From Singulisphaera sp. GP187 (lineage in GTDB: Bacteria > Planctomycetota > Phycisphaerae > Phycisphaerales > SM1A02): a DNA stretch of 50,131 nucleotides. Location: positions 1 through 50,131 of the forward strand of contig CAMDAQ010000002.1 of NCBI GenBank assembly GCA_945888705.1, in the 5' to 3' direction. How positions within the stretch are numbered: position 1 is the stretch's first letter; each line of letters opens with the position of its first letter. Both the position numbers and the translations under genes were made by a program. Shown one piece after another: positions 1-50,131 of the stretch. The notes under the pieces are model-generated. The model ran no database searches. It saw only the letters and a program-made list of their open reading frames with translations, and was not told the DNA's origin.

Positions 1-89
1 CGCTCTCGATGGCGGCGGCGAGTTGATCGTCCAGCCTGGCTGACAACGGCATCGATGGCGGGTGCGCATCGATCGTGCAGCCTGGCTGA

Positions 90-440
90 CTACGGCTGGA
101 TGTCGTCGATCTGCTTCTGGATCTCGCGGTCGCGGGCTTCCATCTGATCGCGCACGTCGAGCGCCTTGTCGCGGGCCTTGCCCAGCACGCTGCTCGATTG
201 CCGCTTGCCGGTCGGCGCTGTGGGCGACTGCCCATTCGAGTGTGTTGCCGCGGTGGGCGAGGGGGACGCGGTGGCGGGTTTCGGCGTGGCGGTGCTGTAC
301 GTCGCGCCGTCATCGCAGCCTGCCACGGCGAGCACGATCACGGCGAGCACGATCACGGCGAGCATGGCGGCTGTGTCGATCGATCGACTGGTGGATCGAC
401 AGGTGGATCGGCTTGGCGCTCGGCTTGGGGATCGGCTCAT
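90..440 (-). CDS. small putative lipoprotein
   Basis: ORF with hydrophobic N-terminus MLAVIVLAVIVLAVAGC (lipobox-like AVAGC) and charged C-terminus; start at 440 or 365. Confidence 0.5.
   Translation of the reverse strand: MSRSPSRAPSRSTCRSTSRSIDTAAMLAVIVLAVIVLAVAGCDDGATYSTATPKPATASPSPTAATHSNGQSPTAPTGKRQSSSVLGKARDKALDVRDQMEARDREIQKQIDDIQP
324..365. repeat. 15-bp tandem repeat (cacggcgagcacgat, ~2.8 copies)
   Basis: Read directly; in-frame, encodes repeated AVIVL in the signal peptide of the 90..440 ORF. Confidence 0.9.
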
Positions 441-472
441 GGGTGGCCTTGTGCTTGGGGCGTGATGCAGGA

Positions 473-1594
473 TCAGGCGAGCCGATCGGGGTTGAGGCCA
501 AGCAGGTCGTCGACGACGAAGAGGCCATCGCGCCGGATGACCTGCCCGTCGAATTCGATGGTTCCGCCTCCGCACTCGGGCCGCTGGATGCAGACAAGGT
601 CCCAGTGGACCTGGCTTCGGTTGCCGTTCTCGGTTTCCTCGTAGCACTGGCCGGGCGTGAAGTGGAAGCTGCCGGCGATCTTCTCGTCGAACAGGATGTC
701 CTGCATCGGTTGCAGGATCATCGGGTTGAAGCCGAGCGCGAACTCGCCGATGTAGCGGGCGCCGGCATCGGCATCGAGGATCGCATTCAGCCGGGCTGCA
801 TCACCGTCGCACGTGGCGCGCTCGATGCGGCCCTTGCGGAACTCCAGGCGCACGTTGGCGAAGCTCGTGCCGTTGTAGATCGTCGGCGTGTTGTAATGCA
901 GCACGCCTTCCACGCTGTCGCGCACGGGAGCCGTGAAGCACTCGCCATCGGGGATGTTGCGGGATCCGCAGCAGGGCACGACGCCGATGCCCTTGATGCT
1001 GAAGGAAAGATCGGTGTCGCCCGGCCCCTTGATCCGCACGCGGTCGGTCGCCTTCATGCGCGCGACCAGCGGCGCGACGGCGCGTTCCATACGCGCGTAG
1101 TCGACGCAGCAGACGCGGAAGTAGAAGTCCTCGAAGTCACGCGTGCTCATGCGCGCGAGCTGGGCCATGCCGGGGCTTGGCCAGCGCAGCACCACCCACT
1201 TGGTGTGCTTGACGCGGCGTTCCATGTGGACGGGCTTGCCGTAGAGCGCACCGATGCGCTTGGTCTGGTCGTCGGAAACGCCGGCCATTTCGTTGGCGTT
1301 GGCTCCGCCGCGAAGGCCGACGTAGGCCTGCATGCGTTCCATGCGGAAGAGGTCGCAATCGGCCCACAGGCGCAATTGGTCCTCGGATGCGGCCTCGTTC
1401 AGGGCACGCATGATCCGCGGTGACCGCTCGGCCACGTGGGGATGGGCGCCCATGGCGCGCGCGGCCTCGACGAGCGACACGACCATCTCGTCGGGGATGT
1501 CGAAGGCCTCGATGAGGACATGCTCGCCCTTCTGCAGGTCGCAGGAGTGACGGCTGATGATGGTGGCCAGCTGGTCGAAGCGCGGATCGGTCAT
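473..1594 (-). CDS. aminopeptidase, M29-like (thermophilic metalloprotease family)
   Basis: Translation resembles M29 aminopeptidases (RIKGPGDTDLSFSIKG, GECFTAPVRDSVEGVLHYNTP, GEFALGFNP). Confidence 0.8.
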   Translation of the reverse strand: MTDPRFDQLATIISRHSCDLQKGEHVLIEAFDIPDEMVVSLVEAARAMGAHPHVAERSPRIMRALNEAASEDQLRLWADCDLFRMERMQAYVGLRGGANANEMAGVSDDQTKRIGALYGKPVHMERRVKHTKWVVLRWPSPGMAQLARMSTRDFEDFYFRVCCVDYARMERAVAPLVARMKATDRVRIKGPGDTDLSFSIKGIGVVPCCGSRNIPDGECFTAPVRDSVEGVLHYNTPTIYNGTSFANVRLEFRKGRIERATCDGDAARLNAILDADAGARYIGEFALGFNPMILQPMQDILFDEKIAGSFHFTPGQCYEETENGNRSQVHWDLVCIQRPECGGGTIEFDGQVIRRDGLFVVDDLLGLNPDRLA

Positions 1595-1603
1595 GCACCC
1601 ATG

Positions 1604-2650
1604 CTAGGGCGCACTTCGGGCCAGCATCGACCGCACGACCCCTGCAGCCCGCTCGATGGCGGCACGGTCGACATCCAGGTGGGTCACCGCGCGGATCCTG
1701 CGCGCCCCCATGGGAATCATGCGCACGCCGACGGCCGCGAGCCGCGTGCAGACCTCGGCGGCCGTGCCGAGTGAGGGGTCGATGGACAGGAAGACCATGT
1801 TGGTCTCGATGCCGTCGAGCCCCGGGTCGAGCCGCGTGCCCGGGATGCCCCCGAGCAGTGTGGCGAGGAGGCGGGCGTTGGCATGGTCCTCGGCGAGCCG
1901 CTCGACGTGATGATCGAGGGCGTGGATGCAGGCCGCCGCGAGCAGGCCGCTCTGGCGCATGCCGCCGCCGAACATCTTGCGGAAGCGACGCGCGCGCGTG
2001 ATGAGCGGGGCGGGCCCGCAGAGCGCGCTCCCCACCGGAGCGCCAAGACCCTTGCTGAAGCACACACTCACGGTGTCGGCGATCGAGGCGAACGACGCGA
2101 CGCTGTATCCCGCGGCGATCGACGCATTGAAGAGCCGTGCGCCATCGATGTGCACGGTCAGGCCCGCGGTGCGTGCGGCAGCGGCCACGGCCTGGGCTGC
2201 TTGGAGCGGCCACACGGTTCCGCCGGCGCGGTTCTGCGTGTTCTCGAGGACCAAGAGCCGCGAGCGGGGGGAGTGGATGTCGTGACCGCGGATGGCGGCA
2301 TGGACGGCATCGGCATCGAACTGCCCGCGTGCGCCCTCGAGCGAGCGGATCATGCAGCCGGAGAGCGCGGCCGGCGAGCCGGTCTCGTAGTGGATGATGT
2401 GGCTCTCGGCGTGCGCGACGATCTCGTCACCAGGCTCCGTGTGGCAGCGGATCGCCAACTGGTTCGCCATCGTGCCGCTGGGCGTGAACAGCGCGGCTTC
2501 CTTTCCAAGAAGCGCGGCGACCTTGGCTTCGAGTGCGTGCACGGTGGGCTCGTCGCCGAGCACGTCGTCGCCCAAGGGTGCAGCCATCATGGCCTGACGC
2601 ATCGCCGCGGTCGGCTGAGTCACGGTGTCGCTGCGCAGGTCGATGTCCAT
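1604..2650 (-). CDS. ltaE: low-specificity L-threonine aldolase / beta-eliminating lyase family
   Basis: [14 protein letters not shown] start, [36 protein letters not shown]-lysine region. Confidence 0.9.
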
Positions 2651-2677
2651 GGCGCAAGTCTAGGGACCGCCGCGGTG

Positions 2678-3268
2678 CTACCACATCGAGGCGCGCGGTC
2701 GATCACGGAAGACGCGCGTCCAGACCAGCCGGTGGATCGCCCACGTGCCATCAGGGAGCTGACGCACCGTGATGATCCAGTCCGTGGGCACGGCACCCAT
2801 GCCGCCCATGCTGGCCGTCTCGGTGCTACAGGAGAGGTCGACGACCCCCATGCCGGCCTCGGTCCGTGCATCAAGCGTGGTGATCCGATTGGCCGCGATG
2901 CGATGCTTGCCGCGCAGGCTCGCCAGTCCGCGATCGATCTCCGCGAAGTCCATGCCGGGTGATTCGGCTGAGCCGTAATGGATCGATCCATCCCGATCGA
3001 AGCAGCCACGCATGCCGCCGAGGTTGGCGGTCTCGGCGGCGGAGACGAGCGTTCGGACCACGGCCTCGGCATGCTCGCCAGGCGTGATGATGAGGTGGTC
3101 GGCGATGGGAGCGGCGATCGCACCCACCACCAGCAGGGCAGCCACGATGAGCAAGCGAGCGATGCCCGTCTGTACGGCGAGCGCCGCCACCCCGGCCGCG
3201 AGGCCCGCCAAGACGATCGCCGTCGGCCACGCACCGGCGAAAAGATGGTTGTCGAACCAGTCGCCCAT
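2678..3268 (-). CDS. hypothetical membrane protein with SnoaL/NTF2-like C-terminal region
   Basis: Start MGDWFDNHLF; two N-terminal TM segments then a soluble domain (GCFDRDGSIHYG...). Confidence 0.55.
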   Translation of the reverse strand: MGDWFDNHLFAGAWPTAIVLAGLAAGVAALAVQTGIARLLIVAALLVVGAIAAPIADHLIITPGEHAEAVVRTLVSAAETANLGGMRGCFDRDGSIHYGSAESPGMDFAEIDRGLASLRGKHRIAANRITTLDARTEAGMGVVDLSCSTETASMGGMGAVPTDWIITVRQLPDGTWAIHRLVWTRVFRDRPRASMW

Positions 3269-3287
3269 CGTCCTACCATTGTTGCAG

Positions 3288-3983
3288 ATGACCGTGGAAC
3301 TGACCGTGGACTTCAGCGATCCGATCCCGATCTTCGCGCTCGGGTCGGTGGCCATGCTGCCGCATGCGGCGGTCCCGCTGCACATCTTCGAGCCCCGGTA
3401 CCGGCAGATGGTGCGCGACTGCCTCGCCGCTGCAGAGGACCGAGGACTGCTGCACGCAGGTGCCATCGCGCTGTCGAGCTGTCACGGCTCGCCCCGGCGC
3501 CTTCGCGACGTGGCATGCGTGGGCAAGCTCGTCCAGGTGCAACCCTTGGGCGATGGTCGATTCAACGTCGTGCTGCACGGCGTCACGCGAGCCCGCATGA
3601 TCGAGGCCGAGGCTCCCGAAGGCGACCGGCTCTACCACCAGGCGATGTTCGAACCCATGCGGCCCGAGGATCCGGGCGTCGCGCGCGGCGTGCGCCGTGA
3701 GCTGCATGGTGCGCTGTCGGATCCATCGCTGCGACGCTTCCACATGGTGGACCAGGTCTTGGGCATTGTCGCCAACGCCGAGATCCCCTCGCAGGTGGCC
3801 ATCGATGTCACGGGGGATACGCTGGTGCACGGCGACGAGGATCGCTACGCGCTCCTGGCCGCCGGCGACAGCCGGGCGCAGGGCACGATCATCTGGGACC
3901 ACGTCCAGCGCATGCGTGGCTTGGCGCGCGCGGCCGATCGCCAGTCGCATGGCCTCTGGCCGCGCGGGGCTTCCTGGAACTGA
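3288..3983 (+). CDS. LON peptidase substrate-binding domain protein
   Basis: PIFALGSVAMLPHAAVPLHIFEPRYRQMV is typical of the Lon N-terminal domain; no ATPase/protease domain. Confidence 0.85.
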   Translation: MTVELTVDFSDPIPIFALGSVAMLPHAAVPLHIFEPRYRQMVRDCLAAAEDRGLLHAGAIALSSCHGSPRRLRDVACVGKLVQVQPLGDGRFNVVLHGVTRARMIEAEAPEGDRLYHQAMFEPMRPEDPGVARGVRRELHGALSDPSLRRFHMVDQVLGIVANAEIPSQVAIDVTGDTLVHGDEDRYALLAAGDSRAQGTIIWDHVQRMRGLARAADRQSHGLWPRGASWN

Positions 3984-4060
3984 GCGAGGGACGTGGATCC
4001 ACACCAGCGGATCCAACGAACCCAACGCCACCGGACCGGACACCGCATCGCGAGGACACC

Positions 4061-4531
4061 ATGAGGCATTGGCTCTGCAAGAGCGAGGAAACCTGCTATT
4101 CGATCGCCGATCTCGAGCGCGACGGCCGTGCCGGGTGGGACAGCGTGCGCAACTACCAAGCCCGCAACTTCATGCGGGACCAGATGAAGGTCGGCGACCT
4201 GGTCCTGTACTACCACTCCAATGCCGATCCCACGGGGGTGGCCGGGATCGCGCGCGTGTCGAAGACGGGCGTGGCCGATCCGACCCAGTTCGATCCGCGC
4301 AGCGAGTTCCACGATCCAAAGTCGACCAAGGATGACCCGACCTGGATCATGGTCGAGGTGGAGTTCGTGGAACGATTCCGTGGGGTGGTGACGCTGGACG
4401 CCCTGCGCAAGGAGCCGACGCTGGCGGGCATGACGGTGCTGGCCCGGGGCAACCGGCTGAGCGTGATGCCCTGCGATCCTGATCACTTCAGGATCGTGCG
4501 GAGCATGGGGCGCGCGCTGGGGAAGCGGTAG
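4061..4531 (+). CDS. EVE domain-containing protein
   Basis: MRHWLCKSEETCYSIADLERDG...WDSVRNYQARNFMRDQMKVGDLVLYYHSN. Confidence 0.9.
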   Translation: MRHWLCKSEETCYSIADLERDGRAGWDSVRNYQARNFMRDQMKVGDLVLYYHSNADPTGVAGIARVSKTGVADPTQFDPRSEFHDPKSTKDDPTWIMVEVEFVERFRGVVTLDALRKEPTLAGMTVLARGNRLSVMPCDPDHFRIVRSMGRALGKR

Positions 4532-4564
4532 GATCCGTCCGCACTCCGGTGCAGGAGGTCCGCA

Positions 4565-5131
4565 ATGGGCATTGCCTTGGTGGTGATCGTTGGAGCCGTG
4601 CTGGCGTTCGTGGTCGTGGTCGCCCTGTGGGTGATCGGTGTCTACAACGGCCTGCAGCGCGCGCGCGTGGCGACGGAGGGTGCCTTCAGCGGCATCGACG
4701 TGAGCCTGAAGAAGCGCCACGATCTCGTGCCTAACCTGGTCGAGACGGTGAAGGGCTATGCCGCGCACGAGAAGGGTGCCCTCGAGGCCGTGATGAAGGC
4801 TCGCGCTTCGGCGATGGGTGCTGGTTCGGTCGATGAGCGCATCGGTGCCGAGCAGCAGCTCACCGGCGCGCTCGGTCGCTTGCTCGCCGTGGCCGAGGCC
4901 TATCCCGATCTCAAGGCCAACCAGAACTTCCTGCAGCTGCAGGGCGCGCTGGGCCAGCTCGAAGGCGAGATCGCCTTCGCGCGCACCGGCTACAACGGCA
5001 AGGCCGGCGACTTCAACACGCAGCTGGCCGTCTTCCCCAACAACGTGATCGCCGGCATCTTCCGCTTCCAGCCCTTCCGCTTCTTCGAGGTGGGCGAGGG
5101 CGAGCGCGAGGCACCCAAGGTCAGGTTCTGA
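4565..5131 (+). CDS. lemA: LemA family protein
   Basis: N-terminal TM, VYNGLQRARVATEGAFSGIDVSLKKRHDLVPNLVETVKGYAAHE; GGAGG SD upstream. Confidence 0.95.
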   Translation: MGIALVVIVGAVLAFVVVVALWVIGVYNGLQRARVATEGAFSGIDVSLKKRHDLVPNLVETVKGYAAHEKGALEAVMKARASAMGAGSVDERIGAEQQLTGALGRLLAVAEAYPDLKANQNFLQLQGALGQLEGEIAFARTGYNGKAGDFNTQLAVFPNNVIAGIFRFQPFRFFEVGEGEREAPKVRF

Positions 5132-5147
5132 CTCCGGGCGGCCACGG

Positions 5148-6191
5148 ATGGCACGAGAACGCATCGTCGAGGCGGCGCAGCAAGGTCGCGACCGCGAGCC
5201 CGAGGCCGTGGCCGGACCGGCGCTCCGTCCGCAGCAGCTCGCGGAGTACATCGGGCAGCCTGACCTGAAGGAGCGGCTGTCGATCGCCATCGATGCCGCG
5301 CGCGCCCGCACGGCGCCCATGGAGCACGTGCTGCTGCACGGCCCGCCGGGGCTGGGCAAGACCACGCTTGCGCACGTGATCGCCAACGAGATGGGCAGCC
5401 GTGCCTACGTGACGAGCGGTCCGGCGCTGACGAAGGCGGCGGACCTGATCGGCACGCTCACGAAGATGGAGGAGCGTGACGTGCTCTTCATCGACGAGAT
5501 CCATCGGCTTCCCGCGGCGGTCGAGGAGTACATCTATCCGGCCATGGAGGACTTCCGCATCGACTTCACGGTCGACAGCGGGATGCATGCGCGCGTCGTG
5601 ACGGTGGCGCTCAAGCCGTTCACGCTCATCGGCGCGACCACGCGGCCTGGCCTGCTCACGCAAGCGCTGCGCAATCGCTTCGGCATCGCGCACCATCTGG
5701 GGTTCTACGGCGCGGCGGAGCTCGTCGAGATCCTGCGCCGCGCTGCTGGCCTGCAGGGCATGCGGGGGATACCCGAGGGCGCGCTTGATCGCCTGGCCGG
5801 GCGCAGCCGAGGGACGCCTCGCATCGCGCTGCGCTTGCTGCGTCGCGTGCGCGACTTCGCGCAGGTGCGCCGTGGCGGCGCGCTCGATCTGGCTGCCGTC
5901 GACGAGGCGCTTGAGCTCGAAGGCATCGATGCACTGGGGCTCGATGCGCTCGACCGTGCATACGTGCAGGCCCTTGCGGGGGTGTACGGCTGCGGCCCAG
6001 CGGGCGTCGAAGCGATCGCCGCGAGCATGGGCGAGGATGCCGGCACGCTTGAGGACGTGGTCGAGCCGTATCTCTTGCAGCTGGGGTTTGTCGCGCGCAC
6101 GCGGCAGGGTCGGCGCCTGACCAAGGCGGCGTGCGATCATGTCGGCGCCACGTGGAAGGGGCCGGCTGACGGCGGACTCTTCGAAGGCTGA
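5148..6191 (+). CDS. ruvB: Holliday junction branch migration DNA helicase RuvB
   Basis: Walker A GPPGLGKTTLAHVIANE, LFIDEIHRL, GATTRPGLLT; full length. Confidence 0.97.
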   Translation: MARERIVEAAQQGRDREPEAVAGPALRPQQLAEYIGQPDLKERLSIAIDAARARTAPMEHVLLHGPPGLGKTTLAHVIANEMGSRAYVTSGPALTKAADLIGTLTKMEERDVLFIDEIHRLPAAVEEYIYPAMEDFRIDFTVDSGMHARVVTVALKPFTLIGATTRPGLLTQALRNRFGIAHHLGFYGAAELVEILRRAAGLQGMRGIPEGALDRLAGRSRGTPRIALRLLRRVRDFAQVRRGGALDLAAVDEALELEGIDALGLDALDRAYVQALAGVYGCGPAGVEAIAASMGEDAGTLEDVVEPYLLQLGFVARTRQGRRLTKAACDHVGATWKGPADGGLFEG

Positions 6192-6201
6192 CCTCCCGGC
6201 G

Positions 6202-6236
6202 GGGTGGCGTGCCACCCGCTCAAGCCGCAGGGCTTG
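6202..6236. terminator. tandem hairpins between convergent ruvB and lptD-like gene
   Basis: gggtggc-gt-gccaccc (6202-6217) and caagcc-gcag-ggcttg (6221-6236); no U-tract. Confidence 0.45.
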
Positions 6237-6253
6237 GTGAACCAGCCGATCGT

Positions 6254-9200
6254 TCAGCGGCCGCCGAGCGAGGAGTTCTGGGCGAAGGCGGAATTGAGGG
6301 CCGATCCGAGATCGGCACTGTTGCCGCCGAGCGAGACGCCGAGACCGAAGGAATAGGCATCGGTGATCAGGTCGTAGCCACCGTTGATCGTGACCGCGAA
6401 GTCGGGGAACTGCCGCGTGATCGAGCCGGTGGCGCTGCGGAAGGTCTCGGCAAGGAAGTCGTACTGGCCCGCGAGCGCGATGTTGTAGTTCTCGCTGACC
6501 CGGTACTGCATGCCGCCCTGCAGCAGTTCGTCATCGGGATAGAGCCCGGTGTCGTCGAAGGTATTGACGTAGCGGTACTCGGTGTACCACGTGACCGCGG
6601 GCGACTGCGTGATGCGGAAGCCGACGGAGCCCTGCGCAAGGTCGTCGCCCTGGCTGTCGCGATCCTCGAGCATCCACGTCACCATGCCGTAGAGACCGAG
6701 CGCATCGCCGAGCGCCCACGTGCCGTTGCCGTAGAGGTGATCGCCCCACTGGCTGTACTCCGGGCGCCACGCGTAGAAGCTGGGCATGGGGCTCTGGAAG
6801 TTCTTGAGGCCGAACGTGTCGCCCGGCGTGGTGGTGCGCTGCAGGTCGTTGCTGCGGTCATCGACGACGACCCCCGCATCGACCGTGACCCAATCCACGC
6901 TCTGCCAGTTGCCGGGGCCGCCGCGCATGGTCTGCAGCCGCTGGTCCAAGCCGGCCTGGCCGACCGCGCCGCCGGACCAGCCTTCCCACTCCTGGTCGTA
7001 GATAGGGTAGTTCGTGAGGTCGTTCGAATCCCAGCCGTACCACGCCGTGCCGTAGGGCTTGATGACGTGGCGCAGCCGCTCGAGGTCGAGCAGCCGGCTG
7101 CGCACGGTGTCGTAGGACGCGGTCAGCGTGGTGCTGGCCCGCACGCCACCAGAGAGGAGCCCGCGGAACGAATCGGACTCCGATGAGTAGTCCTTGAAGT
7201 CATCGAAGAAGTAGCCGATCCCGTTGCCGGCGGCGAAGGGCGTGACGCGCGCATCGCCGACATCGAGCGGAAGGGCGAACTCCTGGCGGGTCGCCACGCG
7301 GCCGCGGATGTTGGAGTCGTAGCCGGCGCCCTCGTACGCCTCGCGGATGTTCTGCGTGGCGGCGAAGGCCGGGTTGATGCTGATGGCATCGGGGTCGGCG
7401 CCGATCTCCGCGCTGTCGGTGTCCTGCAGGTTCAGCGACATCATCGAGCCCGTGTACTCGCTCGACCACGTGACCGAGCTGCCGAAGATGCGATCGCCGA
7501 ATCGGCGGTAGTTGAGCTCGGGATACTTCTCGGTGGTGTACGGGCGGCTGGCCAGCTGCCACATGGTGCTCACCCAGTCGTTCGCGCTGATCGATGCGCC
7601 GAAGTCGAAGATCGAGTTGTCGCTGGACGAGGTCGTCCACGCGGAGGTCTCGTAGGGGCGGCGCTCCTGATAGTCGTCAGGGCGGAAGATGCTCACCAGG
7701 GTCGGATCGCTCTGCACACCGAGTTGCAGCTTCGTGTCGGCATCGGGCGAGGACTGCAGCACCCAATCGGCGGTGACCATGCCGCGCCACTCGTTGGCGC
7801 TGGTGACGAAGCCGGCGTTGGCGGTCTGTTCGGGGTTCAGGAAGTCGTAGACGCCGAAGAAGTCAGCGTTCCACGCACCGCCGGCATCACCCTTCATGCG
7901 CAGGTCGGCGTTGACGCCGTACTCCGATTGCACGCCGGCTTCGAGCGTCGCATCGAGGCCCGGCTCGGGCTTGAGCCCAAGAAGTACGAAGGGATCAAGT
8001 TCGACGCCGAAGACCGTTCCCTCGGGGTCGCCGTAGCCGAGCTGCACGCCCTTGATCGGCAGGCGATCGAGCGAGCCCTGCACCGTGGGCATCCAGAAGA
8101 ACGGGATGCGGCCCATGCGACCGGTCACGTCATCCGCGATGACGAACGAGTCGCCGGCGGCGGTTTGCGTGACGGTCGCACGCGAGACGCCGACCGAGAG
8201 GTGCGGCACGAAGAACTCGCTGTTGGACAGCGTGGACTCGCCCACGCGCCACTGGCGGCCGGCGACTTGCTGCATCTCGGCGGCACGCGCCACCAGCAGC
8301 TGTCCCTTGCGGTCGACGGTCCGCAGTACGGCATCGGCGGCGTACGCCTTGTTGCGCACGAGGTCGTAGTACACGTGCCGGCAACGGATGGTGTACTGGA
8401 AGTCGGTCGCGACGACGTCGCCTTCGAGGTAGATGCCGACGATGTCAAGCGCGCTGATCGTGGTCGCGGGCGAGGCATCCTTGCCCTTGGCCTTCAGGGC
8501 GGCGAGGGTGCCGGGTTCGAGGAACACCACGCCGCTTTCGGCCGAGAGCTGCAGGTCGCGCGGGCCGTCGTCGGTCTGCATGCCGGTGGCATCGATCTGC
8601 ACGCCACCGGTGATCGTGACCGAATCGGTCGCGGCATCAAACGTGATCGATCCGCCGAACCAACTCACCGTGGCCGATCCGGCGATGATCGGCACGGTGC
8701 CGGTGTCGGCGGCGCGGATCGTGACTGGAGGCAGCGGCGTTGCATCGGTGCTGGCCTTGATCGGTGCGCCCACGGCGATCGGAGTCTCGGGCGGCTTGGG
8801 CGTGACGTCGATGTCGGGGCGTTGCTCGAGGACGGGCGCACTCGTGGCGATCGTGCGAAGGTGACGCTGCAGGCGCGCGACGCCCTTGCCCAGTTCAGGC
8901 TTGCCGGCCGGCGGGCCGCGATCAGTGAGCACGGTCGTGAGCTCGACGGCGCCGCGCGTGCTGCCGGTCACCAGCAGTTCCTTGCCGCCCGCGCCCATGC
9001 CCGCGTAACGCGTCGGCTCGCTGGCGACTGGGAAGTAGACGGCATATTGCGTGATGAGCCCGCCGGCAGAGGGAATCCGATTGATCCAGACCGCCGCCGC
9101 CGGGGCACTGAAGGCGTACTCGCCAAGATCGATCGACACGTCGCCCTCGAGCCAGAGGCGCTTGGTGTCGAGTGACGTCCACTCCCAGCGGCGCTCCGCT

Positions 9201-9343
9201 GAGATCCGCAGACCGCCCTCGACGGGCTCGACCGGCAGCACGAAACCCGCCAGCGATTCACCGTTCACCACAAGGTCAACCTGCTGCGCCAAGGCCACCG
9301 GACCGAAGGCCAACGGGAGCAGGAGGACCAGGGCAGTGCGCAT
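6254..9343 (-). CDS. LptD/OstA-like outer-membrane protein
   Basis: Signal peptide MRTALVLLLPLAFGPVALAQ, OstA-like region, long aromatic-alternating beta-barrel-like C-terminus (WYTEYRYVNTFDDTGLYPDDELLQGGMQYRVSENYNIALAGQYDF). Confidence 0.7.
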   Translation of the reverse strand: MRTALVLLLPLAFGPVALAQQVDLVVNGESLAGFVLPVEPVEGGLRISAERRWEWTSLDTKRLWLEGDVSIDLGEYAFSAPAAAVWINRIPSAGGLITQYAVYFPVASEPTRYAGMGAGGKELLVTGSTRGAVELTTVLTDRGPPAGKPELGKGVARLQRHLRTIATSAPVLEQRPDIDVTPKPPETPIAVGAPIKASTDATPLPPVTIRAADTGTVPIIAGSATVSWFGGSITFDAATDSVTITGGVQIDATGMQTDDGPRDLQLSAESGVVFLEPGTLAALKAKGKDASPATTISALDIVGIYLEGDVVATDFQYTIRCRHVYYDLVRNKAYAADAVLRTVDRKGQLLVARAAEMQQVAGRQWRVGESTLSNSEFFVPHLSVGVSRATVTQTAAGDSFVIADDVTGRMGRIPFFWMPTVQGSLDRLPIKGVQLGYGDPEGTVFGVELDPFVLLGLKPEPGLDATLEAGVQSEYGVNADLRMKGDAGGAWNADFFGVYDFLNPEQTANAGFVTSANEWRGMVTADWVLQSSPDADTKLQLGVQSDPTLVSIFRPDDYQERRPYETSAWTTSSSDNSIFDFGASISANDWVSTMWQLASRPYTTEKYPELNYRRFGDRIFGSSVTWSSEYTGSMMSLNLQDTDSAEIGADPDAISINPAFAATQNIREAYEGAGYDSNIRGRVATRQEFALPLDVGDARVTPFAAGNGIGYFFDDFKDYSSESDSFRGLLSGGVRASTTLTASYDTVRSRLLDLERLRHVIKPYGTAWYGWDSNDLTNYPIYDQEWEGWSGGAVGQAGLDQRLQTMRGGPGNWQSVDWVTVDAGVVVDDRSNDLQRTTTPGDTFGLKNFQSPMPSFYAWRPEYSQWGDHLYGNGTWALGDALGLYGMVTWMLEDRDSQGDDLAQGSVGFRITQSPAVTWYTEYRYVNTFDDTGLYPDDELLQGGMQYRVSENYNIALAGQYDFLAETFRSATGSITRQFPDFAVTINGGYDLITDAYSFGLGVSLGGNSADLGSALNSAFAQNSSLGGR

Positions 9344-9357
9344 GCCGCGATGGTAGT

Positions 9358-10308
9358 TCAAGGCTGGTAGTCGAGTGGTCGCGCCAGGTGGAGGCCGGTC
9401 CGTACGCCCGCGTCGACCAGCGCCAGCGCCATCGCGGCACCTGCGAAGCTCGCAGCGGCCTCGGCCCGACCCATGCACAGGAACCATGCCGAGGGCATCA
9501 GGGCCTGCGTGAGGGTCGCCAGTCGCGCGAAGCGATCGGCCTGGCGCGGCGCGCCGCTGGTCGCGCGCCGCATCGCCATGGACACGGTCGCGAACGCGAT
9601 GAGCAGGATGATCGCGACGAGGATCCCCTCGCGAGGATGGTCGAAGCCGATCATCGGATCGAGGGTCTGGGGCGCGATCCACCACGTGAGCACGGCCGAC
9701 CAGGCTGCCCACAGCGCTGTGGCGACGAGCATGCCGCGGACCGTTGCGGCCGGCCGTTTCTGGCGCAGCCGATGCACGATGCCCGCCACGATCGCGGTGA
9801 AGGTCATCGAGAACCAGAAGGGCAGCAGCACGCCTGGGTGCTGGTCGGGCACAAGCATGTGGAGCGCACCGATGGCACCCAGGCTCACGAATCCGAAGGC
9901 TGGGATGAACTTGGCGAGCACGTTGTAGGCCACGATGCCGCCAGCGGCGAGACCGGCCACCAGCATGCCGCTGCGACCGAACTGGGATGCGGCAGCGAGT
10001 GCGGCGAGGAGGCTGATCACGGCCAGCACAGCCAGCCACTGCACCGAGAGCAGCCAGCGGCCCTGCCGCTCGGTGGCAAAGGCGCGATCGTGCTTGCGAT
10101 CGAGCACGTCGTTCATGGCGACGCCGAAGACGAAGAGCCCGAGCGAGACCACGCTCATGGCGAGCAGCAGCGCGGTGAGGTCCCCCTCAAGCCGGCCGGC
10201 ACGGTGAGCGATGGCGACGGCGAACCATCCTTCGGCCATGGCCCCGTAGGCCAGTCCGGCCCGCGCGGCCTGGACCCCTGCGGCAAGGCGGCGCAGCGCT
10301 GCGTGCAT
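9358..10308 (-). CDS. UbiA-family prenyltransferase
   Basis: Polytopic; NDVLDRKHDRAFATERQGR matches the NDxxDxxxD signature. Confidence 0.85.
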   Translation of the reverse strand: MHAALRRLAAGVQAARAGLAYGAMAEGWFAVAIAHRAGRLEGDLTALLLAMSVVSLGLFVFGVAMNDVLDRKHDRAFATERQGRWLLSVQWLAVLAVISLLAALAAASQFGRSGMLVAGLAAGGIVAYNVLAKFIPAFGFVSLGAIGALHMLVPDQHPGVLLPFWFSMTFTAIVAGIVHRLRQKRPAATVRGMLVATALWAAWSAVLTWWIAPQTLDPMIGFDHPREGILVAIILLIAFATVSMAMRRATSGAPRQADRFARLATLTQALMPSAWFLCMGRAEAAASFAGAAMALALVDAGVRTGLHLARPLDYQP

Positions 10309-10315
10309 GATGGCG

Positions 10316-10325
10316 AGGCTACCAT
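10316..10325. promoter_or_regulatory. overlapping divergent -10-like hexamers for the UbiA-family gene (-) and ribH (+)
   Basis: aggcTAccat: minus TAGCCT 7 nt before the 10308 start; plus TACCAT 9 nt before the 10335 start; they share one TA. Confidence 0.45.
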
Positions 10326-10334
10326 CTTCGCCCC

Positions 10335-10805
10335 ATGCAACCCGCTGCTCCTTCCATCGCCATCAACGCTCGGTCGCTGCGCATCGTGATCGTGACGAGC
10401 ACGTACCACTCGGAGCTCACCGGCGCGCTCGAACGGGGTGCGGTCAAGGCGTTCGAGGAGGCAGGCGGCGATCTGACGAAACTCAAGATCGTGAAGGCGC
10501 CGGGTGCGTTCGAGCTCGTGGCGATCAGCCGCGCGGCAGCCGTGCGCGGCGATGTCGATGCGGTGGTGGCGATCGGCTGCGTGCTGACCGGTGAAACGAG
10601 CCATGACCGTCACATCTGCGATGCCGTGGCGCACGGCCTGGCGCGGATCTCGGTCGAGTTCGGCAAGCCGGCGGCCTTTGGCGTGCTGACCTGCCAGACC
10701 CTCGGCCAGGCGCAGGCTCGTGCCGGCGGAGCGAAGGGCAACAAGGGCGAGGAAGCCATGCGCGCTGCGATCGGTGCGGCGCAGGCCATCAAGGAGCTGC
10801 AGTGA
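10335..10805 (+). CDS. ribH: 6,7-dimethyl-8-ribityllumazine synthase
   Basis: SYHSELTGALERGAV, GAFELVAISRAAA, AIGCVLTGETSHD, FGVLTCQT. Confidence 0.95.
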   Translation: MQPAAPSIAINARSLRIVIVTSTYHSELTGALERGAVKAFEEAGGDLTKLKIVKAPGAFELVAISRAAAVRGDVDAVVAIGCVLTGETSHDRHICDAVAHGLARISVEFGKPAAFGVLTCQTLGQAQARAGGAKGNKGEEAMRAAIGAAQAIKELQ

Positions 10806-11224
10806 GCGCGCCAGCGGATCTGGTCGTGCGGCGTTGCGCCCTGCAGGCCATGTACCAGTTCGACGCGGTGCCGGGCGTCGCGCCGGAGATCGTGCGCCGA
10901 TCGCTCGATGAGAGCGATGGCACCGAGAGCCATCATGAGTCCGGCTTTGCGCTGGCGTGCCTTGCCTGGGAGCACCGCGCCGATGCAGATGCCGACATCG
11001 TCGCGCTCGCGCCTGACTGGCCATCGCACCGGCAGCCGATGATCGACCGCAACCTGCTCCGGCTCGGTTGGTACGAGCTCGCGATCGGCAAGGTCGCGCC
11101 GGGCCTGGCCATCGGCGATGCCGTCGAATTGGCCAAGGAGTTCGGCACCGATCGCAGCGGCGGTTTCGTGAACGGTGTGCTCGACCAGGTCGCGCGCCGC
11201 GTGGCGGGCGGGGGCGCCGCGTGA
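10802..11224 (+). CDS. nusB: transcription antitermination factor NusB
   Basis: RRCALQAMYQFD, DRNLLRLGWYEL, AIGDAVELAKEFGTDRSGGFVNGVLD; GTG start overlapping ribH stop. Confidence 0.9.
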   Translation: MSAPADLVVRRCALQAMYQFDAVPGVAPEIVRRSLDESDGTESHHESGFALACLAWEHRADADADIVALAPDWPSHRQPMIDRNLLRLGWYELAIGKVAPGLAIGDAVELAKEFGTDRSGGFVNGVLDQVARRVAGGGAA

Positions 11225-12141
11225 TCTTTCGTGCAGCAGTCGAGGCCATCAAGCGGGGGCTCGCCAAGACGGCGGCCACCCTCGGATCCGGCCTGAAGAC
11301 GCTGCTGCACGGGAAGTCGCTCAGCGAGGAGGTGCTCGCCGAGCTCGAGTCGCGGCTCATCGCGGCCGACGTCGGCGTGCGTGCCGCCCGCGAGATCGTG
11401 GAAGCCCTGCGCGTGGAGTACCGCGCAGGCCGCGTCGAGCGCGGCGAGGATGCACTCGAGTTCCTGAAGAAGACGCTGAAGGCACGCTGGAAGGAAGCGC
11501 CGACCGGGCTTCGCTACGCATCCGGCAAGCCAACGGTCATCCTGGTCGTGGGCGTGAATGGCGCGGGCAAGACGACGAGCGTGGCGAAGATCGCCAAGAC
11601 GATCCGCGACAGTGGCCGTACGGTGCTGCTCGGTGCGGCGGACACCTTCCGCGCCGGCGCGGTCGAGCAGCTGAAGACCTGGGGCCAGCGGCTCGGCGTC
11701 GAGGTCGTCGCTGGCGGTGCCAATGCTGATCCTGCGGCAGTGGCCTTCGATGCCGCCGAGGCGGCGCTCAGCCGGGGCGTCGACGTGCTGCTCATCGACA
11801 CCGCGGGCCGCCTGCACACGCAGGATCACTTGATGCGCCAGCTGACGAAGGTGCGCGACGTGGTGCGCCGCAAGATCCCCGATGCCCCGCACGAAGTGCT
11901 GCTCGTGCTCGATGCCACGAGCGGCCAGAACGCGATTCAGCAGGCGCAGGTCTTCAAGCAGGCCGTGGATGTGACGGGCATCTTCCTCGCCAAGCTCGAC
12001 GGCACGGCGCGCGGCGGCGTGGTGGTGGCGATCCGTGATGCGATCGACGTGCCGGTCAAGCTCGTGGGTACGGGCGAGACCCCCGAGGATGTCCAGCCGT
12101 TCGACCCGGACCAGTTCGTCGAGGCGATGTTCTCGGCCTGA
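11221..12141 (+). CDS. ftsY: signal recognition particle receptor FtsY
   Basis: [66 protein letters not shown] start overlapping nusB stop. Confidence 0.95.
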
Positions 12142-12203
12142 TCGACGTGGATTCGAGCTGGTCCCTGCATGGCCGATGGCGGCGCCACGGCTACGATCCG
12201 TTT

Positions 12204-12857
12204 GTGCGCAGGGCCTTCACGCTCATCGAGGTGCTCGTGGTCATCGGGATCATCGTGATCCTGATCGGCCTGCTGTTGCCCGCGCTCTCGTCGATCCGTG
12301 CCGAGAGCGAGAGTGCCCAGTGCCGGAGCAACCTCAAGCAGGCCTTCACCGGGCTGCAGTCGGCGATGAACGTGCGCAAGGGCATGCTGCCCATGTGCGA
12401 GTTCATTCCCGTCGTGCTCCCCGAGGGTCCCGAGGGTGGACTGCCCAAGGCGCTGAAGGGCTATGTCGAGATCGACAGTCCGATCTGGCTCTGCCCGAGC
12501 GATTTGAACGAAGATTCGCTCGCGACCGGCACGAGCTACACCTATGTGCCGGGGCTCATCCGTTACCTGCCGCAGTTTCAGCTCGATGTCTTCCAGGCGC
12601 TGGCGGCGCTGCCGCCCGGCACGTCGCAGGAGCAGCGCGACCGCACGCGCAACGACCTCGAGGCGCGCCTGGTGACGCGATTCCTGGAGAAGCCCTTCGT
12701 GAACGCCGATGGCGGCGCGGTGAAGATCCCGCTCCTCATCGACAGCGAGGACCGGCACCTCAAGGGCGCCCGCAGCCCACGCAATGGCGTCTTCCTGGAT
12801 GGCAGCGTGGACGAAGCCACGATGGACGAGGGGATCCCAGAGGATGATGGAGGCTGA
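12204..12857 (+). CDS. prepilin-type N-terminal cleavage/methylation domain protein (pseudopilin)
   Basis: GTG start gives [32 protein letters not shown], a class III signal peptide. Confidence 0.85.
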
Positions 12858-12860
12858 TGC

Positions 12861-13574
12861 ATGATCGCACTTCCCGCAGGATTCGATGATCGTCGCGCAT
12901 GGCGCTCGCTGGCGATCGCCACGCTGGTGGCCCTGCTGCTGGCACTCCCGCTGTACTGGTGGTTCGCCGTGCGCTGGAAGCCGCCGCCGAGCATCTTCGA
13001 TGCGCCGGTCGATGATGTGCTGGGCTACCTGGCGCTCGATGACTTCAACAAGCTCCCGCTCGACGAACGCCTGAAGTTCATGATGGACTTCGCCGGCAGG
13101 TTCCGTGGCATGGAGGCGGGCGACAGTGCGGCCATGGCTGGCTTCATGGCTGGCGTCACCGGCCCGGCACGCGAGCAGATGACGAAGAACGCACGCCAGC
13201 TGGCGAAGGACGTGCTCGCGGATGGCAGCAAGCGATACCTAGCGCTGCCGGCAGCGGAGCGGGCCAAGTTCCTCGACCAGTGGCTGGTCGAGTGGGAGCG
13301 GCGCATGCGCATGGTGACCCGTGGCGACGAGGGCAAGGAGAGCGATGCCGATCGCCTGAAGAAGATCAAGGACGACGTCAAGCGCAGCGAGGATCGCCGC
13401 ACCAAGCGCATGGCCGACGGCCGCGATGGCATGCCCGACCTTGAGGGCGAGGGCGCCGTCGCGTTCATGGACTTCTGGCAGCAGGAAGTCGAATCGACGG
13501 CCAGCCCTGCCGAGCAGGGGCAGATCGGCCGGTTCCTCGAAGACATGCGCAAGCACCTGTCGGGCGTCTTCTGA
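12861..13574 (+). CDS. hypothetical single-TM protein
   Basis: ORF follows pseudopilin directly; N-terminal TM LAIATLVALLLALPLYWWFAV. Confidence 0.6.
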   Translation: MIALPAGFDDRRAWRSLAIATLVALLLALPLYWWFAVRWKPPPSIFDAPVDDVLGYLALDDFNKLPLDERLKFMMDFAGRFRGMEAGDSAAMAGFMAGVTGPAREQMTKNARQLAKDVLADGSKRYLALPAAERAKFLDQWLVEWERRMRMVTRGDEGKESDADRLKKIKDDVKRSEDRRTKRMADGRDGMPDLEGEGAVAFMDFWQQEVESTASPAEQGQIGRFLEDMRKHLSGVF

Positions 13575-13582
13575 GTTCCGCG

Positions 13583-16081
13583 ATGGGCCACCTGGGCGAG
13601 AGCCTGCCGGTCCGACGGCTGGCGGACACGATTGAATCGCGGCTTTGTGCACAGGCAACGCTCGTGCTCAGCGCCGAGACCGGCAGCGGCAAGACCACGC
13701 AGGTCCCTCAGATCCTGCTGGAGCGATCGCTGGTCGAGGGCGAGGTCGTGGTGCTGCAGCCGCGGCGGCTCGCGGCGCGCAGCGTGGCGCGGCGCGTGGC
13801 GCAGGAGATGGGCGTTGAGCTCGGCGGTCTCGTGGGATTCCAGACGCGCTTCGAGCGCGCGGTCGGGCCGTTGACCCGCATCCGGTTCGTGACGGACGGG
13901 CTCTTCGTGCGGCAGCTGCAGTCGGACCCATCGCTTCGCGGCGTGGGCTGCGTAGTGCTCGATGAGTTCCATGAGCGTGGCCTGCACACCGACATGGCCG
14001 CCGGGTTCGTGCGTCGGTTGCAGGCCGGTGCGCGGCCGGACCTGAAGCTGGTCGTGATGAGTGCGACGCTCGATCGCGACCGGCTCGGCGAGGCCTTCGG
14101 CGTCGAGCCGCTCAGCAGCGAGGGACGTGTGTTTCCGGTCGCGGTGCGTCATCTCGGCGATGGGCGGCAGGGGGAGTCGATCACGGACCGAGCCGTGGCG
14201 GCCCTGGGCGTCGCGCTCGACGAGCGCCTCGCGGGCGACGTCCTGGTGTTCATGCCCGGCAAGGCCGAGATCGACCGCACCATCGAGGCCGTGGTGCAGT
14301 TCGCACGGCGGCGAGGCGAGCCGATCGTCGCCTTGCCCCTGCATGGCCAACTCACGCCCGACGAGCAGGACCGCGCGCTGGCGCCGGCGCCGCGCGGGCA
14401 GCGCAAGGTCGTGGTGGCGACCAACGTCGCCGAGACCAGCCTGACGATCGAGGGCATCGGCATCGTGATCGACAGCGGACTCGTCCGCATGCATCGCTTC
14501 GATCCACGACGCAACTTCAATGCGTTGCGCCTCGAGGAGACCAGTCGCGCGAGCGCCGAGCAGCGCGCGGGCCGGGCCGGCCGCACGATGGCCGGAACCT
14601 GCCTGCGGCTCTGGAGCGAACGGTCGCAGGCGCGTCGCGCGGCCTTCGATGTGCCCGAGGTGCGACGTGTCGAGCTGGCAGGCCCGCTGCTGCATCTGGC
14701 ATCGATGGGCGAGCGTGACGTCGAGCGGTTCCCATGGCTGGATCCGCCGGACGCCGCGATGGTGACGCGGTCGATCGAGGTCCTGCGCACGATCGACGCG
14801 CTGGATGCCGAGGGCGCGATCACTCGCCTGGGACACGCGATCCTTCGCGTGCCGGCTCATCCACGGATCGGTCGCGCGATGGTCGAGGCTGCACGGCAGG
14901 GGTGCGCGCGGAGGGTTGCCACGTGGTGCTCGATGGTCGAGGGGCGCGATGTGCTGGCGCGCGAGGGCGTCGATCCGACTCGCGTGCTGCAGGCCCATGA
15001 CCGCCCGGGTGATGTCGTCGTCAGGGAACGCCTGCTTGAGGATCCGCGCGGCGATGGTCGGGGGCTGCTCGACCCTGATGCTGCGCGCGAGGCGCGGCGT
15101 GTGGCGCAGCAGCTGCACGAGGCCGTCGCGTCGGGCGACCAGTCCGCGACCGATGATGCTGCGTGCGCGCGCGCGATGCTCGCTGGCTTCCCGGATCTGG
15201 TGGCCTGGCGCCCGGATGCGCAGAAGCCGACGGCCTATCTGGCCGGTCGGCGCAAGGTGGCGATCGATCGATCGAGCGCGCTTCGTGGCGCCGGCCCGTT
15301 CCTGGCGCTCGACGTGCGTGAAGGCGGCGGTACGGAAGTGCAGGAGTCCACGCTCTCGATGACGATCGGGCTCGATGAGGCGTGGGTGAGGCAGGTGCTG
15401 CCGCACCGCTTCGTCCGCACGGTCGAAGAGCGCTGGGAGTCCGCGAGCCTCGCCGTCGAGGAAGTCGAGGAGGAACGCTTCGACGATGCCGTGCTGTCCC
15501 GCACCGTTCGGCCGCCGCGCGACCTCGGACGGGCGAGCGAGCTGATTGCGTCGATGGTCCTGTCGGGAGAACTTGCTCCCGAGCGATTCGACGACGACGC
15601 CAAGCAGTGGATTGAGCGTGTCCGTTGCGTGCGCGAGTGGTTTCCTGATCGCGCGCTTCCCGCCTACGACGAGGGCGACCTGAAGCTTGCGTGGTCGGAT
15701 TGGGCGCACGGTGCAACACGCTGGAGCCAGGTCCGTGATCGGCCCGTCCTCGAGCGGCTCAAGGACCTGCTCACCCACGAGGACTGCCGCTTCGTCGAGC
15801 GCATGGCGCCCGGCACGATCAAGCTCACGCGCGGCTTCGGCATGAAGATCGAGTACGAGGCCGGCAAGCCGCCGCGCGGCCGCGCGAAGATCCAGGACTT
15901 CTACGACACGACCGCTCACCCGAGCGTGGCCGCGGGCCGCGTGCCGCTGCTCCTGGAGATCTTGGGCCCCAACTACCGGCCGCTGCAGGTCACCTCGGAC
16001 CTGCCGGGCTTCTGGACCAGGCTCTATCCCGAGATCGTGCCTGCACTCAAGCGGCGGTATCCGCGCCACGAGTGGCGCTGA
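13583..16081 (+). CDS. hrpB: ATP-dependent helicase HrpB
   Basis: ETGSGKTTQVPQILLE, VLDEFHERGLHTD, VVATNVAETSLTIEGI, EQRAGRAGRT; C-terminal HrpB-like region. Confidence 0.93.
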   Translation: MGHLGESLPVRRLADTIESRLCAQATLVLSAETGSGKTTQVPQILLERSLVEGEVVVLQPRRLAARSVARRVAQEMGVELGGLVGFQTRFERAVGPLTRIRFVTDGLFVRQLQSDPSLRGVGCVVLDEFHERGLHTDMAAGFVRRLQAGARPDLKLVVMSATLDRDRLGEAFGVEPLSSEGRVFPVAVRHLGDGRQGESITDRAVAALGVALDERLAGDVLVFMPGKAEIDRTIEAVVQFARRRGEPIVALPLHGQLTPDEQDRALAPAPRGQRKVVVATNVAETSLTIEGIGIVIDSGLVRMHRFDPRRNFNALRLEETSRASAEQRAGRAGRTMAGTCLRLWSERSQARRAAFDVPEVRRVELAGPLLHLASMGERDVERFPWLDPPDAAMVTRSIEVLRTIDALDAEGAITRLGHAILRVPAHPRIGRAMVEAARQGCARRVATWCSMVEGRDVLAREGVDPTRVLQAHDRPGDVVVRERLLEDPRGDGRGLLDPDAAREARRVAQQLHEAVASGDQSATDDAACARAMLAGFPDLVAWRPDAQKPTAYLAGRRKVAIDRSSALRGAGPFLALDVREGGGTEVQESTLSMTIGLDEAWVRQVLPHRFVRTVEERWESASLAVEEVEEERFDDAVLSRTVRPPRDLGRASELIASMVLSGELAPERFDDDAKQWIERVRCVREWFPDRALPAYDEGDLKLAWSDWAHGATRWSQVRDRPVLERLKDLLTHEDCRFVERMAPGTIKLTRGFGMKIEYEAGKPPRGRAKIQDFYDTTAHPSVAAGRVPLLLEILGPNYRPLQVTSDLPGFWTRLYPEIVPALKRRYPRHEWR

Positions 16082-16084
16082 GCA

Positions 16085-16879
16085 TCATTCGAAGTCGTCT
16101 GCGGCACCCATGTACTCGTCGCCGGTGCGCCACGAGCGGCGGCTCGTCGGCCGGCCGCGTGCAGCCTGCGCCGGCCGCGGCTCCACGGCTTCGAATCGCG
16201 GGAGTTTCGTGGCCCAGGGCTTCGTGCCCAAGTGCACCTGGTGCACCAAGTCGACCGCTTCGTTCACGCTGTCCGTGAGATGGAACAGCTCGAAGTCCTC
16301 GGGGCTGATGGCCTTGTTGCGATCGAGCATCGTGCCGCGGATCCAGTCGAAGAGCCCACCCCAGAAGGCCTTGTCCACGAAGACGACCGGGAACGGAGCG
16401 ATCTTCATCGTCTGGATGAGCGTGAGGCTCTCGAACGCCTCGTCCATCGTGCCCATGCCGCCCGGGAAGATGATGAAGCCGCGCGAGTGCTTCACGAACA
16501 TCACCTTGCGGATGAAGAAGTAGCGGAACGAGAGTTCGATCGACTGGTACGGGTTCGGTTCCTGCTCACGCGGCAGCGTGATGTTCAGCCCGACGCTCAC
16601 ACCGCCCGCCTCGAGCGCGCCCTTGTTGCCTGCCTCCATGATGCCGGGTCCACCGCCGGTGATCACCGGGAATCCGCGCGCGACGAGCAAGCGACCGCAC
16701 TCCTCGGCGGCTGCGTATTCGGGTGCTTCCTTCGCGGTGCGCGCACTGCCGAAGATGCTCACGCCGGGACCGACGCGCGCGAGGGCGTCGGTCGCGTCGA
16801 CGAACTCGCTCATCATGCGCAGGGCGCGCCAGGATTCGCGGGCGTAGTTCACGTGATCATGATGGTGCGGCGCGTTCAT
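16085..16879 (-). CDS. LOG/TIGR00730-family Rossmann-fold protein
   Basis: VSIFGSARTAKEAPEYAAAEECGRLLVARGFPVITGGGPGIMEAGNKGA; GGMGTMDEAFE (PGGxGTxxE). Confidence 0.92.
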   Translation of the reverse strand: MNAPHHHDHVNYARESWRALRMMSEFVDATDALARVGPGVSIFGSARTAKEAPEYAAAEECGRLLVARGFPVITGGGPGIMEAGNKGALEAGGVSVGLNITLPREQEPNPYQSIELSFRYFFIRKVMFVKHSRGFIIFPGGMGTMDEAFESLTLIQTMKIAPFPVVFVDKAFWGGLFDWIRGTMLDRNKAISPEDFELFHLTDSVNEAVDLVHQVHLGTKPWATKLPRFEAVEPRPAQAARGRPTSRRSWRTGDEYMGAADDFE

Positions 16880-16927
16880 GGAACCCCATGCTAGGCCGAT
16901 CGCGTTCTCGGAACACGAGTCGCAAGT

Positions 16928-16942
16928 CCATGTCTGACATGG
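16928..16942. promoter_or_regulatory. 15-bp perfect inverted repeat CCATGTC-T-GACATGG (operator-like)
   Basis: Read directly in the divergent LOG/folC intergenic region. Confidence 0.5.
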
Positions 16943-16958
16943 CGTTGCATTCGGCCTT

Positions 16959-16987
16959 TTGCGTCGAACGTCGTCGATCGCTAGACT
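16959..16987 (+). promoter_or_regulatory. sigma70-like promoter for folC: TTGCGT-N17-TAGACT
   Basis: -35 at 16959-16964, 17-bp spacer, -10 at 16982-16987; ATG at 16995 implies leaderless transcript. Confidence 0.6.
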
Positions 16988-16994
16988 CGCCCGG

Positions 16995-18740
16995 ATGTCG
17001 AGGAAGAGCGCTTCATCGGGCAGCGGTTCGCGCACCACCACCAAGCAGGGTTCGAGCAAGACCGCGGCCAAGCCAGCGGCGAAGGCCGGCGCCAAGCCTG
17101 CTTCAAAGCCGCAGCCTTCGGCGACGAAGCCCGCCGCCGCGAAGCCAGCAATGAGCAAGCCATCGACGGCGCATGCCGTAGCGACGAAGCCCGCGCCGAA
17201 GCCCGCGCCGGTCGTTGCGGCGCCTGCTGCGCACCACAACGTGCTCGATGAAGCTCCGGTCACCCACGTGCCCATCATCGGCGTGCCCGCGATGCGCGGC
17301 TCGGCTCCGGTGCGCGCCGAAGAGCCCCTTGAACCCAAGCTTGCCGAGCACCGCACGAGCGAACTCTCCAGGAGCGAGCAGACGAAGGCGCGCCGCGGCG
17401 ACTTCAGCGATTACTCGGTGGCCCTGAAGTGGCTGCATGAACGCGTGGACCTTGAGCGGCTGCACACCGTGCAGTACAGCGACGAGCCGTTCAAGCTCGA
17501 CCGCATGCGCCAGCTGCTGGAGGTGCTCGGCAACCCGCACGAGCAGGTGAAGTGCGTGCATGTCGCTGGCACCAACGGCAAGGGCAGCACGGTGGCGATG
17601 GTCAGCGCGATGCTGCAGGCCTGCGGCTATGCGGTCGGCCAGTACGTCAGCCCGCACCTGGTCGACGTGCGCGAGCGCGTGACGATCAACGGCGCGATGC
17701 CCAGCGAGGCCGACTTCCTCGACCTGATGCGCCGCGTGGCCAAGGCGGCCGGCAAGCTTCCGTTCGAGCCAACGTTCTTCGAGCTCATGACGGCGCTCTC
17801 GTTCGTGCACTTCGCCGAGCAGGCCGTGGACATCGCGGTCGTCGAGGTCGGCCTTGGCGGCCGCCTGGATTGCACCAACGTCATCACGCCGCTGGTCGCG
17901 ATCGTGACGTCGATCGACCTCGACCACACCCGGATCCTCGGCAAGGACGTGAAGAGCATTGCACGCGAGAAGGCGGGCATCTTCAAGGCTGGCGTGCCCG
18001 CGCTGGCGTTCGAGCCGCAGCCCGAGGTCGAGGCCGTCTTCCGCGAGGTGGCCGCACAGGTCGGCGCGCCGCTGATGATCGTCAACAAGGACATCGAGTT
18101 CAGCAGCCGCTTCTGCACCACGCCTGACCTCGGTGCACACACGCGCGTCTGCTTCTACACCCGCACCACGCGCCTCGAACACCTGCCAGTGCCGCTGCCC
18201 GGCGAGCACCAGGCGGCCAACTGCGGGCTTGCGCTCGCGGCGATCGACGTGCTGAAGTCGGCCGGCTTTGCGTGCCCCGATGACAAGGTCAGCCTGGGCC
18301 TCATGGCTACAAGAGTCCGTGGTCGCATGGAAGTGATCGCCGAGCGTCCGCGCGTGCTTGTGGACGGCGCCCACAATCCCGCCAGCGTCGGCACGCTCAT
18401 GCGCTGCGTCGGTGCCCACGTGCCCTACGACAGCATGGTCTGCATCTTCGGTTGCTGCCGCGACAAGGACATGGCAGGCCTGCTCGACAAGGTCCACCTT
18501 GGTGCCGACAAGGTCATCTTCACGCGGGCGGCAGGTACGCCACGAGCGGCTGACCCGAATGAACTGCAGCGCATGTTCGCCGAGCGCAGCGGGAAGATGA
18601 GCCAGGTGGCACGCTCCCTGTCGGAGGCCCTTGAGGTCGCCATGCGTGCGGTCGGTCGCGAAGACCTGATCTGCGTGACGGGCAGCTTCTACCTCGTCGG
18701 CGAGGCCATGCGCCTGCTCGGCCAGCGCCGGACGGCTTGA
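16995..18740 (+). CDS. folC: bifunctional folylpolyglutamate/dihydrofolate synthase with Ala/Lys/Pro-rich N-terminal extension
   Basis: HVAGTNGKGSTVAMVSAMLQACGYAVGQYVSPHL, EVGLGGRLDCTNVI, VDGAHNPAS; ~140-aa low-complexity N-terminus. Confidence 0.93.
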   Translation: MSRKSASSGSGSRTTTKQGSSKTAAKPAAKAGAKPASKPQPSATKPAAAKPAMSKPSTAHAVATKPAPKPAPVVAAPAAHHNVLDEAPVTHVPIIGVPAMRGSAPVRAEEPLEPKLAEHRTSELSRSEQTKARRGDFSDYSVALKWLHERVDLERLHTVQYSDEPFKLDRMRQLLEVLGNPHEQVKCVHVAGTNGKGSTVAMVSAMLQACGYAVGQYVSPHLVDVRERVTINGAMPSEADFLDLMRRVAKAAGKLPFEPTFFELMTALSFVHFAEQAVDIAVVEVGLGGRLDCTNVITPLVAIVTSIDLDHTRILGKDVKSIAREKAGIFKAGVPALAFEPQPEVEAVFREVAAQVGAPLMIVNKDIEFSSRFCTTPDLGAHTRVCFYTRTTRLEHLPVPLPGEHQAANCGLALAAIDVLKSAGFACPDDKVSLGLMATRVRGRMEVIAERPRVLVDGAHNPASVGTLMRCVGAHVPYDSMVCIFGCCRDKDMAGLLDKVHLGADKVIFTRAAGTPRAADPNELQRMFAERSGKMSQVARSLSEALEVAMRAVGREDLICVTGSFYLVGEAMRLLGQRRTA

Positions 18741-18779
18741 TCGGCAGGCTTGATCGGCAGGCTTGATCGGCAGGCTTGA
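18736..18779. repeat. 13-bp tandem repeat (cttgatcggcagg, ~3.4 copies)
   Basis: Read directly; spans folC stop codon. Confidence 0.9.
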
Positions 18780-18860
18780 CTCACGCGGCCTGACGCGCGT
18801 GGCACGATGCGCGTGGCCTGATCCATCGGGGCAGACTCCACGGGTAGGCTTTGCCCTCCC

Positions 18861-21674
18861 ATGGATGAGTCACGCAACGAGACCCCGTTCCGCTACGGCG
18901 CCACGCTGGCCAATGAGCTCGAGGAGCGCTGGCAGCGCACGTGGGACGAGGCAGGGGCGTACCGCACGCTGAATCCCGGCGATCCGGGCTTCGATGGCGG
19001 CAGGCCGAAGTTCTACTGCCTCGACATGTTCCCCTATCCATCGGGGGCGGGCCTCCATGTCGGCCATCCGCTGGGCTACATCGCCACCGACATCATCTGC
19101 CGCGCGCGGCGCATGCAGGGCTACAACGTGCTGCACCCGATGGGGTGGGATGCCTTCGGCCTGCCGGCGGAGCAGTATGCGGTGCAGACAGGCGTGCATC
19201 CTGCAGTGACGACGCGCAAGGCCATCGACACCTATCGTCGCCAGCTCAAGCGATTCGGCTTCTGCTACGACTGGTCGCGCGAGTTCGCCACGATCGACCC
19301 GCAGTACTACCGCTGGACGCAGTGGATCTGGCTGCAGTGCTACGGCGCGTGGTACGACGTCGACGCCCGCCGCGCGCGACCCATCGCGGAGCTCGAGGAG
19401 GAGCTCGCATCGGGCCGCCGGCAGGCCGACGGTCAGGCGTGGGCATCGCTCGATGCCGCTGCCCGTCAGGCGTTCCTCGACCGGCATCGCCTGGCGTATC
19501 TCGGCGAGCAGACCGTGAACTGGTGCCCGAAGCTCGGCACAGTGCTCGCCAACGAAGAAGTGATCGACGGCAAGAGCGAGCGCGGCGGCTATCCCGTGCT
19601 GCGCATGCCGCTGCGGCAGTGGATGTTCCGCATCACGGCGTATGCCGAGCGGCTGCTCTCCGACCTGGACCTGGTCGACTGGCCCGACAGCACGCGCACG
19701 ATGCAGGCCGAGTGGATCGGCCGCAGCGAAGGCGCCGAGATCGACTTTGAGGTTCCAGGCTTCGGCATGCTGCGCGTGTTCACCACGCGCCCCGACACGC
19801 TCTTCGGTGCGACCTACATGGTGGTCGCGCCCGAACACCCGCTCGTCGAGGCGGCCATCAAGGCCGGCGGTGCCCGCGCTGCCGCGGTGCGCGACTACGC
19901 GACCGTGTCCGCCAATCGCAGCGATGTCGATCGGCAGGCGGATTCGAAGCAGAAGACCGGTGTCGATACCGGCCTGCGCGCGGTGAATCCCGCCACGGGC
20001 GAAGCGATCCCCGTCTGGACCGCCGACTACGTGCTCATGGGCTACGGCACGGGTGCGATCATGGCGGTGCCGGCGCATGACGAGCGTGACTTCGAGTTCG
20101 CGCGCGCGTTCGGGCTGCCCGTGCGGCAGGTCGTCGAGATCCCCGGCGTGGCCTTCGATGGCACTGGCGCCACGAGTGGCCATGGCGTGGCCTGCAACAG
20201 CAGCGTGAAGGGTTGCACGATCGATGGGCTCGACACCACGCGAGCCAAGGCTGCAATCATCGAGTGGCTCATGACGACCGGCCGCGGTGCACGTCGCGTC
20301 AACTACAAGCTGCGTGACTGGCTCTTCAGCCGGCAGCGCTACTGGGGCGAGCCGTTCCCGATCGTCTACGACGAGGCCGGCCGCCACCATCCGGTGTCCG
20401 AGCGCGCCTTGCCCGTGCTGCTGCCTGAACTCGCGGACTACAAGCCCATCGAGAGCGATGTGCCGATGCCGCCGCTGGGCAAGGCCACCGCGTGGGTGAA
20501 CACGACGGCCGGCGAGGCGGGCGTCGATCCCTCGATCCTGCCGCCGTCCACGCCGGTCCGTCGCGAGACGAACACCATGCCCGGCTGGGCGGGTTCATGC
20601 TGGTACTACCTGCGCTACTGCGATCCGGCCAACGGATCGCGCATGCTGTCGAACGAAGCCGAGCGCTACTGGCTCCAGAGCCAGCGCAGCGATGGCAGCC
20701 TGCACGCGGGCGGCGTTGATCTGTACGTGGGCGGCGCCGAGCATGCCGTGCTGCACCTGCTGTACGCACGGTTCTGGCACAAGGTGCTCTTCGACCTCGG
20801 CCACGTGGGCACGCCGGAGCCCTTCGGCAGACTGTTCCATCAGGGCATGCTCACGGCCTATGCGTACCAGCGCGAGGACGGAAGCCTCGTTGCCGTCGAT
20901 CAGGTCGAGGAGCGCGACGGCGCGCACCATGAGCGCGGCGGCGGGCCGGTCACGCAGGTGATCGCCAAGATGTCCAAGAGCCTTCGCAACGTCATCAATC
21001 CCGATGACGTGATCGCCGAGTACGGCGCCGACACGTTCCGGCTGTACGAGATGTCGATGGGGCCGCTCGAAGCGAGCAAGCCCTGGAACACGCGTGACAT
21101 CGCCGGCGTGCACCGGTTCCTGGCGCGGGCGTGGCGCCTTGCGGTCGATGAGCGCACCGGCGCGCTGCTCCTGGCGCGGCAGGCGGATCCCGCCATCGAG
21201 CGACTGCTGCACCGCACCGTGCACAAGGTGACCGGCGACATCGATCGGCTGGCGTTCAACACGGCCATCGCATCGATGATCGAGTTCGTGAATGCTGCGA
21301 CGCGGCCGCAGGAGATGAAGGATCCGGCCGATGGCGGGCTGACCCACGTGCAGCTCGAGCGCTTCGTGCGCCTCTTGGCGCCGTTCGCGCCGCACGCCGC
21401 CGAGGAACTCTGGGCCAAGCTGGGCGGATCAGGCCTGGTCGTCCATGCGCCGTGGCCCATCGCCGATCCCTCGATGCTCGTGGATGACGAGGTCGAGATC
21501 GCCGTGCAGGTCATGGGGAAGGTCCGCGCCCGGATCATGGTGCCGACGAAGGCCGACGCGGCGCAGGTCGAGTCGATCGCGCTTGGCCATCCCGACGTGC
21601 TGCCTCACTTGGCGGGCAAGTCGCCGCGCAAGGTCATCGTGGTGCCTGGCCGCATGGTCAACCTGGTGCTCTGA
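18861..21674 (+). CDS. leuS: leucyl-tRNA synthetase
   Basis: MFPYPSGAGLHVGHPLGYIATDI, MGWDAFGLPAEQYA, KMSKSLRNVINPD; full length. Confidence 0.98.
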   Translation: MDESRNETPFRYGATLANELEERWQRTWDEAGAYRTLNPGDPGFDGGRPKFYCLDMFPYPSGAGLHVGHPLGYIATDIICRARRMQGYNVLHPMGWDAFGLPAEQYAVQTGVHPAVTTRKAIDTYRRQLKRFGFCYDWSREFATIDPQYYRWTQWIWLQCYGAWYDVDARRARPIAELEEELASGRRQADGQAWASLDAAARQAFLDRHRLAYLGEQTVNWCPKLGTVLANEEVIDGKSERGGYPVLRMPLRQWMFRITAYAERLLSDLDLVDWPDSTRTMQAEWIGRSEGAEIDFEVPGFGMLRVFTTRPDTLFGATYMVVAPEHPLVEAAIKAGGARAAAVRDYATVSANRSDVDRQADSKQKTGVDTGLRAVNPATGEAIPVWTADYVLMGYGTGAIMAVPAHDERDFEFARAFGLPVRQVVEIPGVAFDGTGATSGHGVACNSSVKGCTIDGLDTTRAKAAIIEWLMTTGRGARRVNYKLRDWLFSRQRYWGEPFPIVYDEAGRHHPVSERALPVLLPELADYKPIESDVPMPPLGKATAWVNTTAGEAGVDPSILPPSTPVRRETNTMPGWAGSCWYYLRYCDPANGSRMLSNEAERYWLQSQRSDGSLHAGGVDLYVGGAEHAVLHLLYARFWHKVLFDLGHVGTPEPFGRLFHQGMLTAYAYQREDGSLVAVDQVEERDGAHHERGGGPVTQVIAKMSKSLRNVINPDDVIAEYGADTFRLYEMSMGPLEASKPWNTRDIAGVHRFLARAWRLAVDERTGALLLARQADPAIERLLHRTVHKVTGDIDRLAFNTAIASMIEFVNAATRPQEMKDPADGGLTHVQLERFVRLLAPFAPHAAEELWAKLGGSGLVVHAPWPIADPSMLVDDEVEIAVQVMGKVRARIMVPTKADAAQVESIALGHPDVLPHLAGKSPRKVIVVPGRMVNLVL

Positions 21675-21690
21675 GTCGCGTTTCCCCCCC

Positions 21691-21729
21691 AACGCAGCAG
21701 GGCGGCGCCATGCGGCACCGCCCTGCGTT
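21691..21729 (+). terminator. hairpin terminator after leuS
   Basis: aacgca(gca)gggcgg ... ccgccctgcgtt inverted repeat followed by tcattc. Confidence 0.55.
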
Positions 21730-21749
21730 CATTCAAGGCTGGAATTGGC

Positions 21750-23144
21750 TCAGCGGCCTTCGATGCGGTAGAAGCCGCGCGGGTTCACCATGAAGTAGCA
21801 GTCGTACGGATCGAGCGGCGGCAGACTCATGTAGGGCCGGCCCTGCTCATCCTGCTTCATGCTCACGCCGAACATGCCCCACATCGGGGCGGCTGGCGCA
21901 TCGCCCGGCTTGCGACGGATGCCTTCCTCGCGGATCTCGCTCACGACGTGGTCGACCCACTTGAGCTTGACGGCGACGTCGGCGAACTCGTCCCAGTCGC
22001 CGGTCTTGCGGGCCTTGTACATGCGCTCCTTGAACTCGGCCATCGAGATCCCCATCTTGCGGGCGATGGGCTCGGCAAGCCGGCGCTCCCACTCCTGCGC
22101 CATCTTCACTTCCTGCTCGATGTCGGTCATGTTGCCGGAGATGCCGGTCGACATCTGGTGGTGGAGGATGATCGCGTTGGGATAGGCGTAGCTGTGCGGG
22201 GCGAGCGTGGCGATCGTCGCGGCCATGCTGGCAGCGAAGCTCTTCACGATCACGTGCACGGGGGCATCGCTCGTTTCGATCGCCTTGACGATGCGGTAGC
22301 CCTGCATGACGCTGCCGCCAGGCGAGTTGTCGATCACGATGAAGATCGGCTTCACGCGATCCTGGTTGTTGAACCAGTCGATGCGGTCGCAGACGTAGTC
22401 GGCGGTGCCGCTCACGATCGGGCCGTTGAGGGAGATGCGCCGGTCGCTGACGGTGATCACGCCGTCCTTGAAGGGCTGCTCGGGGTACGCCTCGAGCACA
22501 TCGACGGCCTCGCGCATCTTCTGCTCGGCATCACGCTGGGCCAGCCGGCCCGCCATGGTGCGGGACTCGATGTCGACGCGCATCTGCTCGTCGGCCAGGC
22601 GAGCCTGCTCGGCGCGGCGCTTCTCGGCGGTGAGCGAGTTCTCGGCGGCGATCGCTTCCTGTTCGCGGCGCATGCTGGCGAGCTTCACGCGGTGGCGCAT
22701 GTCGAGCAGGTCCTGCTCGGCCTTCATGCGGACCATCTCGGCATTGCCGGCGGCAAGTTCCGCGTCGAGCGTGGCAGCGCGCAGCTGCGCCTCGCGCTGC
22801 ATGGCGGCGAGACGGGTGGCTTCGGGTTCGTTGGCCTTGGCTTGCTGCGAGGCATACAGCCCCATCGCGGCGTCGAGCCGCGCCTTCTCGGCGCGAACGC
22901 GCGCGAGCTCGGCAGCGAGCTGCTCTTCGCGCAATTGAGCCTCGGCGCGCAGCTTCTTGATCTCGGTTTCGGTGTCATCGGCCTTCGGTGCATCGGCCTT
23001 CGGCGCTTCAGCGGCCGCTGGGGCCGGCTGCGCGGCGGGCGCTTCGGCTGGCTTCGCATCGGCGGGTTGCTGGGGGCCCACGGCGGCGCAGGCCACGACG
23101 GGCAGGGCAAGGACGGCGGTCATCAACTGACGCAATGGATCCAC
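21750..23144 (-). CDS. ClpP-like serine protease domain protein with lipobox-like N-terminus and coiled coil
   Basis: IFIVIDNSPGGSVMQGYRIVKAIETSDAPVHVIVKSFAASMAATIATLAPHSYAYPNAIILHHQMS resembles ClpP Ser/His motifs; N-terminus LALPVVAC; GTG start (23144, SD aggag) or ATG 23123. Confidence 0.8.
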   Translation of the reverse strand: MDPLRQLMTAVLALPVVACAAVGPQQPADAKPAEAPAAQPAPAAAEAPKADAPKADDTETEIKKLRAEAQLREEQLAAELARVRAEKARLDAAMGLYASQQAKANEPEATRLAAMQREAQLRAATLDAELAAGNAEMVRMKAEQDLLDMRHRVKLASMRREQEAIAAENSLTAEKRRAEQARLADEQMRVDIESRTMAGRLAQRDAEQKMREAVDVLEAYPEQPFKDGVITVSDRRISLNGPIVSGTADYVCDRIDWFNNQDRVKPIFIVIDNSPGGSVMQGYRIVKAIETSDAPVHVIVKSFAASMAATIATLAPHSYAYPNAIILHHQMSTGISGNMTDIEQEVKMAQEWERRLAEPIARKMGISMAEFKERMYKARKTGDWDEFADVAVKLKWVDHVVSEIREEGIRRKPGDAPAAPMWGMFGVSMKQDEQGRPYMSLPPLDPYDCYFMVNPRGFYRIEGR

Positions 23145-23275
23145 GGTGTTCTCCTGGTTCTGGGTGAAATCGGGCACGCAGACTGTACGCCCGCGGTTGG
23201 AGGAACGCGTGGCGCCGTCGATGGGTTCGGTCGCGGACCGCGAGTTGGTGCGCCGACGCTGCAATCGGGCCGTGA

Positions 23276-23938
23276 TCAGGCGGGGGCGGCCATCATGGCT
23301 CCCCCGGCGAGCACGGCGGCGACCAGGCACGCGATGCCGATCAGGGCCTGGACGAGCGTCGGGCCGACGCCGTTGCCGAGTCCTGTGCGTCGAGCGGCTC
23401 GCGCCATGCGCCACGGCAGCCAGGCCACGCTCATCAGGCCGACCCAGACGAGTCCCGCGATCCTCGGCGCATCGAACGGCAGGATCGCGCCGGTCACGAA
23501 CAGGCCACAGAGGGGAAGGATCCACCACGCGAGCAGGCGTGGGGCTTCCCGCGACGTCTGGGTCGCTGCAGCGACGATGGAGCAGCCGACCATGCGGACC
23601 AGCACGGCGCGGAAGGCGATCAGGCTTCCCAAGACCGCCGCACCCAGGGCCGCGGCGCGCAGGGCGGTCCAGGTCGCAGCCGAATAGGGGCCGATGCAGA
23701 GCGCACGATCGGAGAGGACCCAGACGGCGTGTGCGGCCTTCGTGCCGTGCGGCTTGAAGGTCGACAGGGTCAGCGACGGTGCTCCGTCGAAGGGCGGCGA
23801 GATGGCATCGTGCCAACTGATGAATCCGCCGAACCACGAGAAGCCCATGATCACCGCGGCCGATCCAATCGAAGCGAGGAGCCACGGTGACGATGGGCGT
23901 GGCTCGAGTGCGGATTCGGCTGGCGCTGGTGTCGACAT
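23276..23938 (-). CDS. hypothetical polytopic membrane protein
   Basis: Start MSTPAPAESALEPRPSS; several TM segments (WLLASIGSAAVIMGFSWFGG, LLAWWILPLCGLFVTGAILP). Confidence 0.6.
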   Translation of the reverse strand: MSTPAPAESALEPRPSSPWLLASIGSAAVIMGFSWFGGFISWHDAISPPFDGAPSLTLSTFKPHGTKAAHAVWVLSDRALCIGPYSAATWTALRAAALGAAVLGSLIAFRAVLVRMVGCSIVAAATQTSREAPRLLAWWILPLCGLFVTGAILPFDAPRIAGLVWVGLMSVAWLPWRMARAARRTGLGNGVGPTLVQALIGIACLVAAVLAGGAMMAAPA

Positions 23939-23974
23939 GGGTGGATCGCGGTCGGGGCGGTGTACCGTAGCACC

Positions 23975-25366
23975 ATGGACCACGAGCAGCCCGGTGACCA
24001 CGCGCCAGTTCCCTCGGGCTCCTGGCCTGAGCTCGAGCCGACGCCGCTGCAGCTCGTGGCGTTCTGGCCGCATGCCGATCCGCCGACGGCCGCCGAAGTC
24101 CTGGCCGCGCTCACCGCGTGGATGGAGGCGTCGGATCCGGTCGGCTCCGAGATGGATCTCGGCGAGGGCGAGGTCACGTGGGCCATCGAGTGCGCGATCG
24201 ATGGTGTGCAGAACCCGGTGGCCCTGTGGTGCGAGAAGGCGCTGGACGTCGACGACGCGTGGCGCGCGATGCTGGGGGATGCAGCGTCGTGCCCATGGGT
24301 CATCCGGCTGCAGGTGCAGCTCGATGGCGACGAGGGGCCCAACGAGTACTTCCAGCTCCTGAATCTCCTCGCCGGGTCGATCGCCGACGCTGCCGGCGTG
24401 CTCGATGTGACGACGGGGCAGTTCGTGCCGCGTGCCGAGCTGGACCAGGAAGTGCTGGCCGCCGATGCCGTGCCGATCGATCGATTGATGTGGCGCATCG
24501 TGCGCCTGCCCGGCGTGAGCGACAAGGCCGATGTCCCGTCTTCGCACGTTGCCATCTGCACGGTCGGGCTGGGGCGGATCGGTCGGCCCGAGCTCGAGCT
24601 CCTCGAGGTGCCGGTCGAGCACGCGCTCGCCGCCGAGATGGTGCTGGACACGCTGGTGCCGCTGCTGCTCGAGGATGAGCTGCCGCTGCCGGGCCAGCCC
24701 ATCGAGATCGGCGACGGGATGGTGGTCGCGCTCGTGCCGCTGGCCGATGCCGACCGATTCGTCGAGGAGTCGCACGCCGGCAGTCGCGCGTGGCGCGATC
24801 GCATCGCCGCGATCGGGATCGACCATGTCAAGTCGCCGCGCGTGGCGGTGTGCGCAGCGAGCGAGCGCGGCGCCTTCCGCAAGGCGTGGACCTGGCCGCA
24901 AGATGCGGCGCAGCGCATCGAGGAAGGCAACGCCGTGCTCTACCTGGCGCAGCGCGAGGTCGACGCGAACGCGCGCCAGGCCCAACGGACCTTCCCGCTC
25001 TTCGCGACGGCGTTCGCCTCGCTGGCCCGCGCCGATGCGCCGGCATGGCGCGCCTTGGCGCAGGAGCACTTCATGGTGCAGGCACCCGTCGGCGGCACCG
25101 ACGGCGACGACCGCATCGAGCAGGCGTGGTATCGCGTCGATCATCTCGATGGCGATGGCGTCGATGGACTGCTGGTCGATCGCCCCCGCACGCGCACTGA
25201 CCTGGAGCCGGGCTCCCACCACCGCATCGATCGCAAGGCGGTCAGCGGATGGAGCGTTGACCTGCCGGGTGGATCGTTCCGTCCGAGCGATTGCCAAACG
25301 CTGCTCGAAGCGATCGATCGCCTGCGCGACGAGGTCCCCAAGACCGCACCGGAGCAGGGGGCATGA
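23975..25366 (+). CDS. DUF2314-like (DUF4026-like N-terminus) hypothetical protein
   Basis: C-terminal EHFMVQAPVGG...IEQAWYRVDHLDGDGVDGLLVDRPRT...HHRIDRKAVSGW resembles DUF2314. Confidence 0.6.
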   Translation: MDHEQPGDHAPVPSGSWPELEPTPLQLVAFWPHADPPTAAEVLAALTAWMEASDPVGSEMDLGEGEVTWAIECAIDGVQNPVALWCEKALDVDDAWRAMLGDAASCPWVIRLQVQLDGDEGPNEYFQLLNLLAGSIADAAGVLDVTTGQFVPRAELDQEVLAADAVPIDRLMWRIVRLPGVSDKADVPSSHVAICTVGLGRIGRPELELLEVPVEHALAAEMVLDTLVPLLLEDELPLPGQPIEIGDGMVVALVPLADADRFVEESHAGSRAWRDRIAAIGIDHVKSPRVAVCAASERGAFRKAWTWPQDAAQRIEEGNAVLYLAQREVDANARQAQRTFPLFATAFASLARADAPAWRALAQEHFMVQAPVGGTDGDDRIEQAWYRVDHLDGDGVDGLLVDRPRTRTDLEPGSHHRIDRKAVSGWSVDLPGGSFRPSDCQTLLEAIDRLRDEVPKTAPEQGA

Positions 25367-25397
25367 TGCCTTCTGCCGGCGCCCGTGAACCTGTGCC

Positions 25398-26513
25398 ATG
25401 AGGCGCCGCCTGTCCTACCGGCCGGCGCTCGGTGGACTCGTCTTCGTGATCGGGGTGCTCGTGCTGGTCATGGCTGTCGTGTGGCGGCCGTCCAATCTCC
25501 TGATCTGGGCGGTCGGCACGGCCGTCGGCATGATCGTCGTCAGCGGCCTCGCCAGCGGCGCGATGATGATTGCGCTCAGGGTCCGTCGGCTCGTGCCGCG
25601 CGATGCGCGGGTGGGCCAGCCGCTGGTCCTGCAGTACGAGGTGCGCAATGCGTCGTGGATCTGGCCCGCCTTCGCGGTGTCGATCCGCGAGTCCGCGCTC
25701 GGCCCATCGCAGGGATGGCTCGTCTCGGTCGGTCCTGGCGAACGATGCGTGGTCGAGCTGGCATGGTGGCCCCAGCAGCGCGGCGAGGTGCAGCTCTCTG
25801 ACGTGATCGCGCAGTCCGCGTTCCCGTTCGGGCTCGTCGGCAAGCGCGTGACCTGGCGACAGCGTGCCACGATCACGGTGCTGCCTCGCGTCGTGCGCGT
25901 GCCGGCGCCGCGGCTGCGCGCACTGCTCGACCGCGGGCCCGCCGGGCAACGCGCGGCCTCACGACCGGGCCACGGCGAGGAGTTTTTCGGTGTTCGCGAT
26001 GCACCCGAACTCACGAGCCTGCGCGACGTGGCCTGGCGTCGTTCGGCTTCGCGCGAGCAGCTGGCCGTGATCGAGCGTGCGAGCCCGAGCTACCCGCGCT
26101 TGCGGATCGTGCTCAACCTGTCCGAGCCCACCGACGCCCTGGCCGCTCGCGTGCCTGCCGGCGTCGATGCGCGGCAGCGGGAGGAAGATGCGATCACGTT
26201 GGCGGCGAGCCTCGCCTCGAGTGCGATCACACTTGGCCACGAGGTCAGCCTTCGGGTGCATGGGTTGCCGTGTGCGCCCATGCCGGCGGCCGGAGGCGTG
26301 CGCCATCTCGATCGACTGCTGGTGCAGTTGGCGAAGCTCGACCTCGATGCTCCGCGGGCGACCGCCATGGTCTCAGGCCCCGGCGATGAGCGATCGGCGA
26401 CGGTCGTCATCCATCCAGGCCGCATCGATCCGTCGATCGGCGGTGCCGCGGCGATCCACCAGTCCGCGGCGCAGTTGCAGAGCCTGAGCTCTCGGCAGGG
26501 GAGCGCAGCATGA
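25398..26513 (+). CDS. DUF58 domain-containing protein
   Basis: Two N-terminal TMs; FGVRDAPELTSLRDVAWRRSASREQLAV resembles DUF58; upstream of transglutaminase. Confidence 0.8.
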   Translation: MRRRLSYRPALGGLVFVIGVLVLVMAVVWRPSNLLIWAVGTAVGMIVVSGLASGAMMIALRVRRLVPRDARVGQPLVLQYEVRNASWIWPAFAVSIRESALGPSQGWLVSVGPGERCVVELAWWPQQRGEVQLSDVIAQSAFPFGLVGKRVTWRQRATITVLPRVVRVPAPRLRALLDRGPAGQRAASRPGHGEEFFGVRDAPELTSLRDVAWRRSASREQLAVIERASPSYPRLRIVLNLSEPTDALAARVPAGVDARQREEDAITLAASLASSAITLGHEVSLRVHGLPCAPMPAAGGVRHLDRLLVQLAKLDLDAPRATAMVSGPGDERSATVVIHPGRIDPSIGGAAAIHQSAAQLQSLSSRQGSAA

Positions 26514-28762
26514 CGATGCCGCGCGCGATGCAGGCCTTGATCCTCGTCACGGCGATGCTGTCGCTCTCGGCGTTCTGCATCGCCGACGATTCCTTTGTCT
26601 TCCTGTCGTTCTCGCTCGTCGCGGCGGCGCTCAGCGGTGTGCTCTCCCAGGGCGCGCGGCCCCGTCGCCTGCCCACGCTCGTCGCGCACTCGATCATCGC
26701 CAGCCTGGTGGCTGCTGCGGCGGTCTCGGCGTTCCTCGCCGGTCGGCCGCCCGATGTCGGACAGGTCGGCTTCCTCTGCGGGACGGCGCTCGTCATCAAG
26801 CTCTTCGCCCGGCACCGCGCGGCGGACGAACGGCATGTGCTGGCGCTGGGCTCGATCCTGCTGCTCGTCGCCGCGCTCGATGGCACCGACGTGCTCGCGG
26901 GCCTGCCTCTGGTCCTGGGGTCGCTGCTCATGCCGGTCTGTGCAGCGGCAGCCTGGGTGCAGTCGAGCACGGAGCGCGCGGCGGCAGCGCATGCAGCTCG
27001 GATCCCGTCCGGTGCGCTGCCGGTGGCGTTCGAACCCACGGTCGGCACGTCGCCCATGCGCAGCTGGACTGGCTTTGCGATCGCCTCGGTGATCGTGACG
27101 GCCATCTGTGGCGTGCTCGTCTTCCTGGGCTTTCCCCGGCAGGGTCTCGAGGGCGAGACCTGGAGCCGCACCCGCGCCGGTGGTTTCTCGCTGCGTGTGA
27201 GCCTCGCTTCGGACGAACGCATCGAGGACTCCCGCACCGAGGTCATGACCGTGCGCTGGATCGGTCCTGACGACGTGGCGATCGAGCACAGCGAACCGCT
27301 CCACCTGCGCGGCGCCGTCTTCGATCGCTACGACCCGATCTCGCAGTCATGGCAGGTCCCGCAGCAGCCACGTCGCGAGTACGTCGAAGGCGACGGCGCG
27401 GCGTTCGTGCCGTTCGTGGACTCGGGCATCGATGCACGGTTCCAGGTGTATCGACAGGTCGTGCAGATGCGCGGGCTCGCCACCAACCAGGTCTTCAGCG
27501 TACTGGCACCGATCTCGATTCAGGCCGCCAGCGGCATGTCGGTCGCGCTCGATCAGTCCACGATGCTCCTGTCGAGCGCGTCGAGCCGGATCGGCGAGTT
27601 CGATCGCTACGCCGTGGCGGTCAAGCCGTATGCCAGCGATCGCGACATGACGTTGCTGTCGGGCGGGTTCGTCGAGCCCGGCCCTCTGCCCACCTTCCCG
27701 GTCGCGGGGGTGCAGCCCTTGGCGCTCGAGCTATGGGAGCAATGGAAGCCACGCGGTCGCATGGTGCCCGATCTCGAAGAAGCCGCACGCCGCCCGGCGG
27801 CGCGATGGGAGCGCAACCGCGCGGTTGCGACGGCGCTCGAGTCGGCGCTGCTGTCCGGGGACTACCGCTACACGACGGATCTGGGTTCCATCGTGCGTCG
27901 TCGGGGCGAGGATCCGATCGTGAACTTCCTCGCGTCGTCGCGACAGGGGCACTGCCAGTACTTCGCCAGCGCGCTCTGCGCGATGTGCCAGTCCATGGGG
28001 GTGGATGCGCGCGTGGTGGCCGGCTTCATCGCGCTCGAGTACGACGCCGCGCAGTTGCAGTACATCGTGCGATCGTCCAATGCCCACGCGTGGGTCGAGG
28101 TGCGCACGGGCGATGCCCAGTGGACCACCTTCGACGGCACGCCGCCGACGACGCTCGAAGCCCTGCAGGCCGAGCAGCGCAGCTGGGCCGATGGCCTGCG
28201 CTGGCTGTGGGACCCGCTCAACTTCGCCTGGACGCGACATGTGGTCAGCTTCGATGTCCAGGCGCAGGCCGAACTCGCCGACCGCATGGCCAGCACGCGC
28301 GAAGCGCTGTCGCGTCCGGTTCGCGCCGTGCGCGAGGCGCTCGATGCCGTGCGCCAGCGGCTGGTGGAGACCTTTTCCGGCCTGGTCGGCAGCCTCTGGC
28401 TGGTGTCGATCGGGATGGTGCTGGCCGCGTCCATCGTCGTGGTCGTGCTGCTGCGGGGCAGGCGTCGTCGGACGGCTCCGCTGCTTGGTCCTGGTGCTTC
28501 GCCGCGCGAGCGCGAGCTGACGCGGCATTATCTGGATGCACTCCGGATCGCCCGTCGGCTCGGTGCACTCCGTCGGCCCGGCATGACGCCGTTCGACGTC
28601 GCCGCAGCGCTCGCCGTGCGGTCGCCCGAGGCCGCCATGCACCTTCGGTCGGTGGTCGAGGGGTTCTATGCCGTGCGCTTTGGAGGCCGTCCCGCCACGG
28701 CCGAACGTTGCTCGGCGGCTGCGCGCTCCTTGATGGCACTGCGACGCACGCGAACCCTGTGA
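26510..28762 (+). CDS. TgpA-like transglutaminase domain membrane protein (DUF3488 + transglut_core)
   Basis: Polytopic N-terminus; SSRQGHCQYFASALCAMCQSMGVDARVVAGF, SNAHAWVEV, WTTFDGTPP; ATG overlaps upstream stop. Confidence 0.9.
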   Translation: MTMPRAMQALILVTAMLSLSAFCIADDSFVFLSFSLVAAALSGVLSQGARPRRLPTLVAHSIIASLVAAAAVSAFLAGRPPDVGQVGFLCGTALVIKLFARHRAADERHVLALGSILLLVAALDGTDVLAGLPLVLGSLLMPVCAAAAWVQSSTERAAAAHAARIPSGALPVAFEPTVGTSPMRSWTGFAIASVIVTAICGVLVFLGFPRQGLEGETWSRTRAGGFSLRVSLASDERIEDSRTEVMTVRWIGPDDVAIEHSEPLHLRGAVFDRYDPISQSWQVPQQPRREYVEGDGAAFVPFVDSGIDARFQVYRQVVQMRGLATNQVFSVLAPISIQAASGMSVALDQSTMLLSSASSRIGEFDRYAVAVKPYASDRDMTLLSGGFVEPGPLPTFPVAGVQPLALELWEQWKPRGRMVPDLEEAARRPAARWERNRAVATALESALLSGDYRYTTDLGSIVRRRGEDPIVNFLASSRQGHCQYFASALCAMCQSMGVDARVVAGFIALEYDAAQLQYIVRSSNAHAWVEVRTGDAQWTTFDGTPPTTLEALQAEQRSWADGLRWLWDPLNFAWTRHVVSFDVQAQAELADRMASTREALSRPVRAVREALDAVRQRLVETFSGLVGSLWLVSIGMVLAASIVVVVLLRGRRRRTAPLLGPGASPRERELTRHYLDALRIARRLGALRRPGMTPFDVAAALAVRSPEAAMHLRSVVEGFYAVRFGGRPATAERCSAAARSLMALRRTRTL

Positions 28763-28785
28763 TCCGCGCCGCGTAGCATGGGGTC

Positions 28786-29628
28786 ATGCCAGCGCAACGA
28801 TCCCGAACGGCGGAGTGGCGACGGACCATGGCCCAGGTCTTCGAACGCGGCGGCGCGATCGAGGTCGCGATCGCGCGGCCGGGCATGGGTGCGGAATCGC
28901 GCGATGCCAGCGATCTGATCTGGCGCCTGCATGTGCTGGAACTGCGCGATGAGGACGTGCTCGTCGAGTCGCCGGCCACGGTCGGCATGCCGATCCAGCT
29001 TCGCGATGGCGTGTCGCTCATCGGGGTGATCACGCTGGGCCAGAACCGCTGGACCTTCACCACGCGCAAGCTCGGTGACGTGCCCGGCAAGGAAGGCCGC
29101 GTCCTGCGCCTCGAACTGCCCGACGCCGTCGAGCGCTGCCTGCGTCGCCATCCACGTCTTGAGCTTGGTGGGCTCACTCCGCCCGAGATCGACGTCTTCC
29201 CGCTGCTCGACCCTGCGAGCGTGCATGATGCCCAGGTCGCCTATGACGCGGTGGCGCGCGACTACCTCGAGCATGGCACGATCGGTGCCGAGCCCACGCG
29301 CCGCCCACAGGTCGGCCCGCCGGTCAAGGCCGAACTCATGAACATGGCGACCGGCGGCGTTGGTCTGCGCGTCGAGGCGACCGCAGCGCCGATCTTCGCC
29401 CGTCATCGCACCTTCTGGCTTCGCATTCCGCTCGGGTCGTCCATGCCGGTGCCGATCGTCGTGGCCGCCAAGCTGGCGCACACGCGCCTGGACAGCAGTC
29501 AGCGCACCTACGTCGGCTTGGGCTTCGATTTCAGTTTCCACCCCGCCCATGCCGACACACTCGCTCGGCAGCTTGCCCGCTACGCGCAGGCACGCCAGGC
29601 CGAGCAATCCGCACAGCGGCCGTCGTGA
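28786..29628 (+). CDS. PilZ/YcgR-like domain protein
   Basis: VESPATVGMPIQLRDGVSLIGVITLGQNRWTFTTRKLG; VKAELMNMATGGVGLRVE (PilZ-like). Confidence 0.5.
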   Translation: MPAQRSRTAEWRRTMAQVFERGGAIEVAIARPGMGAESRDASDLIWRLHVLELRDEDVLVESPATVGMPIQLRDGVSLIGVITLGQNRWTFTTRKLGDVPGKEGRVLRLELPDAVERCLRRHPRLELGGLTPPEIDVFPLLDPASVHDAQVAYDAVARDYLEHGTIGAEPTRRPQVGPPVKAELMNMATGGVGLRVEATAAPIFARHRTFWLRIPLGSSMPVPIVVAAKLAHTRLDSSQRTYVGLGFDFSFHPAHADTLARQLARYAQARQAEQSAQRPS

Positions 29629-29691
29629 TCGGTCGTCGTCGATCCGATCTGCGCCCCTAGACTCACCAACCCCATTCCAGGGAACCACACC

Positions 29692-30504
29692 ATGAGCCAG
29701 CTCCAATCCAGCAACCCCGTCTTCGCCGACCAGCTCTTCGATCAGAAGGTCCACGCCCAACCCGCAGGCGGCGTGGCGACCGTGCAGGGCGTCATCAACA
29801 AGACTGGCGCCTGCGCCATGCTCTGCGCGATCGCGGGTGCCATTGCGTACGCCGTCACGGGGTCGAACCCAGGCTGGTCGATGGGGTTCATGATCGCCTC
29901 GCTGATCTTCAGCTTCGTCGCCTTCTTCGCGATCTGGCGCAATCCCGCCAGTGCGCGATGGGTCGCACCCGTCTACTCGCTCCTGCAGGGCGCGACGATT
30001 GGCTCGGTCACCCTCTTCCTTGAGAAGATCCTTGAGTCCAAGGGCATCACCGTCGCCGGGGGCCTGGCGCTCCAGGCCTTCGTCATCACGATGGCGCTCA
30101 TGGGCACCATGCTCGGCCTCTACAAGGCTCGCATCTTGCGCGGCGGCCAGACCTTCCAGATGGCGCTCACGGTGGCGACCGTCGGCCTGATGGTCGTCAT
30201 GCTGATCGGCTTCGTGCTCTCGCTCTTCGGCGTGTCGCTGCCCTTCATCTCGCTCGGCAGCGCCCTCGAAGGCGGCACGCCGGCCCTGATCGGGCTGGGC
30301 ATCAACGTGCTCGTTCTTGGCCTGGCCTCGCTCTGGCTGGTGGTCGATTTCCGCGTCATCGACGACGCCGTGCAGGCTGGCGCTCCTCGTCAGTCGGAGT
30401 GGTACCTGGCCTTCGGCCTCGTGGTCACGCTCGTCTGGGTGTACATCGAGGCGCTCAAGCTGGCGTTCCGGCTTGCGGCTATGTTCGGCGGCAAGCGAGA
30501 CTGA
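29692..30504 (+). CDS. Bax inhibitor-1/YccA family protein
   Basis: Seven-TM pattern typical of Bax1-I (NKTGACAMLCAIAGAIAYAV...SLWLVVDFRVIDDAVQAGAPRQSEWYLAFGLVVTLVWVYIEAL). Confidence 0.88.
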   Translation: MSQLQSSNPVFADQLFDQKVHAQPAGGVATVQGVINKTGACAMLCAIAGAIAYAVTGSNPGWSMGFMIASLIFSFVAFFAIWRNPASARWVAPVYSLLQGATIGSVTLFLEKILESKGITVAGGLALQAFVITMALMGTMLGLYKARILRGGQTFQMALTVATVGLMVVMLIGFVLSLFGVSLPFISLGSALEGGTPALIGLGINVLVLGLASLWLVVDFRVIDDAVQAGAPRQSEWYLAFGLVVTLVWVYIEALKLAFRLAAMFGGKRD

Positions 30505-30521
30505 CGATAACCCGGCACGAA

Positions 30522-30538
30522 CCGGGGTGAATCCCCGG
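30522..30538 (+). other. hairpin ccgggg-tgaat-ccccgg upstream of B12-binding gene
   Basis: Perfect 6-bp inverted repeat with 5-nt loop; terminator or leader element. Confidence 0.5.
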
Positions 30539-30563
30539 CGATCCGTCCAGCGAAGCCGCGAAC

Positions 30564-31646
30564 GTGAACCCTGCAAGCCGACAGGCTGCCGAGACCATCG
30601 ATGGCGTGTCCCGTGCCATCGCGGGCTGGGCCGCGGCACGTCTGCTCGAGCGCGTACCGGGCATCCAAGCGCGGTACGGCCCCGACGCCGAGCGGCTCTG
30701 GAAGGCTGAGATGCTCCAGCGACTGGGTCACTTGGCGGTTGCCGTCGCATTCGAGCGCGTCGAGCTGCTGGTGGAACAGGTGCAGTGGTCGCGCGTGGCG
30801 TTCTCATCACGCCAGGTGCACGACACCGACGTCGTCGAGAGCATGCACGCGCTGCGCGATGTGCTTGCGGAACAGCTGCCCAAGCAGGCGATGGTGGCGT
30901 GCCGGGTGGTCGACCAGGCTCTTGAGCGCGTTGCCGGCAGCGCCGTTCCGCAGCCGAGCTCGCTGCTCAATGCCACAGGCGGTGATTCGACGGCCGCACG
31001 GCTCTACCTGCTGCATCTTCTTGAGCGCAATCGCGACCGAGCGTGGCACGTGGTGCACGGTGCGCGCCTGTCCGGCCGTTCGCTTGCGCAGGTCTACGAA
31101 CGCATCCTGGTGCCCAGCATGGCCGAGGTCGGCCGCATGTGGCACATGCAGGAGGCCTCGATCGCTGATGAGCGCTTCGTGACCAACGCCACGCAGTCGA
31201 TGATGGCGCAGTTGCGGATGGATGTCCCGGTCGAAGGCGAGCGCCCGTGGCGCGTGCTGGCCACGAGCGTGGGCGGTGACCATCACGACATGGGCGTGCG
31301 CATGCTCGCGGATCTCTTCGAGGTCGCAGGCTGGAAGGTCGAGTGCCTCGGTGCGAACACGCCCGCCAACGAGATCGTGGCCATGCTCGATGCCTCCCAG
31401 ACCGGCCGGCCGATCCATGTGCTTGCACTGGGTATCGGCAGTTCCCTGTCGCTGCGTCCGCTCGCCGACACGATCGCCGCGGTGCATGCATCCCGCGCCG
31501 CCGAGGGCGTCCGCATCATCGTTGGTGGACACCCGTTCCAGATCGTGCCCGACCTCTGGAAGCTCGTCGGTGCCGATGCGTGCGCGCCCAGTTTCAGCGA
31601 CGCCGTGCAGCAGTCCGAGCGACTGATGCTCGCCACCGCGTCCTGA
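30564..31646 (+). CDS. cobalamin (B12)-binding domain protein without recognisable HTH
   Basis: VGGDHHDMGVRMLADLFEVAGWKVECLGANTPANEIV contains DxHxxG; ILVPSMAEVGRMWHMQEASIADERFVTN is a B12-cap-like region; start codon uncertain. Confidence 0.8.
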   Translation: MNPASRQAAETIDGVSRAIAGWAAARLLERVPGIQARYGPDAERLWKAEMLQRLGHLAVAVAFERVELLVEQVQWSRVAFSSRQVHDTDVVESMHALRDVLAEQLPKQAMVACRVVDQALERVAGSAVPQPSSLLNATGGDSTAARLYLLHLLERNRDRAWHVVHGARLSGRSLAQVYERILVPSMAEVGRMWHMQEASIADERFVTNATQSMMAQLRMDVPVEGERPWRVLATSVGGDHHDMGVRMLADLFEVAGWKVECLGANTPANEIVAMLDASQTGRPIHVLALGIGSSLSLRPLADTIAAVHASRAAEGVRIIVGGHPFQIVPDLWKLVGADACAPSFSDAVQQSERLMLATAS

Positions 31647-31688
31647 ATTGAGCGTTCCCGAGCCTGCGCGGCGGGCGCATCCCGGCGA

Positions 31689-32945
31689 TCAGCCTTGGAA
31701 CCGTGCGAAGACCAGGCTGGTGTTGTGCCCGCCGAAGCCGAAGGAGTTGTTGATCGCGTAGCGCAGCGAGCGTTCCTTCGCGTGATTGGGCACGAAGTCG
31801 AGATCGAATCCGTCATCAGGGCTGTGCAGGTTGATGGTCGGAGGCAGGATGCCCGACTTCACGGCCATCACCGTCGCTACGGTCTCGATGCCGCCGGCTG
31901 CGCCGAGTCCGTGGCCAGTGACGCCCTTGGTGCTGCTGACCGAGAGCTTCGTCGCGTGATGGCCGAAGACCTGCTTCACGGCGGCCACCTCGGCGGCGTC
32001 GCCAAGCGGCGTGCTGGTGCCGTGGGCGTTGATGTAGCCGATGGCATCGGGCGCGAGCTGCGCATCGGCCAGGGCGTTGATCATCGCGCGCTGCGCGCCG
32101 GCACCGGCGGGGTCCGGGGCCGCGATGTGGTGGGCGTCGCCGCTGACGCCGTAGCCCACGAGCTCGGCGTAGATCTTTGCGCCGCGGGCCTTGGCGTGCT
32201 CGAGCTCCTCGAGCACGATCACGCCAGCGCCCTCGGAGAGCACGAAACCGTCACGATCGCGGTCGAAGGGGCGGCTTGCCTCGGTCGGGGCATCGTTGCG
32301 GGTGCTGAGGGCCTTCATGGCGGCGAAGCTGGCCATGCAGAGCTGGGTCACGGAGCCCTCGGCGCCGCCGGCGATCATGACGTCGGCATCACCGCGCTGG
32401 ATGAAGTGGTACGCGGCCCCGATCGCGTGGCTGCCGCTCGCGCAGGCGGTGGCCGTGACGACGTTCGAGCCGCGCAGGCCGAATCGGATGCTGACGTGCC
32501 CTGAGCAGGAATTCAGCATCAGCTTGGGCACGGTGAAGGGGTTCACCATGCGGGGGCCGGACTGGGCGATCTTGTTGATGCCCTGTTCGATCGTCTCGAT
32601 GCCGCCGATGCCGCTGCCGATCGCGACGCCGCGGCGGTATGGGTCACCCGCGGTGAAGTCGATGCCGCTGTCGGCGGCGGCCTCGCAGGCGGCCGTGTAT
32701 CCGAAGATGCAATAGCGGTCCATGCGCTTGGCATCGCGGGGATCGAGCACCTTGGTGTAGTCGAGGTTGCGCACCTCGCCCCCGAAGGTGACGGACCAGT
32801 CGCCGCTCTGGGCGAACGCCGTGACCGGTCCGATGCCGGAACGGCCGTGGATCATGGAATCCCAGGTGGCGGGGGCGGAGTGGCCGCAGTCGGTCACGGC
32901 GCCAAGGCCGGTGACCACGACGCGTCGCAGGGTCAAGGTGCGCAT
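31689..32945 (-). CDS. fabF: beta-ketoacyl-ACP synthase II
   Basis: RRVVVTGLGAVTDCG, TATACASGSHAIGAA, NAHGTSTPLGD, NSFGFGGHNTSLVF. Confidence 0.96.
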   Translation of the reverse strand: MRTLTLRRVVVTGLGAVTDCGHSAPATWDSMIHGRSGIGPVTAFAQSGDWSVTFGGEVRNLDYTKVLDPRDAKRMDRYCIFGYTAACEAAADSGIDFTAGDPYRRGVAIGSGIGGIETIEQGINKIAQSGPRMVNPFTVPKLMLNSCSGHVSIRFGLRGSNVVTATACASGSHAIGAAYHFIQRGDADVMIAGGAEGSVTQLCMASFAAMKALSTRNDAPTEASRPFDRDRDGFVLSEGAGVIVLEELEHAKARGAKIYAELVGYGVSGDAHHIAAPDPAGAGAQRAMINALADAQLAPDAIGYINAHGTSTPLGDAAEVAAVKQVFGHHATKLSVSSTKGVTGHGLGAAGGIETVATVMAVKSGILPPTINLHSPDDGFDLDFVPNHAKERSLRYAINNSFGFGGHNTSLVFARFQG

Positions 32946-32971
32946 GGACCGGAGAACCTACACAAAAAGAA

Positions 32972-33001
32972 CCAAGGAGGGCGACTGGGCGCCCTCCTTG
33001 G
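32972..33001 (-). terminator. strong intrinsic terminator/attenuator between acpP and fabF
   Basis: Perfect 12-bp stem ccaaggagggcg / cgccctccttgg, 6-nt loop; minus strand continues TTCTTTTTG. Confidence 0.85.
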
Positions 33002-33105
33002 ATTCGGTCGGTCGATGGCCTTGGGCCTTCGGCTGGATCAGCGCGACCGGGACCTGGGCACCGCCCAGCTGTTTCCCAGAAGCCGCCCGCCCAGCCGTGG
33101 CATGA

Positions 33106-33357
33106 TCAGCCGCCGGCAGCCTTGCGCTGCTTGATGTAGTCGATGGCCAAGCCCACGGTCTGCAGCTTCTCGCTGTCGCCTTCGGGGATCTTGGTGCCGA
33201 ACTCCTCCTCGAAGGCCATCAGCAACTCGACCATGTCGAGGCTGTCGGCGTTGAGGTCGGTCATGAAGTTCGTCTCGCGCTTGATCTCGGCCTTCTCGAC
33301 CTTGATCTTGTCGGCGATGATGTTGATCACCTTGGCTTCAATCTCTGCTTCGGTCAA
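33106..33357 (-). CDS. acpP: acyl carrier protein
   Basis: TEAEIEAKVINIIADKIKVEKAEIKRETNFMTDLNADSLDMVELLMAFEEEFG; TTG start with AGGAGG SD. Confidence 0.95.
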   Translation of the reverse strand: MTEAEIEAKVINIIADKIKVEKAEIKRETNFMTDLNADSLDMVELLMAFEEEFGTKIPEGDSEKLQTVGLAIDYIKQRKAAGG

Positions 33358-33396
33358 AGGGGTGCCTCCTGCAACGGCGGAATGCCGTGGGGGCGA

Positions 33397-33402
33397 AGTA
33401 TA
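33397..33402 (-). promoter_or_regulatory. -10 element TATACT upstream of acpP
   Basis: agtata on + strand, ~40 bp upstream of acpP start. Confidence 0.45.
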
Positions 33403-33487
33403 GCGATGGCGCACGAACCCGTCGCGGCGGTGGGAGACCGATACACTCGAGCGGTGCGCTCCGGCGCCCAGAGGAAAGGAACCTCCC

Positions 33488-34222
33488 ATCGAACGTCGCG
33501 TCGCCATCGTCACTGGAGCCAGCCGAGGCATCGGCAAGGCCATCGCCCTTCGACTTGCCCGTGACGGGCGCCATGTGGTCGCTGTTGCGCGCAACGCTGA
33601 CGCCTTGGCTGACGTGGTGGCTGCCATCACGGCCGCGGGCGGCAGCGCCGAGGCCCGTTCCTGCGATCTTGCCGACGCTGCGGCGTTCGCACAGCTGGTC
33701 GAGGATGTCGCTTCAGCGCACGGCCGGCTCGACATCCTCGTGAACAACGCGGGGATCACCCGCGACGGGCTCATTCTCCGCATGAGCGACGAGGATTTCG
33801 ATACGGTGCTCGCGGTCAACCTGCGCAGCTGCTTCGCCGGCTGCCGCGCCGCCAGCCGCCACATGCTGCGCGGCAAGTGGGGACGCATCGTGAACGTGGG
33901 TTCCGTCAGCGGCATCAGCGGCAACGCGGGCCAGGCCAACTACGCGGCAGCCAAGGCCGGCGTGATCGGACTGACCAAGACCATTGCGCAGGAACTCGGC
34001 TCCAAGGGGATCACGGCCAACGTGATCGCTCCCGGCTTCATCTCGACCGACATGACCGATGCCCTGCCGCAGATCGTCAAGGACAAGGCCATCGAGCACA
34101 TCCCGGTGCGTCGCTTCGGCACCCCGGACGACATCGCCTCGGCGTGCGCGTACATCAGTTCGGACGAAGCGAGCTACGTCACCGGCCACGTGCTTGTGGT
34201 CGATGGCGGCATGACGATGTGA
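33488..34222 (+). CDS. fabG: 3-oxoacyl-ACP reductase (apparent ATC start)
   Basis: (I)ERRVAIVTGASRGIGKAIALRLARDG; VNNAGITRDG; YAAAKAGVIGLTK. Frame open from 33404 with no ATG/GTG/TTG before 33575; SD AAAGGA 7 nt before ATC. Confidence 0.9.
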   Translation: MERRVAIVTGASRGIGKAIALRLARDGRHVVAVARNADALADVVAAITAAGGSAEARSCDLADAAAFAQLVEDVASAHGRLDILVNNAGITRDGLILRMSDEDFDTVLAVNLRSCFAGCRAASRHMLRGKWGRIVNVGSVSGISGNAGQANYAAAKAGVIGLTKTIAQELGSKGITANVIAPGFISTDMTDALPQIVKDKAIEHIPVRRFGTPDDIASACAYISSDEASYVTGHVLVVDGGMTM

Positions 34223-34265
34223 TCGCCGCGCTCCCGCGGAGCGCCCGAGCGTGACCAGCCATGAA

Positions 34266-34290
34266 AAGAGCCCCCATCAAGGGGGCTCTT
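34266..34290. terminator. bidirectional terminator between convergent fabG and lipoprotein gene
   Basis: aagagccccc-atcaa-gggggctctt perfect 10-bp stem. Confidence 0.8.
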
Positions 34291-34313
34291 GTCGTTCGTG
34301 ACGGCCTGTCGGT

Positions 34314-35105
34314 TCAGTTGCCCGAGGGATTCGGTCCCGTCGGGGCGGGCACCGGCTCGGCCGGCGGCTTACGGCGCATCGGCGCACCGCCACCGCCCAC
34401 GCCCGAGCCCATCTTGGGCGTTTCGCTGTCGCCCTCTTCCTGCATCTTCTTCTGCGGAGGAGCAATGACTTCCTCAGGCTCATCAGCACGGGCGAGGTAC
34501 TTCGAGACGACGTCGAACCAGGCCTTGACCCAATCATCGCCCGACAGTTTGTCGATCATGCCGGGAAGGCACGGCTCGGCGGTGAAGGTGCCGCTCTCGT
34601 CATCGCTGGCGGTGAAGGCCCACATCGCGACCTGGTCATCGCCCGCTGAGTACGAGAACACGGCGAGCGCGCAGTCGGCGCCATCGGGGCTCTTGCCCCA
34701 GCGGCACTCTGCCTTGGTCACGTTGTCGGTCGCGCGCTTCCACGAGCCGTCATCGACCATCTCCTTGAGGATGGCCTTGTCGTCGTCGCTGAGCATCGGG
34801 TCGACCTTGGACTGCTCGCCGCGCACCACGCCGTCCATGAACTTGAGCATGGCGATGCGCTCGGGGTCCGCCGGCGGCGCAAGGTCCTCGGGCAGGCTCA
34901 CGCGCTGGTCGATGCCGTAGCGCTCCATGAGCTCGGCGATGCTGGTGACTGCTGGCGCCGGCGGCGGCGGCGGGGGCTCGGGCTCGGCCTGCGCGACCGG
35001 CGGCGGCGGCGGGGGGGCTTCTTCGCCGCATGCGGCCAGAGCGAGCGGCGCCAGGACGGCGCAACAACGAAGAAGTTCAGGCAGCGACGGGATCGGGCTG
35101 GTCAT
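34314..35105 (-). CDS. putative lipoprotein, Pro-rich
   Basis: MTSPIPSLPELLRCCAVLAPLALAACGEE lipobox LAAC; poly-Pro linker; overlaps fabD 3' end by 29 bp. Confidence 0.7.
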   Translation of the reverse strand: MTSPIPSLPELLRCCAVLAPLALAACGEEAPPPPPPVAQAEPEPPPPPPAPAVTSIAELMERYGIDQRVSLPEDLAPPADPERIAMLKFMDGVVRGEQSKVDPMLSDDDKAILKEMVDDGSWKRATDNVTKAECRWGKSPDGADCALAVFSYSAGDDQVAMWAFTASDDESGTFTAEPCLPGMIDKLSGDDWVKAWFDVVSKYLARADEPEEVIAPPQKKMQEEGDSETPKMGSGVGGGGAPMRRKPPAEPVPAPTGPNPSGN

Positions 35106-36021
35106 GGCTGGTCACCTCGCAGGTTCGGTCGATCCGCTTCATGAGGCCCCTCAGGACGGTGCCCGGGGCTACCTCGCGGTACGACACCACTGTACCGCCC
35201 GAGCGCATCGCGGCGATGAGGTCCGTGCAGGATTGGCTCCAACGGACTGGCGCCGTGAGCTGCTCGACGAGGAGCCGCTTGATGGTGGAGGGGTCGTTGC
35301 CATGGGGTCGGGCCGTCACGTTGCTCCAGACCGGGCAGGTCGGTGCCGAGAACGCGGTCCGGTCGAGGGCCTCGGCCAGGCGCTCGGCCGCCGGCTGCAT
35401 GAGCGGGCTGTGGAAGGCGCCCGCCACCGTCAGCTTGGCTGCCCGGAGCCCGAGTTCGCCGGCGACGGTGACGGCGCGGTCGCAGGCCGTGGCGTGGCCG
35501 CTGAGCACGATCTGCCCGGGGGCATTGAAGTTGGCGCAGACGAGACAATCGCCCTCGGCCGCCTTGGCGCAGACCTCAAGGGCTTTCTCCTCGTCGGCTC
35601 CGATCAGGGCGACCATGCCGCCCTGGCTGGCCTCGGCGGCATCCTGCATGAAGCGGCCGCGCAGCGCAACCAGTCGGAGTCCATCCTCGAAACTGAACGA
35701 GCCGGCCAGATGCAGCGCGGTGTACTCGCCGAGCGAGAGCCCCGCCGCGGTGGCGAGGGAGAGCGGCGCGCGTTCGCGCATGGCCGCCGCGCACGCCACG
35801 CCCACGGTGTAGAGCGCGGGCTGGCTGATGTCGGTCCGGCTGAGCTGCTCGAGCGGTCCGTTGGCGCAGATGGCCGACAAGGTCATGCCGATCGGCAGCG
35901 ACACCGTGCGGTCGGCGGTCTCGATGATGGTGCGCGCGGCGCTGCTTGCGGCAGCCCACGCGGTGCCCATGCCCACGGCTTGCGCCCCTTGTCCGGGGCA
36001 GAGAAGGACGGTCTGGCTCAT
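35077..36021 (-). CDS. fabD: malonyl-CoA:ACP transacylase
   Basis: LLCPGQGAQAVGMG, GLSLGEYTALHLAG, AGAFHSPLMQPA. Confidence 0.95.
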   Translation of the reverse strand: MSQTVLLCPGQGAQAVGMGTAWAAASSAARTIIETADRTVSLPIGMTLSAICANGPLEQLSRTDISQPALYTVGVACAAAMRERAPLSLATAAGLSLGEYTALHLAGSFSFEDGLRLVALRGRFMQDAAEASQGGMVALIGADEEKALEVCAKAAEGDCLVCANFNAPGQIVLSGHATACDRAVTVAGELGLRAAKLTVAGAFHSPLMQPAAERLAEALDRTAFSAPTCPVWSNVTARPHGNDPSTIKRLLVEQLTAPVRWSQSCTDLIAAMRSGGTVVSYREVAPGTVLRGLMKRIDRTCEVTSHDQPDPVAA

Positions 36022-36061
36022 GGTGGCTCCTGTCTGGCCGGCATGCGTGCCGGCGGGTGCG

Positions 36062-37057
36062 TCACTTGTCCCACACGCAACTCGCCCACGTCAGGCCGCC
36101 ACCGAAGGCGACCATGATGAAGGGCTGGCCGTCGGGAGTCTTGCCAGCGCGGTTCAGTTCGTCAAGGCAGAGCCCGACCGAACCCGCGCTCGTGTTGCCG
36201 TAGCGATCGATGTTGACCAGGACTTTCTCGCGTGGCAGGTTCAGCTTCTCGATGGCGCTCTCGATGATGCGCGCATTCGACTGGTGGCAGATCACTTGGC
36301 TGACGTCGTCCACCGAGAGGCCGGTCTTCTGGAAGGCATCCTCGATGACCTCGCGGAAGCGGTTCACCGCGAACTTGTAGACCTCGCGCCCGTTCATGCG
36401 CAGGTTGCCCAGGCGGATCGGGTTCGCGCGATCGCACTCGGGCACGATGTCCGGGCGGTACGGCATGTAGAGGTGCTGCCAGTTCGCGCCATCGGCGCTC
36501 ATGGTCTGGTACCGGCAGCCCTTCGATGGATCGTCGCAGCGCTCGAGCACCACGGCCCCGGCCGCATCGCCGAAGAGGATGCTCACCGTGCGGTCGGTGT
36601 AGTCGACGACCGAGGAGATCGCATCGCAGCCGATGGCGAGCACGCGCTTGGCGCGGCCGGCCCGGATGATCGAATCGGCCACGTTGACCGAGTAGACGAA
36701 ACCGCTGCATGCCGCGGCGATGTCGAACGCGCCCGCCGGCGTGGCACCGAGGGCAGCGGCAACACGGCACGCCGTGCTCGGGCAGAGCATCTCGCCGCTG
36801 ACGGTGCCCAAGATGACGAGGTCGATGTCGCTGCCCTTGACGCCCGCCATGTCGAGCGCGCGCTGGCCGGCGAGGCAACTCAGGTTGAAGACAGGGTCGA
36901 GCGCGCCCGCCGAGACGCGGCGCTCGCGGATGCCCGTGCGCTGGGCGATCCAGTCATCGCTCGTGTCGAGGATGCGCGCGAGGTCGTTGTTGGTCAGCGT
37001 GGTGTCGGGAACGGCCGAGCCGGTTCCCGCGAGCCGGACACCGCAGGGCTGGATCAT
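36062..37057 (-). CDS. fabH: beta-ketoacyl-ACP synthase III
   Basis: DDWIAQRTGIRERR, DIAAACSGFVYSV, ICHQSNARIIESA, GNTSAGSVGLCLDE. Confidence 0.96.
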   Translation of the reverse strand: MIQPCGVRLAGTGSAVPDTTLTNNDLARILDTSDDWIAQRTGIRERRVSAGALDPVFNLSCLAGQRALDMAGVKGSDIDLVILGTVSGEMLCPSTACRVAAALGATPAGAFDIAAACSGFVYSVNVADSIIRAGRAKRVLAIGCDAISSVVDYTDRTVSILFGDAAGAVVLERCDDPSKGCRYQTMSADGANWQHLYMPYRPDIVPECDRANPIRLGNLRMNGREVYKFAVNRFREVIEDAFQKTGLSVDDVSQVICHQSNARIIESAIEKLNLPREKVLVNIDRYGNTSAGSVGLCLDELNRAGKTPDGQPFIMVAFGGGLTWASCVWDK

Positions 37058-38070
37058 GCCTGGGCCGCCGTGCACGCTGCGAAGCGCTTGACGAGCGTGT
37101 CGTTGATCCCCGCGGCGACGAACTGCTTGCAGCGAAGCACGGCGTTCATGATGGTTCGCGCCTGGCTCGAGCCGTGGCTGATGAGGCACGTTCCGTTCAC
37201 GCCCATGAGCGGCGCGCCGCCGTACTCGTGGTAGTCGTACTTGGCGTAGAGGCTCTTGACGACCGGGTCGAGCCGGGCCGCGAGCGTAGAATCGATCTCG
37301 AGCACCTCGGTCGCGAGGGCACGGAAGATGCCCGCCGAGAGGCCCTCGGCGAGCTTGATCATGACGTTCCCCACGACGCCGTTGGTGATCACCACGTCGG
37401 CTTCGCCATCAAAGACGCCGCGTCCTTCGACGAAGCCGATGAAGTTGATGTTGGGCGTGTTTTCCAGCAGTTCGCGGGCTTCCTTCGCATCGGCGGTGCC
37501 CTTGTTGGCTTCGCCGCCCACGTTCATCAGCGCCACGCGAGGCTGCTTGATGCCGAGGATGTCGTGGGCATAGACATCGCCCATGACGCCATACTGCGCC
37601 AGGTGCGCCGGCTTGGGTTCGATGTTCGCACCGACGTCGATGAGCACCACCGGGCCAGCGAAGGTCGGGATGGTGCAAGCGATGCCCGGGCGGATCACGC
37701 CAGGGAGGCGACGCAGGTACATCTGGGCGCCGGCCACGCACGCGCCGGTGTTGCCCGCGCTGAGGATCGCATCGAGCCGCTGGGCATACCCGGGTGCGCC
37801 CATCTTGCTCATGACGGTGATCGAAGAATCTTCCTTGTTGCGGATGCCGTCGACGGGCGACTCATCCATGCCGATGACCTGCGACGTGAAGACGCACTCG
37901 ATGCGCGGATCCTTGATGCCGCGCTCGCTGAGCGTGTCCTCGATGGCGCCGCGATCACCCAGCAGCACCAGCGTGTCGTCGTCGGCGAGGCGGGGAAGGG
38001 CCTGCAGGGCGCCCTTCAGGATCTCGTCGGGGGCGTTGTCGCCCCCCATGACGTCGACGCCGATGCGCAT
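37054..38070 (-). CDS. plsX: phosphate acyltransferase PlsX
   Basis: MRIGVDVMGGDNAPDEILKGAL, SAGNTGACVAGA, GNVMIKLAEG, GGAPLMGVNGTCLISHGSS. Confidence 0.96.
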   Translation of the reverse strand: MRIGVDVMGGDNAPDEILKGALQALPRLADDDTLVLLGDRGAIEDTLSERGIKDPRIECVFTSQVIGMDESPVDGIRNKEDSSITVMSKMGAPGYAQRLDAILSAGNTGACVAGAQMYLRRLPGVIRPGIACTIPTFAGPVVLIDVGANIEPKPAHLAQYGVMGDVYAHDILGIKQPRVALMNVGGEANKGTADAKEARELLENTPNINFIGFVEGRGVFDGEADVVITNGVVGNVMIKLAEGLSAGIFRALATEVLEIDSTLAARLDPVVKSLYAKYDYHEYGGAPLMGVNGTCLISHGSSQARTIMNAVLRCKQFVAAGINDTLVKRFAACTAAQA

Positions 38071-38256
38071 TTAGGCTTCCTGGCCGCCGAGCTTCAGCTG
38101 CAGGCCAGGGCGGACGTAGCCGCAGGCCATGCACGAGGCGTGCGGACGCTTGGCAGCGCCGCAGTTGGGGCACAGGGTGGTGTGCACGGGCTTGAGGGCC
38201 TGGTGCGCACGGCGACGGCGCTTGCGGCCGGGCGAGGTTCGGAAGGCGGGATTCAT
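38071..38256 (-). CDS. rpmF: 50S ribosomal protein L32
   Basis: RTSPGRKRRRRAHQALKPVHTTLCPNCGAAKRPHASCMACGYVRP. Confidence 0.92.
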   Translation of the reverse strand: MNPAFRTSPGRKRRRRAHQALKPVHTTLCPNCGAAKRPHASCMACGYVRPGLQLKLGGQEA

Positions 38257-38310
38257 GGCTGGCTCCGTGGTCAGGGCGCGCACGACAGGGCGCGCTGTGT
38301 CGAGCGAAGC

Positions 38311-38338
38311 AGTTTAGGGGAATGGTGCTGCAAGTCAA
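38311..38338 (-). promoter_or_regulatory. sigma70-like promoter for rpmF-plsX-fab operon: TTGACT-N16-TAAACT
   Basis: Read on minus strand; -35 at 38338-38333, -10 at 38316-38311. Confidence 0.7.
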
Positions 38339-38376
38339 GGAGATGAAGGGTCTTCCTATAACACGGAAGCGGACCG

Positions 38377-38405
38377 TTGCAGCGGAGCCGAGGCTTCGCT
38401 AGTCT
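38377..38405 (+). promoter_or_regulatory. sigma70-like promoter for rpsL: TTGCAG-N17-TAGTCT
   Basis: -35 38377-38382, 17-bp spacer, -10 38400-38405, ATG 38431. Confidence 0.65.
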
Positions 38406-38430
38406 TGTCGACCCTTCACTTCAAACGCCA

Positions 38431-38817
38431 ATGCCGACCATCAATCAACTCGTTCGCAAGCCCCGCCGCTCTCCCGCCACCAAGTCCAAGGTGCGCGAAC
38501 TTGCCGCCTGCCCGCAAAAGCGCGGCGTGTGCCTGCAGGTCAAGACGGTCAGCCCCAAGAAGCCGAACTCCGCGCTCCGCAAGGTGTGCCGCGTCCGCCT
38601 GAGCAATGGCCGTGAAGTCACCGCCTACATCGGCGGCGAAGGCCACAACCTCCAGGAACACTCGATCGTGCTCGTGCGCGGCGGCCGCGTGCGCGACCTT
38701 CCCGGCGTGCGCTACCACGTCGTGCGCGGTGCGCTCGACTGCCTCGGCGTCGACGGCCGCAAGAAGAGCCGCTCGTGCTACGGCGTGAAGAAGAAGGCCG
38801 CTGCCGCCAAGAAGTGA
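38431..38817 (+). CDS. rpsL: 30S ribosomal protein S12
   Basis: [21 protein letters not shown]...[37 protein letters not shown]. Confidence 0.97.
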
Positions 38818-38839
38818 TCGCGCAGCGGATGATGGAACA

Positions 38840-38980
38840 CCTGCGGGCAACCGCAGGAGCAGCCCCGGGATCCTCCCGGGCCGTGCAGGCCGGTCGCCTG
38901 CGACAACCCCAGTAACGGTGCTCCCCAGTCCGGGCATGTCCAACGCCCGAGCATCGTGAAACCAACCGGGCCAATGGCCC
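38840..38980 (+). ncRNA. hairpin-rich rpsL-rpsG intercistronic region, candidate S7 autoregulatory RNA
   Basis: cctgcgg-gcaa-ccgcagg; cccggg-atcct-cccggg; gcaggc-cggtc-gcctgc; cgggc...gcccg; gggcc-aat-ggccc just before rpsG SD. Confidence 0.45.
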
Positions 38981-38993
38981 AGAGGACCCAGAG

Positions 38994-39485
38994 ATGGCAC
39001 GTTTCACCGCCAGCGAGAAGCAGCTCAAGCCCGATCCCCGCTACCAGGACTTGGTCGTGTCCAAGTTCATCAACTGCATCATGGAAGACGGCAAGAAGGC
39101 CACCGCCATGCGCGTGGTCTATGACGCCTTCGACGTGATCCAGGCTCGCTTGGACAAGGACAAGTCGGAGAACATGCCGAAGACCGCGATCGAGGTCTTC
39201 CACCTCGCGCTCGAGAACGTGCGTCCGTCGGTCGAAGTGCGCTCCAAGCGCGTCGGTGGTGCCAACTATCAGGTTCCGATGCAGCTCTCCAAGCGCCGCG
39301 CCCAGAGCCTGGCCTTCCGCTGGATCATCGGTTCGGCCCGCGACGAGAAGGGCAAGCCAATCGCCCAGCGCCTGAGCAAGGAAATCATGGACTCCGCCCG
39401 CAACGAGGGCAAGTCGGTGCAGACGCGCGAGAACACGCACAAGATGGCCGACGCCAACAAGGCGTTCGCCCACTTCGCGTGGTGA
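38994..39485 (+). CDS. rpsG: 30S ribosomal protein S7
   Basis: FINCIMEDGKKATAMRVVYDAFDVI, ALENVRPSVEVRSKRVGGANYQVPMQL. Confidence 0.97.
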   Translation: MARFTASEKQLKPDPRYQDLVVSKFINCIMEDGKKATAMRVVYDAFDVIQARLDKDKSENMPKTAIEVFHLALENVRPSVEVRSKRVGGANYQVPMQLSKRRAQSLAFRWIIGSARDEKGKPIAQRLSKEIMDSARNEGKSVQTRENTHKMADANKAFAHFAW

Positions 39486-39546
39486 TCCGGTCCCGCGCGA
39501 GCGGGATGCCGGCCACGGCCATGCACGGTTCCAGGCACACACTCCA

Positions 39547-39570
39547 AGGGCGGGCCACTCGGCCCGCCCT
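39547..39570 (+). terminator. terminator of rpsL-rpsG
   Basis: agggcgggcc-actc-ggcccgccct perfect 10-bp stem followed by gttcatt. Confidence 0.7.
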
Positions 39571-39632
39571 GTTCATTGGTCACGGACGAATGACGGAGCC
39601 GCCGCTCGGCCAGCGTCCATCGGACCACGTGC

Positions 39633-40667
39633 ATGGCTGAGCACGCCGATCGTCATGCGCGTCAGCGCCTCGTCGCAGGATTCACCGGGCCGGCGCAGGA
39701 GCGGCTGCGCGCCTCGAGCGCACTCGTGGCCGGCTGCGGCGCGCTGGGCTGCCTGATTGCGGACCAACTCGTGCGTGCAGGAGTGGGCCGCGTGGTGATC
39801 GTGGACCGCGACGTGGTCGAGCCGAGCAACCTGCAGCGGCAATGCCTCTTCACGACGGCCGATGTCGGCGTGCCCAAGGCGATCGCGGCGCGCGCGCGGC
39901 TCGAGGCCGTCGATCCGTCGGCGCGCATTGAGGCGTGGGTCGACTCGATCGATCGCGAATCGATCGAGGACTACGTCGACGGCATCGATCTGGTGTTCGA
40001 CGGCTTCGATGCGATGGAGCCTCGGTACCTGCTGAACGACGTGTGCGTGCGCGATGGCCGGCCATGGGTCTACTGCGCCGCGATCGCCACGCAGGCGCGT
40101 GCCATGCTGGTGCGGCCCGGTGGTCCTTGTCTGCGATGCGTGTGGCCCGACGCACCACCGGCCGGCGCGCTTGGCACGTGCGACACCGCGGGAGTGCTCG
40201 GCTCGACGGTCGCCATCGCGGCGGGAGCGAGCGTGGCGCTCGGACTGCCGATCCTGGCCGGTGCCGAGCCGAGTACGCCGACGCTCGTCAGTGTCGACGC
40301 GGCAGCCGGATCGTGGCGCACGATCGCGGTCGCGAAGGATCCCGCGTGCCCGTGCTGCGGTGCCGGCCGGTTCGAGTGGCTCGATGGCGACGCGGGATCG
40401 GGAGCGGCGGTCCTGTGCGGACGCAACGCGGTGCAGATCCGGCCGGCGGTCGAGTCGGTGCTGGATGAATCGGGGTGGCTGGCGCGACTCGCCCACGCCG
40501 GATCGTTCACGGTCGGTCAAGGATTGGTGCGTGGATCGATCGATCCTTCGCTGTCAAGTGGCTTGGCGCTTGACCTCACGGTCTTCATCGATGGCAGGGC
40601 CGTGGTGCACGGCACCAGCGACCCGGCGATCGCTGCGGCGGTCTGCGCGCGCGTGCTCGGCGGCTGA
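39633..40667 (+). CDS. ThiF/MoeB/HesA-family E1-like adenylyltransferase
   Basis: ALVAGCGALGCLIADQLVRAGVGRVVIVDRDVVEPSNLQRQ; GPCLRC and CPCC zinc ligands; GTCDTAGVLGS. Confidence 0.88.
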   Translation: MAEHADRHARQRLVAGFTGPAQERLRASSALVAGCGALGCLIADQLVRAGVGRVVIVDRDVVEPSNLQRQCLFTTADVGVPKAIAARARLEAVDPSARIEAWVDSIDRESIEDYVDGIDLVFDGFDAMEPRYLLNDVCVRDGRPWVYCAAIATQARAMLVRPGGPCLRCVWPDAPPAGALGTCDTAGVLGSTVAIAAGASVALGLPILAGAEPSTPTLVSVDAAAGSWRTIAVAKDPACPCCGAGRFEWLDGDAGSGAAVLCGRNAVQIRPAVESVLDESGWLARLAHAGSFTVGQGLVRGSIDPSLSSGLALDLTVFIDGRAVVHGTSDPAIAAAVCARVLGG

Positions 40668-40703
40668 TCGACACGACGGATCGGTCGGTACGATCCTGCG
40701 ACC

Positions 40704-41204
40704 ATGGGACTCTTCGCCAGCTGCATCGCTCACGACTGCCTCGCCACCGTCGGCTACGCCGACAAGCTCTGCCAGGGAATTCCTGCGGAGTCGTTCGCGC
40801 GCATGCCCTTCACGGACATGAACAGCGCGGCCTTCAACATCGGTCACCTGAGCATCTATCCCGCGCGCATGGCGACCTTGATCGGCCACGAGGGAGCGAT
40901 CTCGAACCCCGCAGGCTGGGAGGATCTCTTCAAGGCCGGCGCGCCCTGCGTCGATGCGGGCACGTATCCATCGAAGGATGCGCTCATGGCGCACTACATG
41001 GCCGGTCACCAGAAGGTGGCTGAGCTGCTCACCGAGCTCGACGATTCGGTGCTTGCGGGACCGAATCCCGTGGAGGGCGTCTTCAAGGAACGCTTCCCCG
41101 TGCTGGGGCAGGCGGTGCTGTTCCTCTGCAACAATCACCAGATGATGCACCTGGGCCAGATCAGTGCGTGGCGTCGCGTGATGGGACTCGGGAGCGCGAT
41201 GTGA
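40704..41204 (+). CDS. DinB-like family protein
   Basis: NIGHLSIYPAR ... NNHQMMHLGQISAWRRVMGLG. Confidence 0.82.
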   Translation: MGLFASCIAHDCLATVGYADKLCQGIPAESFARMPFTDMNSAAFNIGHLSIYPARMATLIGHEGAISNPAGWEDLFKAGAPCVDAGTYPSKDALMAHYMAGHQKVAELLTELDDSVLAGPNPVEGVFKERFPVLGQAVLFLCNNHQMMHLGQISAWRRVMGLGSAM

Positions 41205-43768
41205 AGCCGCGCGCTGCGTGGCTCGCGCTTCTGGCGTGGGTGGCGGCGCTGATCCTGCCGACAGCGGCGCTCGCGCAATTCACGAACCTGTCCGTCGAGC
41301 CGATGGACCTTAGCGCGCTCGCCCGCATGCTGCGCGAAGAGTGCGTCGCCGAGCCGGCTGACTGGAATGCGTTCGAGCGTGTGCACATGGAGTATGTCGA
41401 GCGCCATGGGCCGCTGGTCGAGCGTTCATGCCAGGCCATTCGGGCGTCCGAGGCCAACACTGAACACCAGCGAGGCCCATCGATCGAGCTGCAGCTGGCG
41501 CAGCAGGACCTCGATGGCGCCCTGTTCACGGCCATCGCTGCGTTGATGCCGGCGGATGCCGCTGCGGGCATCGAGCGCGTGCGTGTGCGCCGTGGGCTTG
41601 CCGTGGCTGCTCGCATGAGCGGGTGGCTCGGCCAGGTCACGGCTTTTGATGCCGGCACGTCGCTGCAGCGGGCGCTTCGGGATGATGCGGCACGGTGGGC
41701 CGAGCTGAAGCCCGACGTCGATCGTCATCGGCTGGCCCGGCGGGATCTTGTTCGCCGCGTGTTGCGCGGCATCGGCGATGCCTTGGACTGCAGCGATCGG
41801 CGCGCGGCGGAGTCGATCTGGTTGGAGTACGCGGACCTGACGGAGCGGATCGCCAGCTTGGAGCATGAAGCCGAGCACGCCGTCGATGGCACGCAGGCGA
41901 TGCCTGCTGACCCATCGGTGGTGGATGCGACGACCGAGCGCCGAGCATCCAGCGACGCGGACGCAGATCCGATGGAACGGCTTGAGTCGCTTCGGCGCGA
42001 GCAGCAAGAGGCCCTTGAGCGGCTGTCTGCCCTTCGCAACGAGTGCTGGGCATCCATGACCAAGTCGATCGCGAGTGCGGTCGATCATGAGGTCGCGCTG
42101 TTTTTCCTGCTCGCACCGCGGTTGACGCCGCTGCAGCGCATGTCGTGGCGACGAAGCGTGGCCAACGAACTCAGCGTGGCGACCGATCGAGGGTACGGCG
42201 TGGAACAGTGCACGCTTGCCCTGCTTCGGGCGCCGGGAGTGGACCAGCCCCTGCGCGAGCGGTTGCTCGCCGCACTCTCGCGATGGGCGGAGGAGGATGG
42301 CGCGGCGCAGGAGGCCATGTTCCGCACCGCCGGCGAGCGCGTTGCCGAGCAGTATCTGTGGCAGTTCGGCACGGAGGAGCAGTCGCTGGCATCGCGCGCC
42401 TTCACCGAAGGATCGGCCTTGCGGGAACAGCGGGCCAGCCGCGCGCGGGATGAACTTCAGGCGATGGTCGTGGCGCAGGTTGGTGATGAGGCGGCGGGTG
42501 CAGCCATGGCGACGATCGAACAGCCCGCGGCCGAGGGGCAGGAGGTCGAGCTGGTCCTTGGCGAGGATCCGGAGGCGCCGGAGGTCGACGATGTGCCCGC
42601 GGACTCGGTCGATGCGATCGGTATGCCGAAGCGGGCGCGCCCCGCGTTGGCGCTCCTCGATCGGTTCATCGAGGCATGCATGATTCCAGAGTCGAAGGCC
42701 GAGGGCATGCGCGCATTGCTCGCGACGCATGAGTCGATCGTTTCGGCGATTGCGGAGGGTGAGCTTGCGGCGGTTCGTGGTCAGGAGCAGATCGACCTGA
42801 TGGAGCGCGTCAAGACGATGACGCTGGTTGATGCCATGGCAGCCGTAGAAACGTATGCGGCACACGCCCGGGCAGCGGAGGCCAAGATCCTTGACGCCGA
42901 TGATGCGTTCTGGAAAGCACTTGGCGAACTTGCGGGCGAGGCTGCGCCCGACTTCGCCCCGGCCATGCGGGTCAGTGCAGGCCTGTCACCGACCGATCTT
43001 GAGTGGGCGGTCGTGACGAGCCCGCTGCCCGCTGATCCCGTGCGCGTGGCGCTTGGATGTGCAGTCGACGACGAGCAGCGACGTCTGGTGCTCGCCGCCG
43101 CCGCTGCAGCCGAGGCATCGGAGGCCGCGTCCCGCTCTGAGATTGTCGACGTGCAGACCAGCATGAGTGTCGATTGGCTGCGTGGATCGCTGCTGTGGCG
43201 GACGCGGGCTGACGTGAGCGATGAGGAACGTGCAGCCTTCGGCGAAGCCAGTCGCGCACGACACGTCGAGCTGATGGATCGATACAAGAGGGCCATGGAA
43301 CGCAGGGATGCACTGCGCGCATCGCTTGCGCTCGAGATCGGGCGCATCGTCGGTGCGAAGGATCCTTGGCCGTTCCGCCGGGCGCTGGCTGCACAGGCGG
43401 CGCCGAACGGATTCCGGGAGCGCCACCGGATCATGCCGGTCCTGGACGCCCTGCTGGCGCAGGCCGATCTGCCCGGCGGCGTGCGCGCCGACGTGCTCGG
43501 TCTTCGGGATGACCTTGAGCCTGAGCTCAAGCGCGCCGAGGAACGGCTCATCGAGTCGATGGATGCACTCGTTGGCGACCGGCTCAAGGCGGAGGAATGG
43601 GTCGATCGATCGGCTCGGGCGCACGCCACGCTGTGGATCTGGTGGTTGCGCGATGAAGTCGAGCGGCGATGCGCCGAGCGGCTGCGCCGCGTCGCGCCGG
43701 AGTCGTTGCTTCCGGACTCGACGCTGCGCCCGATCCGCGAGGTGGAGCGCGGTCGCTACGGGATGTAG
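41201..43768 (+). CDS. large secreted hypothetical protein, helical/coiled-coil
   Basis: GTG start gives signal peptide MKPRAAWLALLAWVAALILPTAALAQ; Ala/Glu/Arg-rich body. Confidence 0.65.
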   Translation: MKPRAAWLALLAWVAALILPTAALAQFTNLSVEPMDLSALARMLREECVAEPADWNAFERVHMEYVERHGPLVERSCQAIRASEANTEHQRGPSIELQLAQQDLDGALFTAIAALMPADAAAGIERVRVRRGLAVAARMSGWLGQVTAFDAGTSLQRALRDDAARWAELKPDVDRHRLARRDLVRRVLRGIGDALDCSDRRAAESIWLEYADLTERIASLEHEAEHAVDGTQAMPADPSVVDATTERRASSDADADPMERLESLRREQQEALERLSALRNECWASMTKSIASAVDHEVALFFLLAPRLTPLQRMSWRRSVANELSVATDRGYGVEQCTLALLRAPGVDQPLRERLLAALSRWAEEDGAAQEAMFRTAGERVAEQYLWQFGTEEQSLASRAFTEGSALREQRASRARDELQAMVVAQVGDEAAGAAMATIEQPAAEGQEVELVLGEDPEAPEVDDVPADSVDAIGMPKRARPALALLDRFIEACMIPESKAEGMRALLATHESIVSAIAEGELAAVRGQEQIDLMERVKTMTLVDAMAAVETYAAHARAAEAKILDADDAFWKALGELAGEAAPDFAPAMRVSAGLSPTDLEWAVVTSPLPADPVRVALGCAVDDEQRRLVLAAAAAAEASEAASRSEIVDVQTSMSVDWLRGSLLWRTRADVSDEERAAFGEASRARHVELMDRYKRAMERRDALRASLALEIGRIVGAKDPWPFRRALAAQAAPNGFRERHRIMPVLDALLAQADLPGGVRADVLGLRDDLEPELKRAEERLIESMDALVGDRLKAEEWVDRSARAHATLWIWWLRDEVERRCAERLRRVAPESLLPDSTLRPIREVERGRYGM

Positions 43769-43777
43769 CCTGCGGCC

Positions 43778-44542
43778 ATGAATCTTGCGGCGGAGTTCCT
43801 GGGTACAGCGTTGCTGGTGCTGCTCGGCAACGGCGTGGTCGGCAACGTCATCCTCGCGCGCACGAAGGGGCAGGTGCTCCCGTCGCAGCCGGGGGGCTTC
43901 TTCATCATCACGGTGGGTTGGGGGCTCGCGGTCTTCGTCGCTGCCTACTGCACGGCGTTCCTGGGCGGCCCGGCGCACCTGAATCCGGCGGTGAGCGTGG
44001 CGATGTCGGCCATGGGCATGGTTGCGCGTGATGACTGCGTGCGCCTGTGCCTTGCCCAGATGACCGGCGGCATGTTCGGTGCGTTCCTCGTGTGGCTGCT
44101 CTACCTGCCGCACTGGCGGCTGACCGAGGATCCTCGCATCAAGCTGGCGGCCTTCTGCAACGCGCCCGCGGTGCGTGCACCCGCGAGCAACCTGCTGGTC
44201 GAGGTGATCGCCGCCGCGGTGCTCGTGTTCGGGATTCTCTGCCTCAAGGAAGCGCAAGGCACGATGGATGACGGGCGCGTGATCTCGCTGGACTTCGGCG
44301 CGATGGGCGCGCTGCCTGTGGGGCTGCTGGTCTTCGCGGTCGGCATTTGCCTCGGTGGGCCGACCGGGTATGCGGTGAACCCCGCGCGGGATCTGTCGCC
44401 GCGCGTCATGCATGCGCTGCTGCCGATTCCCGGCAAAGGCCCGAGCGATTGGGGCTATGCCTGGATTCCGGTGGCGGGTTCGATCGGTGGTGCGCTCGTA
44501 GCCGTCGCGATCTTCGAGGCCATCGCGCCCGTAGGGGGATGA
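43778..44542 (+). CDS. MIP/aquaporin family protein (glycerol-facilitator-like)
   Basis: Two NPA motifs: GGPAHLNPAVSVAMS and GYAVNPARDLSPR. Confidence 0.92.
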   Translation: MNLAAEFLGTALLVLLGNGVVGNVILARTKGQVLPSQPGGFFIITVGWGLAVFVAAYCTAFLGGPAHLNPAVSVAMSAMGMVARDDCVRLCLAQMTGGMFGAFLVWLLYLPHWRLTEDPRIKLAAFCNAPAVRAPASNLLVEVIAAAVLVFGILCLKEAQGTMDDGRVISLDFGAMGALPVGLLVFAVGICLGGPTGYAVNPARDLSPRVMHALLPIPGKGPSDWGYAWIPVAGSIGGALVAVAIFEAIAPVGG

Positions 44543-46626
44543 ACATGCATCACAGGATTCCGTCGAGGCCGCGCGGTTGGATGTCCCTTCGCGGCGGGAT
44601 GCTCTCTCTTGCGGCCACCGGGCTCGGTGCATTCTCGGCGCATGCGGGCAGCGCAGCTTCATCGAGCGAGTCGCTCGCCGTGCAGGCTGGTCAAGCGCCC
44701 TCGACCAGCGCGCCGATGGTTCAGGAGCCGACTCCGGCCGCAGCGCAGCAGCAACTTCCCTTCCCGCTGCGTTTCGGTGCACGCAGCGAGTGGCTCGCGC
44801 AGAAGCAGGGTGTGCTGAATCAGGTCGTGCTTGTGCCGGACGGTGCGACGTACTTGGACGAGATCCGGCAGTGGACGATCGATCGCCGTTGGCCCGTGCT
44901 GATCGAGGACGATCACTTCACGCCGCTCTTCCTGCAGTCGTTCGCCCCCGAGCGCGTGTTCCGTCGGGCTTCGGTCGGCGCGATGCCGGCCGTCGAGGCA
45001 CGCTCTGCAGCACTCGAAGGCGCTGCGGCGCATGCATGGGTTCCCGGTGCAGCATCGATGAAGGAGGCGCTGGCAGGTCGCGGCGTGCCTTCGATCGGCG
45101 TCGTGCTCTATGACCCGGCCGATCCGGCGTGGCCGGCGGCGGTTGCGCTCGCAGCCGGACGCGGCCAGGTGATCGTGCCCCTGGCGGGGAACTGGGGTGC
45201 ACCCAACGATCAACTCGATCCCGATCGCACGACGGCTCTGTGCGATGCCGTGCGCGATGCGGTCGCTGGTACGGGCCTGGCGTGGAATGGGCTCGGTGAC
45301 GAGGTCGACGCCGTCACGATCTGCCGGTCGATGGCGGGCAAGGGAACGCCGGGAGAGCGGATCGAGTTCGCGTCGCCGTTCGGTCCAGCGCGCCGCAACG
45401 AGCCGATCGCCACGACCGATGCGCTCTGCCGCATCGCCGATGGCCGTACGCCGCGTCGGTGGGCGATCGCGGGTTGGATCTTCGGATCCGAGGTCCGCAG
45501 CGCGTACGCCGCGATGTGCTCGCTCTTCCTCGTGCAGAAGAGCGCGTGGCTGAATGACTGCGTGGCCTATCCGTCCAATCCCGGGGCTCGCTTGTACGAG
45601 GTCCGTGAAGCGACGGAACTCCTTGCCAAGGCAGGTTTCGCTGCCCAGACGATTCGCTTCGCTCCTGCGGGCGTGGGCGAATGGCGCAAGCGAGCAGCCG
45701 AGGGATGGGCGCCCGATCTCCAGTTCATCAACTCCATGGGCAACGTGGATACGTTCACCATCCTGCAGGACCATGACGCGAAGGTTCGTGAGATTCCCGC
45801 GATCGGCCGGCCGATGGGCCTGCACATGATCCACTCGTTCAGCCTTGCGGCGCCGGAGTCGCCGATCTGCGTGGGCGCACGCTGGCTCGACCATGGCGTC
45901 TTTGCCTACGTGGGATCGGTGCACGAGCCGATGCTGATAGCGTTCGTGCCGCCGGCCTTGGTCGCGCAGCGGATCTCGGTCGGCGTGCCGCTGCTGGTGG
46001 CAGGGCGATGGCTCGAGGGCGAGGGCGATCGGTGCTGGCGCGTGCAGACGATCGGCGATCCGCTGTGGACACCTTCGCCCGGACTGCTGCGCGGAGCGAT
46101 CGCGCCGGCGCAGCCGCGTGAGGGCCTCGTCGACCTGAAGCCTGCGGCGATCGCAGCGGTCAAGGCCATGGATGCGGCGCCGACCGGTGCGAGTGCCCTG
46201 GCGGCGATGCGTGACATGAGCCGGCTGTCCCGGCCACAACTGGTCGGCACGGTCTGGACCAACGCCATGAAGGCCGGCGTGGCCAAGGAGTCTGCGCCAA
46301 CCGCGCTGATGCCGCTCTTTCTCTGGCGGAATCTCGATGCCGTCGCGCAGGCGATCGAACTCATCGAGAACCCGACCCTGAACCAGCTGGATCTGCTGTG
46401 GACGCTGGCTGCGGCGCAGCTCGATGCGGGACAGGTCGCCAACCGTGCCACCATCGAGACGCTCGTGCGTCATCCACGCGTGCCGCGGGCGTGGCATGAC
46501 ATGGCGACGGTGCGTGCCAACGCGATCCGTGTCATGGGCAACGATGCCTACGTTGCCCTGAATCGAAGCGTGCTGCTGTCGCTTGACGCGGATGAGCGTG
46601 CCGGCGTGCTTGAGAACCTGAAGTGA
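44539..46626 (+). CDS. secreted hypothetical protein with TIGR03790/C25-like region (weak)
   Basis: Signal-peptide-like start MNMHHRIPSRPRG...GLGAFSAHAGSA; HGVFAYVGSVHEPMLIAFVPPAL motif. Confidence 0.6.
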   Translation: MNMHHRIPSRPRGWMSLRGGMLSLAATGLGAFSAHAGSAASSSESLAVQAGQAPSTSAPMVQEPTPAAAQQQLPFPLRFGARSEWLAQKQGVLNQVVLVPDGATYLDEIRQWTIDRRWPVLIEDDHFTPLFLQSFAPERVFRRASVGAMPAVEARSAALEGAAAHAWVPGAASMKEALAGRGVPSIGVVLYDPADPAWPAAVALAAGRGQVIVPLAGNWGAPNDQLDPDRTTALCDAVRDAVAGTGLAWNGLGDEVDAVTICRSMAGKGTPGERIEFASPFGPARRNEPIATTDALCRIADGRTPRRWAIAGWIFGSEVRSAYAAMCSLFLVQKSAWLNDCVAYPSNPGARLYEVREATELLAKAGFAAQTIRFAPAGVGEWRKRAAEGWAPDLQFINSMGNVDTFTILQDHDAKVREIPAIGRPMGLHMIHSFSLAAPESPICVGARWLDHGVFAYVGSVHEPMLIAFVPPALVAQRISVGVPLLVAGRWLEGEGDRCWRVQTIGDPLWTPSPGLLRGAIAPAQPREGLVDLKPAAIAAVKAMDAAPTGASALAAMRDMSRLSRPQLVGTVWTNAMKAGVAKESAPTALMPLFLWRNLDAVAQAIELIENPTLNQLDLLWTLAAAQLDAGQVANRATIETLVRHPRVPRAWHDMATVRANAIRVMGNDAYVALNRSVLLSLDADERAGVLENLK

Positions 46627-46662
46627 GTTGAGGGCGAGCCGGTCGCGCCGCCTCCGGCTGCC

Positions 46663-47658
46663 TCACTTGGGCAGGCCGTCGAGGATCCGTACTTTCACAT
46701 CCTGCGGTGTGAAGTCGAAGCGCTCGCGGCAGGCCGTGTCGCCGATCGCGCATTCCACCGTGCGCTCGGTGAGCGCGACCAATCCTGGAAAGGCCGGGTG
46801 CAGGCGATCGCGCTGCATGACCGGGCCCTGCTTCGACGGATCCCACAGCACGGATCCGACGCGGATCGGCTCGCCCGAGCGCGTCTCGTCGGTCACGTCG
46901 ACCAGGCTGAGCAGGCGCACGAGAGGCTTGCCCGTGGCCCATGCCGTCAGCCGCTCGTTGAGCCGCTGGAGCGTGGCTTCTTCGGGCAATTGCATCGCAG
47001 CCATCATGCGCCCCTTCGAGGCGCGCATGTCCGGCAGGTTGCCGATGACGAGGGGAATACCGGCGGTGACGACCCGATCGAGCTGGGCGAGGCCTTGCTC
47101 GAAGAGCGTCGCACGATCGTCCTCTGATCGGATCGGCGTCTTACCAATGCCGCCTCCCCCGTACGAGTACCAGAAGAGGAAGTCGGCACCGAGCACGAGC
47201 GTGGGTTTGGTGTCGAGCGCGCGCGTGATGGCATCTTCGCCGCGCGCGACCGGATCGCTGAAGAACATCCCGGTCGCATAGTGTGCCACGAGCTCGGTGC
47301 TGCCGGGCTTGGCCGCGGCGAGCAGCACATCGCGCATGTCGACGAGTTCAGCCTTGAACGGCGTGGCGCTGCCGTTGCTGACGGCGACGCCGAAGCCGTC
47401 ACTCGCGCTGGCACCCACGATGGCGATGCGCCTGGTGACCGATGGGGCGAACGGTGCGGAAGCAGAGTTCGTCGCAATGGCGGCCGCCGGCCCCGGCGCA
47501 TCGCTCGTGATGGCCGTCGCCCCCGATGGGGAGGCCGTGTCGAACCGTCCATCGGCGCGAAGTGCACGCGTGGGTGCGGCTCCGGCAAGGATCGCAGCGA
47601 GGCAGGCGCTCCACCACAACGTGCGCGGGAACCAAGGATGTGATGAGCTCATGAACAC
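46663..47658 (-). CDS. SGNH/GDSL hydrolase-like secreted protein
   Basis: RRIAIVGASASDGFGV (GxS-like block I) and DRLHPAFPG (DxxH block V). Confidence 0.6.
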   Translation of the reverse strand: MFMSSSHPWFPRTLWWSACLAAILAGAAPTRALRADGRFDTASPSGATAITSDAPGPAAAIATNSASAPFAPSVTRRIAIVGASASDGFGVAVSNGSATPFKAELVDMRDVLLAAAKPGSTELVAHYATGMFFSDPVARGEDAITRALDTKPTLVLGADFLFWYSYGGGGIGKTPIRSEDDRATLFEQGLAQLDRVVTAGIPLVIGNLPDMRASKGRMMAAMQLPEEATLQRLNERLTAWATGKPLVRLLSLVDVTDETRSGEPIRVGSVLWDPSKQGPVMQRDRLHPAFPGLVALTERTVECAIGDTACRERFDFTPQDVKVRILDGLPK

Positions 47659-48122
47659 GTTGCCATCCTACGTCTGCGGCACGCCGCGGCATGCAGGCTT
47701 TCGTTCGGCTTCGTACCGCGTCTGGCACCCTGGCTCGTCCTCTCGCGACCTTGTGTATCGGCTACGTGGACGCGCGGCGAGCCCGCGCTGATCGGCCTCG
47801 CGATCTTGCGCTCGTCCTTGCGCTCCCTCGGGTCCCTGCTGCGCGGACGCGCGCGCTCTTCGTCCGTTGGTCGGGGGGGCTGGCACCCGCCATCAACGGT
47901 CACTGTCCGTGCCGCCTTCGCGACTCCCGGAGCCGCGCAGCATGGGACCGCTCGGTCGCTCCGGACGGGCGCGAGGTCCCACCGCGAACGTCATCGCGCA
48001 AAACACTCCTCGTTCACATCACTCCGAAGTCATTTTCGGGGGTCAAGATTGCAGATTCTGCGGACATGCGGCGTCCAAGCGGGTGCGTTCGCGAGTCAGC
48101 GCGCGTCCGCGCGGCTGCGCGC

Positions 48123-49052
48123 TCAGGCAAGGCCTAGCGCGCTGGCCATCGTCTGGCCGAGATCGGCCGGGCTCATGCTGACGCGGATGCCGCACTCGGC
48201 CATGACCTTGAGCTTGGCCTCGGCCGTGTCGTCGGCGCCGCCGATGATCGCGCCGGCATGGCCCATGCGCTTACCCTTGGGCGCCGTGCGCCCGGCGATG
48301 AAGCCCGCGACCGGCTTGGTCATGTTGTCCTTGATCCAGCGCGCGGCCTCGACTTCGGCGCTGCCGCCGATCTCGCCGATCATGATCACGCCGTCGGTCT
48401 GCGGATCGGCGTTGAACATCTCGAGGACGTCGAGGAAGTCGAGCCCCTTGACGGGGTCGCCGCCGATGCCCACGCAGGTCGACTGGCCGATGCCGCGCAC
48501 CGAGCACTGCCAGACGGCTTCGTAGGTCAGCGTGCCGCTGCGGCTCACGATGCCCACGGCCTTGCCGGTCTTCGCATCGCGTCGATGCGTGTGGATGTAG
48601 CCGGGCATGATGCCGATCTTGCATCCGCCCTCGAAGCGGTCGCCGACCCGGTAGCCGGGCGTGATCACACCGGGACAGTTGGGGCCGACGAGGATCGTGC
48701 CGGGATACCCGGCGAGCCGGGCGCGCGCGCGGACCATGTCCTGCACCGGCACGCCCTCGGTGATCGCGATGATGGTCTTGATGCCCGCATCGGCGGCCTC
48801 GAGGATGGCATCGGCCGCGAACGGCGGCGGCACGAAGATCATGCTCGCGGTCGCGCCCGTGCCGCGAACGGCCTGGTCGACGGTGTCGAAGATCGGGAGG
48901 CCGTTGGCGTCCTTCTGGCCGCCCTTGCCGGGCGTGGTCCCGCCGACCATGCGCGTGCCGTACTCGAAGCAGCCCTTGGTGTGGAATGCGCCCGCCGAGC
49001 CGGTGATGCCCTGGCAGATGACCCGAGTGTTGCCGTCGATCAGGATGGACAT
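48123..49052 (-). CDS. sucD: succinyl-CoA synthetase alpha subunit
   Basis: [68 protein letters not shown]. Confidence 0.97.
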
Positions 49053-49129
49053 GGGAGGAGGAGGATAGCAACGACGGGCCCGCCGCGGCCGCGCAGGAAC
49101 CCGCGGGATCCGCTGTAATGCTTCGTTCC

Positions 49130-50131
49130 ATGGCCACCAAGAAGCCGCTCACGTACAAGGACGCCGGCGTCGACATCGATGCCGGCGACGAGGTCGTCGA
49201 TCTGATCAAGCCGATCGTGCGGCGCACCTATTCGCCGCGCGTGCTCGGCCAGCACGGCAGCTTCGCCGGCATGTTCCGGCTCTTCGGCGAGGGGCTCTTC
49301 CGAAAGCAGTACCGCGATCCCGTGCTCGTCGGCTGCACCGACGGCGTGGGCACCAAGGTCATGATCGCCGCCGAGCGCAAGGTCTACGACACCGTGGGCA
49401 TCGATTGCGTGGCGATGAACGTGAACGATCTCATCGTGCAGGGTGCTGAGCCGCTCTTCTTCCTCGACTACCTCGGGCTGTCGCGCATTGCCCCGAAGGA
49501 CACGGCCGCCATGATCGAGGGCGTGGCCAAGGGCTGCGAGCAGGCGGGCTGCGCGCTCATCGGCGGCGAGTGCGCCGAGATGCCGGACATCTACCGGCAG
49601 GGCGACTTCGACATCGCCGGCTTCTGCGTGGGCGTGGTCGACCACAAGCGGATCATCACGAGCAAGCTCGTGCGCAAGGGCGACGTGGTCATCGGCCTGG
49701 CCGCGAGCGGCGTGCACAGCAACGGCTACTCGCTCGTGCGCCGCATCGTGAAGGATGCGCGGCTGGACATGGATCGCGTGTACCCCGAGCTTGGTCGCAA
49801 ACCGCTCTGGAACGTGCTGCTCGAGCCCACGCGGATCTACGCGAAGCCGATCGTGAAACTGCTTGGGGGCTACCGGCGCAAGATGGTCGTGAGCGGCATG
49901 GCGCACATCACCGGTGGCGGCTTGCCGGGCAACGCAAGTCGCGCGCTGCCGAGCCACCTTGACTGCGTGATCGATCGATCCGCCTGGACGCCGAATCCGA
50001 TCTTCCCGTTCCTGCAGAAGCACGGGGGCATCGAGGACGAGGAGATGTTCCGCGTCTTCAACATGGGCATCGGCTACGTGCTGTTCGTGCGGCCCGACTT
50101 CGCGAAGGCCGTCGTCACGAAGCTCAAGCGC
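49130..50131 (+). CDS. purM: phosphoribosylformylglycinamidine cyclo-ligase, 3' truncated by window edge
   Basis: [83 protein letters not shown]; alternative in-frame start 49118. Confidence 0.95.

Follow-up and report, generated by a model that had tools for sequence, protein, structure and literature searches.

How can two divergent genes be transcribed when their start codons are separated by only 26 nt? The gap in question (GATGGCGAGGCTACCATCTTCGCCCC, nt 10309–10334) lies between the CAT at 10306–10308, the start codon of a UbiA-like gene on the minus strand, and the ATG of ribH at 10335–10337, within a window of 50,131 nt (the whole stretch of DNA that was analysed). The original prediction placed two −10 hexamers with one TA in common in this gap, such that both mRNAs would be leaderless, and regarded the arrangement as unusual. 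The window comes from an assembly of 2.36 Mb in 186 contigs. Named relatives are mostly Planctomycetota/Phycisphaerae assemblies, and several sample names refer to a lake or pond. One contig labelled 'Bacteroidia bacterium' (L032, JASGCG010000011.1) encodes a 98% identical UbiA-like protein; the assembly probably belongs to a planctomycete and has been mislabelled or contaminated.

The anatomy of the gap could be read directly and agreed with the prediction at every coordinate. The UbiA-like ATG begins at 10308 (minus strand) and that of ribH at 10335 (plus strand), the hexamers TAGCCT (10321–10316) and TACCAT (10320–10325) overlap on T10320/A10321, and spacers of 7 and 9 nt separate them from their own ATGs (Table 1). 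No Shine-Dalgarno sequence was seen at a usable distance for the UbiA-like gene on inspection of the gap sequence, and the GAGG nearest to the ribH ATG ends 16 nt upstream, within the promoter. A riboswitch or other leader for ribH was set aside on length alone, as 26 nt gives no room for it.

Table 1. Features of the UbiA-like/ribH gap and its flanking genes.
Feature	Position (nt)	Strand	Remarks
UbiA-superfamily prenyltransferase-like protein, 316 aa	9358–10308	minus	predicted leaderless
UbiA-like discriminator, 7 nt	10309–10315	minus	variable part of the gap
Core ANNNTANNNT (here AGGCTACCAT)	10316–10325	both	overlapping TANNNT −10 hexamers, TA at 10320–10321 in common
−10 of UbiA-like gene, TAGCCT	10316–10321	minus	first T 13 nt from ATG
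−10 of ribH, TACCAT	10320–10325	plus	first T 15 nt from ATG
ribH discriminator CTTCGCCCC	10326–10334	plus	G10330 is the sole purine (C in L004/L005)
ribH, lumazine synthase, 156 aa	10335–10805	plus	predicted leaderless or leader of at most 5 nt
nusB	10802–11224	plus	start overlaps ribH stop, GTGA (4 nt)
ftsY	11221–12141	plus	start overlaps nusB stop, GTGA (4 nt)

On the plus strand, ribH is the first gene in the order ribH-nusB-ftsY, and its product matches Pfam DMRL_synthase (1.7e-40) and exceeds the cut-off of NCBIfam lumazine-synth. The divergent protein gave no match to Pfam UbiA in a profile search and scored 30 bits against NCBIfam EboC, below the cut-off of 250. Its L012 orthologue (34% identity) scores 3.9e-13 against Pfam UbiA, and the name 'UbiA-like' rests on this homology. 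The motif NDxxDxxxD is found in the translated protein. The same protein (9358–10308) reads AFATERQGRW where the L012 orthologue has AFAPDRPIPAG, so that the usual UbiA motif is partly lost. A further divergent pair in the window (16879–16995) has TAGCAT at 14 nt and TAGACT at 13 nt, 115 nt apart, and a similar pair occurs in genome G006.

The site is strongly conserved. The ribH gene is present in 177 of the 183 genomes of the family, and throughout the genus of the window (g1) the gap measures 25–26 nt (one nt shorter in L007), with GAGGCTACCATC identical in 9/9 genomes; all nine also keep the ribH start and its 15-nt distance to the plus-strand −10. Among seven distinct members of this genus, 20 of the 21 columns from 10314 to 10334 are invariant, compared with only 20% of the 4-fold degenerate sites of both genes, where pairwise identity is ~0.6. 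Columns 10309–10313, adjoining the UbiA-like start, vary. In a second genus (g5), ribH is ~58–67% identical to that of the window and the UbiA-like protein ~28–33% (about 31%), and the core AGGCTACCAT (once AGGTTACCAT) was kept in all 11 loci examined. The ribH start of g5 lies ~16–18 nt from the plus-strand −10, the distances above 16 nt having been read by eye. The core thus appears to be under strong purifying selection. In several other genera the two genes are still divergent but have two separate TANNNT elements, as in L012, L013, L019, L022, L027, L029, L094, L095 and L098.

Whether a −10 so close to a start codon is normal for these bacteria was addressed by start statistics, using a simple codon-usage gene caller and scoring TANNNT with its first T at −12 to −16. 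The percentages are approximate because the caller misplaces some starts (it missed that of ribH), and G029 (57.6% GC) was left out since the caller's GC3 training rule is unsuited to it. TANNNT preceded 20% of same-strand leading and 28% of divergent starts in G000, 19% and 48% in G006, and 7% and 15% in G009, which belongs to another genus. The values for in-operon starts were 8%, 6% and 0%, respectively, and those for internal in-frame ATG/GTG codons were 0.0–0.3% (0–0.2% in G000 and G006). When nearby alternative starts were allowed (G000, G002 and G006), the figures became 19–30% for leading and 42–69% for divergent starts, but control motifs were also lifted to 7–29%, and the fixed-start comparison is therefore the cleaner one. 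Because TANNNT marks leading and divergent starts and not internal codons, the clade would appear to use leaderless transcription widely, and the association points to widespread leaderless expression in this family of Planctomycetota, for which no transcription start map was found in the literature. Genus starts aligned on their −10 showed no −35 signal, as positions −30 to −4 (counted from the −10) carried almost no information. Shine-Dalgarno cores accompany 6% of the leaderless-like genes versus 36% of other leading genes, a depletion that is partly trivial as the −10 occupies those bases.

The distances from −10 to start in G000, G002 and G006 were 12 nt (73 cases), 13 nt (50), 14 nt (8), 15 nt (38), 16 nt (13) and 17 nt (14). 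This distribution is bimodal in each of the three genomes, 12–13 and 15 nt being common and 14 nt rare. The UbiA-like gene (13 nt) and ribH (15 nt) represent both peaks. A C at −1 was present in 79–89% of starts at distances of 12, 13 and 15 nt versus 57–63% at internal and in-operon ATGs, an excess consistent with a YR initiator at the ATG. In the 15-nt class, purines are scarce at −2 (8%) and −3 (21%), the optimum location for a start, which suggests that these transcripts also begin at the ATG. ribH is a member of this class, and the pyrimidines at −1 to −3 before its ATG are typical of it.

The precise start of the ribH mRNA deserves closer consideration. Its distance of 15 nt, or 16–18 nt in g5, exceeds the commonest value (12 nt) and would leave space for a leader of a few nucleotides; G10330, which lies 5 nt beyond the −10, is a purine at which transcription might begin. 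A bidirectional promoter from which ribH is transcribed with a very short leader (3–7 nt), only the UbiA message being strictly leaderless, is for these reasons a real possibility, if a rather unlikely one. In L004 and L005, however, G10330 is replaced by C, which leaves no purine in the stretch from the −10 to the ATG and favours a start on the ATG itself; the genome-wide avoidance of purines at −2 and −3 in the 15-nt class also argues against a short leader. The prediction that both mRNAs are leaderless is accordingly strong for the UbiA-like gene, where the distance is 12–13 nt even with a GTG start, and slightly weaker for ribH, whose mRNA may instead have its TSS at G10330 and carry as many as 5 leader nt.

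Doubt could also be raised about transcription in both directions. TANNNT has only three fixed bases and two of them are supplied free by the common TA, so the hexamer opposite a true promoter of either ribH or UbiA might be a by-product of TA symmetry, the other gene being expressed from elsewhere or weakly. The greater conservation of the plus side (10322–10334) than of the minus-side spacer is compatible with this, although it could partly reflect a regulator site. The third fixed base of the minus-strand hexamer, A10316, on the other hand, does not vary in either g1 or g5, an ATG or GTG is found 12–13 nt from that hexamer in both genera despite divergence of the UbiA proteins to ~31% identity, and in most genera with separate promoters the UbiA start still has a TANNNT close by on the minus side. 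A promoter active in one direction only is therefore improbable, and two-way transcription from the gap is the reading we infer from these sequences.

Within the hexamers, GGC and CCA are invariant in the genus, beyond what TANNNT needs, as might be expected if GAGGCTACCATC were mainly the operator of a regulator of both genes and its likeness to −10 elements secondary. Yet TAGCCT (18/196) and TACCAT (12/196) rank with the hexamers most often found as leaderless −10 elements in the genus, and the same geometry recurs with other bases at unrelated gene pairs. An operator-only function was rejected on these two grounds and must be considered very unlikely.

The recurrence was seen among the 123 divergent pairs in ~1.04 Mb of DNA from three genus members. 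Close TANNNT starts were present on both sides in 27 of these pairs, versus 0–3 for four control motifs. Seven of the 27 showed the exact TA-shared overlap (offset −1) and none had offsets of 0–4. The seven include two orthologous copies of the ribH locus and so represent six independent loci. A second cluster, with −10 offsets of 23–27, was also seen in 7/27 pairs. A search for the pattern CAT N6-9 ANNNTANNNT N6-9 ATG gave 34 forward matches in the nine genus genomes versus none in a backwards-read control, and 1709 versus 702 across the family, with 44 of the 45 genera above control. Chance overlap of hexamers between close starts, although consistent with an independent-base estimate of ~1.9 matches per genome and with several genus matches that fall between short ORFs and are probably fortuitous, is contradicted by the backwards control and the strong conservation of the core and was dismissed as hardly credible. 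Three loci recur in the genus with long ORFs (≥156 codons) on either side: ribH/UbiA (9/9 genomes), M42 peptidase/GcvT-like (9/9) and FHA+HATPase/holA-like (8/9). Within the clade, the shared-TA layout is a recurrent, conserved arrangement.

The second and third of these loci (the holA-like gene being that of a DNA polymerase III delta-like protein) were seen in L170, L175, L203 and L204. In another family of the same phylum (f25; L188, L189 and L190), the layout is present with an almost identical core, which is GGCTACCAT or, in L190, AGCTACCAT; the divergent ORFs on either side measure ~360 and ~410 codons. At a shared-TA pair in L132 (13973–14001), the plus-strand gene starts 17 nt from its −10, a distance suggestive of a minimal leader and not of a leaderless mRNA. 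The plasmids of Deinococcus deserti, a leaderless-rich species used as a positive control, gave 23 pattern matches but no convincing case with two long ORFs. Leaderless bacteria do not, then, all share this layout.

A two-way promoter between the start codons is well supported by the conservation and the genome-wide statistics. Most probably, the gap is a bidirectional promoter consisting of −10 elements only, from which the UbiA mRNA would be leaderless and the ribH mRNA leaderless or preceded by at most 5 nt. It would be a minimal promoter of the housekeeping type, in which one TA serves both strands as the opening two bases of TANNNT (AGGCTACCAT), and RNA polymerase would bind in either orientation, one at a time. 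As a −10 alone seems to be a promoter in this clade, the 10-bp core would suffice for both directions, and the absence of leaders from both mRNAs would let the start codons lie at the promoter edges. Transcription of the UbiA-like gene would begin on the A of its ATG; the ribH-nusB-ftsY transcript would likewise begin on the A of the ribH ATG, or no more than 5 nt upstream. The TA-shared geometry would place the two starts 23 bp apart at the optimum −10-to-start distance, or 27 bp if both are on the A of the ATG. Both mRNAs would then be translated as leaderless messages, since neither side has a leader with a Shine-Dalgarno site.

Bidirectional −10 promoters, leaderless TANNNT genes and a doubly leaderless divergent pair are each already known. 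The nearest kind is the 23-bp class of the bidirectional promoters described by Warman, Grainger and colleagues in E. coli and Salmonella (PMC12825309, PMC10268837). Start spacings of ~10, 18 and 23 bp are common in E. coli, and polymerase occupies such a promoter in a single orientation at a time (PMC12825309). As in those promoters, −10 elements of opposite strands overlap in one short sequence, and the geometry predicts an ideal start spacing of 23 bp. The site described here differs in its predicted leaderless products (PMC12825309 makes no mention of these), in lying wholly between start codons and in having no −35 signal, and its start spacing is predicted from sequence. The leaderless TANNNT genes of Mycobacterium tuberculosis (PMC3898074), and of Actinobacteria and Deinococcus-Thermus (PMC3160421), likewise have TANNNT ~12 nt upstream, no −35 consensus, no Shine-Dalgarno sequence and a C at −1. 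Unlike them, the present genes belong to Planctomycetota, a phylum not named in PMC3160421, and their distances are bimodal (12–13 and 15 nt). The divergent pair prpD (Rv1130)/Rv1129c of M. tuberculosis has both mRNAs mapped as leaderless (PMC3898074). Its starts (1254630 and 1254510) are 120 bp apart, so that its promoters are separate, without a common −10. At lysG/lysE of M. tuberculosis, divergent promoters overlap and one transcript is leaderless, but the intergenic region is 108 bp and the leaderless mRNA comes solely from the second lysE promoter (PMC5648196). Neither this locus nor crtR/crtE of Corynebacterium, which was also considered as a precedent, combines a shared −10 with two leaderless mRNAs. 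No divergent pair with this combination was found in the literature covered, which was incomplete, and an earlier precedent may exist. The description of the arrangement as unusual thus needs qualifying: within the clade it is recurrent and conserved, and a doubly leaderless pair has been mapped elsewhere, although without a −10 in common.

Leaderless mRNAs and bidirectional −10 promoters have hitherto been studied apart; here the two are combined in one conserved site that leaves no DNA unused. Mutating one base of the common TA should affect two start sites at once, offering a clean test of polymerase competition. It can tentatively be suggested that in this clade selection maintains the shared-TA, doubly leaderless promoter as a reusable module, which couples two genes through mutually exclusive polymerase binding. 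If so, it would be the smallest such layout: a single polymerase-sized site would serve both genes, all the untranslated DNA would belong to the promoter itself, and the arrangement would have been maintained between genera with UbiA proteins of only ~31% identity. In this group of uncultured freshwater Planctomycetota, a gap of 26 bases appears to hold a complete two-way promoter, and both messages probably start at, or a few bases from, their first codon.
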